A DNA stretch of 64,000 nucleotides from Bacteroidota bacterium (GTDB lineage: Bacteria > Bacteroidota > Ignavibacteria > Ignavibacteriales > Melioribacteraceae), in NCBI GenBank assembly GCA_018818165.1, contig JAHISP010000080.1, positions 1 to 64,000 on the forward strand. The letters are read 5' to 3'. The notes beneath the pieces are model-generated. The model made no database searches, was not told the origin of the DNA, and saw only the letters and a program-made list of their open reading frames with translations. Positions 1-64,000 of this stretch are shown here, one piece after another (position 1 is the stretch's first letter; each line of letters opens with the position of its first letter). The position numbers and the translations under genes are program-made.

Positions 1-282
1 ATCATAGATAATCTAAAAGTTCACCATAGTAAAATTGTGAAAACGTGGGTATATAAAAACCAAAGGACGATAGAATTATTTTTTCTTTCATCATATTCTC
101 CAGAGAAAAATCCCGATGAATATCTTAATTGTGATCTAAAATATGGTGTCTCGGAAAAACCAGCTCCTAAAAACGAAGATGATTTGAAAAAAATAGTGAA
201 CGAACATATGACAATCTTGAAGAATGACTGCGAAAGAGTAAAAAAATATTTTAACCACCCTGAGATTAAATACGCTGCTTAA
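1..282 (+). pseudogene. IS630-family transposase, C-terminal fragment (5' end outside window)
   Basis: The frame is open from the first base and encodes the end of a DDE transposase. It starts within the IIDNLKVHHSK stretch (the second catalytic Asp region of IS630/Tc1-type enzymes) and contains the typical YSPEKNPDEYLNCDLK segment with the final catalytic Glu. It ends in a charged helix and a stop at 280-282. The usual IS630 signature is YSPELNPxE, so the family call is good. The start of the protein lies left of the window, so I cannot say whether the element is intact. An ATG/GTG inside the frame at 37 is not a genuine start. The downstream end of the insertion sequence should lie shortly after 282, probably within 285-330, but I could not confirm a terminal repeat without the left end. 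Confidence 0.8.
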
Positions 283-370
283 TTACGGTTTATAGTCGTC
301 GGATTAATATCTAGTATAAAAATTTAATTTATGAAGTTAGAGTTATTAGACATAATAAATTTAATTACAA

Positions 371-1405
371 TTGTTCCTCTATTTTTTATATTCGGGATTT
401 TTATTCTTTAGCAAGAAAAAAAACCCCAATAGCAACAAATATTTATCATTATTCCTTTTTACAAACGGAATTTATCTGTTCAATTTTTTATTGATTAGAC
501 TAAGAGCCCAAATTCCGTTTGACCTTACTTATCTATTTTTTATTGGAAGTTCATTTAGCTTTATTTTTGGTCCATCTCTTTTATTTTATACAAAATCAAT
601 TGCGGACAAAAACTTTGTACTTAGGAAAAAAGATTTAATCCATTTTGTTCCTTTTCTTCTGTCGTTATTGTATTATTTCTTTGGTGTAAAAGGATTTAGA
701 ATGGAGTATTATGGAATAAAATATTTTCAAATAATAATTTACTTTATTCCAATTTTTATAATAATAAGAGAATATCAACACAACATTAAAGAGTATTTTT
801 CGGCAATTGAAAAACTTAATTTGAAAAGGTTGATAGTAATCTTTATTGTTTTTCTAATTCTTTGGGGCATTGATGTAAGCGACTTTTTTACAATTCTATT
901 TTTTGGTGAAAGAAACGATATAGTTAGTACTTACACAATTTATTTATCCTTAATTATCAACTTTATATTTGCAAATATGCTGCTGATATTCAGTTTAACT
1001 CATTCTGAAAATCCATTTGAACCAAATGTTAAAACAGCTAAGTACGAAAATTCAAATTTGTCATCCGAAATTAAAGAAGAATGTGCAATAAAGTTAAAGA
1101 GCCTGTTAGAAGAAGAAAAAGTGTTTCTTAAAAAGGATTTAACATTGAGTGATATCTCTTCACAAATTGGAATATCCCCTCGAAATCTTTCGCAAATAAT
1201 AAACGAAATGTTTGAAAAAAACTTTTACGATTTAATAAACACTCATCGTGTAGAAGAAGCTAAAAAACGATTAATTGACTCAAATAATACCAAAACCATT
1301 TTGGAAATTTTATACGAAGTTGGTTTTAACTCTAAATCCGTTTTTAATTCAGCTTTCAAAAAAAATACCGGTTTTACACCAACGGAATTCCGCAAAAAGT
1401 ATTAA
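371..1405 (+). CDS. Membrane-anchored AraC-family regulator (probable frameshift at N-terminus)
   Basis: The N-terminal two thirds are six or seven hydrophobic segments. The last ~100 residues are an AraC-type double helix-turn-helix: LTLSDISSQIGISPRNLSQIINE is the first HTH and ILEILYEVGFNSKSVFNSAFKKNTGFTPTEFRKKY the second. This is the architecture of Bacteroidota regulators with a 7TM-like sensor and cytoplasmic DNA-binding domain. The only start in this frame is TTG at 371, right after an in-frame stop at 362. In the neighbouring frame an ATG at 331 opens MKLELLDIINLITIVPLFF and stops at about 411, exactly where this frame continues with FSKKKNPNSNKY. That looks like the true N-terminus displaced by one frame. 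The gene may therefore be a frameshifted pseudogene, or the sequence may contain an error. Its target is unknown; no obviously regulated neighbour is visible. Confidence 0.75.
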   Translation: MFLYFLYSGFLFFSKKKNPNSNKYLSLFLFTNGIYLFNFLLIRLRAQIPFDLTYLFFIGSSFSFIFGPSLLFYTKSIADKNFVLRKKDLIHFVPFLLSLLYYFFGVKGFRMEYYGIKYFQIIIYFIPIFIIIREYQHNIKEYFSAIEKLNLKRLIVIFIVFLILWGIDVSDFFTILFFGERNDIVSTYTIYLSLIINFIFANMLLIFSLTHSENPFEPNVKTAKYENSNLSSEIKEECAIKLKSLLEEEKVFLKKDLTLSDISSQIGISPRNLSQIINEMFEKNFYDLINTHRVEEAKKRLIDSNNTKTILEILYEVGFNSKSVFNSAFKKNTGFTPTEFRKKY

Positions 1406-1504
1406 TACTTAAAATAAAAATAGTTTTAATTCATCCAGTAGGACGAAAAAAACAGATTTAATTATTAAGTTTGTTTGAATAAAAATATTTTTGAGGAAAT
1501 TTTG

Positions 1505-3166
1505 ATGAACAAATTTTTATATGCTCTGGTAATTCTATTGGCAAGTAACCTTTTAGCACAAACCGAAATTGATTCAACAGATATATTTACGTTTACTTAT
1601 TCTGGTAATAAATATGAGATTATTAAACAAACATTCAATTGGGAAGCAGTTGCCCAAATAGCAAACGAACGTGGTGGAATTTTAGCCGAAATTAATTCTC
1701 AAGAAGAGCAGGATACCATATTTCATTATTTGCAAAATTGCGATATTGATATTTCCAAAACTATTTCAACTGGCGGCGGTGGTGCTTCGTATGTTTGGAT
1801 TGGTGGCACAGATATTAAAGAAGAAGGAAAATGGTTTTGGGATGGCAACTTTGATGGAATAGGAAAACAATTTTGGGAAGGAACTAAAACAGGAAATTCT
1901 GTAAATGGATTATACAATAATTGGGGCAATGAGCCTGATAATGTTGGCAATCAGGATGCAATAGGTTTAGCAATTTCTAATTGGCCTTATGGAATTGCGG
2001 GTCAGTGGAATGATTTGCAAAAACAGGATTTGCTTTATTCGGTAATAGAATACGATAATTCAACTTTTATGAATTTAAGTAACGAATTTTTATATAAAAC
2101 AAATCTGTTAAAATTTAATGTCGATTTTAAGTTTCCATTTGATTCTGTTCAGGTAATTATTGACGAAAATGTAAATGAAACATTTTTTAACGTACCAATT
2201 GGAGTTGTTACAATTGAAAGCAATTACTACACAGATAAAATAAAAATGAGCAATGCATATTTAATAGCATACTCGGAATCTTTAATTTCTTATTCAAATC
2301 CGTTTATTTTTGATGCATATTCTTTTACAAATCCAATTAAATATTATTCAACGGACTTTGAAGATATAATTGAAGATGATTTTATTAGCCAAGATTTTGT
2401 AATAATTAAATCAGGTGGTTTTAGAAATAACGCAATTCACTCACCTCACAATTATGAAAACAATGCAGATTACAAAATAACATTTACTAAACCGATTGTA
2501 ATTGATTCAAATAATTCGCAAATATCATACGTGGATGTTGCAATAGTTGAACCTGGCGATAGTGGAAGTGTTTTTGGAGAAAATAAATTTAAAGATTATG
2601 TTGTTCTTGAAGGACTAAAAAACAACGAAGTTTGGCAACCTTTGCATAATGGATATGATGCAAACCAATATTCCGATTGGCTTACTGCGTGGAATGCGAC
2701 TACACTTTATAGAAATCTTTATAAAAGACAAAACGTAGAGTTAACCAACACTTTTGAAATAGGAGATACAATATTAATTCGTTTCAGATTGCACTCGGAT
2801 GATGCAATTTCAGGGTGGGGTTGGACAATTGATTCTTTGCAAATACAGGATTTTCAAGTAAGTGTTAAAAATGATGTAAGTATAATATCTCAATTTAGTT
2901 TAGAACAAAATTATCCAAATCCGTTTAATCCAAGCACGGTTATTAAATATTCAATTCCAAATGCTGGCAAAAGTGAGATGTCAAACGTGAAACTTGTCGT
3001 TTATGATATACTTGGAAGTGAGGTTGCAACATTGGTAAATGATAAACAAGTTGCTGGCAATTACGAAGTTAAGTTTGATGCTTCCAATTTATCAAGTGGA
3101 GTTTATATTTACCAATTGCAAAGTGGTGGAGTTTTAAAATCAAGAAAAATGCTTTTGCTAAAATAG
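1505..3166 (+). CDS. Secreted C-type-lectin-domain protein with type IX sorting domain
   Basis: The start is taken at ATG 1505, which follows a GAGGAAA ribosome-binding site and gives a clean signal peptide ending near LLAQ; the TTG thirty bases upstream is not convincing. Residues ~25-185 form a C-type lectin-like domain (WEAVAQIANERGGILAEI, then WIGGTD, WFWDG and the conserved YNNWGNEPDN and QWNDL segments). The middle is beta-rich and ends in a segment like the jelly-roll part of secreted metallopeptidases (GWGWTIDSLQI). The last ~85 residues are a type IX secretion C-terminal domain beginning NYPNPFNPST and ending in KMLLLK, so the protein should reach the cell surface. A role in glycan or matrix binding is likely, but no enzymatic motif is visible. 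It stands alone, not in an operon. Confidence 0.85.
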   Translation: MNKFLYALVILLASNLLAQTEIDSTDIFTFTYSGNKYEIIKQTFNWEAVAQIANERGGILAEINSQEEQDTIFHYLQNCDIDISKTISTGGGGASYVWIGGTDIKEEGKWFWDGNFDGIGKQFWEGTKTGNSVNGLYNNWGNEPDNVGNQDAIGLAISNWPYGIAGQWNDLQKQDLLYSVIEYDNSTFMNLSNEFLYKTNLLKFNVDFKFPFDSVQVIIDENVNETFFNVPIGVVTIESNYYTDKIKMSNAYLIAYSESLISYSNPFIFDAYSFTNPIKYYSTDFEDIIEDDFISQDFVIIKSGGFRNNAIHSPHNYENNADYKITFTKPIVIDSNNSQISYVDVAIVEPGDSGSVFGENKFKDYVVLEGLKNNEVWQPLHNGYDANQYSDWLTAWNATTLYRNLYKRQNVELTNTFEIGDTILIRFRLHSDDAISGWGWTIDSLQIQDFQVSVKNDVSIISQFSLEQNYPNPFNPSTVIKYSIPNAGKSEMSNVKLVVYDILGSEVATLVNDKQVAGNYEVKFDASNLSSGVYIYQLQSGGVLKSRKMLLLK

Positions 3167-3286
3167 TATTACTCTGGCTCTTTGTTCTGTATAGAGTCGG
3201 TATATAATTTGTTGAGTTTTTATACTTTGGAATATCACATTCACAAATTTATTGTATTTTAAAAAAAATTGTATCATCTTTTGTAT

Positions 3287-3583
3287 ATGAAAAATGAATT
3301 AGATAAAATATTAACAGAAATCAGGAATATGCTTCCATATTTAAAACAAAAGTACCAAATTAATTCAATTGAAATATTTGGTTCATACGTGAGAAATGAG
3401 CAAGAAAGCAGTAGCGATTTAGATTTACTTGTTTCTTTTTCAAGTGTTCCAAGTTTACTAAAATTCATTGAACTTAAAAATTATCTTTCCGACCAACTTC
3501 AAATAAATGTAGATTTAGTTATGAAAGATGCCTTAAAACATCGATTAAGGCACAATATAATAAGCGAAGCAATCCCGATATGA
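3287..3583 (+). CDS. mntA: MntA-type nucleotidyltransferase (antitoxin of MntA/HepT pair)
   Basis: A small (98-residue) minimal nucleotidyltransferase. It shows the defining G32-S33-x10-D44-x-D46 signature ([16 protein letters not shown]) with a preceding hydrophobic strand. The start is placed at ATG 3287; an in-frame TTG 18 bases upstream is less likely. Its stop overlaps the ATG of the HEPN gene at 3580, so the two are translationally coupled. In characterised MntA/HepT systems the MntA protein transfers AMP groups to a tyrosine of the HEPN toxin and so silences it. Function here is inferred from family and gene order. It could equally be a plain mobile nucleotidyltransferase/HEPN pair of unproven toxicity. 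Confidence 0.85.
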
Positions 3584-3927
3584 AAACACCACGAGATTTT
3601 ACAACATATTTAAACGATATTTATGAGGCTATTGAAAAAGGGTTGTCTTTCATAAAAGAGATGACATACGAAGAATTCCAACAAGATGAAAGAACACAAT
3701 TTGCTTTAGTTCGTGCAATTGAAATTATCGGTGAAGCAAGTAAGAAAATACCAACCGAAATAAGAGAACAATCCAAAGAAATTCCTTGGCGAGAAATAAG
3801 TGGAATGAGAGATATATTAATTCATGATTATTTTGGAATAAATACTGATGTAGTTTGGGAAACTGCAAAGCAAGACTTGCCTGAATTAAAAGAAAAAATT
3901 CAAAGATTAATTAACGACATTAAATAG
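3580..3927 (+). CDS. hepT: HepT-type HEPN ribonuclease (toxin of MntA/HepT pair)
   Basis: A 115-residue helical protein of the HEPN/DUF86 family. The catalytic R-x4-H followed by x-Y is intact: R77-DILI-H82-D-Y84 in the segment [11 protein letters not shown]. An [16 protein letters not shown] helix, typical of the family, lies in the middle. It starts inside the stop of the upstream nucleotidyltransferase gene (ATGA-type overlap), the usual arrangement of this toxin-antitoxin type. The family's toxins cut RNA (tRNA in the studied cases), and the tyrosine next to the catalytic histidine is the target of antitoxin AMPylation. All key residues are present, so the pair looks functional. It sits among other accessory genes, in keeping with horizontal acquisition. 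Confidence 0.85.
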
Positions 3928-4442
3928 CACCAAAAATATAAACTATTAAATCAATCCTACCACCGATGAATCGAGGAGAGCTACTTCGTTCGGTTTTGGT
4001 TTTGTGTTTAGATAGAATATTGAAAGGAATAAATTATTTTAACTGCTGTCGAGTACCACTGAGACTGTCTCAAAACTAAAAAATAGATGCTGAATTTATT
4101 TCAGCATCTATTTTTCCCCCAAATTCCAAGCGTTAGATTCTGATCCCGAAAGCCTTCGGGACAGAATGACTGTTTTGAGACAACCCCACCACTCCTCTGT
4201 GAAAAATAATAATTTGCTAAAAAAGATTATAATAACTAATTTTTGTCTACAAAGGTTGATGTGTATTTAAGCGGGATAAAAATACAATAAACAATAAACC
4301 AAACCCACTTAATGTAATTATTTTAAACAAACAGAAACTAGATAATATACATATAGCAATATGCAAAAATGGTTTCACATTTATCCCGTTTTTACGGGAC
4401 AACAAAAATTTATTTTAGCAACTTTTTTAGAAAGGGTTTATA
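3928..4442. other. Non-coding interval with MITE-like element and candidate operator
   Basis: This 515-base gap contains no gene that I can recognise. Its middle holds the MITE-like element described separately (4065-4182). Further on, CGGGATAAA at 4272-4280 and its complement TTTATCCCG at 4380-4388 form a 9-base inverted repeat about 100 bases apart. The second copy is followed by a short CCCGT-TTTT-ACGGG hairpin. Both lie upstream of the C25 peptidase and could be regulator sites, but this rests only on the symmetry. The remainder is AT-rich sequence without clear signals. Confidence 0.4.
4065..4182. repeat. MITE-like element: inverted TGTCTCAAAAC ends around strong hairpins
   Basis: TGTCTCAAAAC at 4066-4076 is exactly inverted as GTTTTGAGACA at 4172-4182. 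Between them lies a perfect 16-base-pair hairpin (AAAAATAGATGCTGAA at 4079-4094, its complement at 4100-4115, 5-base loop). A second hairpin follows, TCCCGAA-AGCC-TTCGGGA at 4144-4161. There is no coding potential. Matching terminal repeats, about 117 bases length and internal palindromes are the hallmarks of a miniature inverted-repeat transposable element mobilised by a transposase elsewhere. The same pieces might alternatively act as a bidirectional terminator behind hepT. Confidence 0.6.
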
Positions 4443-5885
4443 ATGATTTCAAATAAATTAAAATTATTACTTATTTCCATAATCATTTCTATTTGCTTAA
4501 ACATTAATTTGCAAGCTCAACTAATGAGTAACAATAACCAGGCAGATTATATTGTTATTACACCTTCACAATTTGTTCCAACTCTTCAGCCATTTATTAA
4601 TTGGCGACAGAATAAAAGCTTAAGTGTAAAGGTAGTTGAACTTCAACAAATTTATTCAGAATTCCCTGATTCCACCAAACCTTCTTCTATTAGGGATTTT
4701 GTGAGTTACACTTTAAAATACTGGAGCGACCCGAAACCACAATATATCCTTTTGGTTGGGGGCACAAAGCTGCTTCCTTCTTATAAAGTTCCATCACAGT
4801 TTGCTAACTATTCAGACCATAAGGAAGACTCCGTTTCAATAGACGAATGGTATTCTGTAAATTTATATGACTCCGATACTAAACCAGATATTTTTCTTGG
4901 AAGATTTCCAGTTAATAATGAACAAGAACTAAATAATGTTATTTCTAAAACAATTTATTTTGAAGACGATATATCATTCAAAGAATATCCAACAAACTTT
5001 ATGTTTCTTACAGACAAAGCCGACTCTATTTTGTTTGAACGATCTGCAAATACATTTATAAATGCAAGTTTGCCATCAAACTTTTCTAAAACAACTATTT
5101 TTGCAGGGCAGGATTCAACAATAGAAATAACAAGAGAGCGTTTGTTTAGTGGATTAAATAATGGCACTTTATTTTTTAGTTATTATGGACATGGTGCACC
5201 TCATATATGGTCAAAATATAATCTATTCACTTTCGGAGATGTTGATTCGTTAAAGGAAAATGATCTTCCATTTATTCTTACTTCAGCAGCATGCTCTCAA
5301 TCTTTTGATATACCAAGTGACAGCAGTATTGTAAGGCAATTAATGGTATCTTATAGAAGTGGAACAGTTGCATCCATTAATTCCTCTGGCTTAAATTATT
5401 TAAATGCAGGTACACTTTTTTTAGAGACCTTTTATAAGGAAATCTTTAACAACCCAGATATCACAATTGGGGATGCAGTACTTAAAACAAAATTACACTT
5501 AGAAGGCAATAATGCTTCTAAGGACTCAATACCGCGCAGATATACTTTGTTAGGAGATCCTGCACTTAAACTACCGCTCAACTCAATTACTCAAGTTGCT
5601 ACTAGAATAAATAATATTCCAAACTCATATTCTCTTGATCAAAATTATCCAAATCCGTTTAATCCTTCAACTACAATAAACTATTCAATTCTAGAAGACG
5701 GTTTGGTAACAATAAAGGTATATGATATTTTGGGTAGAGAAGTTATAACTTTAGTAAACGAAGAAAAGCAACCTGGCAATTACGAAGTAAAATTTAATGG
5801 AGATAACCTCTCTAGTGGAATTTATTTATATAAGATGACAGCAAATGATTTTGTTGAAGTCAAAAAATTTGTGCTAACTAAGTAG
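4443..5885 (+). CDS. Gingipain-like C25 family cysteine peptidase with type IX sorting domain
   Basis: The 480-residue protein starts with a signal peptide (cleavage after NLQAQ) and continues with a C25 peptidase domain. It has the strand ADYIVIT typical of the domain start, YILLVGGTKLLPSYK, the catalytic histidine H250 in FFSYYGHG and the catalytic cysteine C284 in ILTSAACSQ. Both members of the dyad are present. From about residue 390 a type IX secretion domain follows (NYPNPFNPSTTINYSI to VKKFVLTK). It should therefore be a surface or released protease. Compared with gingipains it lacks a long propeptide and haemagglutinin regions, so it is a minimal version. ATG 4443 follows an AGAAAGGG ribosome-binding site. 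It is transcribed alone. Confidence 0.88.
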   Translation: MISNKLKLLLISIIISICLNINLQAQLMSNNNQADYIVITPSQFVPTLQPFINWRQNKSLSVKVVELQQIYSEFPDSTKPSSIRDFVSYTLKYWSDPKPQYILLVGGTKLLPSYKVPSQFANYSDHKEDSVSIDEWYSVNLYDSDTKPDIFLGRFPVNNEQELNNVISKTIYFEDDISFKEYPTNFMFLTDKADSILFERSANTFINASLPSNFSKTTIFAGQDSTIEITRERLFSGLNNGTLFFSYYGHGAPHIWSKYNLFTFGDVDSLKENDLPFILTSAACSQSFDIPSDSSIVRQLMVSYRSGTVASINSSGLNYLNAGTLFLETFYKEIFNNPDITIGDAVLKTKLHLEGNNASKDSIPRRYTLLGDPALKLPLNSITQVATRINNIPNSYSLDQNYPNPFNPSTTINYSILEDGLVTIKVYDILGREVITLVNEEKQPGNYEVKFNGDNLSSGIYLYKMTANDFVEVKKFVLTK

Positions 5886-5960
5886 TATCAAATGACCATA
5901 GGAAGCGTTAAAGCATTAAAAAGTAACAAGTTAGTTTAAGAATTAAAATATAATTTTAGG

Positions 5961-6425
5961 ATGGACAAAATGAATAATGTTTCTGCGCAGTTATTAGAAA
6001 TAATTGGAAAAACAAAAACTATATTTTCTGAAATATCAGATACCGAATGGAACTATCAGATTTCACCAAGTAAATGGACAAAAAAAGAAATTCTTGGTCA
6101 TTTAATCGATTCTGCAACTAATAATCATCAAAGATTTGTGAGACTCCAATTTGAAGAAAATCCTACAATTTATTACGACCAAAACAAATGGGTATCAATA
6201 CAAAATTATTTAAATGCTCCAGTTGAAAATCTCATTCTGTTCTTTGAAATTTATAACAAACATTTGGCACACATCCTAACACAAATTCCAGAAGACAAGT
6301 ACAAAAATCAATGTAACGTAAACAAAGAACAACCTTTAACTCTTGAATGGATTGCTAAAGACTATATTAGGCACATGAAACACCATTTAAATCAAATAGT
6401 TGGAGAGAAATATATTTTTAGTTAA
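5961..6425 (+). CDS. DinB-like four-helix metal-binding protein
   Basis: A 154-residue helical protein of the DinB/YfiT superfamily. The likely metal-binding triad is H47 (in the GHLIDSATNNHQRF helix), H138 and H142 (in HMKHHLNQI), spaced as in family members. Near the N-terminus is the common WTKKEILGHLIDS segment. Members include mycothiol- and bacillithiol-dependent S-transferases and stress-induced proteins; the exact reaction cannot be told. It has no signal peptide and is probably cytosolic. There are two possible starts, ATG 5961 and ATG 5970; the first is used because it keeps the usual length. It stands alone, followed by 426 non-coding bases. Confidence 0.8.
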   Translation: MDKMNNVSAQLLEIIGKTKTIFSEISDTEWNYQISPSKWTKKEILGHLIDSATNNHQRFVRLQFEENPTIYYDQNKWVSIQNYLNAPVENLILFFEIYNKHLAHILTQIPEDKYKNQCNVNKEQPLTLEWIAKDYIRHMKHHLNQIVGEKYIFS

Positions 6426-6851
6426 ATAACCACTATGGACTGTAAGTTCATTGTTTTGGTTGCGAATACTTCACCAGGTTCAGTAGCCGCTTCCTCGCTG
6501 AACTAAGCACAAGTATTTGTAATTTGCTTTTATGTTTTTGGTTAGTAGGATTATTTGTTTTGCTTTTTTCACTAAACTAAAAAGTTGTAAATCTTCAACT
6601 ATGCGTGTGAGTATGGATGTGTACATTTGGTCCCTCCATAATTATAAATATTTGTAGTTGTTATAATTAGTGGAAATATTTATGTTGATGCAAAGATAAA
6701 TATTGATTTTTAAGTTGGCATTATTTTAAAGGAATAGCTGCCGTTTTGTGGCTTAGTTTAACATGACGTTATATGCTAAAAAACAATTTTGATGTTGTCG
6801 TAATATGGGCTTATATTTAGTCACGAATAAAGTCATAATAATGATGCATAT
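6426..6851. other. Non-coding interval with nested palindrome
   Basis: No gene is recognised in these 426 bases. AATACTT (6465-6471) pairs with AAGTATT (6511-6517). Inside this stem GTTCAG (6478-6483) pairs with CTGAAC (6498-6503), giving a two-level hairpin with a small internal loop. Close to the antitoxin gene there is a TTTAACATGACGTTATATGC segment (about 6758-6777) that recalls the ends of integron attC sites. I could not find the matching inverse core at a plausible distance, so this is not called as one. Confidence 0.35.
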
Positions 6852-7127
6852 ATGAAAGATATCTTGGTTGCAAGCGATATAATTCCAGTTGGTCAATTCA
6901 AATCTGGTTTGGCTAAATGCCTCAAAGAAATTCAGAACAAGCGTAATTTTTTAATTATTACACAAAATGGTAAACCCACAGGTGTATTAATCTCCCCTTC
7001 AGAATTTGATGAGTTAAGACAAACTAAACTATTCGTTGATTCAATTTCACGCGGTTTATCAGATTCTGAAAAAGGAGAAATCTTGTCAACTTCACAACTT
7101 CGAAGTGAGCTGCAAAAAACAAGATGA
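6852..7127 (+). CDS. Phd/YefM-family antitoxin (partner toxin truncated)
   Basis: A 91-residue protein with the Phd/YefM DNA-binding fold: VGQFKSGLAKCLKEIQNKRNFLIITQNGKPTGVLISPSEFDEL is the classic N-terminal half, and the charged C-terminal tail (SEKGEILSTSQLRSELQKTR) is the toxin-binding region. Such proteins neutralise RelE/ParE or Doc toxins and repress their own operon. Directly overlapping its stop is the first part of a toxin gene that breaks off after 25 codons (see 7124-7201). The antitoxin is therefore an orphan here and might act on a toxin encoded elsewhere. Confidence 0.85.
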   Translation: MKDILVASDIIPVGQFKSGLAKCLKEIQNKRNFLIITQNGKPTGVLISPSEFDELRQTKLFVDSISRGLSDSEKGEILSTSQLRSELQKTR

Positions 7128-7201
7128 AAATATTCTGGACAAAGGAAGAAACATTTAAAAGCAAATTTCATCAAGTTCTTTCATTAAGATATTGTGTTTA
7201 G
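7124..7201 (+). pseudogene. ParE/RelE-type toxin gene, truncated 5' stub
   Basis: An ATG at 7124 overlaps the antitoxin stop (ATGA arrangement) and reads MKIFWTKEETFKSKF, then runs for a few more codons to a stop at 7199-7201. The opening MKIFWTKEA-like sequence is how many ParE/RelE toxins begin. A real toxin would be 85-100 residues. The sequence loses any toxin character at about 7155-7165, exactly where the convergent endonuclease gene ends, so a rearrangement has replaced the rest of the toxin. The assignment is inference from the start motif, the overlap and the antitoxin upstream. Confidence 0.6.
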
Positions 7202-8012
7202 TTCTACTAAGTTCCAAATAATTTAATGAATCTGTATTCTCCAATAATTGTGAACAAGTAACAATTCCCTCATTTAGCAAATACTGTTTTTCCTTAATTG
7301 AAAGATTTTTTAACACCGTTATAGGATATATTTTAAACTTTTCAATACTTTCTTGCAATCCATTTCCTGTTGGGTAATTCCATGCTAATAGATTTAAGCC
7401 GTTACACACACCATATTGGATAGAATCTGACGAGAATCGTGTATTTGTAACTACCCATCCTGTAAAAGTAAAATCTTTATATTCCAACATTCCTTTACGT
7501 TTGCTAACAATATCATTTACACGCGAACAAACATACAACGGCACCTGCACACCTACTTGCTTTCCCTGATCTGTATGGTATTTACACTCAACAAGATGCT
7601 GCACAATATCATGAGTAGCAATTACATCCATTTCGTGCGAAACACAGCTACCTTCAATAACAATTCCAACTTCGGTTTTAAATCCCATATGTTGAAATAA
7701 TTTTCCAATTAAAATTTCAAATGGATAACCGGTTGGTCCTAGTTCTAATATTGCTTTTTTTAGACTATATCGTAAAGATGAAGTTGATTTTTCATGACGC
7801 AACATTTTAAAAGCACGCGAATATATTTTTCTTGTAGTAATTCCAGGATATATCCAATTTTCTATATCCAAAACAATTTTTTGTATTGTTTCATTTTTAG
7901 CTCCTGCATTTAACAACGAGCGTTTAAGTTTATCAGTTGAAAATGGTTCTTCATCCCCTGATGCTTTTTTGATAAATATTACTTTGTTATTTGTTGAATC
8001 TAAATTATCCAT
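7155..8012 (-). CDS. ATP-cone plus Mrr-like restriction endonuclease protein
   Basis: A 285-residue protein. Residues ~10-95 resemble an ATP-cone (VIFIKKASGDEEPFSTDKLKRSLLNAGA, as in NrdR and ribonucleotide reductases). Residues ~95-210 form a PD-(D/E)xK nuclease of the Mrr/restriction-endonuclease-like type, with D129 in HEMDVIA and E142-x-K144 in LVECKYH. The C-terminal ~75 residues are helical and may be a helix-hairpin region (LLNEGIVTCSQLLENTD). The known family is annotated as ATP-cone domain proteins with restriction activity predicted but little studied. A DNA-cleaving, nucleotide-sensing role is inferred. Its 3' end cuts into the toxin stub on the other strand, suggesting recent arrival. 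Confidence 0.75.
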   Translation of the reverse strand: MDNLDSTNNKVIFIKKASGDEEPFSTDKLKRSLLNAGAKNETIQKIVLDIENWIYPGITTRKIYSRAFKMLRHEKSTSSLRYSLKKAILELGPTGYPFEILIGKLFQHMGFKTEVGIVIEGSCVSHEMDVIATHDIVQHLVECKYHTDQGKQVGVQVPLYVCSRVNDIVSKRKGMLEYKDFTFTGWVVTNTRFSSDSIQYGVCNGLNLLAWNYPTGNGLQESIEKFKIYPITVLKNLSIKEKQYLLNEGIVTCSQLLENTDSLNYLELSRTKHNILMKELDEICF

Positions 8013-8218
8013 TATGCACCTATGCTAAATTCCAACGGATTTTATTCTTTGTTAATTTCTTGTTTTTTCTAAGTTCTTAATCCTAATCTTAATTCTTGCT
8101 CTAATTAATAAAAATAAGAGTAAGAAATTATGTTCTTATATAATACAGCATTAGTCTGTGAGACTCCTTCAAAGAAGTTTTTTTGCCGTAACAAAAAGAA
8201 CTTAGCCGATAATAATTA

Positions 8219-8503
8219 TTAATGTGCAATTGGTTTTTCGGTAAATAGATAGTCTTTTAATTCTTTATCCATTGTTGGGTCGTTTCTTCTTATCCATTCT
8301 AAAACCATTGCGGCGTGTTCTTTTTCTTCATCTCTATTGTGTGCAAGTATTGCTCTTAAATCATTATCCTTACATGCATCAACTCGTTGATTATACCAAT
8401 CAACAGCTTCTAATTCCTCCATTAGCGAAATTATTGCACGATGCATATCTCGTGTTTCAACAGTTAGTTCTTCAATTGGTTCGTGGTAACCTTCATTTGC
8501 CAT
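8219..8503 (-). CDS. Encapsulin-type ferritin-like protein (EncFtn), no targeting tail
   Basis: The 94-residue sequence matches the encapsulated ferritin family nearly end to end. It opens with YHEPIEEL, continues with HRAIISLMEELEAVDWYNQR, then the NRDEEKEHAAMVLEWIRRNDP helix and a YLFTEKPI ending. The ferroxidase-site residues expected for the family (Glu of the EELEAVDWY helix; Glu and His of DEEKEH) are present. Family members form annular decamers that oxidise Fe(II) and normally sit inside an encapsulin shell, to which a C-terminal peptide directs them. This one stops right after the ferritin domain, and no encapsulin gene adjoins it. The ATG at 8503 has a good GGAGAG ribosome-binding site. 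Either it acts without a shell or the shell is encoded elsewhere. Confidence 0.88.
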   Translation of the reverse strand: MANEGYHEPIEELTVETRDMHRAIISLMEELEAVDWYNQRVDACKDNDLRAILAHNRDEEKEHAAMVLEWIRRNDPTMDKELKDYLFTEKPIAH

Positions 8504-9045
8504 TTTTCTCTCCAGTTAATTTATGTTTTTTGTAATGCTATCGAGGATTATTCATTTTCTGTTGGTTCTATAAGGCAGTTTTTAAATATCACTCAGTACA
8601 TTTTCAATAAGCAACTTAAATAAACAAATTTTTAAAACCCAAATTTTAAGAGATGTTTTTTGAAAATTAGCATAATCTCAAAATAGCAAATATCACTGTG
8701 AATACAACTCCTCTTCTTGATAGACAAAAATTTTCACTTTTTATCTGGATAAAACTGGTTGAAAAGTCTAGCCTCCTGTTATAAAGTACCATTGCAATGC
8801 TTTCAACTTAAGAACAAAAGTAAATTCGCGCTTTGCAAATGTGGCTAAAGCCAATTCGTTTTCTCTCATTAAACCCGTTGCCAGTAGGCAATAGTAATTA
8901 CCGTCGCTTTAATCGACGGCAAAAACAACATAAATAATGGCTTAGCCACTTTTTAATATGGGATTACTATTTTTATAAGTCCCCGATTTCAAATCACTCA
9001 ATCTGAATATAAAGATTGGTTTAAATTTTTTTGAATAAGATAATT
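8504..9045. other. Non-coding interval with palindromic repeat
   Basis: These 542 bases lie between the ferritin gene's promoter side and the end of the glycan locus. I see no gene in either strand. The only structure is the inverted repeat at 8841-8949, described separately. The first ~300 bases should carry the promoter of the ferritin gene (minus strand). Confidence 0.5.
8841..8949. repeat. REP/MITE-like palindromic element
   Basis: GTGGCTAAAGCC at 8841-8852 is inverted, with one base difference, as TGGCTTAGCCAC at 8938-8949. Between them is a hairpin CCGTCG (8901-8906) / CGACGG (8914-8919). The block is non-coding and lies at the end of the minus-strand operon, a favoured place for such repeats. 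It is higher in GC than the surrounding sequence. Whether it recurs in the genome cannot be seen here. Confidence 0.5.
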
Positions 9046-10104
9046 TTAATCAAGTTTTAAAACAACATGCTTAATTGTTTTTCTTTTATTTGTATATGTA
9101 ATATGAATTGAGTTATCAGAGGCTTGAATTACTGCTGGATAGCTGAATTCACCATCCATTTCATTTTCAAGCTGATAAATGTTAATCCAATTTTGACCAT
9201 CATCAGAAACGGCAGCATTTAGTACATTCCTACCATTCCACCAATCATTTCCACTAAGTAAAGGATTATATACTAATATAAATTTTCCGTTGTGTAATGA
9301 AACCGCATCAATTCCAGAGTTAGGATTTGGCAGCTTACTGGGTTTAAGCTCACTCCATGTGAAGCCATCATTTTTTGACCAAGTTTCATATATAACATTT
9401 TGCTTACTTCGACAAAGCATTTGAAACTTACCATTATTATGTTTTATAATAGTAGGTTGAATTACACCAACAGAATCATCTTTTTGAATCTTTATTTTTT
9501 CCCACGTTGATAAATTGTTATCACAAATTTCAAGATGCGTGCTCCATTCTCCATCAGTAGTTTCAACGCTTGAAGGGCAGAATATTTTCCCATTTGTAAG
9601 TTGTAGTGGTTTGTTTTTAATAGGCCCAAGAAAACCTTCTGGCAATTTAATAGATTTACTCCAACTTATACCATTGTCAATTGATTGAACAGCACAACCC
9701 CACCATTCACGGGGGTTGGGTCCAACTTTATAAAACAAAACTAATTTATTATCATTTGTTTTGAAAAGAACTGGATTCCAGCAAGGAAGCTGATTTCCAA
9801 GAGAATCGTAACCTTTAACTATTTCTTTAGGAGCTGACCATGTTTTATTTGTATAATTTGAAATCCAAATTCCAACATCATTTGCACCTTCATGTGAACC
9901 AGCAAACCAAGCAGCCATAAGGGTATCGGGAGATATTTCCACAATGGTGCTTGAGTGGCAAGCTTCAAAATCGGCAGAAGAAAAAATTGAAGTTTCCGAA
10001 ACCAAATGAATTTTATAATTATTCATTGGTTGCGATAGCAATGGATTAACTGCCAATGAGAAAATAATTACAAATAAATAAATAATGCGTTTTGTTTTTT
10101 TCAT
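9046..10104 (-). CDS. Exported BNR-repeat sialidase-like glycosidase
   Basis: The 352-residue protein has a signal peptide (to about LLSQ) and a six-bladed propeller with Asp-box motifs (SIDNGISW, KNDGFTW, SDDGQNW). It belongs to the BNR_2 sialidase-like group. Typical segments are ACHSSTIVEISPDTLMAAWF, PCWNPVLF, LFYKVGPNPREWWG, LGPIKNKPLQL, LPNPNSGIDAV and GEFSYPAVIQASDNSIHITYT. Members are annotated as exo-alpha-sialidases, but I do not see the arginine triad arrangement of classical GH33 enzymes clearly, so the substrate is open. It is the last gene of the minus-strand arm, three bases after the fucosidase, and was probably co-transcribed with it. Likely periplasmic, removing a terminal sugar. 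Confidence 0.8.
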   Translation of the reverse strand: MKKTKRIIYLFVIIFSLAVNPLLSQPMNNYKIHLVSETSIFSSADFEACHSSTIVEISPDTLMAAWFAGSHEGANDVGIWISNYTNKTWSAPKEIVKGYDSLGNQLPCWNPVLFKTNDNKLVLFYKVGPNPREWWGCAVQSIDNGISWSKSIKLPEGFLGPIKNKPLQLTNGKIFCPSSVETTDGEWSTHLEICDNNLSTWEKIKIQKDDSVGVIQPTIIKHNNGKFQMLCRSKQNVIYETWSKNDGFTWSELKPSKLPNPNSGIDAVSLHNGKFILVYNPLLSGNDWWNGRNVLNAAVSDDGQNWINIYQLENEMDGEFSYPAVIQASDNSIHITYTNKRKTIKHVVLKLD

Positions 10105-10107
10105 ATT

Positions 10108-12345
10108 CTATTTAACATCAATTTCATCAATAAATAGCCAAGCTTTTGAACCGAATCCCTTGTGCCAATCGGGACACGTTCCTATATTGTTGGCTACAAC
10201 TCTAATGTAGCGGGCAGTTATTCCATCCAAATCTCTTGTGAATGTTTTGATTCCTTTTTTACTCCCTTTAATTTCTTCATTATTTGTAACAACTAAATTT
10301 GACTCATAATTAATTCCATCTTCTGAAAATGAATATTCAACCGAAGAGGGTAAAAAGATAAAAGAGTTTAAATCATTAATATAATTTGATGATATTTTAT
10401 TTAATGCTTTCGATTCGCCCAAATCAATTACAACATCAAGATTGTCACCTTCAAATCCTTGCCAATCTCCTGTAGTAAAGTTTTCAGCACCACATACACC
10501 ATCCACTAGGGTAAATTCTTTGCTGGCAGAATATTTTTCACTATATATTCTATTATATTTAACAGAATATTTGGCTTTATTAAAATTAACTTTTGTTGGA
10601 AGGCTTTGCTTTTTATCTGGTGAAATAGCAATTGCTGTAATAGTTGTTGTACTGTTTAAAGTTATCTCATCTTTATAAAGTAAGGATTTTTTGTTAGGTT
10701 CGGAGCCATCTAAAGTGTAATATATTTTTGAACGCTTTGTGTCGCTGCTTAGTTTCACTTTAATGTTTTCACCAAATGAACAACCATTTGGTTCAAAGCT
10801 AACTTCAGGTGGTGCTTTGAATAGGGCAACGGTTGAAAGTTGTGGGTTTGAACGACTTTGCTCAATTATAATTTTTATTCTGTCAGAATGAACTTCGGGG
10901 AATCTGATTAACCTTTTGTATCCAATAGTTGTTCCTTCGGCAAATGTTTCCCAAAGTTGACCATTATAAAATTCAAGTCTGAATTTTTCAATTCGTTGCC
11001 CTTCGAGGATATTTTCTTGAAGCATAACTGTATTGAAATTTCTGCCACGGTTCAGTATAATTTGAGCTACAGTCTGTTTGTCCGTTTTAATTTGTGACCA
11101 ATAAGTTTCGCTGCTATTATCAACTAAATATTTGGCTTCGTGACCTTTGGCTTCGTTGGATGAAACAGTTTTTGCTTTTTCCATAAAGTTATCATTAAAA
11201 GTTTCATCAAGCAAATAGCGCATTCCATTTAGACTTTTAATATCATTCTCATGAATTAGACCTCTTTTATCTGGAGGAACGTTCAATAATAGTACACCAT
11301 TAAGTCCAACCGAGTTATAATAGATATCTACCAATTTTAATGGAGTTTTTACAAGGTTGTCATCACCACTGTTGTAGAACCAACCTGGACGAATGGAAAC
11401 ATCAATTTCTGCTGGATACCAAACAAGACTTTCTGCTTTGAATATTTTATCTCTGCTACCAAGATCTTCATCCATTAAGTTTTGAGGAATAAATGCTCCA
11501 TTTGTTTCCGCCTGTTGTGAACCAGAAGCAATGTCGTCTTGATATGTAGAATTTCCGGGTAAAACGCTCCATTCGGTTTTCCTACCGTAACCAGATTCGG
11601 TTCCAACCCAGCGAACATCTGGACCCATTACTGCTATTACAGCATTTGGTTGAAGATTTCTAATTAATTCGTAATATCCATTCCAGTCGTAAATTTGTTT
11701 TTTTCCATTAGCTCCTTCCCCATTAGCTCCATCAAACCAAACCTCTGCAATCTCACCATAGTTAGTAAGAAGTTCGGTTAATTGATTTTTAAAGTGTGTG
11801 TTGTACTCATCAGTTCCATATAATTTTTCGTGCATATCCCACGGTGAAAGATACACTCCGAATTTAATTCCCGCATCGGCGCATGCTTTTGATAAATCGT
11901 TAACTATATCACCGTCGCCATTTTTGAATGGGGTGTTGGCTATATCATAGTCTGTAAACTTACTAGGCCATAAGCAAAAACCATCGTGATGTTTGGTTGT
12001 TAAAACAATCAATTTCATTCCAGCATTTTTTAGTACGCTAACCCACTGTTTAACATCAATATTTGTTGGATTAAATTGCTTGATATCTGTTTCGTGTTGT
12101 CCCCATTCAACTTCATCAAATGTATTAATCCCAAAATGTATGAATGCGGTCAGTTCCATTTTTTGCCATTCATACTGGCGATTTGAAGGGGTTACTTTGG
12201 CAGCTTTTTCTAATATTATTTCTTCAGTATCATTGCTGTTTATTTTAACATAGTTGTTAAATGATTTTTTAGTGCTTTGCGCATTTAGACCTATGTAGCA
12301 AAAACATATTATCGCAACTGCAAAATTTCTAATAGAGATTTTCAT
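10108..12345 (-). CDS. Exported GH29 alpha-L-fucosidase with carbohydrate-binding modules
   Basis: Signal peptide, then a GH29 barrel (residues ~55-380): FIHFGINTF, TTKHHDGFCLWPSKFTDYD, and the nucleophile D205 in EVWFDGANG. The sequence is closer to the GH29-B (alpha-1,3/1,4-fucosidase) pattern than to the cytoplasmic one at 23598. After the barrel come an F5/8-type C domain (~390-520), a chitobiase-like Ig module (IYYTLDGSEPNKKSLLY, ~525-590) and a second F5/8C module (~600-745) ending in SKAWLFIDEIDVK. That last module recurs in three other enzymes of the locus. The enzyme should release fucose from glycan antennae outside the cytoplasm. It precedes the BNR gene by two bases. Upstream is a 435-base gap with a pseudogene, so it probably has its own promoter. 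Confidence 0.92.
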   Translation of the reverse strand: MKISIRNFAVAIICFCYIGLNAQSTKKSFNNYVKINSNDTEEIILEKAAKVTPSNRQYEWQKMELTAFIHFGINTFDEVEWGQHETDIKQFNPTNIDVKQWVSVLKNAGMKLIVLTTKHHDGFCLWPSKFTDYDIANTPFKNGDGDIVNDLSKACADAGIKFGVYLSPWDMHEKLYGTDEYNTHFKNQLTELLTNYGEIAEVWFDGANGEGANGKKQIYDWNGYYELIRNLQPNAVIAVMGPDVRWVGTESGYGRKTEWSVLPGNSTYQDDIASGSQQAETNGAFIPQNLMDEDLGSRDKIFKAESLVWYPAEIDVSIRPGWFYNSGDDNLVKTPLKLVDIYYNSVGLNGVLLLNVPPDKRGLIHENDIKSLNGMRYLLDETFNDNFMEKAKTVSSNEAKGHEAKYLVDNSSETYWSQIKTDKQTVAQIILNRGRNFNTVMLQENILEGQRIEKFRLEFYNGQLWETFAEGTTIGYKRLIRFPEVHSDRIKIIIEQSRSNPQLSTVALFKAPPEVSFEPNGCSFGENIKVKLSSDTKRSKIYYTLDGSEPNKKSLLYKDEITLNSTTTITAIAISPDKKQSLPTKVNFNKAKYSVKYNRIYSEKYSASKEFTLVDGVCGAENFTTGDWQGFEGDNLDVVIDLGESKALNKISSNYINDLNSFIFLPSSVEYSFSEDGINYESNLVVTNNEEIKGSKKGIKTFTRDLDGITARYIRVVANNIGTCPDWHKGFGSKAWLFIDEIDVK

Positions 12346-12378
12346 AAGGTATATCCAATATATTTTATTAAACTTTAT

Positions 12379-12618
12379 TTAGTGATTGTTAAATGTCCAA
12401 GTCAAAGCAAATGAAACAATTGAGATTCTAAGTTCATTAGCGATAAATAGTTGGTTTGTTAACTTTTTCAACATTTTATTTACATTCTTCCGAAAGTTCT
12501 TCCTTGATTTATTACATGCGCTTACGGTTTCTTCAATTCGCGTGTGTAAATCTGGGTGATGACAAAATACAAGATCAATATATTCTGTATCAGATTTCTT
12601 AAAGCTGCACCTGTGCCT
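12379..12618 (-). pseudogene. Aldo/keto reductase remnant
   Basis: In the gap between two glycosidase genes the minus strand reads, in one frame, KKSDTEYIDLVFCHHPDLH, then TRIEETVSACNK, and after ~20 unrelated residues KLTNQLFIANELRISIVSF and ALTWTFNNH followed by a stop at 12379-12381. The first part matches the YxDLxxxHxPDxxTPIEETV signature of aldo/keto reductases of the voltage-gated-channel beta type. The last part matches their C-terminal ANELGIS-x-AQ-ALAWxLKN helix. About half the protein in between, and the whole N-terminus, is missing. It is a decayed fragment with an internal deletion, without a plausible start. The family call is by eye only. Confidence 0.6.
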
Positions 12619-12780
12619 TAAAATTTAATATTTACCTCGTAACACATTATTTATTTTAAGACTCTAACTTAATGAATTTTGAATTATTACGATGGCTAAA
12701 ATGTCCATAGCAATAAAAATAATAATTGTGAATACAAGCAATATATATTGCTAAGCATACTTATAAATAATATTTCAATT

Positions 12781-14790
12781 TTATCTGAATTTAAAACGAA
12801 TTACCTCAAAACCAGTTGGTCGGAGAATAACAAATTGGTCTGAGTCAGTATTTATTCGAAAAGTCTGCTCCTCGCCTGGTTTTAATTCATTAATTTGAAC
12901 TTTTTCGTTGCCAGCAACAATTGTATAATTTCGGATAATGTAGCTTGGAATTGTAGTTTTACCCGAAAGAGTGATAATTATTTCTTTGTTTTTTACATCA
13001 ACCGACTTAACAATAATTGGTGAACTTTCATTTTTTAATGTGTTGTAAGACGGCTTGGGATTCAAATGAATATCACAAACACCATGTACCCGCTGCGGAT
13101 AAGAATAAGTGAAATCTTCCCCATAATGTGTACGGTAATCATTTAAGCAAAAGTATATGGCTCCGGCTATATATTCTTTTGATCCATAAATTTTTAATTG
13201 CTGCTTCATTTCTCTAATACGACGTGGATCGCCTCCTTTATGAACAGGTTCACAAAGTCCCCACTCTGCAATAGTTATTGGTTTATTTGGATATTCGTCA
13301 GAAATACGGTCGAGCTCGTCTGAAAGTATATCGATAGTTTTAAAAAACCATGTACTATAATATTCGTTAAACATTATCATATCAAACTCAGCAGAAACAT
13401 CAGGAACATAACCATCTTCCTCAGGTTTCCCTTTATGTATTTTGTTCGTAACATAATTTACCAAACGAGATGAATCGATATCTTTTGCCATATTGTATAG
13501 TTTTTTCAAATAATCAATATTTTCAGGATCATGACTATATAATTCATTACCAATACCCCAACTTATTATAGATGGATGGTTGTAATGATTATTAGTCATT
13601 TCAGTTAAATGCATAACACCTAAAGTGAATAAGGTATCATTAAGCTTTGTAGCTCCACCCCAATAAGGGATCTCTTCTTGAACTAATATTCCATTTCGGT
13701 CGCACCAATCAAAAATATATTCATCTTGCTGCCAATGGAAGCGAGTGTATATACAATTTGCATTTTTCATGAGAGTCAGATTTTTATCAAAATCGGCAGT
13801 AGTTTCAGCCATTCCCCGCTCTAGATTCGAGCCAGGCATCCACTCAACACCCATTAAACGAATGGGTTCGCCATTAAGAACATATCTATTGTTTTCCACT
13901 TTAATACTTCTGAAACCAAATACGGTAGATAATTCATCTTTCTGCTCTCCATCAACAATTAATTTAATTGTAAGTTTATACAGATTGGGTGAATCAAAAT
14001 GCCAAGGATTAATAGAATCGAAGTTCAAAGAACTTATAAATTTACCATTCTCAAATTCTCCCTCAAGTTCAGATTCAAATATATGGTTATTGGTGCTTTG
14101 ATTTTCTTCAGTTATAGTTGCCATTAACTTCAGATTTGATTGTTCAATTTTAGAATTATCAATAAAACTAACATTAATATTGGCTGTCCCTTTGTTACCA
14201 ATTGGTGTTCCAACCACGTGAATATTCTTAATAGCTATTGGGTCAGTAATTACAAGAAATACATTTCGGTAAATACCTCCGTCATTTGCCCAATCGTAAC
14301 TTTTAAGAAATGGAATATTGTTTCGGGAAAACTCGTTATTGACTTTTACAGTAATAGTATTTTTTCCAGCCTTTATAAATGAAGTAGCATTTATAAAGAA
14401 CCGATTGTAGCCAGAACCAATGTGTTCTCCAGCCTTTTTCCCATTTATATAAATAATGGCAGAATGATAAATTGCATCAAATTGGATACGAAATATTTTA
14501 CCCATATCACTATTGGATATTTCAAATTTTCGTTCATACCAGCTATCCCCCCAATATTTTTCTAATCCTTTTTCAACATTCCAAACATGAGGAACTGTTA
14601 CTTTTACACTTGAGTTTTGGGGAATTCCATTTTCGCCCCAACCTTCGGTTTCTTCAATTGCTAAAGAATCCACAGAAAAATTCCAAGTCCCATTTAATGA
14701 AATAGTTTCGCGATTGGTTGGGTTGCTGCAAGAAGCAATAAACATGACGCAAAACAATTGAACAAAAACTAAAATTATTGATTTTTTCAT
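12781..14790 (-). CDS. GH2 glycosidase, lipoprotein
   Basis: 669 residues with a lipoprotein signal (FIAS-C21). The three GH2 domains follow: sugar-binding jelly roll (~30-185, SLNGTWNF ... VPHVWN ... DGGIYRNVFL), Ig-like domain (~186-295) and TIM barrel (~296-610). The acid/base is E416 in WGIGNELYS and the nucleophile E509 in ITIAEWG. GH2 covers beta-galactosidases, beta-mannosidases and beta-glucuronidases; which one this is cannot be read from the motifs. In an N-glycan setting beta-galactosidase (antennae) or beta-mannosidase (core) are the likely choices. It follows the larger GH2 gene with 20 bases between them and shares its transcript. It is anchored to a membrane, probably facing the periplasm. 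Confidence 0.9.
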   Translation of the reverse strand: MKKSIILVFVQLFCVMFIASCSNPTNRETISLNGTWNFSVDSLAIEETEGWGENGIPQNSSVKVTVPHVWNVEKGLEKYWGDSWYERKFEISNSDMGKIFRIQFDAIYHSAIIYINGKKAGEHIGSGYNRFFINATSFIKAGKNTITVKVNNEFSRNNIPFLKSYDWANDGGIYRNVFLVITDPIAIKNIHVVGTPIGNKGTANINVSFIDNSKIEQSNLKLMATITEENQSTNNHIFESELEGEFENGKFISSLNFDSINPWHFDSPNLYKLTIKLIVDGEQKDELSTVFGFRSIKVENNRYVLNGEPIRLMGVEWMPGSNLERGMAETTADFDKNLTLMKNANCIYTRFHWQQDEYIFDWCDRNGILVQEEIPYWGGATKLNDTLFTLGVMHLTEMTNNHYNHPSIISWGIGNELYSHDPENIDYLKKLYNMAKDIDSSRLVNYVTNKIHKGKPEEDGYVPDVSAEFDMIMFNEYYSTWFFKTIDILSDELDRISDEYPNKPITIAEWGLCEPVHKGGDPRRIREMKQQLKIYGSKEYIAGAIYFCLNDYRTHYGEDFTYSYPQRVHGVCDIHLNPKPSYNTLKNESSPIIVKSVDVKNKEIIITLSGKTTIPSYIIRNYTIVAGNEKVQINELKPGEEQTFRINTDSDQFVILRPTGFEVIRFKFR

Positions 14791-14810
14791 AATAGGTTTT
14801 ACTCAGCTAA

Positions 14811-17651
14811 TTAATTAAAAAGTCCTTTAATTTTATTTATTTCTACCACATTGGGTGGATTAAATGAATCACTATTTGCATACTTTAGCATACTATATAA
14901 TAATTGTCTGGCTTCTGGTCTTTTTTCTGCATCAGTTATTAAATCAATACCAGTTAAAATAATTTTACCTTTCCCAACTTTAGACTCAACAATTAACCCT
15001 AAAGATCTTGCCGTAAACCAATCATCAATAATTCTTACAGTCGGTTCAACATTTGCACCAAGTTCACTTAATAAAATTGCATTTGAGTGACTCATTGCAT
15101 CCCACCATTGATAATTGCTAAATGATTGTGTTGGAAATTCATTTAACATTGGATGTTTTGGATTGCATAAAATACCTAGTGTATGTGGAGGTTGATTATG
15201 TGTCCATGCTGTATTCCAAAATATGCTTGAAAATCCAACGGCTATATCTCCGCCTTTATTATTTTTAATACTTCCCTTAATTGGAGTTAAAATAACTGTA
15301 CCACCAGATTCAATGTAATCAATAGTTTCACTATCCAATTCTTGAACTATTTTTACACTCTCGTTTAATTGAGCATAATCATTCTCATATGGATAAACCC
15401 AAAAGTCCCAATCATTTTTGAAATTATTAATTGTAACTTCAAGCCTATACATAGCTGGGGATTGCAATGAATTTAAGGAATAAACAATATTCCCCAAGTT
15501 TAAATCATTTCCTAAAGGGATATCAATTTTATCTAACATTCCAGACGCTAAAATATTGTTTTTCATATCTAGAATTTTCCAACTTGGAGTTACATCCAAC
15601 AAGGGTTTCGAGCCAAAATGTGCAACTTCCACTGGTACATCTAATTTTTCAGATGAATTAAAAATGAATTTTGGGAATTGTGCTAAAGGCACAGTTGAAT
15701 TACAAAATTGACTATACTCTGCCGCAGTAACGTATCCTTTTTCATCCCAAAATGGATCGAGAACTCCAACTAAAGCAGTGCCTTGTCCAGGGAAATCATG
15801 TAGATCAAGCAATTGAAATCCACCCATATTTTTTGTGCGGAGAGCAGCCTCAATATCGGCTTTATAACATAGTGTTTGTAATTTACCTGAAGCATATAGA
15901 AAATCATCAGCAAGATTAGATAAATTATTATTGTCTAAAAATTCTTTAAAAATCTCGAAATTTTTTGGATATAAAACTCCATCATATTTTTTAACTTCTT
16001 TAAAATTTGGGTAAACACACCATTGACCGATTTCATGACTAACAATTGGCTTATTTGAGGCTTGAATGATTTTATCAAAATTAAAATTTGATTTTGGATT
16101 TTCAGCATTAATAATACTATTTACACCAGCTCCCCATAATTGTATACGCGGTTCGTAAGAACTATTAAAATCATTTACTTCTAATGACGGCCATCCAGCA
16201 GACCCAGCATAAAGTCTTCGATTATCAATATTTTTCCAATGAGAAACAAGCTTACTTAAATAATCCTTATGATTTTTTCCGGCAGGTTCATTACCATATA
16301 ATAGAAAACAAAAAGAAGGATGGTTCCCATATTTTTCTAATATCTTTTCACTTTCTTCATAGATGTATTGATCTATAGGTTTCCCATCACCAACTGAAGA
16401 TCCTTGATTTGCCCAAGATGGACTCTCAACTTCTAGGTATAGCCCAATTTTATCTGCTGCTACAAATGCAGCTTCGGGTGGGCACCATGAATGAAATCTC
16501 ATATGATTTAAACCAAAGCTTTTAGCTATTTTAAATATGCGAGTCCATTCCATTGTATCCATTGGTGGATAACCAGTTTTCGGAAAAATTGAACACTCCA
16601 AAGTTCCACGTAGGAATGTAAGTTCTCCATTGATTCTAAATTGAGTTTCATCAACAGAAATTTCTCTTATACCGAATATTTCTTTTTTAGTATCATTAAA
16701 ATCATTACCAACTAATTCGGCTGAAAGTGAGTAAAGATTAGGTTCAAATTCATTCCAAAGTGAAAGAATATTTTCATAATCGAATATTGTTATAACACTA
16801 TCATTTGCTGACTTAATTTTTATATCAGATTCAATTTCTTTAAGAATTTTATTTGAATTTTCTTTTATATCTCTAATGATAAATCTTAATTTTGCATCAG
16901 TTACTTTGTTTGGAAGATTGTTTATCGAAGTTTTTATTTCAATTTTTTTATCACGTAAATTTGATGATATTTTTATATTTTCAATATTTATTTTACTCTT
17001 ATGAGTAATTGACAATTCGCCAATTATTCCATTCCAATTAGTTTGAGTATGGTCTGTGATACTGTGTGAATTTACTCCTGGATTGATTTCATTTATTCTG
17101 TTATCAATTCTAATAGTGATTGAATGATTGCCTGCTGAAAGATTATCGGTCAAAAATTCATGAGCCGTGCTTAAAGAATTTTCACTTCCTACCAAAACAT
17201 CATCAATCCAAACAGTTGATTGCCAATGACATCTTTCTAAAAATATTTCTAATTGTTTATTTGCCCATTTTGCAGGTACTTCAAATTCACGCTTATACCA
17301 TGCTGGACCAACATAATGCTTTATAGGTTGTAACCAAAATGGAATTTTAAAGTTTTGAGGGTCTCTAAATTTTTCATATCTGGTCTCAAAAAAGAATGAA
17401 GAATCTATAATATCTCCAGTCCAGTCAGTATTCAAGGAAACGTCATCTCCTTTATTATTTTCTGTCATTGAACCTGGCAGTTTAATTGTATCGCTAAAAT
17501 TTTTAGCATACCATTTTTCTTTTATTCCAATATCTAAAGGATCAATTTCAAATTGCCAATTTCCGCTCAAATCTATTTTATTTTGAGGTAACGTTAAACT
17601 GGGGAAAATGCAAAAGGCAATTAAAATAAATGCAATACTATTTTTTAGCAT
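14811..17651 (-). CDS. Large exported GH2-family glycosidase
   Basis: 946 residues with a signal peptide. The N-terminal sugar-binding jelly roll covers ~28-215 (WYKREFEVP, CHWQSTVWIDD), an Ig-like domain ~220-330, and the barrel from ~335. The acid/base is E455 in LLYGNEPAG and the probable nucleophile E540 in KPIVSHEIGQWCVYPNF. The last ~300 residues form an extra beta-rich region ending in a GATase-like fold (GLIVESKVGKGKIILTGIDLI), as in long beta-galactosidase-related enzymes of Bacteroidota. The SHEIGQWCVYPNF pattern marks a distinct GH2 subgroup for which I do not know a proven substrate. It lies in one transcript with the smaller GH2 downstream; 93 bases separate it from the DUF5107 gene upstream. 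Confidence 0.87.
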   Translation of the reverse strand: MLKNSIAFILIAFCIFPSLTLPQNKIDLSGNWQFEIDPLDIGIKEKWYAKNFSDTIKLPGSMTENNKGDDVSLNTDWTGDIIDSSFFFETRYEKFRDPQNFKIPFWLQPIKHYVGPAWYKREFEVPAKWANKQLEIFLERCHWQSTVWIDDVLVGSENSLSTAHEFLTDNLSAGNHSITIRIDNRINEINPGVNSHSITDHTQTNWNGIIGELSITHKSKINIENIKISSNLRDKKIEIKTSINNLPNKVTDAKLRFIIRDIKENSNKILKEIESDIKIKSANDSVITIFDYENILSLWNEFEPNLYSLSAELVGNDFNDTKKEIFGIREISVDETQFRINGELTFLRGTLECSIFPKTGYPPMDTMEWTRIFKIAKSFGLNHMRFHSWCPPEAAFVAADKIGLYLEVESPSWANQGSSVGDGKPIDQYIYEESEKILEKYGNHPSFCFLLYGNEPAGKNHKDYLSKLVSHWKNIDNRRLYAGSAGWPSLEVNDFNSSYEPRIQLWGAGVNSIINAENPKSNFNFDKIIQASNKPIVSHEIGQWCVYPNFKEVKKYDGVLYPKNFEIFKEFLDNNNLSNLADDFLYASGKLQTLCYKADIEAALRTKNMGGFQLLDLHDFPGQGTALVGVLDPFWDEKGYVTAAEYSQFCNSTVPLAQFPKFIFNSSEKLDVPVEVAHFGSKPLLDVTPSWKILDMKNNILASGMLDKIDIPLGNDLNLGNIVYSLNSLQSPAMYRLEVTINNFKNDWDFWVYPYENDYAQLNESVKIVQELDSETIDYIESGGTVILTPIKGSIKNNKGGDIAVGFSSIFWNTAWTHNQPPHTLGILCNPKHPMLNEFPTQSFSNYQWWDAMSHSNAILLSELGANVEPTVRIIDDWFTARSLGLIVESKVGKGKIILTGIDLITDAEKRPEARQLLYSMLKYANSDSFNPPNVVEINKIKGLFN

Positions 17652-17744
17652 AAATACTCCAATTGTTAAAATATTTTATATGTGAATGTGTGTTCCATGT
17701 AAATAAATTCTTGAACAAAATAAATGTTTTGAAAACTATATTTG

Positions 17745-20700
17745 CTATATAAAATTGTTAATTATTAACTTTTTGTGGATAATAGCACCAATAAAATTTA
17801 TATCTCTGGTAAGAATTCTTTCAAACTCTCCCAGTGCTTTTTCAGTCTCCCCTAATCCAAGTTGTCCAAGTCCAATTAGATAATGGCAGTGTAATTCATG
17901 CCTTTTCTGCAAATCTTCATCAAAAATCAAAAGATCCGGAAGTGATACAGCAAAGTAATCCATTTTGAAAGGTACAAGCAATTGCTCTTCACCATATTTT
18001 AATAGACTATTAAAACGTTCTGTTGCTTTTTTATTAAGTCCCAACTTCTGCAGAGCAAGCCCTTGATAAAATATTTTATCAGGTTGTTGATCATTGTAGT
18101 AGATAGCAATAGTTGGTTCTGATAAACCCATTGCCGCGGATTCCCAAGCAGATTTAGCTTTGTCAGCTTCACCGAGACCTTCATAAGCACAACCTAACCA
18201 ATAATTTATATCATTCTCCTGTGCACCAGAAAGTTTACCTTCACCCAAATTGTGCGGGTACTTAAAAGCAGCTTCCAAATGTTCAATGGCTTTATCATAA
18301 TTTTTATTTTTTAATGCTTTTTTTGCCAACTCAACCCTTGAAAATAAATACTGTCCAGTAACCTTTCCTTCACCACCTTCCCAAGGATGAAACTTACGAT
18401 CCATTAGCATTTGTAAAGCTTTTTCTTCTTCACCCTTCAAGTTATACAAAATAATTCTTTCAAGGTACAAGTCATCTCTAAAATCAACTAGTTCTGGATA
18501 TTTTTCTAGTAACGTTAATCGTTCAACATGCGATATTCCCAACTTTTTATTTAGTTGATCAAGCTCCATCAAAATCCGGGCATCCGTGGCATCCAACTCA
18601 AAAGCTTTTTCCATTGATTTTCTTGCTGCTTCTGGATTATTTCCCTTATTGAAATATGCCAGTGCAAGATTACGGTGTATCGTTGGGAAAGTATCATCCA
18701 GTTCTTTTGATTTTTCCCAGCATTCACGAGCCTCTAAATATTGCCGATTGGCATACCAAAAATTGCCCAAATAATACCATGCTTTTGCATCAGAAGGAAT
18801 CATCTCTACAGCTTTTTGTAATACAATCAGTTCTTCAATTTTATTTGGGAAACAATAATCGGGCACCATCTCCGCTGCTCTGTTGAATGCGTCAACTGCT
18901 TGATCCATTATTCCTGATTTATACAGGTAGTATCCTTTGAAATACCAAGCCATTGGATAAGCTTCATTTTTGTTTGCTAGATATAGATTTATGAAGTTAA
19001 TGGCTTCGTTATAAAATCCAGCCATAGCATAATCTAATGAGAATTCTATGTAGTTGTGCACGTTATCACGCATTAATTTTTTCATATCACTAAGAAGTAA
19101 ATCATCATTAGTGATAAGATATTTTTCATAAATTACACTAAAGTTAAATTGATCCATTTGCAAAGATTCTTTAATCAACTTTAGTGCTTCTTCTTTTTTG
19201 TTAAGAATACGAAACAAAGTTATTTTCAAGTGACGTGCTTTCTGGTTAACCCAGTTTTTCCAAAGTGATCTTTCTATTAGTTCAAGTGCTTTTCCGTAAT
19301 TACCTAATGTAGCATCAATCTGTGCGCAATTGAAATATCCGCTATCTTGCCAAGCACTATTCCAAGTTGATTTGAAAAATGAAGTATATGCTTCCTCAAG
19401 CTTATCCTGCAAACGTAAACATAAACCTAAATTGTAGTATGGCTCACCGTCGTAAGGATTAGGATTGCGTTCCGTAAGTGTTTCAATTGCTTTTCTAAAA
19501 TATGGTTCAGCTTTTAATATTTGTCCACACCTCATTAGATACAATCCCATAGCATTGTTATTTCGTACATCTCCAGGTTCTCTTTTCAATGCTTCTAAAT
19601 AGTAATCAGTCGGGTTGTAAGTAGCATGGCGGTATTGCTCTAAGTGCAATCCATGCAAATAAAGTTGTTCTATGGAGGATATTTCCTTTGGTTCTTTAGC
19701 TGCTTTGGCTGGACTAGGAATTGATCTCTTCACTTCTGAATCTGATTGCCAGTCAACTAAAACTTTTCCATTACTATCAACTACTGAGATATAAATATTC
19801 TGAGAATTAATAACTCCATCAATGGTATGGTCGTAGCTCATCTCGGGAGAAAAGTTGACCAACTCTTCAAAAATAACTTTATTGTTACTTTTCAGAATTA
19901 TTTTTGCATCAGGGTACTCACTTGTAGTATAAACTTGTATACGTATTTTATCTTTATCTAAATCCAGATTTAGCATTGCTTCTTTTGTTGCATTTTTAAC
20001 TACACCCAAATCGCGGTAAGGCATAAAATATTGATTAAAACTTTTTTCTTCGTAAGGTTGCAACCATGAAAAATCGGGTTGGTTATCAGTATAAACACCA
20101 CACATTAATTCTATATAAGGACCATCTTCATCCGTTAGATTGCGATCCCATGCGCGTCCAAATTCACCATTTCCCCAAGTCCATTGTTTTTTACCAGGTG
20201 ATTGGTGATGATCAGCAACATGTAACATGCCACTCTGCGTATCATTTTCGTAACCACCAACAAAATTATATTTTGAGTTAATTGCCATATAACTAGTCGG
20301 TACCGGAATATTTTTATAGCGAGAAATATCAACTCCCGGTGAATAATCAACTTTATAATATGTTCCAGTCGCGATTGGGAAAGTTGATACATCACGTTTC
20401 CCATGATCAAACACTGCATTTACATCAGGCGGAAAAACCGATTGGTAATCGTCATTTACTTTCACCGCGGGATTTGCCCACCAAAGGAATGTTTGAGGAT
20501 AGGGTGTGCGATTATACAGTTTTACTTTTATTTCTAAGTAAGCTTTATCAGGATAAAGAGTAAATCCTGCCATACCTTTAGTCCGGAACATTCGTTCTAG
20601 CTCACTACACCAAACAGTAATACTGCCATCATCATTTGTTTCAATAAAGGAATCAACGGGATCGTATGTTGATGGTCTATGATGCTGAGGCCAATTAAAT

Positions 20701-21050
20701 TCGATGCCTCCAGATATCCAAGGTCCAGTAAGACCAACCAATGCTGGCTTTATTACTTGATTGTAGTAGACAAAATGACGTTGTTTTATCTTATCATAAG
20801 CCATTTGAATACGCCCTCCCAATTCAGGGAGTATCATAATTTTCAGATATTTATTTTCCAAATAAATTGCATTCCACTCTTTATCTTCTTTTTTATCTAA
20901 TATTTTTTCAATAATTGGATATGGATACACAACTCCACTACTACCTTGATAAACCCTTTTCTCAAGAAAAATAGGATTCTTTTCAGGCTTACCAATTCCA
21001 TAAGTTGGGATTATAACTTTTTCTCTATATGCTTTTACAATATTTTCCAT
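17745..21050 (-). CDS. DUF5107 sugar-epimerase-like domain fused to TPR repeats
   Basis: 1101 residues without signal peptide. Residues ~30-370 are a DUF5107 domain (NPIFLEKRVYQGSSGVVYPYP, LPELGGRIQMAYDK, SGGIEFNWPQHH, WANPAVKV), a beta-sandwich related to galactose-mutarotase-like domains. From ~440 to the end there are at least a dozen tetratricopeptide repeats (for example AWYYLGNFWYANRQYLEAREC and PYYNLGLCLRLQDKLEEAYTS). Such fusions are common next to glycan loci in Bacteroidota but unassigned; the conserved His, Asn, Trp and Glu residues suggest a catalytic sugar pocket. It is probably cytoplasmic and may process an imported oligosaccharide. The gene is 33 bases downstream of the MFS gene and clearly co-transcribed with it. 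Confidence 0.85.
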   Translation of the reverse strand: MENIVKAYREKVIIPTYGIGKPEKNPIFLEKRVYQGSSGVVYPYPIIEKILDKKEDKEWNAIYLENKYLKIMILPELGGRIQMAYDKIKQRHFVYYNQVIKPALVGLTGPWISGGIEFNWPQHHRPSTYDPVDSFIETNDDGSITVWCSELERMFRTKGMAGFTLYPDKAYLEIKVKLYNRTPYPQTFLWWANPAVKVNDDYQSVFPPDVNAVFDHGKRDVSTFPIATGTYYKVDYSPGVDISRYKNIPVPTSYMAINSKYNFVGGYENDTQSGMLHVADHHQSPGKKQWTWGNGEFGRAWDRNLTDEDGPYIELMCGVYTDNQPDFSWLQPYEEKSFNQYFMPYRDLGVVKNATKEAMLNLDLDKDKIRIQVYTTSEYPDAKIILKSNNKVIFEELVNFSPEMSYDHTIDGVINSQNIYISVVDSNGKVLVDWQSDSEVKRSIPSPAKAAKEPKEISSIEQLYLHGLHLEQYRHATYNPTDYYLEALKREPGDVRNNNAMGLYLMRCGQILKAEPYFRKAIETLTERNPNPYDGEPYYNLGLCLRLQDKLEEAYTSFFKSTWNSAWQDSGYFNCAQIDATLGNYGKALELIERSLWKNWVNQKARHLKITLFRILNKKEEALKLIKESLQMDQFNFSVIYEKYLITNDDLLLSDMKKLMRDNVHNYIEFSLDYAMAGFYNEAINFINLYLANKNEAYPMAWYFKGYYLYKSGIMDQAVDAFNRAAEMVPDYCFPNKIEELIVLQKAVEMIPSDAKAWYYLGNFWYANRQYLEARECWEKSKELDDTFPTIHRNLALAYFNKGNNPEAARKSMEKAFELDATDARILMELDQLNKKLGISHVERLTLLEKYPELVDFRDDLYLERIILYNLKGEEEKALQMLMDRKFHPWEGGEGKVTGQYLFSRVELAKKALKNKNYDKAIEHLEAAFKYPHNLGEGKLSGAQENDINYWLGCAYEGLGEADKAKSAWESAAMGLSEPTIAIYYNDQQPDKIFYQGLALQKLGLNKKATERFNSLLKYGEEQLLVPFKMDYFAVSLPDLLIFDEDLQKRHELHCHYLIGLGQLGLGETEKALGEFERILTRDINFIGAIIHKKLIINNFI

Positions 21051-21083
21051 TTCTAAATAACCACTTTTGTTGCATTTTAAAAA

Positions 21084-22490
21084 CTATTTAATAAAATCAT
21101 GTTCAATTTCTTCGAGGGATCTACCTTTGGTTTCAGGAAGTTTTCTATAAATGAATGAAAATCCTAAAACACAAATTATTCCATATAACCAAAAAGTACC
21201 TGAAGCACCAAATGCATCATTTAACAGTGGGAAAGTATATGTTAAAATAAAACTAGCTAACCATAGTGACATAGTTGCTACAGCCATTGCAGCACCACGG
21301 ATTTGATTAGGAAAAATTTCTGATAAAACAACCCATGTAACGGGCGCTAAAGACATAGCGTAGCAAGCTATTGCAGAAATAACTAAAAGTAGTAAAACCC
21401 ATCCTGTAATATTAAAAAAATATGCTGCTCCTATTAGGGTATAAATACCAGCTAATCCACCAGCTCCCATTAGCAGTAATGCTCTGCGTCCTAGGCGATC
21501 AACTGTAAATATTGCGACAAATGTAAAAATCAAATTTACACTACCGGTTATTACAATATTAAATAAGATATCGGAAACGCCATAACCAGCCTCTTTGAAT
21601 ACCTCTTCAGCATAATTAAAAATTACATTAATACCGCACCACTGTTGAAAAGCTGCAAGTACAATACCTATAAGCAAAATCTTTTTCATACCAGGTTCAA
21701 ACAAAAATCGAAAATTTACTTTATTAGTTTCACTGGCTAATGTTTCACGAATATTAAGATATTCAGTTCTCGCATATTCGCTTCCACCAATTTTGGAAAG
21801 AATCTGCTCAACTTTATTTTCACTTCCATTTTTAGCCAACCAGCGCGGACTTTCCGGTATAAAAAACATGAAAAGAAAGAATGCACTAGCTGGAATTACT
21901 TCTGCCCAGAACATCCAACGCCATCCCATTTGACCATTCCACGATGCGAGGATACTTGCACCTGTTGAATTCATTGGAACTGGGTCAGCTATTTGCCAGT
22001 TAACTAATTGTGCTGCTAGTATTCCAATTACAATTGTCAGCTGATTCAATGATACATACTTTCCCCGAATAGTTGCTGGAGATATTTCTGCGATATACAT
22101 TGGGGAAAGGTTTGAGGCTAATCCTATACCTACACCTCCAAGAATTCTGTAAAAAACAAATAAATTAAATTCACTTGTGGCACCTGTGCCTATTGCAGAT
22201 AATGTAAACAAAAATGCAGAAAAGATTAGCAGTTTTTTACGTCCGAAACGGTCACTAAGGATTCCAGATAACATTGCCCCTAATAGACAGCCAACTAAAG
22301 CAGAACTCATTGCCCAACCCTGTATTGCTGGTAATGAAGCAATATTAAAAAACTGCTCATAAAATGGTTTTGCTCCACCAATCACAACCCAATCGTAACC
22401 AAAGAGTAAGCCACCTAAAGCAGACACCATCGAAATTACAAAAATATAGTTAGTATTATATTTCATGTTTTGTTTCATATGCTTTTTCAT
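21084..22490 (-). CDS. Sugar porter, major facilitator superfamily (XylE-like)
   Basis: 468 residues with 12 predicted membrane helices and the full set of sugar-porter signatures: GGLLFGYDWVVIGGA in helix 1, DRFGRKK after helix 2, PESPRWLAKNG at the end of helix 6, DRLGRRALLLMG in the second half, and PETKGRSLEEIE at the C-terminus. These are the motifs of proton-coupled monosaccharide carriers such as XylE. The sugar is not predictable; fucose, mannose, galactose or xylose would all fit the enzymes nearby. It is the first gene of the minus-strand arm and is divergent from the AraC gene, with 117 bases between them that must hold both promoters. The first methionine is used, although MKYNTNYIF eight residues later is possible. 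Confidence 0.92.
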   Translation of the reverse strand: MKKHMKQNMKYNTNYIFVISMVSALGGLLFGYDWVVIGGAKPFYEQFFNIASLPAIQGWAMSSALVGCLLGAMLSGILSDRFGRKKLLIFSAFLFTLSAIGTGATSEFNLFVFYRILGGVGIGLASNLSPMYIAEISPATIRGKYVSLNQLTIVIGILAAQLVNWQIADPVPMNSTGASILASWNGQMGWRWMFWAEVIPASAFFLFMFFIPESPRWLAKNGSENKVEQILSKIGGSEYARTEYLNIRETLASETNKVNFRFLFEPGMKKILLIGIVLAAFQQWCGINVIFNYAEEVFKEAGYGVSDILFNIVITGSVNLIFTFVAIFTVDRLGRRALLLMGAGGLAGIYTLIGAAYFFNITGWVLLLLVISAIACYAMSLAPVTWVVLSEIFPNQIRGAAMAVATMSLWLASFILTYTFPLLNDAFGASGTFWLYGIICVLGFSFIYRKLPETKGRSLEEIEHDFIK

Positions 22491-22607
22491 TATAGTTAAT
22501 AAAGTATCACAATAATACGGAGGATAAAAAGAAAAAGAAATAGAGTATATTTTGCAAAAGATGGATTATCTTACTATTATTATGAATAAAAAGAAGAACG
22601 TATTAGT
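22491..22607. promoter_or_regulatory. Divergent promoter region of sugar porter and AraC regulator
   Basis: This 117-base gap separates two genes that point away from each other. It contains TATATTTTGCAAAAG (plus strand, about 22547-22561). Read on the minus strand this is CTTTTGCAAAATATA, and it shares TTTTGCAAAATATA exactly with the palindrome upstream of the Na+/solute symporter at 29813-29835. A shared regulator is therefore plausible. No further operator symmetry is obvious. Confidence 0.45.
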
Positions 22608-23486
22608 ATGTTAAAAAGCGATGGTTTTAGAGATCAACGATCAATCATTCTTCCCAAGCAGGTAATTAAAGAATGCAATGATCATCCAGTTATTGGTAAT
22701 CTTTATGTCACTGATATTGGAGTGTACCCTTGTGCTAAGGAGCATTTCAGAAAGCGGGAAGAAGGTTGCGAACAGTATATATTAATCTACTGTACATCTG
22801 GCAAAGGATGGATTAAATTCAATAAGAAAAAAGTGATAGTTAATGAAAATGAATTTTTTATTCTTCCACCTAATATTTCGCATACTTATGGTGCTGATTC
22901 TAAATCACCATGGAGTATCTATTGGTTGCATTTTTCAGGATCAAAAGCAGATTATTTCAATGATATTGCTGGCAAAGTTATCAAAATAACTATTTCAAAA
23001 ATTGCCAGGGTTGAAGATAGAGCCATACTTTTTGAGGAGATTTTCCAAAATCTTGAAATGGGATATAGTATTGAGAACCTTGAATACTCTAATTTGAGCT
23101 TGTGGCATTTTTTAGCATCATTCAAATTTATTAGTCAATTCAGACATTTAAGAAAAATTCAAACCAGAGACCCGGTAGAAAACAGTATTCTTTTTATGAA
23201 AAATAATTTAAGAATTAACCTTACACTTGAAATGATTTCTGCACAAGGTGGATTATCATCATCACATTTTTCTACTCTTTTTAGAAGTAGGACAGGGCGA
23301 TCACCAATCGACTATTTTATTAATCTCAAAATTCAACATGCTTGCCATATTTTAGATACTACTAAAATGAGGATAAAAGAGGTTAGTCAATATCTTTCTT
23401 ATGATGATCCCTACTATTTTTCAAGAATATTTTCGAAAATCATGGGAATTTCTCCCATTGCATATCGTAAATTAGAGAAAGGTTAG
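22608..23486 (+). CDS. AraC-family transcriptional regulator with cupin sensor
   Basis: 292 residues. The N-terminal half is an AraC-type ligand-binding cupin (REEGCEQYILIYCTSGKGWIKF, NENEFFILPPNISHTYGADSKSPWSIYWLHFSG). The C-terminal ~100 residues carry two helix-turn-helix motifs (LTLEMISAQGGLSSSHFSTLFRSRTGRSPIDYF and IKEVSQYLSYDDPYYFSRIFSKIMGISPIAYRK). This is the layout of sugar-responsive activators such as RhaS/AraC. It is divergent from the sugar porter gene, and convergent with the GH29 gene downstream. It most likely controls the minus-strand arm in response to one released monosaccharide. Cytoplasmic; ligand unknown. Confidence 0.92.
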   Translation: MLKSDGFRDQRSIILPKQVIKECNDHPVIGNLYVTDIGVYPCAKEHFRKREEGCEQYILIYCTSGKGWIKFNKKKVIVNENEFFILPPNISHTYGADSKSPWSIYWLHFSGSKADYFNDIAGKVIKITISKIARVEDRAILFEEIFQNLEMGYSIENLEYSNLSLWHFLASFKFISQFRHLRKIQTRDPVENSILFMKNNLRINLTLEMISAQGGLSSSHFSTLFRSRTGRSPIDYFINLKIQHACHILDTTKMRIKEVSQYLSYDDPYYFSRIFSKIMGISPIAYRKLEKG

Positions 23487-23597
23487 AGGATTTAACTACT
23501 CTCAAAAGTGATCCAGATACTTTTATATTTCTAAATTTCATGCATAGAAACTAAGACTTAAAATTTTTAATTCAATATCAAATATCTTTACGCAACT

Positions 23598-25025
23598 TTA
23601 TCTAATAAATTTTAAAGACCATGCGTTTTTATTTGGAATCTTATTCCTAATATCCTCTGGAAATTCTATTTCATAACTGTTATCCAGCTTATTACCTGTA
23701 AATACAATATCAGTTCCTAATAATTCAATTCTTGCATTTTCATCCGGGATGAAATGATTAAAGACTATTTTCTCAGGCAGGCTGCTTTCAGCTTCATCAA
23801 CAAGATAAATGGCAAATGTAGTTCTATCATCTAATTGAGTAAAACAGATGTTATTTTCTTTATATGGTAGAATAGGTTTTGAATTATAAATCGCCTCATC
23901 ATTAATATTCATCCACTCTCCAATTTTTGTTAAGCGGTCATAAGCTGCTGGTTCAAAATCACCTTCGGCAGTAGGGGCAACATTTAATAGAAAGTTTCCA
24001 CCTTTTGCAACAACATCAACAAGTGTATGAATTAATTGTCTTACAGATTTATACACAAGTCCAGGTTCATAAGACCAGCTTGGTGTTATAGGCATACATG
24101 TTTCCCAAGGGTATGGAAGAGTTCTATCAGGCACTTGATTTTCGGGAGTTAAATAATTTTGATGTGGTCCGGCAACGGCGCGATCAACTACAATTATTCC
24201 TGGTTGTTTTTCTCTAGCGTTTCTTGTTATCTCTTCCATCTTAATATCTTGATTCTGAACTCGATGAATATTCAAGCTAGAGATTTTTCTTTCCTCAATA
24301 ATTTCTTCATCGGAATATTTACGAACCCAACAGCCATCAAACCAAAGAATATCAACCTTTCCATAATCAGTAACCAGTTCATCAACTTGATTATGAGTAA
24401 ACTCGACAAACTTCTGCCAGCGATCGGGATGTTTCTTTACATCATAATTTGCATTTCTGTCAGGAGTTGCAAACTTTTTCCACCAGAAATAATCTGAATG
24501 CCAATCGGGCTTTGAAAAATATGCACCAATCATAAAATCATTATTCCTGAATTCATCGAAAATCCCTTTTGTGATATTTGCTTTAGGGCTACTGCTATAG
24601 GGACATTCCTCATCAGTAATTTTGTAATCAGTAAATTTGGAATCGTACATACAAAAACCATCGTGATGCTTAGTGGTAAATACAACATACTTCATCCCGG
24701 CATTTTTAGCTGCGTTTGCCCACTTTGAGGGATCAAACTGTTGTGGATTAAATGTTTTTTTTAATCCTTCATATTTATTTTTATATTCTGTATAATCTTC
24801 AATATCACGCTTGCACCAATCCTCATCCTCCGAACATAAAGACCAAGATTCTACAATACCCCATTGGCTTGAAGGAGCCCAGTGCATCAATAATCCAAAT
24901 TTTAAATTTTGCCATTCCTCAAGTTTTTTAAGAACAAGAGAATCGGTTTCTGGATAATATTTTTGTATGGCTTTTTCAATTTCCAGTGCACCTGCGTGCA
25001 ATGATTCTTTCTTTTCTTCACTCAT
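23598..25025 (-). CDS. Cytoplasmic GH29 alpha-L-fucosidase
   Basis: 475 residues without signal peptide, so likely intracellular. The GH29 features are KFGLLMHWAPSSQWG, the FTTKHHDGFCMYDSKFTDYK segment and the nucleophile D230 in DILWFDGCWV. No acid/base can be fixed without alignment. A small C-terminal beta domain completes the protein; there are no carbohydrate-binding modules, unlike the other GH29 at 10108. It would remove fucose from imported oligosaccharides, for example core fucose left after outer trimming. It is the last gene of the operon GH20-DUF4838-GH29, with only 26 bases to the gene before. Confidence 0.9.
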   Translation of the reverse strand: MSEEKKESLHAGALEIEKAIQKYYPETDSLVLKKLEEWQNLKFGLLMHWAPSSQWGIVESWSLCSEDEDWCKRDIEDYTEYKNKYEGLKKTFNPQQFDPSKWANAAKNAGMKYVVFTTKHHDGFCMYDSKFTDYKITDEECPYSSSPKANITKGIFDEFRNNDFMIGAYFSKPDWHSDYFWWKKFATPDRNANYDVKKHPDRWQKFVEFTHNQVDELVTDYGKVDILWFDGCWVRKYSDEEIIEERKISSLNIHRVQNQDIKMEEITRNAREKQPGIIVVDRAVAGPHQNYLTPENQVPDRTLPYPWETCMPITPSWSYEPGLVYKSVRQLIHTLVDVVAKGGNFLLNVAPTAEGDFEPAAYDRLTKIGEWMNINDEAIYNSKPILPYKENNICFTQLDDRTTFAIYLVDEAESSLPEKIVFNHFIPDENARIELLGTDIVFTGNKLDNSYEIEFPEDIRNKIPNKNAWSLKFIR

Positions 25026-25051
25026 AAAATTCTCTATATCTTTATTATAAT

Positions 25052-27319
25052 TTATTCAATTACTATTTCATCAGTAAATATCCATGCTTTAAAAGGATAT
25101 CCAGGATGTCCCAATGGACAAATTCCAATATTGGTTGCTTTTACTTTTACAAATCTAGCTGGAATTTGGTTGAAATTGCATGCAAAATTTTTAATAAAAG
25201 CATTTTCTGGTGAAAGTGTTTCCTCTTTTGTAATTTCAATTGTATTAGTATACTCTTGTGTATTATCAAAATTATGCCCGTCGTTAGAAAGACTAACTTC
25301 AAACTTTTTTGGTAAAAATATCCAGGAAAATGAAGTTTGTAAAAAATCTGCACTAACCTTGGATATTGTTTCGGTCTTTTGTAAATCGATAATTATTTCA
25401 AGATTATTCCCTTCAAAACCAATCCAATTGATCTTATGATTTTCATCTCCATGTTTTCCATCAGTTAAAGTCTTTTCACCATTCGCTTCATACTTAAAAT
25501 TAGGCGAGGTTACAAAATTTACTGGTTTGAAAAGTCCAAGAGGATTCTTCATCGTTTTTGAAAACATTGTTTTATATCTGCTAATATATTTCTCCGGTGT
25601 TAATCCTTTTTCATTGAGGAAAACATCTTTCAAATTAGCAGTAGTCGTTTCAAAAGTATTTAATAATTCAATTATTTGTGGATTAGGAATAAATTCATTC
25701 TTATTCTGTTTTAGCACCATACTTCTTTTGTTATTTTCCAAAACTTTTGCTTGTTCAAGTATAGTGTATATTAGTGGAAGGCGGGCAATTCTAACACGTT
25801 CAAGAAATTCTGTATTATCCAAAACGGATTTTTCTGCATTATTTAGGAGAAGTTCATATTTATCTATTAATTCGGGCGTGAGATAATTATCAAGTGCGAA
25901 AATAGGATCACCATAAATGTTTAATGGTGCCTTGCATTTAATCAACTCATGTTGCATCAATTCTATATATTCTTTTAAATATTTTCCGGCATTACCATAA
26001 TATCCAAAGAGAAAATCATTCATTAAAGAATCAACATTAACATTTGGATTCCATAATAATTTTGCTATTAAATAAGTTCGTAATTCTGCAAACTCACTTG
26101 CATTTCTATGCCCAGCGCCTTGTTGGAACATCATTTTCACATTATTACTAGCAAATAGTTTTATGTTTGGTTGCAGAACTTGAAAATTTGGAAATGGACT
26201 AATCAAACTTGTAAATTGAACTACATAATCCCACAAGAAAATGTTATCAGTAATTTTTGACCATTCTTTCAAATCATGATAAAAGCCGAAAGTTGAAGTA
26301 TCCTCATCAATTGGAAAAGTTCTAAAACATTCAATAGTGCAAAGCATTATATTTACATTCTTTTCTGGTCTAATGTATTTAGGAGCTTTACGGCTATATT
26401 GATAAGCTAAAGTTGAGATTGTTTTGTTGGGGAATTTTTTTGCTACTTTATTCACAAAAGTAATAACTGACCCAGAGTTTGATTCTTCATAATCATCAAT
26501 TTTTTTACAATCAGTACATTGGCAATAAGAATAATTGTCTCCTTGTGAAACTGACCAAACATTTGCTTTCGGGTTAGCTTCAATTTTCTTACTCAATTCT
26601 TCAGTAACAATTTCTAATACTTTAGGATTGCTTAAACACAATTGTTCAGGAACACGATGATCACCTCGTAGCGCAAAATACTCTGGATGTTCATGAAAAT
26701 ATTTATCTGGTGGAAGAAGCTGATCAAAAGTATGAACGAACATTCCCCAAATATTTTTATCTTCAGAATCAGTTAGTTTGTGCCATCTTGAGTAGCTATC
26801 ATCAAAAGAATCATAATAATGTACATCGCGGTATGTAAATATTGGATTTTCAGTTTTGTCTATTTCTGGAATTGATATGCTTTTTTGTGAAGGATGAAAT
26901 TTTACTTCGGACGAATACATTCTGCAGTTAAGGTAATTTTCTAAAAATGTATAGACTCCATTTAATGACCCTTTTCCCTTTTTGCCAGCAATAAAAATTT
27001 TATTGTTTTCGGTTTTTATTTTAAAACCATCATCTTTTACTGAGGATAAATCAAGATTAAGGGAGTGTTTATTTCTTCCAATAACAATTTCATTTTCAAG
27101 AATTTGTTCATTATCCGAAACAATAGGAATCAAAGTTCCCGAAATACTATTTATATAAGTTTGGATTTCACTTGCAGCAAGGGAATCCCACTTTTGAGCA
27201 GTTTCAGAAAGTATTATTACATAATTTGAACTCCCATCTTTTACAAGAGTAATATTTTGATTTTGGCAAGCAATACAAGAATAAAACAAGAAAAAAATTG
27301 TAATTACATTCTTAATCAT
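25052..27319 (-). CDS. DUF4838 lipoprotein with F5/8C module
   Basis: 755 residues with a lipoprotein signal (SCIAC). Residues ~20-150 resemble the N-terminal domain that precedes catalytic barrels of GH20 and GH67 (AASEIQTYINSISGTLIPIV, EIVIGRNKHS, GKKGKGSLNGVYTFLENYLNCRMY). Residues ~165-460 form the DUF4838 domain, probably a TIM barrel, with conserved WSVSQGDN, CQCTDC and IMLCTIECFRTFP segments. A helical region and a C-terminal F5/8C module (ending KAWIFTDEIVIE) follow. The function of DUF4838 is not established to my knowledge. Its domain order, export and position between a hexosaminidase and a fucosidase point to a glycoside hydrolase. Spacing: 11 bases after the GH20 gene. Confidence 0.85.
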   Translation of the reverse strand: MIKNVITIFFLFYSCIACQNQNITLVKDGSSNYVIILSETAQKWDSLAASEIQTYINSISGTLIPIVSDNEQILENEIVIGRNKHSLNLDLSSVKDDGFKIKTENNKIFIAGKKGKGSLNGVYTFLENYLNCRMYSSEVKFHPSQKSISIPEIDKTENPIFTYRDVHYYDSFDDSYSRWHKLTDSEDKNIWGMFVHTFDQLLPPDKYFHEHPEYFALRGDHRVPEQLCLSNPKVLEIVTEELSKKIEANPKANVWSVSQGDNYSYCQCTDCKKIDDYEESNSGSVITFVNKVAKKFPNKTISTLAYQYSRKAPKYIRPEKNVNIMLCTIECFRTFPIDEDTSTFGFYHDLKEWSKITDNIFLWDYVVQFTSLISPFPNFQVLQPNIKLFASNNVKMMFQQGAGHRNASEFAELRTYLIAKLLWNPNVNVDSLMNDFLFGYYGNAGKYLKEYIELMQHELIKCKAPLNIYGDPIFALDNYLTPELIDKYELLLNNAEKSVLDNTEFLERVRIARLPLIYTILEQAKVLENNKRSMVLKQNKNEFIPNPQIIELLNTFETTTANLKDVFLNEKGLTPEKYISRYKTMFSKTMKNPLGLFKPVNFVTSPNFKYEANGEKTLTDGKHGDENHKINWIGFEGNNLEIIIDLQKTETISKVSADFLQTSFSWIFLPKKFEVSLSNDGHNFDNTQEYTNTIEITKEETLSPENAFIKNFACNFNQIPARFVKVKATNIGICPLGHPGYPFKAWIFTDEIVIE

Positions 27320-27330
27320 TAATGAAATCC

Positions 27331-29607
27331 TTATTCAATTACTATTTCGTCAACAAATAGCCATGAAGGAGCATTTGCGCCTGGATGCCAGTCTGGACAT
27401 ACTTTTATGCTTTCTGCCTTTAACTTAATGTAATGTGCTTGTTTAGCATCATATTTGCCAGTGAAATTTTTGATTAAAATTTCACTATTTTTTTGAGGAA
27501 TTTCATTGATGATTTTCCTTTCGTCAAAATAATTTTCCCCATCAAGCGATAAAGATATTACTACATTTTCTGGTAAAAAGATATATGAGTTTGAATCGAA
27601 AAAAAAGGATGATTCAACTTTAGAAATAGTTTGCTCTGAACCTAAATCAATAATAGCTTCAAAGTCAACTCCCTCATAACCTTGCCAGTTGCCATCACGG
27701 AAATCATCAGTTCCACGGATACCATCTATTAAAGCGTTTTGTCCACTTGCCTTATATTTTTCGTGATAACGTTTTGTAAGACTGATTGTTGCATTTAATC
27801 CTTTGTGGAATTTAAAGGGAAGTTGACTTATCTTCCCGATTTTTTGATTATCCCTAAACGCACCAATTTTGATTATGGAAGTGTTCTGAACAATTATGGG
27901 TTTTTTGTATTCATTAGAATTTGAATTTGGCTCAGTTCCATCTGTTGTGTAACGAATAACTAAATCTTTCAAACCTTGAATTACTTCAATAGTAAACTCT
28001 CTTTTTGTTTTATCATAAGATGACTTCGGTTCAAATATTTTTGACTCTCGTCCAAACTTTATTCCACGCGCTGTTAAATCAGCATAATGATTTTGAACAC
28101 GGGAATAAAACTCATTATAATTAGCACCATATTCAGAATTGTGCGGATCTTTCCATAACACTTCAGACAAAGCTAACATCCTTGGAAATAATTTGCTGTC
28201 AATAGTTTCTTGTGGGGCTCGTTCACTCCACATATTAGCTTCACTTCCTAAAATAAACTTTCGTTCATCTTTTGCTAATTCCTGAGGTATTGGATTAAAT
28301 GAATAAACTAGCTCTAGATTAAAATTATCGGGATCGTAATCAAAGTATGTGTGTGAAGTAGGCGAGTAGATTGCGTAATGCCCCAATTTTGCAGCTTCAA
28401 CAGCACCATCATAACCTAGCCAAGATTGCACAATTACTCCCGGAGCCAATCCACCTTCCAAGATTTCTTCCCAACCAATTACTTCTTTACCTTTAGAGTG
28501 TAAATAGTTTACTATTCTTTTAATAAAATAGCTCTGTAATTCGTGTTCATCTTTTAAGCCTTCCGATTTAATTCTTGCTTGGCATTTTGAACATTCCTTC
28601 CATCTATCTTTAGGTGCTTCATCACCACCAATGTGAATATATTTGCCAGGGAACAATTCAATTACTTCATCAAGAATATTTTGTAGGAAAGTAAAAGTTT
28701 CTTCTCTGCCAGCACAATAAATATCTTTATGAACCCCCCAAATATTAGTAACTTCAAACGGTCCACCAGTACAAGAGTTTTCAGGATAAGATGCCAAAGA
28801 TGCAAGTGAATGCCCAGGCATTTCAATTTCGGGAACAATATTTATAAATCTACTTTCAGCATATTCAACTATTTCTTTAATATCTTCTTGTGTGTAAAAA
28901 CCACCATAGGTTGAATCATCGGTTTCTTTTCTCCAAGCACCAATTTCAGTTAACTTAGGATATTTCTTAATTTCTATTCGCCAGCCTTGGTCCTCGGTTA
29001 AATGCCAGTGAAAAGTATTAAACTTATAATAAGCGAGAATATCTATATAACGTTTAATAAAATCCTTTTCCATAAAATGGCGGGCGCAATCAAGGTTTAA
29101 TCCACGCCAAGAAAAGGCTGGTTCATCTTTTATGATTGAACAAGGAATTGTGAAACTATTTCCACTTTTGGCTGATTTTATATTAGGTGAAATCATTTGA
29201 AAAATTGTTTGCATTCCAAGAAAAATACCCTTTTCAGTGGATGAAGAGATTTTTATTAATTCACTTTCAACCTCAATTGTGTATCCTTCTGGATTAATGA
29301 TTGTGGTATCAAGAACAAATTGAATTCTATTTTTAAAGTCACTTTGTTCAATATTAATTTGAACTCCAGAAAATCTTTCAATTTCCGAAGCAAAATACTC
29401 ATTCAATTTTGTGAAATCACTAATAATTGATGTATTTTTACTAAATTTAAATTCCCCAGTTTTAGGTTCAAATTGGTTTGGAAATGGAATTAGCGGAATA
29501 TTGTCCTTTTTTTTTGCATTACACATAACTAGTAAGAATGATATTAATAAATAGGTTATAAAAACAATAAATCTGTGCATATTTGCTTTTGATATCATAT
29601 TTTTCAC
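27331..29607 (-). CDS. GH20 beta-N-acetylhexosaminidase, lipoprotein with F5/8C module
   Basis: 758 residues. The lipoprotein signal ends at VM-C29 (a second possible start is the methionine at residue 10). A GH20b domain (~35-160) leads into the GH20 barrel: RGLNLDCARHFM, the FNTFHWHLTEDQGWR strand, PEIEMPGHSLA, and the catalytic pair D329-E330 in HIGGDEAPKDRW. Behind it lie a chitobiase-like Ig module (YTTDGTEPNSNSNEY) and an F5/8C module ending SWLFVDEIVIE, both also found in the GH29 and GH92 proteins of this locus. It releases terminal beta-linked GlcNAc (or GalNAc), for example from N-glycan antennae. It is the first gene of a three-gene operon whose promoter lies in the divergent region 29608-29977. 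Confidence 0.94.
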   Translation of the reverse strand: MKNMISKANMHRFIVFITYLLISFLLVMCNAKKKDNIPLIPFPNQFEPKTGEFKFSKNTSIISDFTKLNEYFASEIERFSGVQINIEQSDFKNRIQFVLDTTIINPEGYTIEVESELIKISSSTEKGIFLGMQTIFQMISPNIKSAKSGNSFTIPCSIIKDEPAFSWRGLNLDCARHFMEKDFIKRYIDILAYYKFNTFHWHLTEDQGWRIEIKKYPKLTEIGAWRKETDDSTYGGFYTQEDIKEIVEYAESRFINIVPEIEMPGHSLASLASYPENSCTGGPFEVTNIWGVHKDIYCAGREETFTFLQNILDEVIELFPGKYIHIGGDEAPKDRWKECSKCQARIKSEGLKDEHELQSYFIKRIVNYLHSKGKEVIGWEEILEGGLAPGVIVQSWLGYDGAVEAAKLGHYAIYSPTSHTYFDYDPDNFNLELVYSFNPIPQELAKDERKFILGSEANMWSERAPQETIDSKLFPRMLALSEVLWKDPHNSEYGANYNEFYSRVQNHYADLTARGIKFGRESKIFEPKSSYDKTKREFTIEVIQGLKDLVIRYTTDGTEPNSNSNEYKKPIIVQNTSIIKIGAFRDNQKIGKISQLPFKFHKGLNATISLTKRYHEKYKASGQNALIDGIRGTDDFRDGNWQGYEGVDFEAIIDLGSEQTISKVESSFFFDSNSYIFLPENVVISLSLDGENYFDERKIINEIPQKNSEILIKNFTGKYDAKQAHYIKLKAESIKVCPDWHPGANAPSWLFVDEIVIE

Positions 29608-29977
29608 TGTTCGCTCATGTTTAATGACAGGTTTACTTAGATTTATTACGATATTTTTTTTAATATCACCAATTATAATTATAAAATGATAATTTTATTA
29701 AAAAATAATCGTAAAGCAATACATCCGAAAATAAGGCAAAACAATCAAAAATAAAAGTGAAATGTGAATATTCTTTCAAAAGAGTATTGTTATTTTTGAT
29801 AAAAAGCAATAAGTTTATTTTTGCAAAATATAAACACGCAGTAATTTGTTAATAATTGTATTTTGCAAATGTACTGTGCGATAGTTTTGCCTTTTCTTCT
29901 TATGAATCGCGTACAAACAATTTGTTGAAAATTTAATAATGACTGGACTTACTTATTAACTAATAACAAGGAACCTT
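29608..29977. promoter_or_regulatory. Divergent control region between GH20 operon and symporter operon
   Basis: 370 non-coding bases with several symmetric sequences. At 29813-29835 there is a 23-base near-palindrome (GTTTATTTT, 5 bases, AATATAAAC). TTACGATATTTTTTT (29646-29660) is roughly inverted as AAAAAATAATCGTAA (29700-29714). GGCAAAACAATC (29735-29746) is inverted with one mismatch as GATAGTTTTGCC (29880-29891). Within the palindrome, TATTTTTG resembles the TAnnTTTG minus-7 element of Bacteroidota promoters, with a TTG about 17 bases upstream. Two operons are transcribed outward from here, so the region is a likely regulatory hub. Confidence 0.5.
29813..29835. promoter_or_regulatory. 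Candidate operator upstream of symporter (palindrome)
   Basis: GTTTATTTT, five bases (TGCAA), AATATAAAC: 8 of 9 positions are complementary. The same 23-base layout with a perfect arm match lies upstream of the GH94 gene at 39002-39024. The right part, TTTTGCAAAATATA, also occurs upstream of the sugar porter. The shared site suggests a common regulator; the ROK-family repressor encoded at 37670 is the best candidate in the window. Confidence 0.5.
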
Positions 29978-31915
29978 ATGAATCTAACTCTCATAGACTG
30001 GCTGATTGCATCTTTATCTATAGTCGCACTTTTTTTTGTAGTTCGCTTAAGCAAAAAATTAGTTAGAAGTGTCGCTGATTATCTTTCAGCTGGTAGATCA
30101 GCCGGAAGGTATATGATTACAGTTTCTCAAGGAATTGCGTTTGTTGGTGCAATTACAATTGTTGGTCAGTGGGAAATGAATTACGTTGCTGGCTTTGTTT
30201 TACGCTGGTGGGAATTTATTATGGCTGTTGTTTTACTTGCTATCACAGTTTCTGGTTGGGTAGTATATCGGTTTCGTCAAACAAGAGCTTTAACAATAGC
30301 TCAATTTTTGGAAATGCGATATAGTAAAAATTTCCGAATATTTGCCGGTATTTTGGCATTTGTGTCGGGACTATTAAATTTTGGTGTATTTCCTTCTGTA
30401 GTTTCCAGGTTTATGATCTATTTTTGTGGTTTTCCACTTTCATTTAATTTCGTTGGATTTGAGATTTCTACATACCCCGTTGTATTAGGCTCAATTTTAT
30501 TACTATCTCTTTATTTTGTATTTGCTGGTGGACAAATAGCAGTTATTTTAACCGAATTTTTCCAAGGTATATATGCTAATTTTGCATTTCTTGTAATTAT
30601 TGTATTTGCGTTATATTTTGTCACTTGGGATCAAATTGCCGTTGCTGTAAATACCGCACCAATTAATGCGTCTTTAATAAATCCATATGAAACTAGTGAA
30701 GTTCCTGATTTTAATTTTTGGTATTTTCTTATAAATATAGTTGGTGTTATTTATGTAAAGCTTTCTTGGCAGGGTACGCAAGGATTTAACTCCTCGGCAA
30801 AAAGTGCTCATGAGGCAAAGATGGGTGAGGTGCTTGCTAATTATCGGGATATTCCCAAATGGTTATTTCTAGTTTTAATTCCAGTTGTTGCTTATACTAT
30901 TTTAAACCACTCTGATTTTTCTTCAATAGCTAATTCGGTAAACTCAACTTTATCTGGTATTAGCAGTACTGCTATTCAAAATCAGTTAAGGATTCCATTA
31001 GTACTATCCGAAATACTTCCAGTAGGTTTAATGGGAGTTTTTCTAGCTTTAATGTTAATGGCTACTATTTCGACACATGATTCTTACATGCATTCATGGG
31101 GTAGTATTTTTGTTCAAGATGTAATAATGCCTTTCAGAAAAAAATCTTTTACACCAGAACAACATATTAAAGTTTTGAAATTGTCAATTGTTGGTGTCTG
31201 TACATTTATCTTTTTCTTTAGTCTTTGGTTTCCAATGACCGATTATATTTTCCTTTATTTTGCCATAACCGCAGCTATTTTTACTGGTGGTTCTGGTGCT
31301 GTAATTATTGGTGGACTTTACTGGAAAAGAGGAACAACCTCAGCAGCATGGAGCTCACTTATAGTTGGTTCTGTAATTGCTGTTACAGGAATTATACTTC
31401 AGCAAATTTATCCAAATTTTCCAATCAATGGACAATATTTCTGGGCTATGGCAATGGGTGGATCATCTCTAGTATATGTAGCAGTCTCTTTACTGGGTAA
31501 GCAAAATGAATTTAATATGGATAAGCTACTTCATCGTGGTGAGTATGAAGTAAAAAATGAAACAATTATTATTGATGAAGTTCCACAGAAAGGTTTTAAA
31601 ATGCTTGGAATTGGAAAAGAGTTTACAAAAGGGGATAAACTAATATATATCTTAGCTTATGCTTGGACTTTAATTTGGGTTATCGCTTTTATCGTTGGAA
31701 CAATACTAGATTATTCAACAGGAATTTCTAATTCTTCATGGATGGAATTTTGGAAAGTTTTTGTTTATATGAATCTTTTTGCGTCACTCATAATAGTAAT
31801 TTGGTTTACTTATGGCGGTATTACAGATCTAAAAGATATGTTAATTAGATTAAAAACTATGGTTCGTGATCACTCTGATGATGGAACTGTTAAGTATGAA
31901 GAAAATCATAAATAA
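29978..31915 (+). CDS. Sodium/solute symporter (SSS family)
   Basis: 645 residues with about 14 membrane helices and the sodium:solute symporter pattern: LSAGRSAGRYMITVSQGIAFVGAITIVG near the N-terminus, WGTQGFNSS-like SWQGTQGFNSSAKSAHEAKMGE in the middle and the ATISTHDSYMHSWGSIF helix that lines the sodium site. Family members import sugars, sialic acid, iodide or other small solutes with Na+. Here a sugar or small glycan released by the periplasmic enzymes is likely. It is the first gene of the plus-strand arm, with its own promoter in the divergent region. The next gene starts ~40 bases after its stop. Confidence 0.9.
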   Translation: MNLTLIDWLIASLSIVALFFVVRLSKKLVRSVADYLSAGRSAGRYMITVSQGIAFVGAITIVGQWEMNYVAGFVLRWWEFIMAVVLLAITVSGWVVYRFRQTRALTIAQFLEMRYSKNFRIFAGILAFVSGLLNFGVFPSVVSRFMIYFCGFPLSFNFVGFEISTYPVVLGSILLLSLYFVFAGGQIAVILTEFFQGIYANFAFLVIIVFALYFVTWDQIAVAVNTAPINASLINPYETSEVPDFNFWYFLINIVGVIYVKLSWQGTQGFNSSAKSAHEAKMGEVLANYRDIPKWLFLVLIPVVAYTILNHSDFSSIANSVNSTLSGISSTAIQNQLRIPLVLSEILPVGLMGVFLALMLMATISTHDSYMHSWGSIFVQDVIMPFRKKSFTPEQHIKVLKLSIVGVCTFIFFFSLWFPMTDYIFLYFAITAAIFTGGSGAVIIGGLYWKRGTTSAAWSSLIVGSVIAVTGIILQQIYPNFPINGQYFWAMAMGGSSLVYVAVSLLGKQNEFNMDKLLHRGEYEVKNETIIIDEVPQKGFKMLGIGKEFTKGDKLIYILAYAWTLIWVIAFIVGTILDYSTGISNSSWMEFWKVFVYMNLFASLIIVIWFTYGGITDLKDMLIRLKTMVRDHSDDGTVKYEENHK

Positions 31916-31955
31916 TTATATGTATGTAAATTTTAAAAAAACTATTGAGGTAATT

Positions 31956-34451
31956 GTGATTAAACGAGTATTAGTGTTCTCTATATTATTTGTTTTAACA
32001 AATATAGTAAACACGTTTTCTCAAACGGCAGAGTCTATTAAATTAACGGAAGGTTTATTAATCAATATAGAAAGACCAGCTGCTGATCAAACAATTTCAC
32101 CTGACCCAATTAAAGCAATTGTTGAAACAGGTGAATGGGAGAATCCTTCAGAAAATGAAGAGTTAAAATTTGGCGATAAAGTCGTAGGAGTTTGGAAATC
32201 AATTAAGGCGAATGAAAACGGTTGGTTCGAAGGAGATGATTTTGTTAATTCGTATGCGTATTTCAACTATAATGCTGAAAAAGATATGACAATTTTATTT
32301 GAAGCAATGGGAAATACCATGGCTTATGTTAATGGAGTTGCTCATTCTGGAAACCCATATCGTTATCAAGATAATTATGAAGATTGGGAAGTTCGTTTTG
32401 ACTACTCTTTGATTCCTATACAATTAAAAAAGGGAAGCAACTCTATTTTGCTTCAATGTAATAGAGGTTTATTAAAAGTAAAATTAAATCCTACAGAAAG
32501 TATCGTTTTATTTAATCGAAAAGATTTAACAATTCCAGATATAATTGTTAATAAAGATGTTAAGACTTTTGGTGGTGTTCCAATAATAAATGCAACTAAT
32601 AAAACATACTCTAATTTAAAAGTTAAAACCTCTTTTGAAAATTCTGCTCCAGAATATTATGAGATAAATAAGCTATATCCAAATTCCATTTATAAAACAC
32701 CGTTTCATATCAATATTCCAGCTCAAAGCAAGATTGGCAAAATTAGTTTAAAAATAGAATTAATTGACAACAAAAATAACGTGCTGGCATCGTCAATAAT
32801 TGAATTAAAAGTTGTTAACAGCAATGATACCCATCGTGAAACATTTATTAGTGCAATGGATAAAAGTGTTCAATATTATGCTGTTAATCCTCCTCAAAAT
32901 CTAAAAGCTGAAAAACCCGCATTGTTTTTAACATTACATGGAGCTGGTGTTGAAGCTATTAATCAAGCATATGCCTATGGACACAAAAATTGGGGATATG
33001 TGGTTGCTCCTACAAACAGAAGACCTTATGGATACAACTGGGAAAATTGGGGAAGGTTGGATGCTCTTGAAGTTTTGGACATAGCAAAGAACAAATTTAA
33101 TATAGACCAAAGTCGTGTTTATTTAACTGGACACTCAATGGGAGGTCACGGTTCTTGGCATCTTGGAATAAATTATCCCGATAAATTTGCTGCAATTGCT
33201 CCAAGTGCTGGATGGATAAGTATTTGGTCATATAGAATTAGACCGCAATCAGATTCTGCAAGTGTGGAAAGAATGCTACTTCGCTCATTAAAACATAGTG
33301 ATACTTATGCATTCACAAAAAATCTAAAGAACAATGGCATATACATAATTCACGGAGATTCTGATGATAATGTTCCACCCCAACAAGCTTATTCAATAGT
33401 TGAAAACTTATCTAAATTTCACAAAGATTTTGTTTTCCACGAGGAACCTGGTGCAGGTCATTGGTGGGATAATTCAGATGAGCCTGGCGCTGATTGTACC
33501 GATTGGATGCCTATGTTCGATTTTTTTGCGCATCACTCCATTGCATCTAACGATATGGTTAAAGAAATTGAATTTGAAACAGCTAGTCTAGGAGTTACCT
33601 CTAAAAATTATTGGGTTGAAATAATTAACCAGATTGAACTACAAAAGATGAGCAAGATTAATATACATCTTGAATTTGGGAATAAGAAGTTTGTTGGTAC
33701 AACAGAAAATATTGCTTTAATGTCAATAGATGCTTCAATGCTATCTTATGGTGATACTCTTTCTGTTGATATAGACGATCAACTAATAGAAGGTATAGTG
33801 AATGTTGAGGGGAAACCACTTTACTTAAAAAATATTGATGGAACGTGGGAATTAACAAATGGATATTCGAAAAAAGACAAATATCCTGCACGCGGTGGAA
33901 ATTTTAGAGAAGTACTTAACAATGATGTGTTATTTGTAATTGGCACTAAAGGAAATAAAAAAGAAAACACTTGGGCTTATAAAAAAGCAATATATGATGC
34001 CGAAAGAATTTGGTACCAAGGAAATGGCTCTATTGAAATAATAGAAGATTCAGAATTTAGCAATGAAAAATACAAAGACAGAAATGTTATATTATTTGGA
34101 AATTCAGAGACAAATTCAGCTTGGAATAAGTTACTTAATGATTCTCCAGTACAAATTGATGATAATTCAATTAAAGTAGGTGAAAAAGAATTTAAGGGTG
34201 ATGATTTAGCTTGTTTGATGATTCGTCCACGAAAAGATAGCGAAACAGCTAGCGTTGGCGTTGTTACTGGAACAGGACTTGCTGGAATGGAAATTGCAAA
34301 TTTTGCGTTGTATTATCATCAATATGTTGGTTTCCCTGATATTATAATATATAATTCCGAAATTCTAAAAAGTGATGAAGATGGAATTAAATTTATTGGA
34401 TACTTCGGTAACGATTGGAGCATTACAAAAGGTGAATTTATTCAAAAATAA
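31956..34451 (+). CDS. Exported alpha/beta-hydrolase (esterase/peptidase-like)
   Basis: The start is placed at GTG 31956 because a TTGAGG ribosome-binding site precedes it and a normal signal peptide follows (MIKRVLVFSILFVLTNIVNTFSQ); ATGs further upstream overlap the symporter gene. About 831 residues. After an N-terminal beta-rich part (~25-300) comes an alpha/beta-hydrolase domain with a complete triad: S394 in LTGHSMGGHGSW, D468 in IHGDSDDNVPP and H502 in PGAGHWW. Behind it is a long C-terminal domain without recognised motif. Such enzymes are called prolyl-oligopeptidase-like or poly-hydroxybutyrate-depolymerase-like esterases; in glycan loci they often remove acetyl or other acyl groups. 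Substrate unknown. Confidence 0.82.
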   Translation: MIKRVLVFSILFVLTNIVNTFSQTAESIKLTEGLLINIERPAADQTISPDPIKAIVETGEWENPSENEELKFGDKVVGVWKSIKANENGWFEGDDFVNSYAYFNYNAEKDMTILFEAMGNTMAYVNGVAHSGNPYRYQDNYEDWEVRFDYSLIPIQLKKGSNSILLQCNRGLLKVKLNPTESIVLFNRKDLTIPDIIVNKDVKTFGGVPIINATNKTYSNLKVKTSFENSAPEYYEINKLYPNSIYKTPFHINIPAQSKIGKISLKIELIDNKNNVLASSIIELKVVNSNDTHRETFISAMDKSVQYYAVNPPQNLKAEKPALFLTLHGAGVEAINQAYAYGHKNWGYVVAPTNRRPYGYNWENWGRLDALEVLDIAKNKFNIDQSRVYLTGHSMGGHGSWHLGINYPDKFAAIAPSAGWISIWSYRIRPQSDSASVERMLLRSLKHSDTYAFTKNLKNNGIYIIHGDSDDNVPPQQAYSIVENLSKFHKDFVFHEEPGAGHWWDNSDEPGADCTDWMPMFDFFAHHSIASNDMVKEIEFETASLGVTSKNYWVEIINQIELQKMSKINIHLEFGNKKFVGTTENIALMSIDASMLSYGDTLSVDIDDQLIEGIVNVEGKPLYLKNIDGTWELTNGYSKKDKYPARGGNFREVLNNDVLFVIGTKGNKKENTWAYKKAIYDAERIWYQGNGSIEIIEDSEFSNEKYKDRNVILFGNSETNSAWNKLLNDSPVQIDDNSIKVGEKEFKGDDLACLMIRPRKDSETASVGVVTGTGLAGMEIANFALYYHQYVGFPDIIIYNSEILKSDEDGIKFIGYFGNDWSITKGEFIQK

Positions 34452-34475
34452 TTTATAAATGTGGTTGAGTTCTAA

Positions 34476-34571
34476 TAATAACAGAATTATAATAAAAAAT
34501 TCCAGCAATCTTTGTTTATGATGCAATGCTCTGTAAAAAATTTACAATCTGTTATTAAGAGATTGCAGGAA
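34476..34571 (+). promoter_or_regulatory. Leader upstream of GH92 with interleaved inverted repeats
   Basis: In the gap before the GH92 gene two inverted repeats are interleaved. TAATAACAGA (34476-34485) is complementary to TCTGTTATTA (34548-34557). TTCCAGCAATCT (34500-34511) is complementary, except for one base, to AGATTGCAGGAA (34560-34571). The order A-B-A'-B' allows either alternative stems or a pseudoknot. CAATCT (34545-34550) can also pair locally with AGATTG (34560-34565). This may be a structured 5' leader, or the terminator of the esterase gene. No known RNA family is recognised. Confidence 0.4.
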
Positions 34572-34660
34572 TTTGCCAAATATTTACATAAATAATAATT
34601 GAAAATATTTGTTGTCTTTCATAGAACTTTGCCATAAATGTTAAACTTAAGGGAGAACTT

Positions 34661-37621
34661 ATGCAATTAAAAAATGTTAAGAGCTTGGTAGTGAATTCAT
34701 TGGTTATAGTTACTTTATTAGTTGGTAGTAATAAAGCTCAAACAAATTTAACAGAATGCGTAAATCCGTTTGTTGGAACTAGCGGTCATGGACATACATA
34801 TCCTGGTGCAGTTCTCCCTTTTGGTTTGGTTCAATTAAGCCCAGATACCGATATTACAGGATGGGATTGGTGTTCGGGTTATCATTATTCTGATAGTTCC
34901 ATAATGGGATTTAGTCATACGCATTTAAGTGGAACTGGTTGTGCTGATTACGGCGATATATTAATTATGCCCACCACAGGTAATCTACTAACTAATCCAG
35001 GAACTAAAGAAAATCCGGATTTAGGGTATCGCTCTCGTTTTGACCATAAAAATGAAAAAGCTAAACCTGGATATTATTCTGTTATTCTTGACGATTATAA
35101 TATTGATGTTGAACTAACGGTAACAAAACGAGCTGGTTTTCATAAATATACTTTCCCCAAAAGTGATCAAGCAAATATAATTATTGATTTGGTACATGGC
35201 ATTGAAGATAAAACTACTGATGCTAAAATTGATATTATTGATAATAACACTATCTCAGGTCATAGACGATCTACTGGTTGGGCAAATAATCATTGCGTTT
35301 ATTTTTATGCGGAGTTTTCAAAAGCGTTTAATTCTTATGGAATTATAAATGGAGATAAGTCTCTTCCAAATGAGAAATCATTATCTGGAGATAAAATTAA
35401 GTCTTATGTTAGCTTTTCAACCGAAGAAGGTGAATCAGTATTAATTAAAGTTGGAATATCTCATACTAGTATTGAAAACGCAAAGAATAATTTATTAACT
35501 GAAATTCCACACTGGAATTTTGAGCAAATCAAGTCTGTTGCAGATTCTGAATGGGAAAAAGAATTATCTAAAATTATTATTGAAAGTAATAATAATGATG
35601 AAAAAAATGTGTTTTATACAGCTTTGTATCATAGTTTATTAAATCCAAACACGTTTTCGGATGTTAGTGGTGACTATACAGGGATGGATAATAAGATTTA
35701 TAATATAAAAAATGGTAATGTTTATACCGCTTTTTCCTTATGGGATACTTTTAGAGGTCTTCATCCTTTGCTTACAATAATTGATAAAGATAAAGCCAAT
35801 GATATGGTTCGCACGCTAATTTCAAAATATGAAGAACAGGGACTTTTACCTGTTTGGGAATTGGCAGCAAATGAAACTGGCACTATGATTGGTTATCATG
35901 CTATTCCTGTAATTTATGACGCCTTCAGCAAAGGTATTAGAGATTATGATGTAGAGAAAGCATTTGAAGCGATGAAGAAAAGTGCAATGCAAAATCATCA
36001 TGGTTTGGAATATTATAAAGATATGGGTTTTATATCTTCTGATTTAGAAAATGAAAGTGTATCTAAAACCCTTGAATATGCATACGATGACTGGTGCATA
36101 GCAATGATGGCAAAAGAATTAGGCAAAGAAGAAGATTATAAATATTTTATTGATAGAGCTCAATATTACAAAAACGTGTTTGACCCTTCAACTAATTTGA
36201 TGCGCCCCAAAAAGAATGGAAAATGGTTTGAGCCATTTGATCCTTATTCCGTAAGTGGAAATTATACTGAAGCAAACGCTTGGCAATACAGCTTTTTCGT
36301 TCCTCAGGATATAAATGGGTTAATTAATTTGATGGGAGGAACAAAAATCTTCTTATCGAAACTTGACGAACTATTTACTACAAATCCAGAATTAACTGGA
36401 AGATATCAGCCGGATATCACAGGGGTAATTGGGCAATACGCTCATGGAAATGAACCGAGTCATCATATGGCATATTTGTACAATTATGCGGGTGAACCAC
36501 AGAAAACTCAAGAGAAAATTCACGAAATTATAAAAACATTATACAGCAATAAACCCGATGGACTTTCTGGAAACGAAGATTGTGGTCAAATGTCAGCTTG
36601 GTATGTGCTAAGTTCAGCAGGGTTTTATCCAGTTTGCCCGGGAGACAGAAATTATATTATTGGAACTCCTAATTTTGGGAAAGTTTTTATAAATACCAGT
36701 GGTAAACAATTTACTGTTATTGCTAACAATTTATCAGATGAAAATTATTATATACAATCTGTAAAATTAAATGGCAAACAATATCCATCTTCATATATAA
36801 AATATGAAGATATCGAAAAGGGCGGCGAACTAGTTTTCGAAATGGGTAATAAACCAAGTGAGTGGGGTAAAGCTCCCGAAACAAGACCAACCTCAATTAT
36901 CGAATATCCGTTTGTTATAGTTCCTTATTTAATCTCTGGTGAAAGAGTGTTTCATGGAGTTACTAAAATTGAAATAGCATCAATTGATGATGAAAGTAAA
37001 ATTTATTTTACATCAGATGGAAGTGACCCTCGCAAAAGTAAGATAGAATATTCACAACCTATTGAACTTGATGAAACAACAACAATAAAATTTGTTTGTG
37101 AAAAAAATGGTGTTTTTAGCAAAGTTGTAACATCAATCTATACTAAAATTTCTGAAGGAAGAAGTATAAAACTAAATACCAAATATCATCATTCATATAC
37201 AGGTGGTGGTGAACTTGGATTAATTGATGGAATAAAAGGTTCAACAAATTTTAGAACGGATGCTTGGCAAGGTTATGAAGGCGAAAATTTAGAAGCCATT
37301 ATTGATTTAGGCGAAATTCAAGAAATTAGTACGATTAATGTTTCGTTTTTACAAGAGACCAAATCTTGGATATTTTTTCCAAAAGAAATTGAATATTTTA
37401 TCTCGAAGGATGGAATTGAATATGAAAAAGTTTATTCAGTTACAAATTCTTCAAAAAAAGAAGATATTGTTGAAGGAATAAAGGACTTTAAAATTGAATT
37501 TGAAGCCAATAAAATCAAATTTGTAAAAGTGATGGCAAAAAATCTTGGAGTTTGCCCTGACTGGCATTTAGCATCTGGTGGAAAGTCTTGGCTTTTTGTT
37601 GATGAAATATTGTTAAAATAA
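34661..37621 (+). CDS. GH92 alpha-mannosidase (likely alpha-1,2) with F5/8C module
   Basis: 986 residues with a signal peptide. The GH92 signature is clear: VNPFVGTSGHGHTYPGAVLPFGLVQLSPDT, GWDWCSGYHYSDSSIMGFSHTHLSG, AFSLWDTFRGLHPLLT, HGNEPSHHMAYLYNYAG (carrying the catalytic Glu of the family) and SGNEDCGQMSAWYVLSS (carrying the Asp base). These calcium-dependent inverting enzymes remove alpha-mannose from N-glycans or yeast mannan; alpha-1,2 specificity is the commonest. After the catalytic part (~25-740) follow a chitobiase-like Ig module and the F5/8C module shared with GH29, GH20 and DUF4838 (ending SWLFVDEILLK). The ROK gene follows with 48 bases in between. Confidence 0.95.
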   Translation: MQLKNVKSLVVNSLVIVTLLVGSNKAQTNLTECVNPFVGTSGHGHTYPGAVLPFGLVQLSPDTDITGWDWCSGYHYSDSSIMGFSHTHLSGTGCADYGDILIMPTTGNLLTNPGTKENPDLGYRSRFDHKNEKAKPGYYSVILDDYNIDVELTVTKRAGFHKYTFPKSDQANIIIDLVHGIEDKTTDAKIDIIDNNTISGHRRSTGWANNHCVYFYAEFSKAFNSYGIINGDKSLPNEKSLSGDKIKSYVSFSTEEGESVLIKVGISHTSIENAKNNLLTEIPHWNFEQIKSVADSEWEKELSKIIIESNNNDEKNVFYTALYHSLLNPNTFSDVSGDYTGMDNKIYNIKNGNVYTAFSLWDTFRGLHPLLTIIDKDKANDMVRTLISKYEEQGLLPVWELAANETGTMIGYHAIPVIYDAFSKGIRDYDVEKAFEAMKKSAMQNHHGLEYYKDMGFISSDLENESVSKTLEYAYDDWCIAMMAKELGKEEDYKYFIDRAQYYKNVFDPSTNLMRPKKNGKWFEPFDPYSVSGNYTEANAWQYSFFVPQDINGLINLMGGTKIFLSKLDELFTTNPELTGRYQPDITGVIGQYAHGNEPSHHMAYLYNYAGEPQKTQEKIHEIIKTLYSNKPDGLSGNEDCGQMSAWYVLSSAGFYPVCPGDRNYIIGTPNFGKVFINTSGKQFTVIANNLSDENYYIQSVKLNGKQYPSSYIKYEDIEKGGELVFEMGNKPSEWGKAPETRPTSIIEYPFVIVPYLISGERVFHGVTKIEIASIDDESKIYFTSDGSDPRKSKIEYSQPIELDETTTIKFVCEKNGVFSKVVTSIYTKISEGRSIKLNTKYHHSYTGGGELGLIDGIKGSTNFRTDAWQGYEGENLEAIIDLGEIQEISTINVSFLQETKSWIFFPKEIEYFISKDGIEYEKVYSVTNSSKKEDIVEGIKDFKIEFEANKIKFVKVMAKNLGVCPDWHLASGGKSWLFVDEILLK

Positions 37622-37669
37622 GTAATAATTAGTTAAATTTGTAAAATTATAAAGAAATTGGCTTACTAA

Positions 37670-38848
37670 ATGGATGGAAAGAAATTACGATCGTTTGACT
37701 CAAGTGTTGTAAAAGATATTAATGAGCACTTAGTGCTTAAACTTATTCAAGAAAATGAAATAATTTCTAGTTCCGAATTAGTAAAACAGACTGGAATGCG
37801 TCCCTCAACAATTTTTAATATTTTAAAGGAATTATCTGCAAAATCATTTGTTTCTTTTTATGGTAAAGGTGACTCTACCAATAAAGGGGGAAAAAAGCCA
37901 CACATATGGAATTTAAATCGAGAAGCTGCTTATTCAATAGGTTTAGATATTGAAGTTGGTGAGATGTCTGCTGTTGTTCTTGATTTTGGTGGTGGAATTG
38001 TTGCAAAAAAAACCGTAAAAATAGAAGATAGCCATCACGCTGAAGAATTAGTGGAAAATATTAAAAAAGTTGTAAATACTGTAGTAGAAGAAAATAATCT
38101 AAATACAGAAAAAATACTTGGTCTTGGGATAGCTGTTGCAGGCATTGTAAACACCCGTAGTGGAGTAATCTCGATTTCTAGTGTAGTTCATGAAATGAAT
38201 CTACCGATACTATCAAAACTAACCGATTTACCATTTCCTGTCTATATTGAAAATAACGCAAACGCGGCTGCAATTGGGCTAGATTTAAAAAATAAAAATA
38301 GCCGTAGGGAAAACTGCATTACAGTTTTGGTGGAAATTGACCAACATGTGAGTGGTTTGGGTATAGGTATTATTCTAAATGGAGAAATATATAGAGGCAC
38401 TTCTTTTTGTGCTGGTGAAATATTTACTCATATGCCAACCCTTAAAGAAATTTTAACAAACTTTAGAAGTAGATTCCACGAGAGTGAGTATTTACGAGAA
38501 TATAGTTCCAATGTTGAGGATATAGACATCAAAATACTACTAAATGCAGCTAAAAATGAAGATAAAATTGCTCAACAAATATTTACAGTTATTGGCAGTA
38601 TTGTTGGTCAAATAATAGCTCCCGCAATTGGTTTATTAAACCCAAAATCACTAGTTATTACTGGAGTAATTGCTGAACTAGATGAGTTGATAATTCAGTC
38701 AGTAAGAAGAGAAATTGAACTAAAAGCAATTTCTTTTGCAAATAATGCATTAAGTATTGAAGTTGACAAGCATCATCAGTATTCAGTGTCAGTTGGTGCC
38801 GCGGCTCTTGTTTTAGGAAAATTTTTCAGAATGCCTTCATTAGGTTGA
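37670..38848 (+). CDS. ROK-family transcriptional regulator (NagC/XylR-like)
   Basis: 392 residues. Residues ~20-75 are a winged helix-turn-helix (LIQENEIISSSELVKQTGMRPSTIFNILKEL). The rest is a ROK domain (SIGLDIEVGEMSAVVLDFGG, LGLGIAVAGIVN, YIENNANAAAIG). The zinc-binding CxCGxxGCxE loop of sugar kinases of this family is absent; the corresponding segment is GTSFCAGEIFTHMPT. It is therefore more likely a sugar-responsive repressor than a kinase. It sits between GH92 and GH94 and is the natural candidate to bind the palindromes at 39002 and 29813. The effector could be a hexosamine, a mannose derivative or a sugar phosphate produced by the phosphorylases. Confidence 0.9.
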   Translation: MDGKKLRSFDSSVVKDINEHLVLKLIQENEIISSSELVKQTGMRPSTIFNILKELSAKSFVSFYGKGDSTNKGGKKPHIWNLNREAAYSIGLDIEVGEMSAVVLDFGGGIVAKKTVKIEDSHHAEELVENIKKVVNTVVEENNLNTEKILGLGIAVAGIVNTRSGVISISSVVHEMNLPILSKLTDLPFPVYIENNANAAAIGLDLKNKNSRRENCITVLVEIDQHVSGLGIGIILNGEIYRGTSFCAGEIFTHMPTLKEILTNFRSRFHESEYLREYSSNVEDIDIKILLNAAKNEDKIAQQIFTVIGSIVGQIIAPAIGLLNPKSLVITGVIAELDELIIQSVRREIELKAISFANNALSIEVDKHHQYSVSVGAAALVLGKFFRMPSLG

Positions 38849-39001
38849 TTTATCCTATTTATAAGATGTATGTGTCGTAATATTTAATTTCCCCCACACT
38901 AAATTTCTTAAAAAAATAAACTTGTCATTAAAAATAAAAAAAATGGATATAGTCAACAATAATTTTGCATTTTGTTGGTAAATGTTATAATTTAGTCCAT
39001 A

Positions 39002-39024
39002 GTTTATTTTGGAATAAAATAAAC
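39002..39024. promoter_or_regulatory. Candidate operator upstream of GH94 (perfect palindrome)
   Basis: GTTTATTTT, five bases (GGAAT), AAAATAAAC: a perfect 9-base inverted repeat, 83 bases before the GH94 start and 153 bases after the ROK gene. Its 23-base length and left arm equal the site at 29813-29835. A left arm alone (GTTTATTTT) also occurs at 47662 before the TonB receptor. This looks like the operator of the locus. Confidence 0.55.
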
Positions 39025-39106
39025 AGCGTTGGTTTTATGCTATTTATAGTTTAAAACAATATTATTTGTTATAAGTGAACACAGTTTTGTTTTATGGAGA
39101 ATAATT

Positions 39107-41533
39107 ATGAATTATGGTTCTTTTTCCGAGGATGGTAAAGAATTTATTATCAATAACCCCAAAACCCCTACCCCTTGGATCAATTATATTTACAATGGAA
39201 ATTATTTTGCGACTATTTCAAATAATGGTGGTGGAATAAGTTATTTCAAAAATCCATTGCATGGAAGAATAACAAGATATCGAATTAATGATGTTCCGCC
39301 AGATAGACCAGGGAAATTCATTTATGTAAAAGATAATGAAACGAAAAATATTTGGAGTTTAACATGGCAGCCAGTTGGGAAAAATCCAGAAGCTTATAAA
39401 GCTGTTCATGGTTTTGGCTATACATATGTTGATTCTTTAATAGATGAAATTGATTCTCGTGTTTTATATTTTGTTCCTCAAAATGATAACAGAGAAATAT
39501 GGAAAGCTACTGTAACTAATAATTCAAATAAAAAAAGGAATCTTTCTTTATTTGGATATGTTGAATTTGCACTAGGTCACGGACTAATAGATATTATTAA
39601 TCAATGCGATGATCAACACTTTAACAGAGTTTCTTTTGATAAAGAATTGAATACTTTATTTGCTACGAAAACTTATTGGGTTACAAACACAAGTGGCACT
39701 CAGCAACAAGAAAATAAAGAGTGGGATCAATGGGCATATTTTACATGTAATGAAAAGATAGTAAAATATGAAACTTTAAGAGAACGATTTATTGGTTTAT
39801 TCCGAAATGAAAATAATCCTGAAGCAATTGAAACAGGTAAATTAACTTGCGAAGATACCGATTTTGGCAATACAGTTGGTGCTATACAAATTGATGTTGA
39901 TTTAGAACCAGGCGAAACTAAAACAATAATATTTTCATTGGGAGTAATACCAAAGGTTGAATTCGAGGAGAAAAAATCATCTGTACCATCTTTATTTAAT
40001 GATACCAAAGTTGTTGATGAATCTTTAAACGAAGTTAAATTAAAATGGAATAATTTTTTTAAGAATGCTAGGGTTGAAACACCCGACTCCGAAGTAAATA
40101 CTTTTATGAATTATTGGATTCAATACCAGGCAAAAGTTGCTTTTGATGTTGGAAGAGTTGCAAGCTTTTATTATTGGGGTATTAGCAGAGGATTTGGTTT
40201 TAGAGATACTTCACAAGATGTATTGGCAGTTACAATTTCTAATCCCGAATTAGCTAAATCTAGAATATCATTTTTAGCAAAGCAGATTTTTATAGATGGT
40301 CGTGTGTATCATCATTTTTATAATGAAGGAAAGGGTGAATTAACTAAACATTGTGATGATCCTCTCTGGTTTATTTTAGCTGTTACAGAATATATTAAAG
40401 AAACCGGAAATATTGATTTTTTAGATGAAACATCTCCTTTTGCAGATGGTGGCGAAGGCTCAATTTTAGAACACCTTTTCTCGGTTGTTAATTTTGTTAA
40501 AAATAATTTGGCTAAACATAATTTACCCATATTTGGAAGAGGAGACTGGAATGATACACTGGACTATATTGGAGGGGAAGATGGTGGCGAAAGTGTTTGG
40601 GGAGCAATGTTTTATGTTGCAATGCTTAATAAATTTATAGAATTATTAGAAAATATTAACATAGACAATTCAGAAATAATAAAACTTCGTGATTTAATTA
40701 AAAATAGTGTTGAAGAATTTTGTTGGGATGGTGAATGGTATTTACGCGCATTTGGTGCCAAGGATAAAAAAATAGGTTCAAAAGAAAATAAATATGGCAA
40801 AATATTTATAAACACGCAAAGTTGGCCAATAATTGCGGAATTTAGTAATTCTGAAAGATTACTTTCTTCATTAAACAGCGTTAAAACTCATCTTGATACT
40901 GAATATGGCCCTAAAATATGTGCACCAGCTTTTAGAGAAATTGATCCAAATATTGGACTTATTACTAGATGTGTACCAGGCAAAAAGGAAAATGGTGCTG
41001 TATTCTGCCATCCTACTACATGGTTAATACAGGCAGAATGTTTAATGGGGCGTGGAAATGCAGCTTTTGATTACTTCAAAAAACTGTTGCCAAACAAGGT
41101 GGATTCCGATATATTTAGTGCTGAACCTTATGTTTATTCACAATATATTACCAGCAATGAGCATTCCTCCAATGGAGGAAAAGCGAGCCATTCATGGCAA
41201 ACAGGAACAGCAGCATGGATGTATAGAATTTCATTTGATTATATTCTTGGGGTTCGTCCAACTTATAATGGTCTGCTAATAAATCCAGCAATTCCATCAA
41301 GTTGGAATTCATTTATTGTTGAAAGAAATTTTAGAGGAAAAAAATACATTATTAATGTTGAAAATCCTTATAATGTTGAAAGCGGTATTTATTCAATATT
41401 TGTAGATGGAAATGAAATTGAAGGAAATATACTGCCCATTTCTAATAAACCAATATGTAATGTGTTAGTTATTTTAGGTAAAAAATCACAAGCAATAAAA
41501 AAAAGTAATTATTCACATATCGAGGCAAAATAA
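39107..41533 (+). CDS. GH94 phosphorylase, chitobiose-phosphorylase type
   Basis: 808 residues without signal peptide. The whole length follows the cellobiose/chitobiose phosphorylase plan: N-terminal beta-sandwich (MNYGSFSEDGKEFIINNPKTPTPWINYI ... GFGYTYVDSL), helical linker and an (alpha/alpha)6 barrel with the general acid D483 in GRGDWNDTLD, plus phosphate-binding segments near HPTTW and HSWQTGTAAW. The opening and spacing recall the N,N'-diacetylchitobiose phosphorylase of Vibrio more than cellobiose phosphorylase, and the context of GH20, GH92, GH125 and GH130 supports GlcNAc-GlcNAc as substrate. It would yield GlcNAc-1-phosphate plus GlcNAc in the cytoplasm. Exact substrate is inference. 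The GH130 gene starts four bases behind it. Confidence 0.9.
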   Translation: MNYGSFSEDGKEFIINNPKTPTPWINYIYNGNYFATISNNGGGISYFKNPLHGRITRYRINDVPPDRPGKFIYVKDNETKNIWSLTWQPVGKNPEAYKAVHGFGYTYVDSLIDEIDSRVLYFVPQNDNREIWKATVTNNSNKKRNLSLFGYVEFALGHGLIDIINQCDDQHFNRVSFDKELNTLFATKTYWVTNTSGTQQQENKEWDQWAYFTCNEKIVKYETLRERFIGLFRNENNPEAIETGKLTCEDTDFGNTVGAIQIDVDLEPGETKTIIFSLGVIPKVEFEEKKSSVPSLFNDTKVVDESLNEVKLKWNNFFKNARVETPDSEVNTFMNYWIQYQAKVAFDVGRVASFYYWGISRGFGFRDTSQDVLAVTISNPELAKSRISFLAKQIFIDGRVYHHFYNEGKGELTKHCDDPLWFILAVTEYIKETGNIDFLDETSPFADGGEGSILEHLFSVVNFVKNNLAKHNLPIFGRGDWNDTLDYIGGEDGGESVWGAMFYVAMLNKFIELLENINIDNSEIIKLRDLIKNSVEEFCWDGEWYLRAFGAKDKKIGSKENKYGKIFINTQSWPIIAEFSNSERLLSSLNSVKTHLDTEYGPKICAPAFREIDPNIGLITRCVPGKKENGAVFCHPTTWLIQAECLMGRGNAAFDYFKKLLPNKVDSDIFSAEPYVYSQYITSNEHSSNGGKASHSWQTGTAAWMYRISFDYILGVRPTYNGLLINPAIPSSWNSFIVERNFRGKKYIINVENPYNVESGIYSIFVDGNEIEGNILPISNKPICNVLVILGKKSQAIKKSNYSHIEAK

Positions 41534-41537
41534 AAAC

Positions 41538-42500
41538 ATGCTAATAAGACATCCTAAAAGTCCAATTTTAACAAGGTCAAATATTCCTGAAGTTAATCCA
41601 TTCATGGTTGACGTTTCATCTGTTTTTAATCCAGGAGCGGTTAAATTTAATGATAAATATATTTTGCTTCTTCGAGTACAGAATAGAGGTCGCGAAACTT
41701 TTATTGTTAAGGCAGAAAGTACAGATGGCGTAGAATTTACTGTTGATAATAAAATGGTTGATTTTAAGGGAATAGAAAAAGTTAAAGAAAAAATTTATCA
41801 TATATATGATGCTCGCATCACTAAAATTGAAAACAGCTATTATGTAATGTTTGCAATGGATATGGATTGTGGATGTCAACTTGGATTAGCGAAAACTTCT
41901 GATTTTGAAAATTTTGAGTTTTTGGGAATTGTATCCGAAGGAGATGTGAGAAACGGAGTTTTATTTCCAGAAAAAGTTAATGGCAAATATCTACGATTTG
42001 AGCGTCCAAATAAAGTGCAATTGGAAGGTGGACCATCATCTGGCGGTACAATAGTCTTATCTGAATCTGAAGATTTAATGACTTGGAAACATGTTAAACA
42101 AGTTATGTCAGGTAGATTTCATTACTGGGATGAAAACATAGGCTCTGGACCAGCTCCGGTTAAAACCAGTGAAGGTTGGCTACATGTTTATCATGGTATA
42201 GCGTTGCATTTTGCTAGCTCCAATATTTATCAAGCTGGGGTTGCGCTTCATGACTTGAATGATCCAAGTATTGTATTACATAGAGGAAAATATAACATTC
42301 TTGAGCCAAGAGAATCTTACGAATTGACAGGTCAAGTTCCGAACGTTGTGTTTCCAAGTGGAATGATAGTAGAAAATTATAATTCGGATGGATTTGCAGA
42401 GCTAGATAGTAAAGTTTCAATTTATTATGGCGCTGCAGATACGGTAGTTGGTTTAGCAACAACAACAATTATTGATTTAATTAAAGCTGCAAAACAGTAA
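41538..42500 (+). CDS. GH130 beta-mannoside phosphorylase (Man-GlcNAc type)
   Basis: 320 residues without signal peptide; a five-bladed propeller of the GH130 family. The catalytic Asp is D91 in IYDARITKIE; other typical parts are NPGAVKFNDKYILLLRVQNR, FPEKVNGKYLRFERPN, GSGPAPVKTSEGWLHVYHG and YYGAADTVVGLATT. The size and sequence resemble the group acting on beta-1,4-mannosyl-GlcNAc or mannooligosaccharides (the N-glycan-core enzymes of gut Bacteroidota) rather than the Man-Glc group. The product would be mannose-1-phosphate. It is directly behind GH94, which suggests the two phosphorylases act one after the other on the same core oligosaccharide. Confidence 0.9.
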   Translation: MLIRHPKSPILTRSNIPEVNPFMVDVSSVFNPGAVKFNDKYILLLRVQNRGRETFIVKAESTDGVEFTVDNKMVDFKGIEKVKEKIYHIYDARITKIENSYYVMFAMDMDCGCQLGLAKTSDFENFEFLGIVSEGDVRNGVLFPEKVNGKYLRFERPNKVQLEGGPSSGGTIVLSESEDLMTWKHVKQVMSGRFHYWDENIGSGPAPVKTSEGWLHVYHGIALHFASSNIYQAGVALHDLNDPSIVLHRGKYNILEPRESYELTGQVPNVVFPSGMIVENYNSDGFAELDSKVSIYYGAADTVVGLATTTIIDLIKAAKQ

Positions 42501-42515
42501 TTATTTGGAGTTTTT

Positions 42516-43610
42516 GTGTTTAAGTATTTAAATATAATAATTTTAATTAGTGGAATAAGTTTAGCACAAGCTATCCCCATTCCTAACATAGAATATTCTC
42601 CTAAACAGTATGTTTGCTATAAAGCTGCAAGTGAGCAAATAGTTGTTGATGGCAAGCTTAACGAAACTTCTTGGGAAAAAGCTGAATGGACTGATGATTT
42701 TATAGATATTGAAGGAAGTGTTAAACCTAATCCTCGCTTCAAAACAAAAGTTAAAATGTTATGGGAAAATAAATATTTTTACATTGCTGCAGAGCTAACC
42801 GAACCTCACATTTGGGCAAATCTATTAAATCGCGATGATATAATATTTTTTGATAATGATTTTGAAGTTTTTATTGATCCAGATGGTGATACTCATGGTT
42901 ATGTAGAGTTTGAGATGAATGCTCTAAATACCGTGTGGGATTTGTTATTAATTCAACCTTATAGAGACATTGATAACGCGGCTCTTCACGGATGGGATAT
43001 AAAAAATCTTGAAAGTGGAGTAGAAATTTTGGGAACTTTGAATAACTCCAGTGATATTGATGATAAATGGACTGTTGAAATCGCTTTTCCATGGAAAGGT
43101 TTCGATGAAATTACCAATATGAAAACGCCTCCAATTAATGGCGATCAATGGCGGGTAAATTTTTCTAGAGTTGAATGGCACACAGAAGTAATTGATGGAA
43201 AGTACAGCAAAATAACAAATCCAGAAACAGGTAAATCACTTCCAGAAGATAATTGGGTATGGTCTCCGCAAGGTGTTGTTAATATGCATTATCCCGAAAT
43301 GTGGGGATTGGTTCAATTTTCAACAACAGAAGTCGGTGATTCTGTAGTTAAATTTCAAAAAAATATTGAAGAAGATATAAAATGGTATTTGCGCAATGTT
43401 TATTATTTACAAAAAGAATATTTTGCCGAAAATCATAAATATGCTGATGATATTAAAAAGCTAGGTATCAAAAATATGGACATAAAGGGGTATAAGTTTC
43501 CAGTTGTAATTGAAACAACCTCATCATACTTTGAAGCTAAATTATACTCCGATAGTGGGAAAATATATTATAAAATAAGTGCCAATGGATTAGTGCAAAA
43601 AATTGAATAA
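42516..43610 (+). CDS. Exported CBM9-like (DOMON) carbohydrate-binding protein
   Basis: 364 residues starting at GTG 42516 behind a GGAG ribosome-binding site, with a signal peptide ending near AQA. Residues ~35-250 are a family-9-like carbohydrate-binding/DOMON domain: IVVDGKLNETSWEKAEWTDDFIDIEG, FKTKVKMLWENKYFYIAAEL, DNDFEVFIDPDGDTHGYVEFEMNALNTVWDLLL, WTVEIAFPWKGF. The last ~80 residues are helical and unassigned. There is no catalytic motif. Such stand-alone proteins are common in glycan loci and presumably bind glycans in the periplasm or at the membrane. Fifteen bases separate it from GH130, so it belongs to the same transcript. Confidence 0.85.
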   Translation: MFKYLNIIILISGISLAQAIPIPNIEYSPKQYVCYKAASEQIVVDGKLNETSWEKAEWTDDFIDIEGSVKPNPRFKTKVKMLWENKYFYIAAELTEPHIWANLLNRDDIIFFDNDFEVFIDPDGDTHGYVEFEMNALNTVWDLLLIQPYRDIDNAALHGWDIKNLESGVEILGTLNNSSDIDDKWTVEIAFPWKGFDEITNMKTPPINGDQWRVNFSRVEWHTEVIDGKYSKITNPETGKSLPEDNWVWSPQGVVNMHYPEMWGLVQFSTTEVGDSVVKFQKNIEEDIKWYLRNVYYLQKEYFAENHKYADDIKKLGIKNMDIKGYKFPVVIETTSSYFEAKLYSDSGKIYYKISANGLVQKIE

Positions 43611-43638
43611 ATAACATAACTAATAATAAAGTGAAATC

Positions 43639-44970
43639 ATGAATCAAAGACCAGAACTAAAACATAGAAAGTATCTCAGCCCTTCGGTAGATAGTTTTAT
43701 TGCAGAGGTAGTTGAATTTATGGTTGATAAAGAACTTGCCAAAATATTTGAAAATAGTTTCCCAAATACTTTAGATACAACCGTTAATTATTTTATCTCA
43801 AATAACCGACCTTCAACATTTGTAATTACCGGCGATATAAATGCGATGTGGTTGCGCGATTCATCTGCACAGGTAAATCCATACATTCCTTTTGCTAAAA
43901 AAGATTACGAGCTAAGAAAAATGTTAATTGGAGTAATTAATAAGCAAGTTGAAATGATATTATTTGATTCATACGCAAATGCCTTTAATGACGGTCCCGT
44001 TGGCAGCGAATGGCAAAATGATTATACCGAAATGAAACCAGAGTTGCACGAGCGCAAATGGGAAATAGATTCTCTTTGTTATCCAGTTCGTTTTTCATAT
44101 AACTTATGGAAATCTACTGATGATTCTTCATTCTTTGATGAAAACTATAAACAAGCAATTAAGAAAATTATAAAGACTTTTAAGGAACAACAGAGAAAAG
44201 AAAATGATGGACCTTATAGTTTTGGTAGAGCAACTGCTTGGAGTACAGATACAGTTCCAGGAAATGGTTTTGGAAACCCAATAAATCCAATTGGTTTGAT
44301 TGTTTCAATATTCAGACCCTCAGATGATGCAACCATTTTTCCGTTTTTAATTCCTTCTAATCTATTTGCTGTAAAATCACTTAGGCAGCTTTCAGAGATT
44401 TGTATAGAAATCTATAATGATTCTAAACTCGCAAACGAATGCATCCAATTAGCTGATGAAGTAGATAACGCTTTAAAAATTTATTCAAGTTTTGAACATC
44501 TAAATTTTGGAAGAATTCTTGCTTACGAAGTTGATGGTTTTGGGAATAAACTCTTCATGGATGATGCGAATATTCCAAGTTTATTATCGCTTCCATATTT
44601 GGGAATTATAAATTTGGATGATGAACTTTATCAAAACACCAGAAAGTTTATTTTAAGTGCCAGCAATCCTTATTATTTCCAAGGAGCTCACGCTTCCGGA
44701 ATTGGTAGTCCTCATACGTTAAAAAATAAAATATGGCCAATGAGCATAATAATGCAGGCTTTAACTTCAAATAGCGATGAAGAAATTAGAGATTGTTTGA
44801 GGTATTTAAAAAATACCCACGCCAATACATATTTTATGCATGAGTCTTTTAATATAGACAATTCTAAAGATTTTACAAGAAGTTGGTTTGCCTGGGCAAA
44901 TTCTTTGTTTGGTGAATTAATTGCAAAATTATATAAAGAAAATTCAAAAATATTATCATTTGAGTTATAA
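43639..44970 (+). CDS. GH125 exo-alpha-1,6-mannosidase
   Basis: 443 residues without signal peptide. It matches the GH125 family throughout: FVITGDINAMWLRDSSAQVNPYIPFA near the start, KWEIDSLCYPVRFSYNLWK, the TAWSTDTVPGNGFGNPINPIGLI segment, RPSDDATIFPFLIPSNLFA and FTRSWFAWANSLFGELI at the end. Family enzymes are inverting exo-alpha-1,6-mannosidases of N-glycan or mannan breakdown. The lack of a leader suggests that it works in the cytoplasm on imported Man-containing cores, upstream of the GH130/GH94 pair. It lies in one operon with the genes on both sides; the GH3 gene starts eight bases after its stop. Confidence 0.93.
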   Translation: MNQRPELKHRKYLSPSVDSFIAEVVEFMVDKELAKIFENSFPNTLDTTVNYFISNNRPSTFVITGDINAMWLRDSSAQVNPYIPFAKKDYELRKMLIGVINKQVEMILFDSYANAFNDGPVGSEWQNDYTEMKPELHERKWEIDSLCYPVRFSYNLWKSTDDSSFFDENYKQAIKKIIKTFKEQQRKENDGPYSFGRATAWSTDTVPGNGFGNPINPIGLIVSIFRPSDDATIFPFLIPSNLFAVKSLRQLSEICIEIYNDSKLANECIQLADEVDNALKIYSSFEHLNFGRILAYEVDGFGNKLFMDDANIPSLLSLPYLGIINLDDELYQNTRKFILSASNPYYFQGAHASGIGSPHTLKNKIWPMSIIMQALTSNSDEEIRDCLRYLKNTHANTYFMHESFNIDNSKDFTRSWFAWANSLFGELIAKLYKENSKILSFEL

Positions 44971-44978
44971 GGAATTTT

Positions 44979-47561
44979 ATGAAAGACTTTCTTAAATATT
45001 TTTTAGTTATACTTTTCCCTTCCTTCTTATTTGCACAAGAAGATATTCCTTTTAGAAATGTAGAATTACCTTTGGAGCAAAGAATTAATGATTTGGTTGG
45101 AAGTTTAACTCTGGAAGAAAAAGCTTCTCAAATGGTATATAATTCTCCAGCTATTGAACGACTTGGAATTCCAGCATATAATTGGTGGAATGAAGGATTA
45201 CATGGAATAGCTAGAAATGGTATCGCTACAGTATTTCCACAAGCTATTGGTTTAGCAGCAACATGGGATACTGATTTAATATTTAAAGTCGCTACTGTAA
45301 TATCTGATGAAGCTAGAGCTAAATACAATCAAGCAATTAGCCGGAATCAACATGGAATTTACCAAGGACTTACGATTTGGTCGCCAAATGTAAATATTTT
45401 CAGAGATCCTCGTTGGGGCAGAGGAATGGAGACATATGGGGAAGATCCATATTTAACAGGCGAAATTGCTGTCCAGTTTATAAAAGGATTACAAGGTAAC
45501 GACCCTAAATATCTAAAGACGATTGCAACACCTAAACATATCGCGGTTCATAGCGGACCCGAACCATTACGCCATACATTTAACGCTGTTGTTAGCGAGT
45601 ATGATTTAAGAGAAACATATTTAGCTCAATTTAAAAAATGTGTTTTAGAAGGTAATGCTTATTCGCTAATGTGCGCTTACAATCGTTTTCGAGGAGAAGC
45701 ATGTTGTGGTAGTGATCTTTTATTAAAAAAGATTCTTAGAGATGAGTGGGGTTTTAGTGGAATAATTGTTTCTGATTGTTGGGCAATTCCTGATATGTAC
45801 AATTATCATAAAATTGTTGAAACGGCAGAAGAGGCTTCAGCTATTACAGTAAAAGCTGGAACAGACTTGGAATGTGGAAACGCTTATGCATCTTTACTAA
45901 ATGCGCTTGATCAAGGTTTGCTTAATGAAGATGAAATTGATGCTTCTGTAAAAAACGTATTTAAAGCTCGTTTCAAATTGGGAATGTTTGATCCTGATGA
46001 AAATGTACCATACTCAAAGTTGACTGAATTTGATACAGAGGCAAACAAAAAACTTGCGTTAGAAACTTCGCGTAAGTCAATGGTTTTGCTTAAAAATGAA
46101 AATAATACTCTTCCTCTCAAGAAAGATTTGAAAACAATTGCAGTTATTGGTCCAAATGCTAATGATATTGAAGTGCTTCTTGGCAACTATAATGGTTTTC
46201 CATCAAATCCAATTACACCGTTGCAAGGAATACGTAATAAATTATCTAATTCAAAAGTAATTTATGAAAGAGGTTGTGAACTTGCAGAAGGAATGCCTTC
46301 GTTTAATATTATTTCATCAGAGTTCCTTTTTACTAATAAAGAACTCAACGAAAATGGCTTAAATGCGGAGTATTATAACAACAGTAAATTTAGTGGTGAA
46401 CCTCTTCATAAAAGGGTTGATAGTAATATTGATTTTGGTTGGTGGGATGCTGCTCCATTTGATGAATTTGATCCCGATGATTATGCAGTTGTGTGGACTG
46501 GTTATCTTGTTCCAAAAGAAACTGGTAAATATACTTTGGGTGGATATGGGTTTAATGGTTTTAAAATCTATCTCGATGATTCTTTGTTTGTTCAGTTTGA
46601 TGGGGAATTTGATCCAGTTAAAACTTATAAAGATATTGAACTAGAAAAAGGTAAGCCTTATAAGATAAAAATGGAATTTTATAAAAATCTGCGTTACTCA
46701 TTTGTGCAATTAATTTGGTCTGCTCCTGATAATAGTTTAGAGCAAAGAGCTATTGAAGCTTCAAAAGAAGCGGATGCTGTTATTTTGTGTATGGGACTTT
46801 CACCTAGAATTGAGGGTGAAGAAATGAAAGTTGCTATAAAGGGTTTTGCTGGTGGTGATAGAGAAACATTACAGCTTCCTGAAACACAAAGAGAATTTAT
46901 TAAGAAAATTCAAAAACTTGGCAAACCCATTGTACTTGTTTTATTGAATGGTAGTGCTCTAGCAGTTAACTGGGAAAATGAAAACATTCCTGCAATTATT
47001 GAAGCTTGGTATCCAGGGCAATCTGGTGGAGAAGCTATTGCAGATATTATTTTCGGGGATTATAACCCTGCTGGACGTTTACCTGTTACCTTTTATAAAT
47101 CTGTTGAGCAGCTTCCAGAATTTGATGATTATGATATGAAAAACCGCACATATCGATATTTTAATGGGGAACCGCTTTATCCTTTTGGATTTGGATTAAG
47201 CTATTCAACATTTGAATATAGTGATTTGAAATTAGCTAAATACTCCATCAAAAGTATTGACTCAACTTATATTTCTGTTAATATTTCCAATACAGGAAAA
47301 ATTGGTGGAGAAGAAGTCGCTCAGCTTTACATAAAAGCAGATAATGATAAAAAAACTGTAAAAACATTAAAGGGTTTTAAAAGAATTTATTTGCAGCCAG
47401 GTGAAACTAAGACGGTGGAGTTCAAAATTAACAAAGAAGTGTTAAACAGATGGATTGATAATACTGGTTTTTCTGTTGAAAAAGATAGTTACAAAATTAT
47501 GGTTGGAACTTCTTCTTCAAATAATGATTTATTTTCATGCACTTTACATGTTGTTGAATAA
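44979..47561 (+). CDS. Exported GH3 beta-glycosidase with PA14 insert
   Basis: 860 residues with a signal peptide ending at LFAQ. GH3 N-terminal barrel: YNWWNEGLHGIAR, TIWSPNVNIFRDPRWGRGMETYGEDPYLTG, PKHIAVHSGPE, and the nucleophile D266 in GIIVSDCW. A PA14 domain is inserted at ~440-590 (LNAEYYNNSKFSGEPLHKR ... FVQLIWSAPDNSLEQRA), followed by the rest of the second GH3 domain and a C-terminal FnIII-like domain (YPFGFGLSYSTFEYSDLKL). The KHxAVHSGPE motif and PA14 insert are usual in beta-xylosidases and some beta-glucosidases. In an N-glycan locus a beta-1,2-xylosidase for plant-type glycans is an attractive, unproven option. It ends the enzyme operon; 210 bases to the TonB receptor. Confidence 0.93.
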   Translation: MKDFLKYFLVILFPSFLFAQEDIPFRNVELPLEQRINDLVGSLTLEEKASQMVYNSPAIERLGIPAYNWWNEGLHGIARNGIATVFPQAIGLAATWDTDLIFKVATVISDEARAKYNQAISRNQHGIYQGLTIWSPNVNIFRDPRWGRGMETYGEDPYLTGEIAVQFIKGLQGNDPKYLKTIATPKHIAVHSGPEPLRHTFNAVVSEYDLRETYLAQFKKCVLEGNAYSLMCAYNRFRGEACCGSDLLLKKILRDEWGFSGIIVSDCWAIPDMYNYHKIVETAEEASAITVKAGTDLECGNAYASLLNALDQGLLNEDEIDASVKNVFKARFKLGMFDPDENVPYSKLTEFDTEANKKLALETSRKSMVLLKNENNTLPLKKDLKTIAVIGPNANDIEVLLGNYNGFPSNPITPLQGIRNKLSNSKVIYERGCELAEGMPSFNIISSEFLFTNKELNENGLNAEYYNNSKFSGEPLHKRVDSNIDFGWWDAAPFDEFDPDDYAVVWTGYLVPKETGKYTLGGYGFNGFKIYLDDSLFVQFDGEFDPVKTYKDIELEKGKPYKIKMEFYKNLRYSFVQLIWSAPDNSLEQRAIEASKEADAVILCMGLSPRIEGEEMKVAIKGFAGGDRETLQLPETQREFIKKIQKLGKPIVLVLLNGSALAVNWENENIPAIIEAWYPGQSGGEAIADIIFGDYNPAGRLPVTFYKSVEQLPEFDDYDMKNRTYRYFNGEPLYPFGFGLSYSTFEYSDLKLAKYSIKSIDSTYISVNISNTGKIGGEEVAQLYIKADNDKKTVKTLKGFKRIYLQPGETKTVEFKINKEVLNRWIDNTGFSVEKDSYKIMVGTSSSNNDLFSCTLHVVE

Positions 47562-47661
47562 AACATAAGTATATTTTAGCATAAAACAAATGTATCCGTA
47601 ATAAGTAAAAAAAAGAGTATAAACCTTTGATAATTTTGATATTGCGTTTTATAAAATATTA

Positions 47662-47684
47662 GTTTATTTTTCTAACGAAAATAC
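47662..47684. promoter_or_regulatory. Half operator / promoter element before TonB receptor
   Basis: The segment begins AGTTTATTTTT like the palindrome before the symporter, but the right half (CGAAAATAC) matches the expected AAAATAAAC at only about five of nine positions. It may be a weak operator or simply a promoter element; it lies 88 bases before the start codon. Confidence 0.3.
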
Positions 47685-47771
47685 TATGCGATTTACAATA
47701 ATATTTTTGAAAGATTAAAAATTGATTTACTTAAATAATTTTTTTGAAGACTCACTAATTTAGAGGAAATT

Positions 47772-50741
47772 ATGACACGAAAATTTTCAACTATACTGTT
47801 TAAAATATTTCTTTTAATTTTATTCGTTGGCCAAAGTAATGTTTTTGGACAAAGTGGAAAAGTTAGAGGAAATATTATAGATGCAGTTACTAACGATCCT
47901 TTACCATATGTGAATATTCAATTGGTAGGAACGAGTATTGGTGCCGCAGCTAATGAAGACGGAGAGTTTTTAATTGTTAATGTTCCTCCAGGAAAATATA
48001 CTTTAAGAGCTAGCTACATTGGGTATAAAAAAATTGAAAAAGAAATAGAAGTTTTCCCAACAAGAACAATTGAATATGAATTTGAAATGCAGCCAGAAAG
48101 TCTTACTGGTGAAACTGTTGTTGTAACTTCTCAAGCAGAAGGACAACGCCAAGCCATAAATGAACAAATAAATTCAATTGCAATTAAAAGTGTAGTATCA
48201 GCAGCGAGAATTCAAGAATTACCTGATGCTAATGCTGCGGAATCAGTTGGTAGATTACCAGGTGTTTCTATTATGAGAACTGGAGGTGAGGGTTCAAAAG
48301 TTGTTATTAGGGGGCTTTCACCACAGTACAACCGTGTTACCATTGATGGTGTTGAATTACCTTCTAATGCCACCACTACTGACCCAAATGCACACACTTT
48401 AGATTATGGTTCAAGTTCTTCAAGTCTTTCTGTTTCAGGTGATAGGGCATCAGATTTAAGTATGATCTCCTCAAATATGCTTGGTGGTATTGAAGTTATT
48501 AAAGCTATTACTCCCGATATGGATGCAACAGCAATTGGTGGTGTTGTAAATTTTTCCATGAGAAAAGCTACTAAAACTGAAAGTAGTAAACCACTATTTG
48601 AAATTTTAATGCAAGGTTCAAACAATACATTAAAAGATACTTATAAAGATTTTAAATTAGTTGGTTCTTATGAACAAAGATATTGGGACAATAGTTTTGG
48701 AATTTTTGCTCAAGCTAACTATGAAGAAAAAAACTTAAGCGCAAATGAACTTTCGGGAAATTATTATTTCGATGGGACATTGAATTTAACTGACGAAGGT
48801 GACCCTGAATTTAAAACAATGAATTTAACTGATGTATTTAGAAATCGTGATCGTTATGGTGCTACTGTTATATTTGATTATCTGCATGAAACAGGTAGCA
48901 TTGGTTTTATGAATTTTTATAGTAAAAGTAAGACAAATGAACAACGGAGAAGTGAAGATTATAATTTAAGAAACGATGATTTGTTTTACTTTGGAAATTA
49001 TTCTGACAACGATTTGACTGTTTATAGCAATTTATTGAGCATTAAACAAACTTTGGGTGATTGGGGTATGGATTTAAAATTATCTCATTCATATTCAGTA
49101 AGTGAGACGCCAAATGATGTTAAATTTAGCTTTTGGCAGGATCAAGCTGGCTTCGAAGATCTTTTACCTACATTAAAATATGCGACAACAAAAGAAATAG
49201 CCGAACGTGTTGTTCATGCTCCTGAAAACGCTGCTTTTTTTGATATATATGATGTTGAAAATATTTCAAAAGATAGAACTTATGGCGCAGCTCTTGATTT
49301 ATTTTCAGATTATACACTATCGCATTATTTATCAGCAAAAGTAAAATTCGGTGGTTCATTTCAATATAGAACACGATCTTATGATTACAACCAGCGCAGT
49401 GGTTCAGTATTTTATGATGATGGTGGGCAAGTGAACGCTGCCGTTATTAGAGCTTTTCCTCAGTTTGGCAGTAGTGTTACATTTTCTGATTTTATCGATA
49501 CAGACTATAAATATGGTGAATTTCTAAATGGTGATTATACTTTAGGAGATCCTATGAATATTGATCTAATGATGGATGTAATTGAAGTAGCTAAAAAAAA
49601 TCCAGGTACTGGAAATGGCGGCGGGTATAAGCTTAGAAAAGCTCCATCACTAATTAATGACTATTCGGGTAATGAAGCGAGAAGTGCTGGTTATGCAATG
49701 GTTAATTTTAATTTTGGACAAGTGTTTACTTTTATTCCTGGTGGTCGTTATCAAAACCTTACTTCTGAATATACTGGTATAAGAGGAGAAGAAGTTCCTG
49801 GTGGACTTCAGTCAATAGAAGTAACTAAAATAGTTTCACATGGTTATTTTTTGCCTATGTTGCATTTTAGAGTAAAACCTAATGACTGGTTACAAATACA
49901 CTTTGCATATACAAACACTCTTAATTACCCTGATTATAATACAATTATTCCTAGTTATTATATTGGAACTAATTTTATTAGATATAATAATTATGAATTA
50001 AAACCTGCAACAAGTGAAAATTTTGACCTTATTTGTTCAATTTATTCTAATGAGCTGGGATTATTTTCAGTTGGTGGATTCAAAAAGAATATTAAAGATT
50101 TAATATTTCCAATTCATACTTATCCTGAAGATTGGAGTATCTATCCAGAGGTTTATGAAGTGATAAAAAATCGACCTGAAAAATATTCATTAGTAAGTTA
50201 TAAAAATAACCCAATTAAAATAGATGTATATGGGATTGAAACAGAATGGCAAACAAATTTTTGGTATTTACCAGATCCCTTATCAGGGCTTGTTCTAAAC
50301 GTTAACTATACCCATATATTTTCTGAAGCAGAATATCCACGAACATATTTTGTAAGCAAACTTGACTCAAACTATATTTTACGCACAACAACAGTTGATA
50401 CAACATATTCATCTCGTTTATTAAATCAACCAAACGATATCTTAAACGTTTCACTAGGTTATGACTATGCTGGTTTTTCCATTAGAGTTTCAATGCTTTA
50501 TAAAGATAATATATTTAAGAATCCTGATTTTTGGCTTCAAAACCGTGTAAATTCAGATGAATACCTTCGATTCGATTTATCAGCAAAACAAGAATTACCA
50601 TGGTATGGTATTCAAGTATATCTAAATATAAATAACCTTACAAGTGAAGACGATATTGATATAAATCAGAAAACAAGTTATATAACAAACCAACAAAGAT
50701 ATGGGATGTCTGCTGACTTAGGAGTAAGAGTAAAATTCTAA
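47772..50741 (+). CDS. TonB-dependent receptor, Xanthomonas/Caulobacter-like type
   Basis: 989 residues with a signal peptide and an N-terminal carboxypeptidase-regulatory-like domain (~27-110: GKVRGNIIDAVTNDPLPYVNIQLVGT). The plug domain (~140-270) reads LPDANAAESVGRLPGVSIMR, VVIRGLSPQYNRVTIDGVELPS and GIEVIKAITPDMDATAIGGVVNFSMRKA. This is the pattern of the receptors used in CUT systems of Xanthomonas and Caulobacter, rather than SusC. A 22-strand barrel follows, ending in ADLGVRVKF. It should import the trimmed glycan into the periplasm. No SusD-like gene follows; the next gene encodes a type IX-secreted beta-helix protein. It probably has its own promoter in the 210-base gap before it. 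Confidence 0.92.
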   Translation: MTRKFSTILFKIFLLILFVGQSNVFGQSGKVRGNIIDAVTNDPLPYVNIQLVGTSIGAAANEDGEFLIVNVPPGKYTLRASYIGYKKIEKEIEVFPTRTIEYEFEMQPESLTGETVVVTSQAEGQRQAINEQINSIAIKSVVSAARIQELPDANAAESVGRLPGVSIMRTGGEGSKVVIRGLSPQYNRVTIDGVELPSNATTTDPNAHTLDYGSSSSSLSVSGDRASDLSMISSNMLGGIEVIKAITPDMDATAIGGVVNFSMRKATKTESSKPLFEILMQGSNNTLKDTYKDFKLVGSYEQRYWDNSFGIFAQANYEEKNLSANELSGNYYFDGTLNLTDEGDPEFKTMNLTDVFRNRDRYGATVIFDYLHETGSIGFMNFYSKSKTNEQRRSEDYNLRNDDLFYFGNYSDNDLTVYSNLLSIKQTLGDWGMDLKLSHSYSVSETPNDVKFSFWQDQAGFEDLLPTLKYATTKEIAERVVHAPENAAFFDIYDVENISKDRTYGAALDLFSDYTLSHYLSAKVKFGGSFQYRTRSYDYNQRSGSVFYDDGGQVNAAVIRAFPQFGSSVTFSDFIDTDYKYGEFLNGDYTLGDPMNIDLMMDVIEVAKKNPGTGNGGGYKLRKAPSLINDYSGNEARSAGYAMVNFNFGQVFTFIPGGRYQNLTSEYTGIRGEEVPGGLQSIEVTKIVSHGYFLPMLHFRVKPNDWLQIHFAYTNTLNYPDYNTIIPSYYIGTNFIRYNNYELKPATSENFDLICSIYSNELGLFSVGGFKKNIKDLIFPIHTYPEDWSIYPEVYEVIKNRPEKYSLVSYKNNPIKIDVYGIETEWQTNFWYLPDPLSGLVLNVNYTHIFSEAEYPRTYFVSKLDSNYILRTTTVDTTYSSRLLNQPNDILNVSLGYDYAGFSIRVSMLYKDNIFKNPDFWLQNRVNSDEYLRFDLSAKQELPWYGIQVYLNINNLTSEDDIDINQKTSYITNQQRYGMSADLGVRVKF

Positions 50742-50839
50742 TAAATAGATAAGGAGAATAGCAAACTTAAAAAATTTAATATGATATGATTTTTAACAAA
50801 AGTATTTTTTTATTTCACAACAACAAAAGGAGAAATCTA

Positions 50840-52564
50840 ATGAACAAACTGTACATCTTTACATTATTTTTAGCAATGATGGTAAGTCTTTCGGCGCAAT
50901 CTACAACCGAAACCGTACGCATTTCTAAATCACAAGCATTAGAAATTAGTAATATTATTAATGCTGATACATCTGTTTCCGATTACCGTATTTATGAGTT
51001 AGAACGTGGTGGTATTTATTACCTAGAAAGAGCATTTTTACTTAACAGTTCTTGCAAATTTGCTGCATATGGTAATGATGCAAGACCTCCAGTTTTGGCA
51101 ATGGCAGTCCGTGCTGATGGCTCTGCAGAAGGGTGGTTTTTTTATCTTAGTAAATCTGGAACTAGCCTTGAAGTTAATGATATTTATATGCTATCAATGG
51201 CAAATGATGGAACTACTTTAGGTTGGAGTAGAGGTATTTCCATTCACGCTTCAAATATTTCTGTTAAATTAAGAAGAGTTGTATTTGACGGCTTTACAGA
51301 GGCAGGTATCCGTGTCCAATCTGATTATGTAAAACTTGATGTTCAAGATTGCCATTTTAGAAACTTTCTCCATTCAGGTTCATATTTTGGTGGTCAACCA
51401 TTTATGACAGATGTTAACAAACAAGATTCAACTATTTTTATAAATAATACATTTTTTGCTTGTAACTCATATCTATTTTCAGTTAGAAGTTTATGTCCAA
51501 AAGCTGTTTTTGAGCACAACTCAGTTATTTATACAGTCGTAAACCCATTTTTAATCCGTCAATCTGCTAATCTTTCTATTGACAACAACCTATTCTATGC
51601 TGTTCATGCTTGGGGTGGAGATCCTGAACAAGTTATTGGTGCATGGTTCTTAAACTATCCAGATTCAACTTCTTCAAGTATTTATAGAATTAGAAGAAAA
51701 GGCGTTTACAATGGTTATGAAACAACTGGTCCTGAATATTACAATGATGAAGCTGCTGGAGAAATATTTATACCATCTGAAAGAGTTCACAAAGCAGAAA
51801 ACAATAACAACTATAATCCAGTTGAATTAGTTGACTTTTATAAAAATTGGAATGATACTGTAACTGTAATGGATAGTGTTGAAGTTTTAACTGGTCCAAA
51901 ACAACATTTATTACGTAAACTAACAATGGCAACTTGGGCAAATGATTTATCATTAAATACACTTGATACTTTAGCTATGCCTGATGTTTGGGATCATACA
52001 GCGAATGCATATTTAAAAGGTAATTTATCAGAAGACCCTGGTTTTAATGCTGACGTTAAAGCTCATGTTAATGAATTAGTTGGATATGTTAATAGAATTG
52101 CATCACGTAAACTTGATAATCCATGGCACTATGAATTAAACTTCCCTCCAAAATGGCCTATTCCTGAAAATTTAGCGTATAGCAACACTACCTTACAAAG
52201 CGCTGGAACAGATGGTTTTGCTCTTGGTGACTTAAACTGGTTCCCATCACAAAAAGCTGATTGGATTACTGGAGTTGAAGAAGTTGGAACTACTGTTCCT
52301 TCAGAATATACTTTAAGTCAAAATTATCCAAATCCATTTAACCCTACTACAAACATTGAATTTAGTATTCCAGAAGCTGGTATAGTTTCTTTAAAAGTAT
52401 TTGATGTTTTAGGGCAAGAAGTTACAACTTTATTAAATAGAGAAATGACTTCAGGATCATATAAAGTTAATTTTAATGCTTCAAAACTAACTAGCGGTAT
52501 TTATTTCTATACTTTGAATGGTAAAAATTATTCAAATACTAAAAAAATGATTTTAGTTAAATAA
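50840..52564 (+). CDS. Type IX-secreted parallel beta-helix surface protein
   Basis: The start is ATG 50840, which has a strong AAAGGAGAAA ribosome-binding site and a signal peptide ending LSAQ; the ATG 54 bases upstream has neither. About 574 residues. Residues ~60-340 look like a right-handed beta-helix (YYLERAFLLNSSCKFAAYG, LEVNDIYMLSMANDGTTL, VKLRRVVFDGFTEAGIRV, DVQDCHFRNFLHSGS), of the DUF4957/pectate-lyase-like kind. The last ~85 residues are a type IX sorting domain (NYPNPFNPTTNIEFSI to KKMILVK). No catalytic residues are identified. It is about 100 bases behind the TonB receptor and the only protein of the locus that should end up on the outer surface, so a glycan-capturing role, as SusD plays elsewhere, is a reasonable inference. 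Confidence 0.85.
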   Translation: MNKLYIFTLFLAMMVSLSAQSTTETVRISKSQALEISNIINADTSVSDYRIYELERGGIYYLERAFLLNSSCKFAAYGNDARPPVLAMAVRADGSAEGWFFYLSKSGTSLEVNDIYMLSMANDGTTLGWSRGISIHASNISVKLRRVVFDGFTEAGIRVQSDYVKLDVQDCHFRNFLHSGSYFGGQPFMTDVNKQDSTIFINNTFFACNSYLFSVRSLCPKAVFEHNSVIYTVVNPFLIRQSANLSIDNNLFYAVHAWGGDPEQVIGAWFLNYPDSTSSSIYRIRRKGVYNGYETTGPEYYNDEAAGEIFIPSERVHKAENNNNYNPVELVDFYKNWNDTVTVMDSVEVLTGPKQHLLRKLTMATWANDLSLNTLDTLAMPDVWDHTANAYLKGNLSEDPGFNADVKAHVNELVGYVNRIASRKLDNPWHYELNFPPKWPIPENLAYSNTTLQSAGTDGFALGDLNWFPSQKADWITGVEEVGTTVPSEYTLSQNYPNPFNPTTNIEFSIPEAGIVSLKVFDVLGQEVTTLLNREMTSGSYKVNFNASKLTSGIYFYTLNGKNYSNTKKMILVK

Positions 52565-52586
52565 AATAAAATTTCGTAGTACTTCC

Positions 52587-52640
52587 AATAGTGGGGCGTT
52601 TTTTAAGATATAATAATTCTTAAATAAACGTCCCACTATT
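52587..52640 (+). terminator. Terminator at the end of the glycan locus
   Basis: AATAGTGGG (52587-52595) pairs with CCCACTATT (52632-52640). The stem continues inward with CGTTT and TTTAAGA against TCTTAAA and AAACG, giving more than 20 pairs with few interruptions around a TATAATAAT loop. It is 23 bases behind the stop codon of the beta-helix protein and marks the end of the plus-strand arm. Confidence 0.7.
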
Positions 52641-53291
52641 ATTATTTTATACAAATATCAAAATTCAATTATTGCTAGCATTGCTTTACATTTCTAATAT
52701 CATTTTCTGTTTTCAGTCTTGGGATGACACAACTTTTTACGAACATTATCATAATTTATCTGGTTTCTAATACAGCTTAATAAGCTTCTCATTATCTGTT
52801 TTGCAATTCGGCAAACCGCACTACAATGTAGCTCGAATTGCTGATTCGAGAGCTTTGGCATTTACAAGTTTGCTATCACACTTTTATAAGAACATTGTTG
52901 AAATTTATCCGATTTCAAATACGGTTTAACAAGTTTGTCATTATCGGCATTGCGATTCAGCGAATCGCCAAATATTGCAGCTCGAATTGCTGATTCGAGA
53001 GCTTTACCATTTACAAGTTTGCTATTAACAATACAAAAATTAATATATCTAATCTATCTTGTCTTTTTTATCTAAAAACCAATGGTCTTGGATTCTTCCT
53101 GTTTTCAGTCTTTGGACACATCATTTTTATTTTGTATATACTTCAAAAGACTTATCGGAATATTTTGCGGAATAGTTAGATATAATAACAATTAAATTTG
53201 CTTGTAGGAATTAGTTATTCAATTTAATAACATTATTAAATGTTAGTAAACAACTTTTGTTTAAGAATTTATACCATTCGATAAGAAAAAT
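52641..53291. other. Non-coding interval with duplicated block
   Basis: No gene is seen in these ~650 bases. They contain the two-copy repeat at 52742-53036. On both sides of that repeat stands a related short sequence: TGTTTTCAGTCTTGGGA at about 52709 and TGTTTTCAGTCTTTGGA at about 53099. The rest is AT-rich. Confidence 0.5.
52742..53036. repeat. Tandem pair of ~148-bp repeats with internal hairpins
   Basis: Copy 1 (52742-52890) and copy 2 (52891-53036) are diverged direct repeats. Both begin AACATT, share TTTATC, ACAAGTTTGCTAT and the hairpin CTCGAAT-TGCTG-ATTCGAG (52832-52850 and 52981-52999). Copy 2 also has a GCGATTC-AGC-GAATCGC hairpin, decayed in copy 1. The sequence is not coding. 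It may be a mobile repeat that inserted twice or was duplicated in place. Confidence 0.65.
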
Positions 53292-53327
53292 TGTCACTAT
53301 CCCCAAAATAATTTTGGGGATAGTAAC
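53292..53327 (-). terminator. Terminator of the ATP-citrate-lyase-like operon
   Basis: ACTATCCCCAAAAT (53296-53309) is the perfect complement of ATTTTGGGGATAGT (53311-53324), and the stem extends outward by three further pairs after one mismatch. On the minus strand it follows the stop of the large-subunit gene by about ten bases and is followed by TTTTT, as expected for an intrinsic terminator. Confidence 0.75.
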
Positions 53328-53336
53328 ATAAAGAAA

Positions 53337-56063
53337 TTACAAAATATATGACAATTCACTTTGTGGAGTTCGGCAATCCATATCCAAACCACGATCTCTA
53401 TGATCTGCAATTTCGGCTGCAACTCCTATTGATCGTCCATAAAGGAACAATGTAAACACCAAATCCTGAATTTGTTGTTTGCTAATTTTACCAGCTTGGA
53501 AATCTTTCCAGACTAACTTTAATGTAAGCACCGCAAGCACTGCATCAACATTAACACAGAACACATTATGAGTAGCGCCTTCGTTGAATAGTTCTTTAAC
53601 AAGTATGTGATAGAAATCCAAAAAGACATTATATACATTTCGCTTCTCTAATTCACCACTAACAAATTGCTCACGAGGGTCAAAATTTACATCGTTGCCT
53701 TTAAACACTGGATGATTTATGCAAGGAACTCGTTTGTAATTTAACTCACCAAAATCTTTTGCATGTTTTTTGAATCCAGCATATTCTTTTGCGGCTTTAG
53801 TAGCCAATTCATTTAAATTGATTGAAGAATTAATTTCACCAGGATCAGTAATTTTTATTCCTTCAAATATTTGAAGTAAATATTCAATTGCTTCAAAACC
53901 ATTTCCACCATGAGCCAATCCAGTATTAGCCATAAATCCCACAAACGCCATTGAAATATTATTTCGCGCGCTAACAGTTTCTTTAGACCCTTTTGCAGAA
54001 ATTGTGCCTGGTCCATTTGTTAATGTTAGTCCAATTAATGTCTTAAATTCAAATAAGTCCGCTTCTGTTGGAACTCTATTAAAAAGTATTTTAAATGCAT
54101 TATCAGTAAAACTATTGTTGATATTGGAAATTTTTTGATCTGTCAACTTTTTCCAGAAAGAATTGTTTTCGGCATCAATTACTGAATAAGCAAATATTCT
54201 TGAAATTACATACAAATACGAAATTGAATCTTCAACCACAGATTTGCTTATTCGTTTTTCGAGCATTGGTTTCCAGAAAACGCAAACTGCAATTGTTGCC
54301 AAAAGAAACTCGTGTGAATCTTTAATATATAGCTTATTATCCTCAGCAATTTTAAGAATATATTGACAAACCTTTAGTGAAATGCAATTTTTCTTGCTTT
54401 TTTTAACTTCTTTATAAAGCATATCTGCAACTTCGCTTTGGCGCTGTTCTTTTTTAGTAAGTAAATGTTCTTTTATATATTCTTCAACTTCAGTTGGAAT
54501 ACTTTTATTACTATCAATAATTCCAAATTCGCGAATTAAATCAATAATAAATTTTGCGTGTTTTCTAGAATTTGCAATTAGTGGTTTATCACCAATCATT
54601 GCAACTTGCGAACTAATATATGCATTTGGAGTTGCACCATTTGCTTTTGCAGTATTGATATTTATTATTGCTTTTGGATTCATCTTTAAAAAGATATTCA
54701 ACAATAAATTCAATGATGGAATATCTTCTTTATCAGGCATTACTTTGGCTAATGAAAAATAAATATTTTCCTCAACAGAATTTTTTGACAATTCTAAAAT
54801 TGGTGAATTATGCAATTCGGCTACTTGATTATCAGGGTTCATTTTAGAAACACCAGATTTATTACGCATATTTTGTCGTAAATATTGCGCTCCAACTTGC
54901 TTGTTTATTTCGGCAATTTGCTGGTCATAAGGTTCCATTGCTTTAACCACTGGAATATCCAATTCTGCAGGTAATTTCAAAAAATTATCCGAAAGCCATG
55001 GTTTTAAAGAAAGATCTCCTTCTGATGCAAAATCTGGTTCTTCGTCAAGTTTTTCAAATACTGCTTTCATGGCTTCTGGAAAATGCTGAATATTTGCGAC
55101 TCTAACGCCACGTTTACTTATTTTAGGATTTGCAGGATTAAAGCATTTTATCCCAAAATAATCATCAAACCATTTTTCTTTGGATTCTGCATCATCTCCA
55201 CCTCCAGCTAATGCGCCAGCGTGCCCACATGGTCTGGAAATATTTTTTTTCCATCTTCCAGTAACGCAAACAACAATTGGTTTATTAAATCCAAATTTTC
55301 TCTCCTTTATCCAATCGAGAGCCATTTTTTCGTAATAACCACCTGGTTCAACATAAAGTGCAATTGCTTTTGTACGTGGATCATTTTGCGCAGCGTATAA
55401 AAATTCTGGAAGGGCAAAATGAATATAAACATCTTTGCCAGAGCTAACAGCAGTTGTAATTCCAAAACCTGCTGTACGCAGATATTCTGCCATAGTTGTT
55501 GTAAAGTTTCCAGAATTTGAGTGTATTGCCACGGATCCTTTTTTTAATGTTTCGCCGGGATTATCGCCGCCTAAAGCTCCACCCACTCTAACATTATCCC
55601 AAACATTTGCCACGCCAAGTGAATTAGCACCCACAATATCAACACCAACTTCTTGACAGATAAATCTAATATTTCTTGCATCGCGTGCTGACATTTTTTC
55701 GGTAACAATAACAATTCTTTTTAAATCAACGTTATATGTTACTAGTTCCGAAACGGCTTGACTTACAGCAGAAGGAGGTAAATAAACTACTCCTATATCA
55801 AACTTATGCCCATGTTCCATAACATCTCTTACACTTTGATAGTAAGGAATATTTCCAATTTTTGTTTCAAGAACTCCACTTCTTCCATATTGAACCCCAG
55901 CAACAACATTTCCACCACTATACTCGTGCGATACCGGTGTTACTTTACGGCTTTCAGTTCCCAAAATATTTATTACACATACCTTACTTTTAACTGTTAC
56001 TAATTCTTCTAAAGAATGAACACCCACAAAATAAGGGAACGGTTTAGTTTTTAATTGTCTCAT
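53337..56063 (-). CDS. aclA: ATP-citrate-lyase-like large subunit (CoA-ligase plus citrate-synthase-like), extended
   Basis: 908 residues. Residues ~1-330 are a succinyl-CoA-synthetase-alpha-like part: GVQYGRSGVLETKIGNIPYY, PPSAVSQAV, IVGANSLGV, SNSGNFTTTMAEYLR and the phosphohistidine loop with H281 in RPCGHAGALAGGG. The C-terminal ~270 residues are citrate-synthase-like (NGPGTISAKGSKETVSARNNIS, MANTGLAHGGNGFEAIEYLL, NVFCVNVDAVLAVL). Together they define ATP citrate lyase or a citryl-CoA synthetase/lyase, which cleaves citrate to acetyl-CoA and oxaloacetate. It is about 300 residues longer than Chlorobium AclA; the extra part (~340-640) is helical. The subtype, and whether it supports a reductive TCA cycle, is uncertain. 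The small-subunit gene lies 29 bases upstream in the same operon. Confidence 0.82.
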   Translation of the reverse strand: MRQLKTKPFPYFVGVHSLEELVTVKSKVCVINILGTESRKVTPVSHEYSGGNVVAGVQYGRSGVLETKIGNIPYYQSVRDVMEHGHKFDIGVVYLPPSAVSQAVSELVTYNVDLKRIVIVTEKMSARDARNIRFICQEVGVDIVGANSLGVANVWDNVRVGGALGGDNPGETLKKGSVAIHSNSGNFTTTMAEYLRTAGFGITTAVSSGKDVYIHFALPEFLYAAQNDPRTKAIALYVEPGGYYEKMALDWIKERKFGFNKPIVVCVTGRWKKNISRPCGHAGALAGGGDDAESKEKWFDDYFGIKCFNPANPKISKRGVRVANIQHFPEAMKAVFEKLDEEPDFASEGDLSLKPWLSDNFLKLPAELDIPVVKAMEPYDQQIAEINKQVGAQYLRQNMRNKSGVSKMNPDNQVAELHNSPILELSKNSVEENIYFSLAKVMPDKEDIPSLNLLLNIFLKMNPKAIININTAKANGATPNAYISSQVAMIGDKPLIANSRKHAKFIIDLIREFGIIDSNKSIPTEVEEYIKEHLLTKKEQRQSEVADMLYKEVKKSKKNCISLKVCQYILKIAEDNKLYIKDSHEFLLATIAVCVFWKPMLEKRISKSVVEDSISYLYVISRIFAYSVIDAENNSFWKKLTDQKISNINNSFTDNAFKILFNRVPTEADLFEFKTLIGLTLTNGPGTISAKGSKETVSARNNISMAFVGFMANTGLAHGGNGFEAIEYLLQIFEGIKITDPGEINSSINLNELATKAAKEYAGFKKHAKDFGELNYKRVPCINHPVFKGNDVNFDPREQFVSGELEKRNVYNVFLDFYHILVKELFNEGATHNVFCVNVDAVLAVLTLKLVWKDFQAGKISKQQIQDLVFTLFLYGRSIGVAAEIADHRDRGLDMDCRTPQSELSYIL

Positions 56064-56092
56064 TTTATTTTCAAATCCTTAAATTTACACTT

Positions 56093-57364
56093 CTATTTAC
56101 TTTTAGCAATTTGTTTTAGATACTCTTTCTTACCACTTTCACCCCACCATTTATCAATTTTTTTGGCATATTCAATAGTGCGAATCATCGAAGTATCAAA
56201 TCCAAAAATTTTGTATGGCAGTTTAAGTGTATCTAGAATATCTTTTGCATAAAACATTCCTTTTACCAAATTTGGACCACCGCGACCAATTACAACATAA
56301 ATAGGACGGCTGCCGTTCTTTGCCATGTGGTCTCTAAGTGCATCGAAAACACCTTTAAATGTAACATAAATATCTGTATTGTTGGCTTTGCCGCCAATTA
56401 ATAAAAGAACATTTGCTGTATCTAACCAGTGATTAAACACAATTTTACCAATTTCATACATCTTTTCGTATGGAGGATTGCCGCCAAAATCTGATGAAAA
56501 TATTGCAGCCGATTCCAAAGTTTCAGTTGCTGCTGAGTTAGCTCCGCCACCAAACATAAATGGAATTATTGTGCCTTTAGGATTTAATTCCAAAACATCA
56601 CTCTGCCCTTGATAAGTTCTAAGCTTGTTTATTTCAGCTTCAAATGGCGAAACATCGGTTTCAAAAATTCCAATTGGCAAACCAACTCTTTTCCATGCTG
56701 GGTTATCTTGATCGAAAGATGCTTTTAAATCGCAAGCAATAGGAACATAATGATTTCCTTTTTTCATTACACGAAGCGGATTTATTTCAATGGTTGTAAG
56801 TCCGTAGTTTTCATATAAATCCCAAAGTTTTGGAATATACTGAACTAGCGAAGAAATAAATTTTTGGGGACAACCAGTATCGGTAAGTGTATTGGTAATA
56901 TCAAACGATTTTAATCCAATAAAAGGATCAATTTCCAGAATTTTTTTCTTGTCGGAAGAAAGACTTTCAATATCAACACCTCCATGTGGAGTAATTGTAA
57001 ATATTGGCTTTCTGTGAACAGTTGAAGCAGTAATACTAAAATAGACTTCTAATTCAGCTTCAATAAAAGCTTCCATTGTAACACCATTAGCTTGTGTTAC
57101 GGTATTTCCATGTTTTATTTTAGCAAAATATAATTCTTTCTTTGCTTCAAGAGCATCGTGTAAATTATCTACTATTTTTACTAAACCCGCTTTACCTTTT
57201 TTACCAACACCTCCGTAAAAAAAGGGTTTCACAACCAGCTTGCCATATTTGTCAAGCATTTGCTGTATTTCTTCTTTCGTTGCTCCACCGGTTATTACTT
57301 CGGCGTACGGAAACTCAACTAGGTCGAGCAATTTTGAACCGTATCTTAATCCCGATAATTGCAT
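56093..57364 (-). CDS. aclB: ATP-citrate-lyase-like small subunit (ATP-grasp)
   Basis: About 423 residues. The start is put at the ATG at 57364 (MQLSGLRYGSKLLD), preceded by AGGTAG; an in-frame TTG 18 bases upstream is less likely. The N-terminal part is an ATP-grasp domain (YGKLVVKPFFYGGVGKKGKAGLVKI, VTMEAFIEAELEVYFSITAS, TITPHGGVDIE, LTTIEINPLRV). The C-terminal part is a CoA-ligase/flavodoxin-like domain (GTIIPFMFGGGANSAATETL, VLLLIGGKANNTD, PIYVVIGRGGPNLVKGM). It provides ATP binding and citrate phosphorylation for the large subunit. It is the first gene of the operon, whose promoter lies in the ~580-base gap before the TM1266-like gene. Confidence 0.85.
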   Translation of the reverse strand: MQLSGLRYGSKLLDLVEFPYAEVITGGATKEEIQQMLDKYGKLVVKPFFYGGVGKKGKAGLVKIVDNLHDALEAKKELYFAKIKHGNTVTQANGVTMEAFIEAELEVYFSITASTVHRKPIFTITPHGGVDIESLSSDKKKILEIDPFIGLKSFDITNTLTDTGCPQKFISSLVQYIPKLWDLYENYGLTTIEINPLRVMKKGNHYVPIACDLKASFDQDNPAWKRVGLPIGIFETDVSPFEAEINKLRTYQGQSDVLELNPKGTIIPFMFGGGANSAATETLESAAIFSSDFGGNPPYEKMYEIGKIVFNHWLDTANVLLLIGGKANNTDIYVTFKGVFDALRDHMAKNGSRPIYVVIGRGGPNLVKGMFYAKDILDTLKLPYKIFGFDTSMIRTIEYAKKIDKWWGESGKKEYLKQIAKSK

Positions 57365-57945
57365 GTTACTACCTACTAACAATTTATAAAAAATATTTAA
57401 TTACATATCAGTATCAAATAATAAATTAGTCTCAATTAAGAGTCAAGTATTATTGTTTTTCGTATTTGCAAGATAAGTTAAGGTGACTTTTAAAAGAGAA
57501 TTGAACTTGAAAAATAAAAGAGCAAATCTATATAATTTAGATTTCCTTGCTGTCAATAATATTTATTTGACAATGCTAAATTAAATAAAGGTTGGGAAGT
57601 AACAAAGTAAATCATTTATGTTTTCCAAAATTATTTGTTTTTAGCTTAAATTTGATGTTTTGTGAAAAATTTTTCGCAGTAATAAGACTTTACAATTCGA
57701 TTTTAATTGCAATTGAGTAATATGTAATTTAGTTTTCATAATACAAATTTGTTCTTTTATGTTTATAAACAACTTAACTCCGTTCTGCTTCGATTAATAT
57801 TCGGATTAGAAGGGAATATTAAAAATATTTTATTAATTATCATCCTGTGATGAAGGAATAAATTCTAACATTAAGGGATGGGTGAAAAGCCATAGAATTG
57901 TAATTTCCAGCAATCCCCATCTCTTTTAAAGATGGGGATTTTTTT
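57365..57945. other. Divergent non-coding region with structured leader at its right end
   Basis: The gap separates the minus-strand lyase operon from the plus-strand TM1266-like/TonB-receptor operon and should hold both promoters. Apart from the leader at 57855-57945 and a small hairpin TCATC-CTGT-GATGA at 57840-57853 directly before it, I see only AT-rich sequence. Confidence 0.5.
57855..57945 (+). promoter_or_regulatory. Candidate riboswitch/attenuator before TM1266-like gene and TonB receptor
   Basis: Three mutually dependent helices can be drawn. P1: GGAA (57855-57858) and AATTCTA (57861-57867) with TAGAATT (57893-57899) and TTCC (57905-57908). Terminator: AATCCCCATC (57912-57921) with GATGGGGATT (57931-57940), followed by a T run that ends at the ATG at 57946. 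Antiterminator: AAGGGATGGG (57873-57882), which lies inside the P1 loop, with CCCATCTCTT (57916-57925), ten pairs with one G-U. The last two cannot form together. This is the logic of a transcription-attenuating riboswitch. It does not match a riboswitch class I know; in particular the cobalamin consensus is absent. Confidence 0.65.
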
Positions 57946-58194
57946 ATGGAAAAAAAATATCACACAATAACTATCACAATTTATGATAGGAACTTTGCGT
58001 TCAACAAAGTTGGTGAATTACTGCATGAATATGCTGAGGATATTCATCTTCGTGTCGGTTATCCGGTTCCAGACAAAAACACATCTGTAATATTTATAAT
58101 TGTAACTTTAACTAATAACGAGCTTGGTGCTTTAAGCGGAAAGTTAGGACAAATCGATTCTGTTAAAGTGAAATCCACCACATTAAAATTTTAG
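57946..58194 (+). CDS. TM1266-like small ACT-fold protein
   Basis: 82 residues, matching the small family typified by Thermotoga TM1266 and often annotated as iron-only hydrogenase system regulator: opening MEKKYHTITITIYDRNF, then LLHEYAEDIHLRVGYP, an NTSVIFIIVTLTNNELGALSGKLGQIDSVKVKS core. The fold is ACT/ferredoxin-like and could bind a small ligand or metal. The biochemical role is not established. There is no Shine-Dalgarno sequence: the T run of an intrinsic terminator abuts the ATG. The TonB receptor gene begins ten bases after its stop, so the two form an operon governed by the leader. Confidence 0.8.
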   Translation: MEKKYHTITITIYDRNFAFNKVGELLHEYAEDIHLRVGYPVPDKNTSVIFIIVTLTNNELGALSGKLGQIDSVKVKSTTLKF

Positions 58195-58203
58195 GAGTGT
58201 TTT

Positions 58204-60486
58204 GTGAAATTTATAATTTTTATACTGTTTGCTTATGCAAATATTGTTTTTGCCCAATTTGGAAAATTGAGTGGTACAGTTGTTAACGAAAATAATCAAA
58301 TATTAGTTGGTGCTAATATTTCCGTTAATGAAATTTATTTGAAAACTACTTCCAATTTATCTGGAAATTTTATTTTTTCTAAAATTCCAACTGGAAAATA
58401 TACTTTAACTGTTTCGCATATTGGATATAAACCTAAAATAGATAGTATTTTTATTAAAAATGAAAAAACAATTAATCTTAAAATAGCCTTATCAGTTTCA
58501 CAAATTTATACGGGTGAAGTTAAAGTAATTAGCACAAAATCAGAAAAACTTGAGCGCGATATTTCTCTTCCAATGGAAGTAATTGGTAGCAAAGTTTTAG
58601 AAGCTGGTTCATACATTTCTATTTCCGATGCTTTAAAAAATGAACCAGGTTTAGCTATAGCAAGAGATGGAGTTTGGGGAACTCATGTTTCAATCCGTGG
58701 ATTAAGTCGTAATAATATTGTTACTTTAGTTGATGGAAATCGTGTTGAAACTTCTAATAATCTTGCGGCAGGACTTTCAATGATTGATGTAAATGATATT
58801 GAAAGAATTGAAGTTATTAAAGGCGGTGCCTCTTCACTTTATGGAACTGGTGCAACAGGTGGCGTAATTAATATTCAAACAAAAGGCGGAATTTATAATG
58901 ACTCATTCAAATTGAATGGCTCATTTCTAAGTGGGTTTAACTCTGTAAATAATGGTAGTCTTGGAAATATTTCAGTTAATGCAGGTGCTAGCAATTGGTT
59001 TGCAAAATTAAGCGGCTCCATTAGAAATGCCGAAAACACTGAAACTCCAGAAGGTACTTTGGAAAACAGTCAATTTCATGATAACAATATTTCTGTGTTA
59101 TTTGGGTTTATCCCTTTTGAAAATAATGAACTACAAGTGAGCTATCAAAATTTTAAAGCAACAGATGTTGGAATTCCTGGAGGAAAAACATTTCCTGTAA
59201 CAGCCACAGCGTCTTATCCAATAGAAGAAAGAAAAATGTTTAGCGCTGAATATAAAATTAATAATCTTTCAGAAGTTCTTGCAAACACTTCGGTTAAATA
59301 TTTTCATCAAACATTAAAACGTGAAGTTTTGCTTATTCCAAGCGCAACCGTAAAAATGACACCAGGAGCTGACCATATAATTGATGGAATTCAATTACAA
59401 ACAAATTGGTTATTCGGCAAAAAGCATTGGGTTGTATCTGGCATTGATGCTTGGCAGCGCGAATATAATGGGCATCGAGAAAAAACAATTTCTAACTTGA
59501 ATAAAATTATTGGTGATATTCCTATTCCAAATTCAAAATTTCAGAGTGTTGGAATTTTTGCGCAAGATGAAATTCGTTTAATTGATAATAAGTTAAGTTT
59601 AACGGTTGGTGGAAGATTTGATCAAATTCATATTACTAGTGATGACGCCAGAAATCCAAACTACATAATTGTTAATGGAGTTAGAAATGACTCGCCGCCA
59701 AGTAATCCACAGGCATCTTTTAAGGCATCCAATACTTATAATCATTCTTGGAGCGCAAACATTGGAATGCTTTATAATTTAATGACTAACATTGATTTAA
59801 CACTTAATTTAGCACGAACATTCCGCTCACCTAATCTTGAAGAAAGATTCCAATATATAGATCTTGGTGGAAATATATATTTAGGAAATCCAGATTTAAA
59901 CCCAGAGCAAGGATATTTCTTTGATGCAGGAATTCGCATTTGGAATTCTAATTTTACACTTAAAGGAAATGTATTTTATAACTCATTTTACAATTTGGTT
60001 ATTGATAAAGAAGTAATTTCAGACAGTCTATTTATAAAAAATAATGTTGGTGAGGCGCGTTTATACGGTTTTGATTTTTCTCTTGAATATAATTTTTATA
60101 AAGAGATGGTGCTTTATTCATCAATAGCTTATGTGCGCGGTGAAGACACTGGAAATGATTTGGATCTTCCAGAAATTGCACCGCTTAATGGCAGACTTGG
60201 ATTTCGCACAAAATTGACTGACTTATTTAATTTAAATTTTACAGCATCTGTTTTTGCAGAACAGGATAAAATTGCTCAAGGTGAAGAAAAAACTCCAGGA
60301 TATGCAACTTTTGATTGTTCATTTAACACAACAAAAATTAATTTATCTCTAGCAAATTTGGAATTATTTGCTGGAATTGAAAATATAACTGATGTAGCGT
60401 ACAGAAATCATTTAGCTACAAATCGTGGTTTAATTCGTTGGGAGCCAGGAAGAAATTTATTTATTAAGGCAAAATTAAGTTGGTAA
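58204..60486 (+). CDS. TonB-dependent receptor (siderophore/cobalamin/metal type)
   Basis: 760 residues from GTG 58204, which follows a TAGGAGTG ribosome-binding site. Signal peptide to about VFAQ; carboxypeptidase-regulatory-like domain ~22-100 (GKLSGTVVNENNQILVGANIS); plug ~115-235 (VSIRGLSRNNIVTLVDGNRVETSNNLAAGLSMIDVNDIERIEVIKGGASSLYGTGATGGVINIQTKG); barrel to the end, closing with NITDVAYRNHLATNRGLIRWEPGRNLFIKAKLSW. The size and plug fit FepA/BtuB/CirA-like receptors for iron chelates, cobalamin or other metals. It shares the operon and the attenuator-like leader with the TM1266-like gene, so substrate availability may control it at the RNA level. Confidence 0.9.
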   Translation: MKFIIFILFAYANIVFAQFGKLSGTVVNENNQILVGANISVNEIYLKTTSNLSGNFIFSKIPTGKYTLTVSHIGYKPKIDSIFIKNEKTINLKIALSVSQIYTGEVKVISTKSEKLERDISLPMEVIGSKVLEAGSYISISDALKNEPGLAIARDGVWGTHVSIRGLSRNNIVTLVDGNRVETSNNLAAGLSMIDVNDIERIEVIKGGASSLYGTGATGGVINIQTKGGIYNDSFKLNGSFLSGFNSVNNGSLGNISVNAGASNWFAKLSGSIRNAENTETPEGTLENSQFHDNNISVLFGFIPFENNELQVSYQNFKATDVGIPGGKTFPVTATASYPIEERKMFSAEYKINNLSEVLANTSVKYFHQTLKREVLLIPSATVKMTPGADHIIDGIQLQTNWLFGKKHWVVSGIDAWQREYNGHREKTISNLNKIIGDIPIPNSKFQSVGIFAQDEIRLIDNKLSLTVGGRFDQIHITSDDARNPNYIIVNGVRNDSPPSNPQASFKASNTYNHSWSANIGMLYNLMTNIDLTLNLARTFRSPNLEERFQYIDLGGNIYLGNPDLNPEQGYFFDAGIRIWNSNFTLKGNVFYNSFYNLVIDKEVISDSLFIKNNVGEARLYGFDFSLEYNFYKEMVLYSSIAYVRGEDTGNDLDLPEIAPLNGRLGFRTKLTDLFNLNFTASVFAEQDKIAQGEEKTPGYATFDCSFNTTKINLSLANLELFAGIENITDVAYRNHLATNRGLIRWEPGRNLFIKAKLSW

Positions 60487-60947
60487 AAGATTTATAAATT
60501 TATTGGTCACAGTAGGAGTTAAAACTATGCACTTATGTGCATGTCGCTTTATCTTCCAAAAGTGACTTAAGAATTAGCAAACGACAAAAGATAAATTTCA
60601 AACAAATAACAAAAACGAATTTTTAAAAAAAGCCCAACTTTTCAAAAAAGTTGGGCTTTTTAAACCGCAAAGTTTGAATATTAGAAATTGAAATTTGCAT
60701 ATTATTTGGTTTTTGTGGTTTATAATTTGGTCTTTCAAACAGAATTTTACGATTACTGAGCTTGGCTAAGTATTCGTAACCAAAACTATGGACTTGCAGT
60801 CCATGGTTGTTTTTGCGAGCAGAGCGAAGCAATCTTTATAAATTGGCTTATATCAAAGATAGCTTCGCCTAACAACAACTAGCAATTAAGTATCAGCTTT
60901 TGAGTAACATTGTATAACATTTTTATAATAATTATGGTAATCAATAA
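60487..60947. other. Non-coding interval with terminator and small palindrome
   Basis: Holds the strong terminator at 60627-60661. At about 60787-60803 stands a perfect palindrome ATGGACT-TGC-AGTCCAT, inside a stretch (60750-60880) of slightly higher GC that may be repeat-derived. No gene is seen. Confidence 0.45.
60627..60661 (+). terminator. Bidirectional intrinsic terminator
   Basis: AAAAAGCCCAACTTTT (60627-60642) is the perfect complement of AAAAGTTGGGCTTTTT (60646-60661), with a three-base CAA loop. A-run and T-run flank the GC part on both sides. It lies 140 bases behind the TonB receptor. Confidence 0.9.
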
Positions 60948-61826
60948 ATGGAATGGATAGTACTCGCTTTTATGTCTGCAATATTTTCCGCAATTGCGAC
61001 AATTTTTGAAAAGAAAAATCTTTTCACACTTGACGCACTTCAATTTTCTTTTGTTTTGGCACTTTTGAATATGGTTTTTTCAATTCCATTTTTTTATGAT
61101 GTTGATTTTGCAACAATTTCAACCACTAGTTTATTTGTTTTATACTTAAAAACTATTTTAGGCGCACTGGCTTTTTTGTGTGTAATGCTGGCAATAAAAA
61201 ACATGGATATTAGCGGTTCACTACCTTTGCTAGTTTTAACGCCTGGATTAGTCGCAATTTTTGCTTTTCTATTTATTGATGAATCATTAAGCACATTTGA
61301 AATTGTTGGTATGTTTCTTTTGCTGATTGGCACTTACTTTTTGGAAGCAAAACCAGGCTACAATTTACTTTATCCATTCAAGGTTTTTTATAAATCCAAG
61401 TATCATCACTATATAATTTTTGCTCTTCTTTTATTTACTATTACAGCAATTTTGGATAAAGTTTTGCTTAAAAAATATCAATTACCTCCACACGCTTTTC
61501 TTGGATTTCAGCAAATATTTTTGGCTTTTAACTTTTTAATTATTGTTTTATTTGCTAAAAAAAATCCAGTAATGCTTATTAAATCAATCGATAAACAAAT
61601 TTGGGGTTGGATTTTAGTAACATCCATACTTTCTGTTGGATATAGATATACTCAAATTGAAGCTGTTAAACTTGCACCTGTTGCTCTAGTACTTTCGGTT
61701 AAACGAACATCTGTATTCTTTGCAGCAATAGGCGGTGGTAAAATATTTAATGAAACAAATCTGCTCAAAAAAGCTTTGGCCACAGCAATTATGATTGCCG
61801 GCGCAATATTTATTGTAAATAATTGA
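60948..61826 (+). CDS. EamA/DMT-superfamily transporter
   Basis: 292 residues with ten hydrophobic helices arranged as two EamA repeats: the first half starts WIVLAFMSAIFSAIATIFEKKNL, the second IIFALLLFTITAILDKVLLKKYQLPPHAFLG. Typical are SLPLLVLTPGLVAIFAFLFIDESLSTFEIVGMFLLLIGTYFL and APVALVLSVKRTSVFFAAIGGGKIFNE. Members export or import amino acids, nucleotide precursors or other metabolites; the substrate is not predictable. It is transcribed alone, preceded by the terminator region and followed by 290 non-coding bases. Confidence 0.88.
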   Translation: MEWIVLAFMSAIFSAIATIFEKKNLFTLDALQFSFVLALLNMVFSIPFFYDVDFATISTTSLFVLYLKTILGALAFLCVMLAIKNMDISGSLPLLVLTPGLVAIFAFLFIDESLSTFEIVGMFLLLIGTYFLEAKPGYNLLYPFKVFYKSKYHHYIIFALLLFTITAILDKVLLKKYQLPPHAFLGFQQIFLAFNFLIIVLFAKKNPVMLIKSIDKQIWGWILVTSILSVGYRYTQIEAVKLAPVALVLSVKRTSVFFAAIGGGKIFNETNLLKKALATAIMIAGAIFIVNN

Positions 61827-62117
61827 ACAATATATATTGCGGAACATTATTTAATAAACAAGCTTGAGATTTACTTCAAGTTTGTTAAAATCAACTTTTA
61901 TTTTAGGAAGATCATTTTTTTGAGAGAAGTGAACTTTTGATTTTCATTTTGAATAGCAGTTGCAACAAATCCTTTGAAATAAATTCCACTTGAATGTTTT
62001 ATATTCCAAATTCTGGAATATTTTAGTCAAAAATGTAATCTAATTTTTTAAGATGTTTGTCTCATTTTTATTGGGAATTACCAAACATTAAATTTTGTAA
62101 TGCATGTCTATAATTAG
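61827..62117. other. Non-coding interval
   Basis: About 290 AT-rich bases between the EamA gene and the transposase remnant. AAACAAGCTTGAGATTT and AAATCAACTT-like pieces give weak symmetry near 61857-61885, possibly the EamA terminator. Nothing else is recognised. Confidence 0.35.
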
Positions 62118-62318
62118 ATGAGTTTATTTAGGCAAGCAGTATTAGGAACAAAAGTTCAACATTTTATGAAAATGCTAAGATATAAAGTCTTTGCAATTGG
62201 CGGGTATATGATAAAAGATAGAAACAAGAGAATACCGAAACTTTCTTTAGCTATGAAACGAAGAGAGTGGTTTGTGCGGCTTTGGGGTTCTATTAAATCT
62301 TTTGTCGTTGATTCTTAA
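62118..62318 (+). pseudogene. IS1380-like transposase, C-terminal remnant
   Basis: 66 residues: MSLFRQAVLGTKVQHFMKMLRYKVFAIGGYMIKDRNKRIPKLSLAM in segments, then KRREWFVRLWGSIKSFVVDS. The part from LRYKVFAIGGYMIK on resembles the extreme C-terminus of IS1380-group transposases, where the pattern is (F/L)RYKxFAxxGxxIKxGxxxxLKLSxxxxxREWFxxLW. All catalytic residues lie upstream and are missing. It is a short remnant without a convincing start of its own. The family call rests on my memory of that terminal pattern only. Confidence 0.5.
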
Positions 62319-62360
62319 TTCTTCAATGACGGTTTTGGGTTAATGTAATCTTTACTTCAA

Positions 62361-62876
62361 TTATTCATTTGCCAAATATTGCATTAATCGTTTTTGAAAA
62401 AATTGTAAATAAGTAAAAAGGACTAGTAATGTAAAAGAAACAAACACATAAATCTGTGTTCCATCAAGTTCCCATAATCTTGTTACTTTGCTCCAAATTG
62501 AATTGTTTAGGGGAGCAATAATAAGTTCTATCATTCCATAAAATGTAAAAACAATTATATAACCTGCCATTATTACTAAACAAACAATTAAAGAATATCG
62601 CCAAACCCCAAGAGGCAGTTTACCAAGAACGAATATTGAAAATTCCATAATTGAAAGATTTATTAGAATTGGCAACAAAAACAGAACTGTGTTTAAGTAA
62701 ATATTTGAATTTTCTGCCAAATTAAAATTTGGACTAAATGCAAACATAGAAAATTGAAATTTTTCAACTTCAGCATTAAAAAGTAATATCAATAAATATT
62801 GAATAAACCCGCTAAAAAATAGGACAATTACTGTCGCCAGCATTAATCCTATTAAGAGAGATTTTTTGTTTTTCAT
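62361..62876 (-). CDS. Hypothetical membrane protein with four or five helices
   Basis: 171 residues. Hydrophobic segments lie at about 8-34, 62-88, 92-112, and 140-162, with a possible fifth between; the N-terminus MKNKKSLLIGLMLATVIVLFFSG could be an anchor. I do not recognise the family. The gene is immediately downstream (two bases) of the large protein that runs off the window, so the two are co-transcribed and may work together. Confidence 0.7.
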   Translation of the reverse strand: MKNKKSLLIGLMLATVIVLFFSGFIQYLLILLFNAEVEKFQFSMFAFSPNFNLAENSNIYLNTVLFLLPILINLSIMEFSIFVLGKLPLGVWRYSLIVCLVIMAGYIIVFTFYGMIELIIAPLNNSIWSKVTRLWELDGTQIYVFVSFTLLVLFTYLQFFQKRLMQYLANE

Positions 62877-62878
62877 TT

Positions 62879-64000
62879 TTATCTTTCAATCCAACTCGTT
62901 CGTTTGCGGTTAAAATTTGGTGCAATTACAGGAAATTTATAATCTTTTGTTATAGATTTTTGCCATTCAAGTTTTGTATCACTTGAGCGACTCATCCATT
63001 TTTCATCAGAAATAACCTCAAATGAACCATCGGTCGTACTAATTTCGGCAATAAAATTTATTCCCGCACCAGTTGAACCTTTATAGCTTTCAGCTTCAAT
63101 TTTAATTACATTTTGCCCTTTTGAAAAATATTTCTTTGCATCTAAGAATAAAAATCTATCATATTCAGTTAAAAGAGATAACGAGCGACGCGAATATATT
63201 TCGCCAATATAATTGTCATTTATATATAGTCTAGCGTGTGTATCAGCCATTAGTTGAATATTGGCACTTTTAATGTCATCCTTAATATAAAATTCGCGCT
63301 TAAACTCTGCTTTGTCGTGTGCTTCATTTTCATATTTTACAGCATAAATCCACTTGCTTTCAATAGTTGGCTCACTTAGAACACCATTTTTAATATCTTC
63401 TTTAGTCTCTTCGAAGTAAGAAATTAGTCTATCAAACTTATCCATAATCATATTAAGATTATCTTCTTTGTAGTAGTGCATCCAAAGTTTTTTATATTCT
63501 TCTTTTAGAACATTTAAATCTGTAATGTTTTGATTAATTAATTCTTCAACAGAAACTTCACTAATTCTTTTTTTAATTGAGATAAGTTCGGTTTCAATTT
63601 CTTCCTTTTTCAATTTGGATGATTCTAATTGCCCCTCAAGCTCACTATGTTTAAGTAAAGCTCTTATGTAATAATTTGTTTCAAGTTTCTTTGCGTAATA
63701 AAAATCGAGATGAATTATAAACCGCAACAAATCAAAATGCTCTTTATTCCTGGTTACTAATCCCTCAAAGTCTTCAAGGGTTTTATACGCTTCTGGCAAA
63801 GTCCAATTCATCCATGAAGATATTTCTTCTGGATTAATGCGTGGCGCCCACCAAGCAGCAGATGGCAATTCCAAAGATGGATGTCTCCATAGTTCATGCC
63901 ATTGAGGTTGATTAAATACTGAACTAAATGTTTTGTATAAAGAACTTAATTTGGAATCGTCAATGCCAAAAAAATCGGCAAAAAATGCGTTGTTAAATTG
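62879..64000 (-). CDS. C-terminal part of a large protein with coiled coil and jelly-roll domain (5' end outside window)
   Basis: The frame is open to the window edge, so at least 373 residues are visible and the start is missing; a TTG inside (63874) is not a start. Visible from the edge inward: a helical region (FFADFFGIDDSKLSSLYKTF ... WWAPRINPEEISSWMNWTLPEAY), a long coiled coil (~residues 100-190 of the visible part), and a beta-sandwich near the C-terminus (KREFYIKDDIKSANIQLMADTHARLYINDNYIGEI, FSKGQNVIKIEAESYKG) like the sugar-binding jelly rolls of glycosidases. The upstream part may therefore be a glycoside hydrolase, but I do not recognise a family. Confidence 0.7.
   Translation of the reverse strand, partial: QFNNAFFADFFGIDDSKLSSLYKTFSSVFNQPQWHELWRHPSLELPSAAWWAPRINPEEISSWMNWTLPEAYKTLEDFEGLVTRNKEHFDLLRFIIHLDFYYAKKLETNYYIRALLKHSELEGQLESSKLKKEEIETELISIKKRISEVSVEELINQNITDLNVLKEEYKKLWMHYYKEDNLNMIMDKFDRLISYFEETKEDIKNGVLSEPTIESKWIYAVKYENEAHDKAEFKREFYIKDDIKSANIQLMADTHARLYINDNYIGEIYSRRSLSLLTEYDRFLFLDAKKYFSKGQNVIKIEAESYKGSTGAGINFIAEISTTDGSFEVISDEKWMSRSSDTKLEWQKSITKDYKFPVIAPNFNRKRTSWIER

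Follow-up and report, generated by a model that had tools for sequence, protein, structure and literature searches.

A conserved RNA hairpin, candidate OFF switch, in the leaders of TM1266 operons

What governs the reading of an operon whose first start codon is preceded, without an intervening base, by the T run of a terminator? The question is raised by the window (the whole 64,000-nucleotide stretch of DNA analyzed here), in which the gene of a TM1266-like protein, a candidate RNA-binding factor (57946-58194), is followed on the same + strand by that of a TonB-dependent receptor, the operon's second gene (58204-60486), and by that of an EamA-type transporter (60948-61826). The transporter is the third gene in most relatives; here it lies beyond a 461-nt gap and belongs probably, if not certainly, to the same operon. 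The three genes are consistent with the gene set of the relatives. The intrinsic terminator (57913-57945, + strand) is a GC-rich hairpin followed by a U run: its arms (57913-57922 and 57930-57939) form 10 Watson-Crick pairs around a 7-nt loop (p = 0.010 against shuffles), and T57939-T57945 extend to the base preceding the ATG at 57946. It does not mark the end of an upstream transcript, because the upstream gene (57382-56093) is on the opposite strand. Farther 5' on the + strand, AAGGGATGGG (57873-57882) is complementary over 10 positions, one of them a G-U pair, to CCCATCTCTT (57916-57925), a segment that takes in part of the left terminator arm and of the loop; the duplex has p = 0.024 against shuffles. 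The ten-pair terminator and the antiterminator are both as the original prediction had described them.

The 161-nt leader folds with z = -3.25, surpassing all 200 of its shuffles, and its minimum-energy fold contains a hairpin at 57841-57880 (+ strand) that turns out to be the conserved part of the leader and the candidate sensor. Three short helices, P1 (57841-57846/57875-57880), P2 (57849-57852/57869-57872) and P3 (57855-57858/57863-57866), are separated by two purine-rich 2x2 internal loops and closed by a loop at 57859-57862. The segment 57873-57882 is common to the 3' side of P1/P2 and to the antiterminator, and hence is the switching strand. The original prediction had enclosed that strand in a different helix (57855-57867 with 57893-57908), which is absent from relatives, as is the GGTGAAAAGCC half of its proposed core. 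Its notion of three mutually exclusive helices holds in number and in exclusion, but one of the three is a different helix, 57841-57846/57875-57880.

Sequences upstream of the TM1266 orthologues of related genomes yield the consensus CCU..GAUG-AA-GGA..UCU-RA-CAUY-RR-GGG, that is, CCU/GGG and GAUG/CAUC, separated by two bases on each side, then AA/RA, GGA/UCU and a variable loop of at least 4 bases; its unpaired purines are strongly conserved, and it has paired bases that never vary. A covariance model (R1) built from 9 copies and applied with a cut-off of E < 0.001 finds the hairpin in 16 of the 164 genomes of the window's order, including 7 copies beyond the training set (E 1.5e-12 to 3.3e-4); one further match, inside an open reading frame of genome G104, was discarded as due to chance. 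A sample of 395 genomes of the phylum gave no match outside the order. When 84,980 species genomes were scanned with a pattern, 18 loci were located, five of them outside the order: three in Neomarinimicrobiota, one in G519 and one in Cloacimonadota. With a second model (R2), the hairpin is found in 14 of 245 Neomarinimicrobiota genomes, G519 included, nine or ten of which had no part in model building; a match of R2 within a ribosomal-protein gene of G570 was set aside as another chance hit. The total stands at 31 genomes (16 in the order, 14 Neomarinimicrobiota and one Cloacimonadota). The window's copy scores E 4.2e-14 with R1 and 2.8e-13 with R2. Viral contigs gave no match.

The helices covary. 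Across 31 distinct copies of the hairpin, 97.7% of the cells at the ten core pairs are paired, compared with 94.5 +/- 0.5 in shuffles (0/500 reach the observed value), and 12 doubly changed cells are distributed over four pairs (0/500 shuffles), while partners slid out of register give 0-4. Nearly invariant pairs are exchanged in compensating fashion in G728 and G729, from C-G to U-A in P1 and from A-U to G-C in P3. For the antiterminator, the partner segment was chosen as the best downstream complement, which inflates the pairing counts: 84.9% of cells are formed in 21 copies, with double changes at 7 of 12 pairs (a level reached by 1/500 shuffles) and 22 doubly changed cells (0/500). Because the partner is selected for complementarity, a shuffle test that allows the same choice is fairer; judged against such dinucleotide shuffles, 14 of the 21 copies, each taken singly, reach p <= 0.024 for the duplex. 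Covariation in relatives, one of the checks that the original prediction had proposed, is thereby found for the hairpin and for the antiterminator.

The genes that lie behind the hairpin recur. A TM1266 gene is directly 3' of it in 30 of the 31 genomes, the exception having hydG-hydE in that place, and the usual operons are TM1266-hydE-hydG-(hydF) or TM1266-TonB(-EamA). In the window's order, the hairpin precedes TM1266-TonB, mostly with EamA next; G013 combines the two arrangements as TM1266-hydE-hydG-TonB-EamA, and in G006, the exception, hydG-hydE follow the hairpin and TM1266 is on another contig without one. (The hydE and hydG assignments in the order are above NCBIfam equivalog cut-offs.) In Neomarinimicrobiota the hairpin stands before TM1266-hydE-hydG, often with hydF next, or before TM1266-hydG; in G728 and G729 it stands before TM1266-TonB. 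In the Cloacimonadota genome the order, read from the sequences, is hairpin, TM1266 gene, then hydG-, hydE- and hydF-like genes. The placing of an attenuator upstream of TM1266 and the TonB receptor, which was the core of the original prediction, is supported by this repeated gene association together with conservation in three phyla and covariation of hairpin and antiterminator. Two features of the neighborhood may be recorded. A corrinoid adenosyltransferase-like (cobA/btuR) gene is convergent with and downstream of the TM1266-TonB-EamA operon in several relatives (loci L041, L042, L044, L054 and L055), and feoA- and feoB-like genes are immediately upstream of the five-gene operon of G013 (L046), hinting at an iron link.

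How would such a leader switch? A U-tract terminator close to or at the start codon is present in fourteen copies, and in nine others a hairpin covers the start region instead; in G728 and G729, the Shine-Dalgarno sequence, AAGGAGG, is the conserved hairpin's own 3' strand and lies immediately 5' of the ATG. In six copies (G018, G026, G043, G045, G102 and CL71), neither a terminator nor a sequestering hairpin is clearly seen. Judged by layout, the hairpin state would be the OFF state in all three arrangements. By thermodynamic estimates for the naked RNA, the antiterminator is favored in 22 of 27 copies as long as the right terminator arm is still unmade (by a mean of -4.4 kcal/mol), and the combination of hairpin and terminator in 19 of 27 once that arm is present. 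Such a balance of energies is what a co-transcriptional switch would show, with read-through by default and shut-off when something holds the hairpin. As long as no signal is present, the switching strand would pair with the left terminator arm, and the operon would be read; with the signal bound, the hairpin would be held, its 3' strand would be unavailable, and the terminator would form, its place being taken in relatives by a hairpin that sequesters the start region. The leader RNA is very probably a regulatory OFF switch for TM1266 operons, whatever the factor that operates it.

Switches that work along these lines are familiar. OFF-type riboswitches, including preQ1, SAM and the THF-II folE motif, use terminators or Shine-Dalgarno-occluding platforms, and autogenous leaders, such as the PyrR binding site and the ribosomal protein leaders, are bound by protein. 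With the former the present element shares a conserved hairpin on the 5' side, with a 3' strand that can enter an antiterminator instead, and the presence of transcriptional and translational platforms inside one family; with the latter it shares a short hairpin in the leader of an operon that encodes a candidate binder. Unlike the known OFF-type riboswitches, it matches no Rfam family in sequence and structure: an Rfam 15 search, also proposed with the original prediction, gave nothing at gathering cut-offs for the window and 20 related loci. Nor is it a PyrR site, the resemblance to which (27.8 bits against a cut-off of 54) lies mainly in the terminator; other weak Rfam matches are of low specificity and likewise driven by the terminator. 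A cobalamin-like core, suggested by GGTGAAA and by the cobA/btuR-type gene near several copies, was dismissed: GGTGAAA is not conserved, and there is no Rfam cobalamin match. No paper describing the element was found in the open-access literature. It is a new leader-RNA family that works in a known way.

What, then, holds the hairpin? The first candidate is the product of the adjacent gene. The window's protein is a full-length member of the TM1266 family (TIGR03959/PF21699, structure 2NZC), scoring 78.1 bits against the TIGR03959 equivalog cut-off of 60.8. Its AF2 model (pLDDT 96.7) superposes on 2NZC with Z 16.3 and on the regulatory domains of NikR with Z about 12 over 78-81 residues (identity 4-20%), which makes it a NikR C-terminal/ACT-like fold. 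TM1266 differs from NikR, the C-terminal regulatory domain of which has the same fold, in being without the ribbon-helix-helix DNA-binding half; no DNA-binding domain is seen in the predicted structure. The family is annotated just as a "putative regulator" of the iron-only hydrogenase system, the 2006 structure is of an uncharacterized protein, and no RNA partner or mechanism for it was found in the literature and databases searched. Two subtypes can be distinguished: most hairpin-linked proteins start with HT-TITI and have LRVGYP, and those of G728 and G729 have IGRLGLP and go with a divergent hairpin, so that protein and RNA diverge together.

The distribution bears more directly on the question. 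Of the 164 genomes of the window's order, 16 have the hairpin, and precisely these 16 have TM1266; the element is found with an operon that encodes its candidate binder, as in an autogenous leader. HydG is encoded in 67 genomes of the order, three of which have TM1266; two of these three have the hairpin at hydG, and it is absent from all 64 that lack TM1266. TM1266 is favored as the RNA-binding factor because the hairpin is confined to TM1266 genomes and no TM1266-less hydG genome has it. The co-occurrence, perfect as it is, may reflect only a leader that travels with the TM1266 gene through linkage. That the OFF switch has TM1266 as its bound factor, repressing its own operon, is accordingly put at an even chance. 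TM1266 would then be a stand-alone NikR/ACT-type sensor domain, perhaps carrying a metal or H-cluster-related ligand, and would repress, besides the operon that encodes it, a hydG-hydE operon at another chromosomal location in one genome. The element is a concrete and small candidate target for this protein.

A true riboswitch, in which the hairpin itself binds a small ligand of H-cluster assembly or the TonB substrate, is a tentative second choice. An Fe-CO-CN intermediate, iron or a cofactor might serve as ligand, turning off synthesis (hydE, hydG) or uptake (TonB, EamA). The 5' leader is structured, conserved and covarying, its expression platform is mutually exclusive with the alternative fold, and the layout is classically OFF; unpaired purines are strongly conserved and paired bases invariant, and the same hairpin before biosynthesis and uptake genes is the usual sign of metabolite control. 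The hairpin, however, is unbranched, spans 40 nt, has a variable loop and shows no conserved junction or pseudoknot, and the 64 TM1266-less hydG genomes of the same order are without it. Because the hairpin occurs in the order only with TM1266 (16/16), a protein-bound leader is at least as likely as a riboswitch.

The hydrogenase context invites a more specific proposal. An [FeFe]-hydrogenase domain is encoded in all 16 hairpin genomes of the order. Thirteen of these are without HydG, and every hydrogenase copy read there keeps its H-cluster cysteine motifs; 12 of the 13 are also without HydF, and the remaining one, G039, has a weak HydF match. (G150 is a single-contig genome.) The hairpin could be a dedicated sensor of the [FeFe]-hydrogenase H-cluster, reporting an assembly intermediate directly or through TM1266, the TonB-EamA version controlling uptake of an external precursor where HydG or HydF is missing and the hydrogenases are intact; this we consider doubtful. 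Uptake of a cofactor or precursor by way of TonB-EamA is speculation. In the order at large, 48 of 164 genomes, some nearly complete, have an [FeFe]-hydrogenase domain with HydG and HydF both below threshold. A HydG-less hydrogenase is not a signature of the switch: only 12 of the 48 carry TM1266. There are 36 further hydrogenase genomes without HydG, HydF and TM1266, and therefore the TonB-EamA operon does not generally take the place of HydEFG. The element does tie an uptake system (TonB, EamA) to hydrogenase-gene control in genomes with intact H-cluster ligands in which HydG and HydF were not found, and it would be, within the literature searched, the first described RNA-level control of H-cluster maturation genes.

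Some other factor acting in trans, be it an iron-sulfur or housekeeping RNA-binding protein or a small RNA, might bind the hairpin, with TM1266 merely its commonest target. On general grounds, a compact hairpin with conserved internal loops suits binding by protein, but the strict co-occurrence with TM1266 in the order would then be a coincidence of gene linkage, and we regard this as improbable. That an ordinary intrinsic terminator lies beside a chance hairpin and regulates nothing is most improbable: terminator-like hairpins do arise by chance near start codons, and six copies have no clear platform, but the element is conserved and covaries in three phyla at the same gene, and alternative platforms preserve the same OFF logic.

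Two minor observations concern leader copies and leader extent. In G519 the leader occurs three times. A cassette of two genes, the second of them nucleotidyltransferase-like and possibly AbiE-like, is inserted ahead of the TM1266 operon and has one leader copy before it; another copy stands alone, near unrelated genes (L120, G519:C177; L121, G519:C104). One hairpin of this genome is thus away from any TM1266 gene, and TM1266 has its own hairpin on another contig; the copies resemble a duplication of the leader together with its promoter. In the window, a second hairpin is found farther upstream at 57778-57817, pairing a pyrimidine-rich CTCCGTT.. strand with ..AGAAGGGA. None was seen in other phyla; it is seemingly conserved in the close relatives G026, G027, G033, G149 and G151, and may be a part of the promoter or of the leader.
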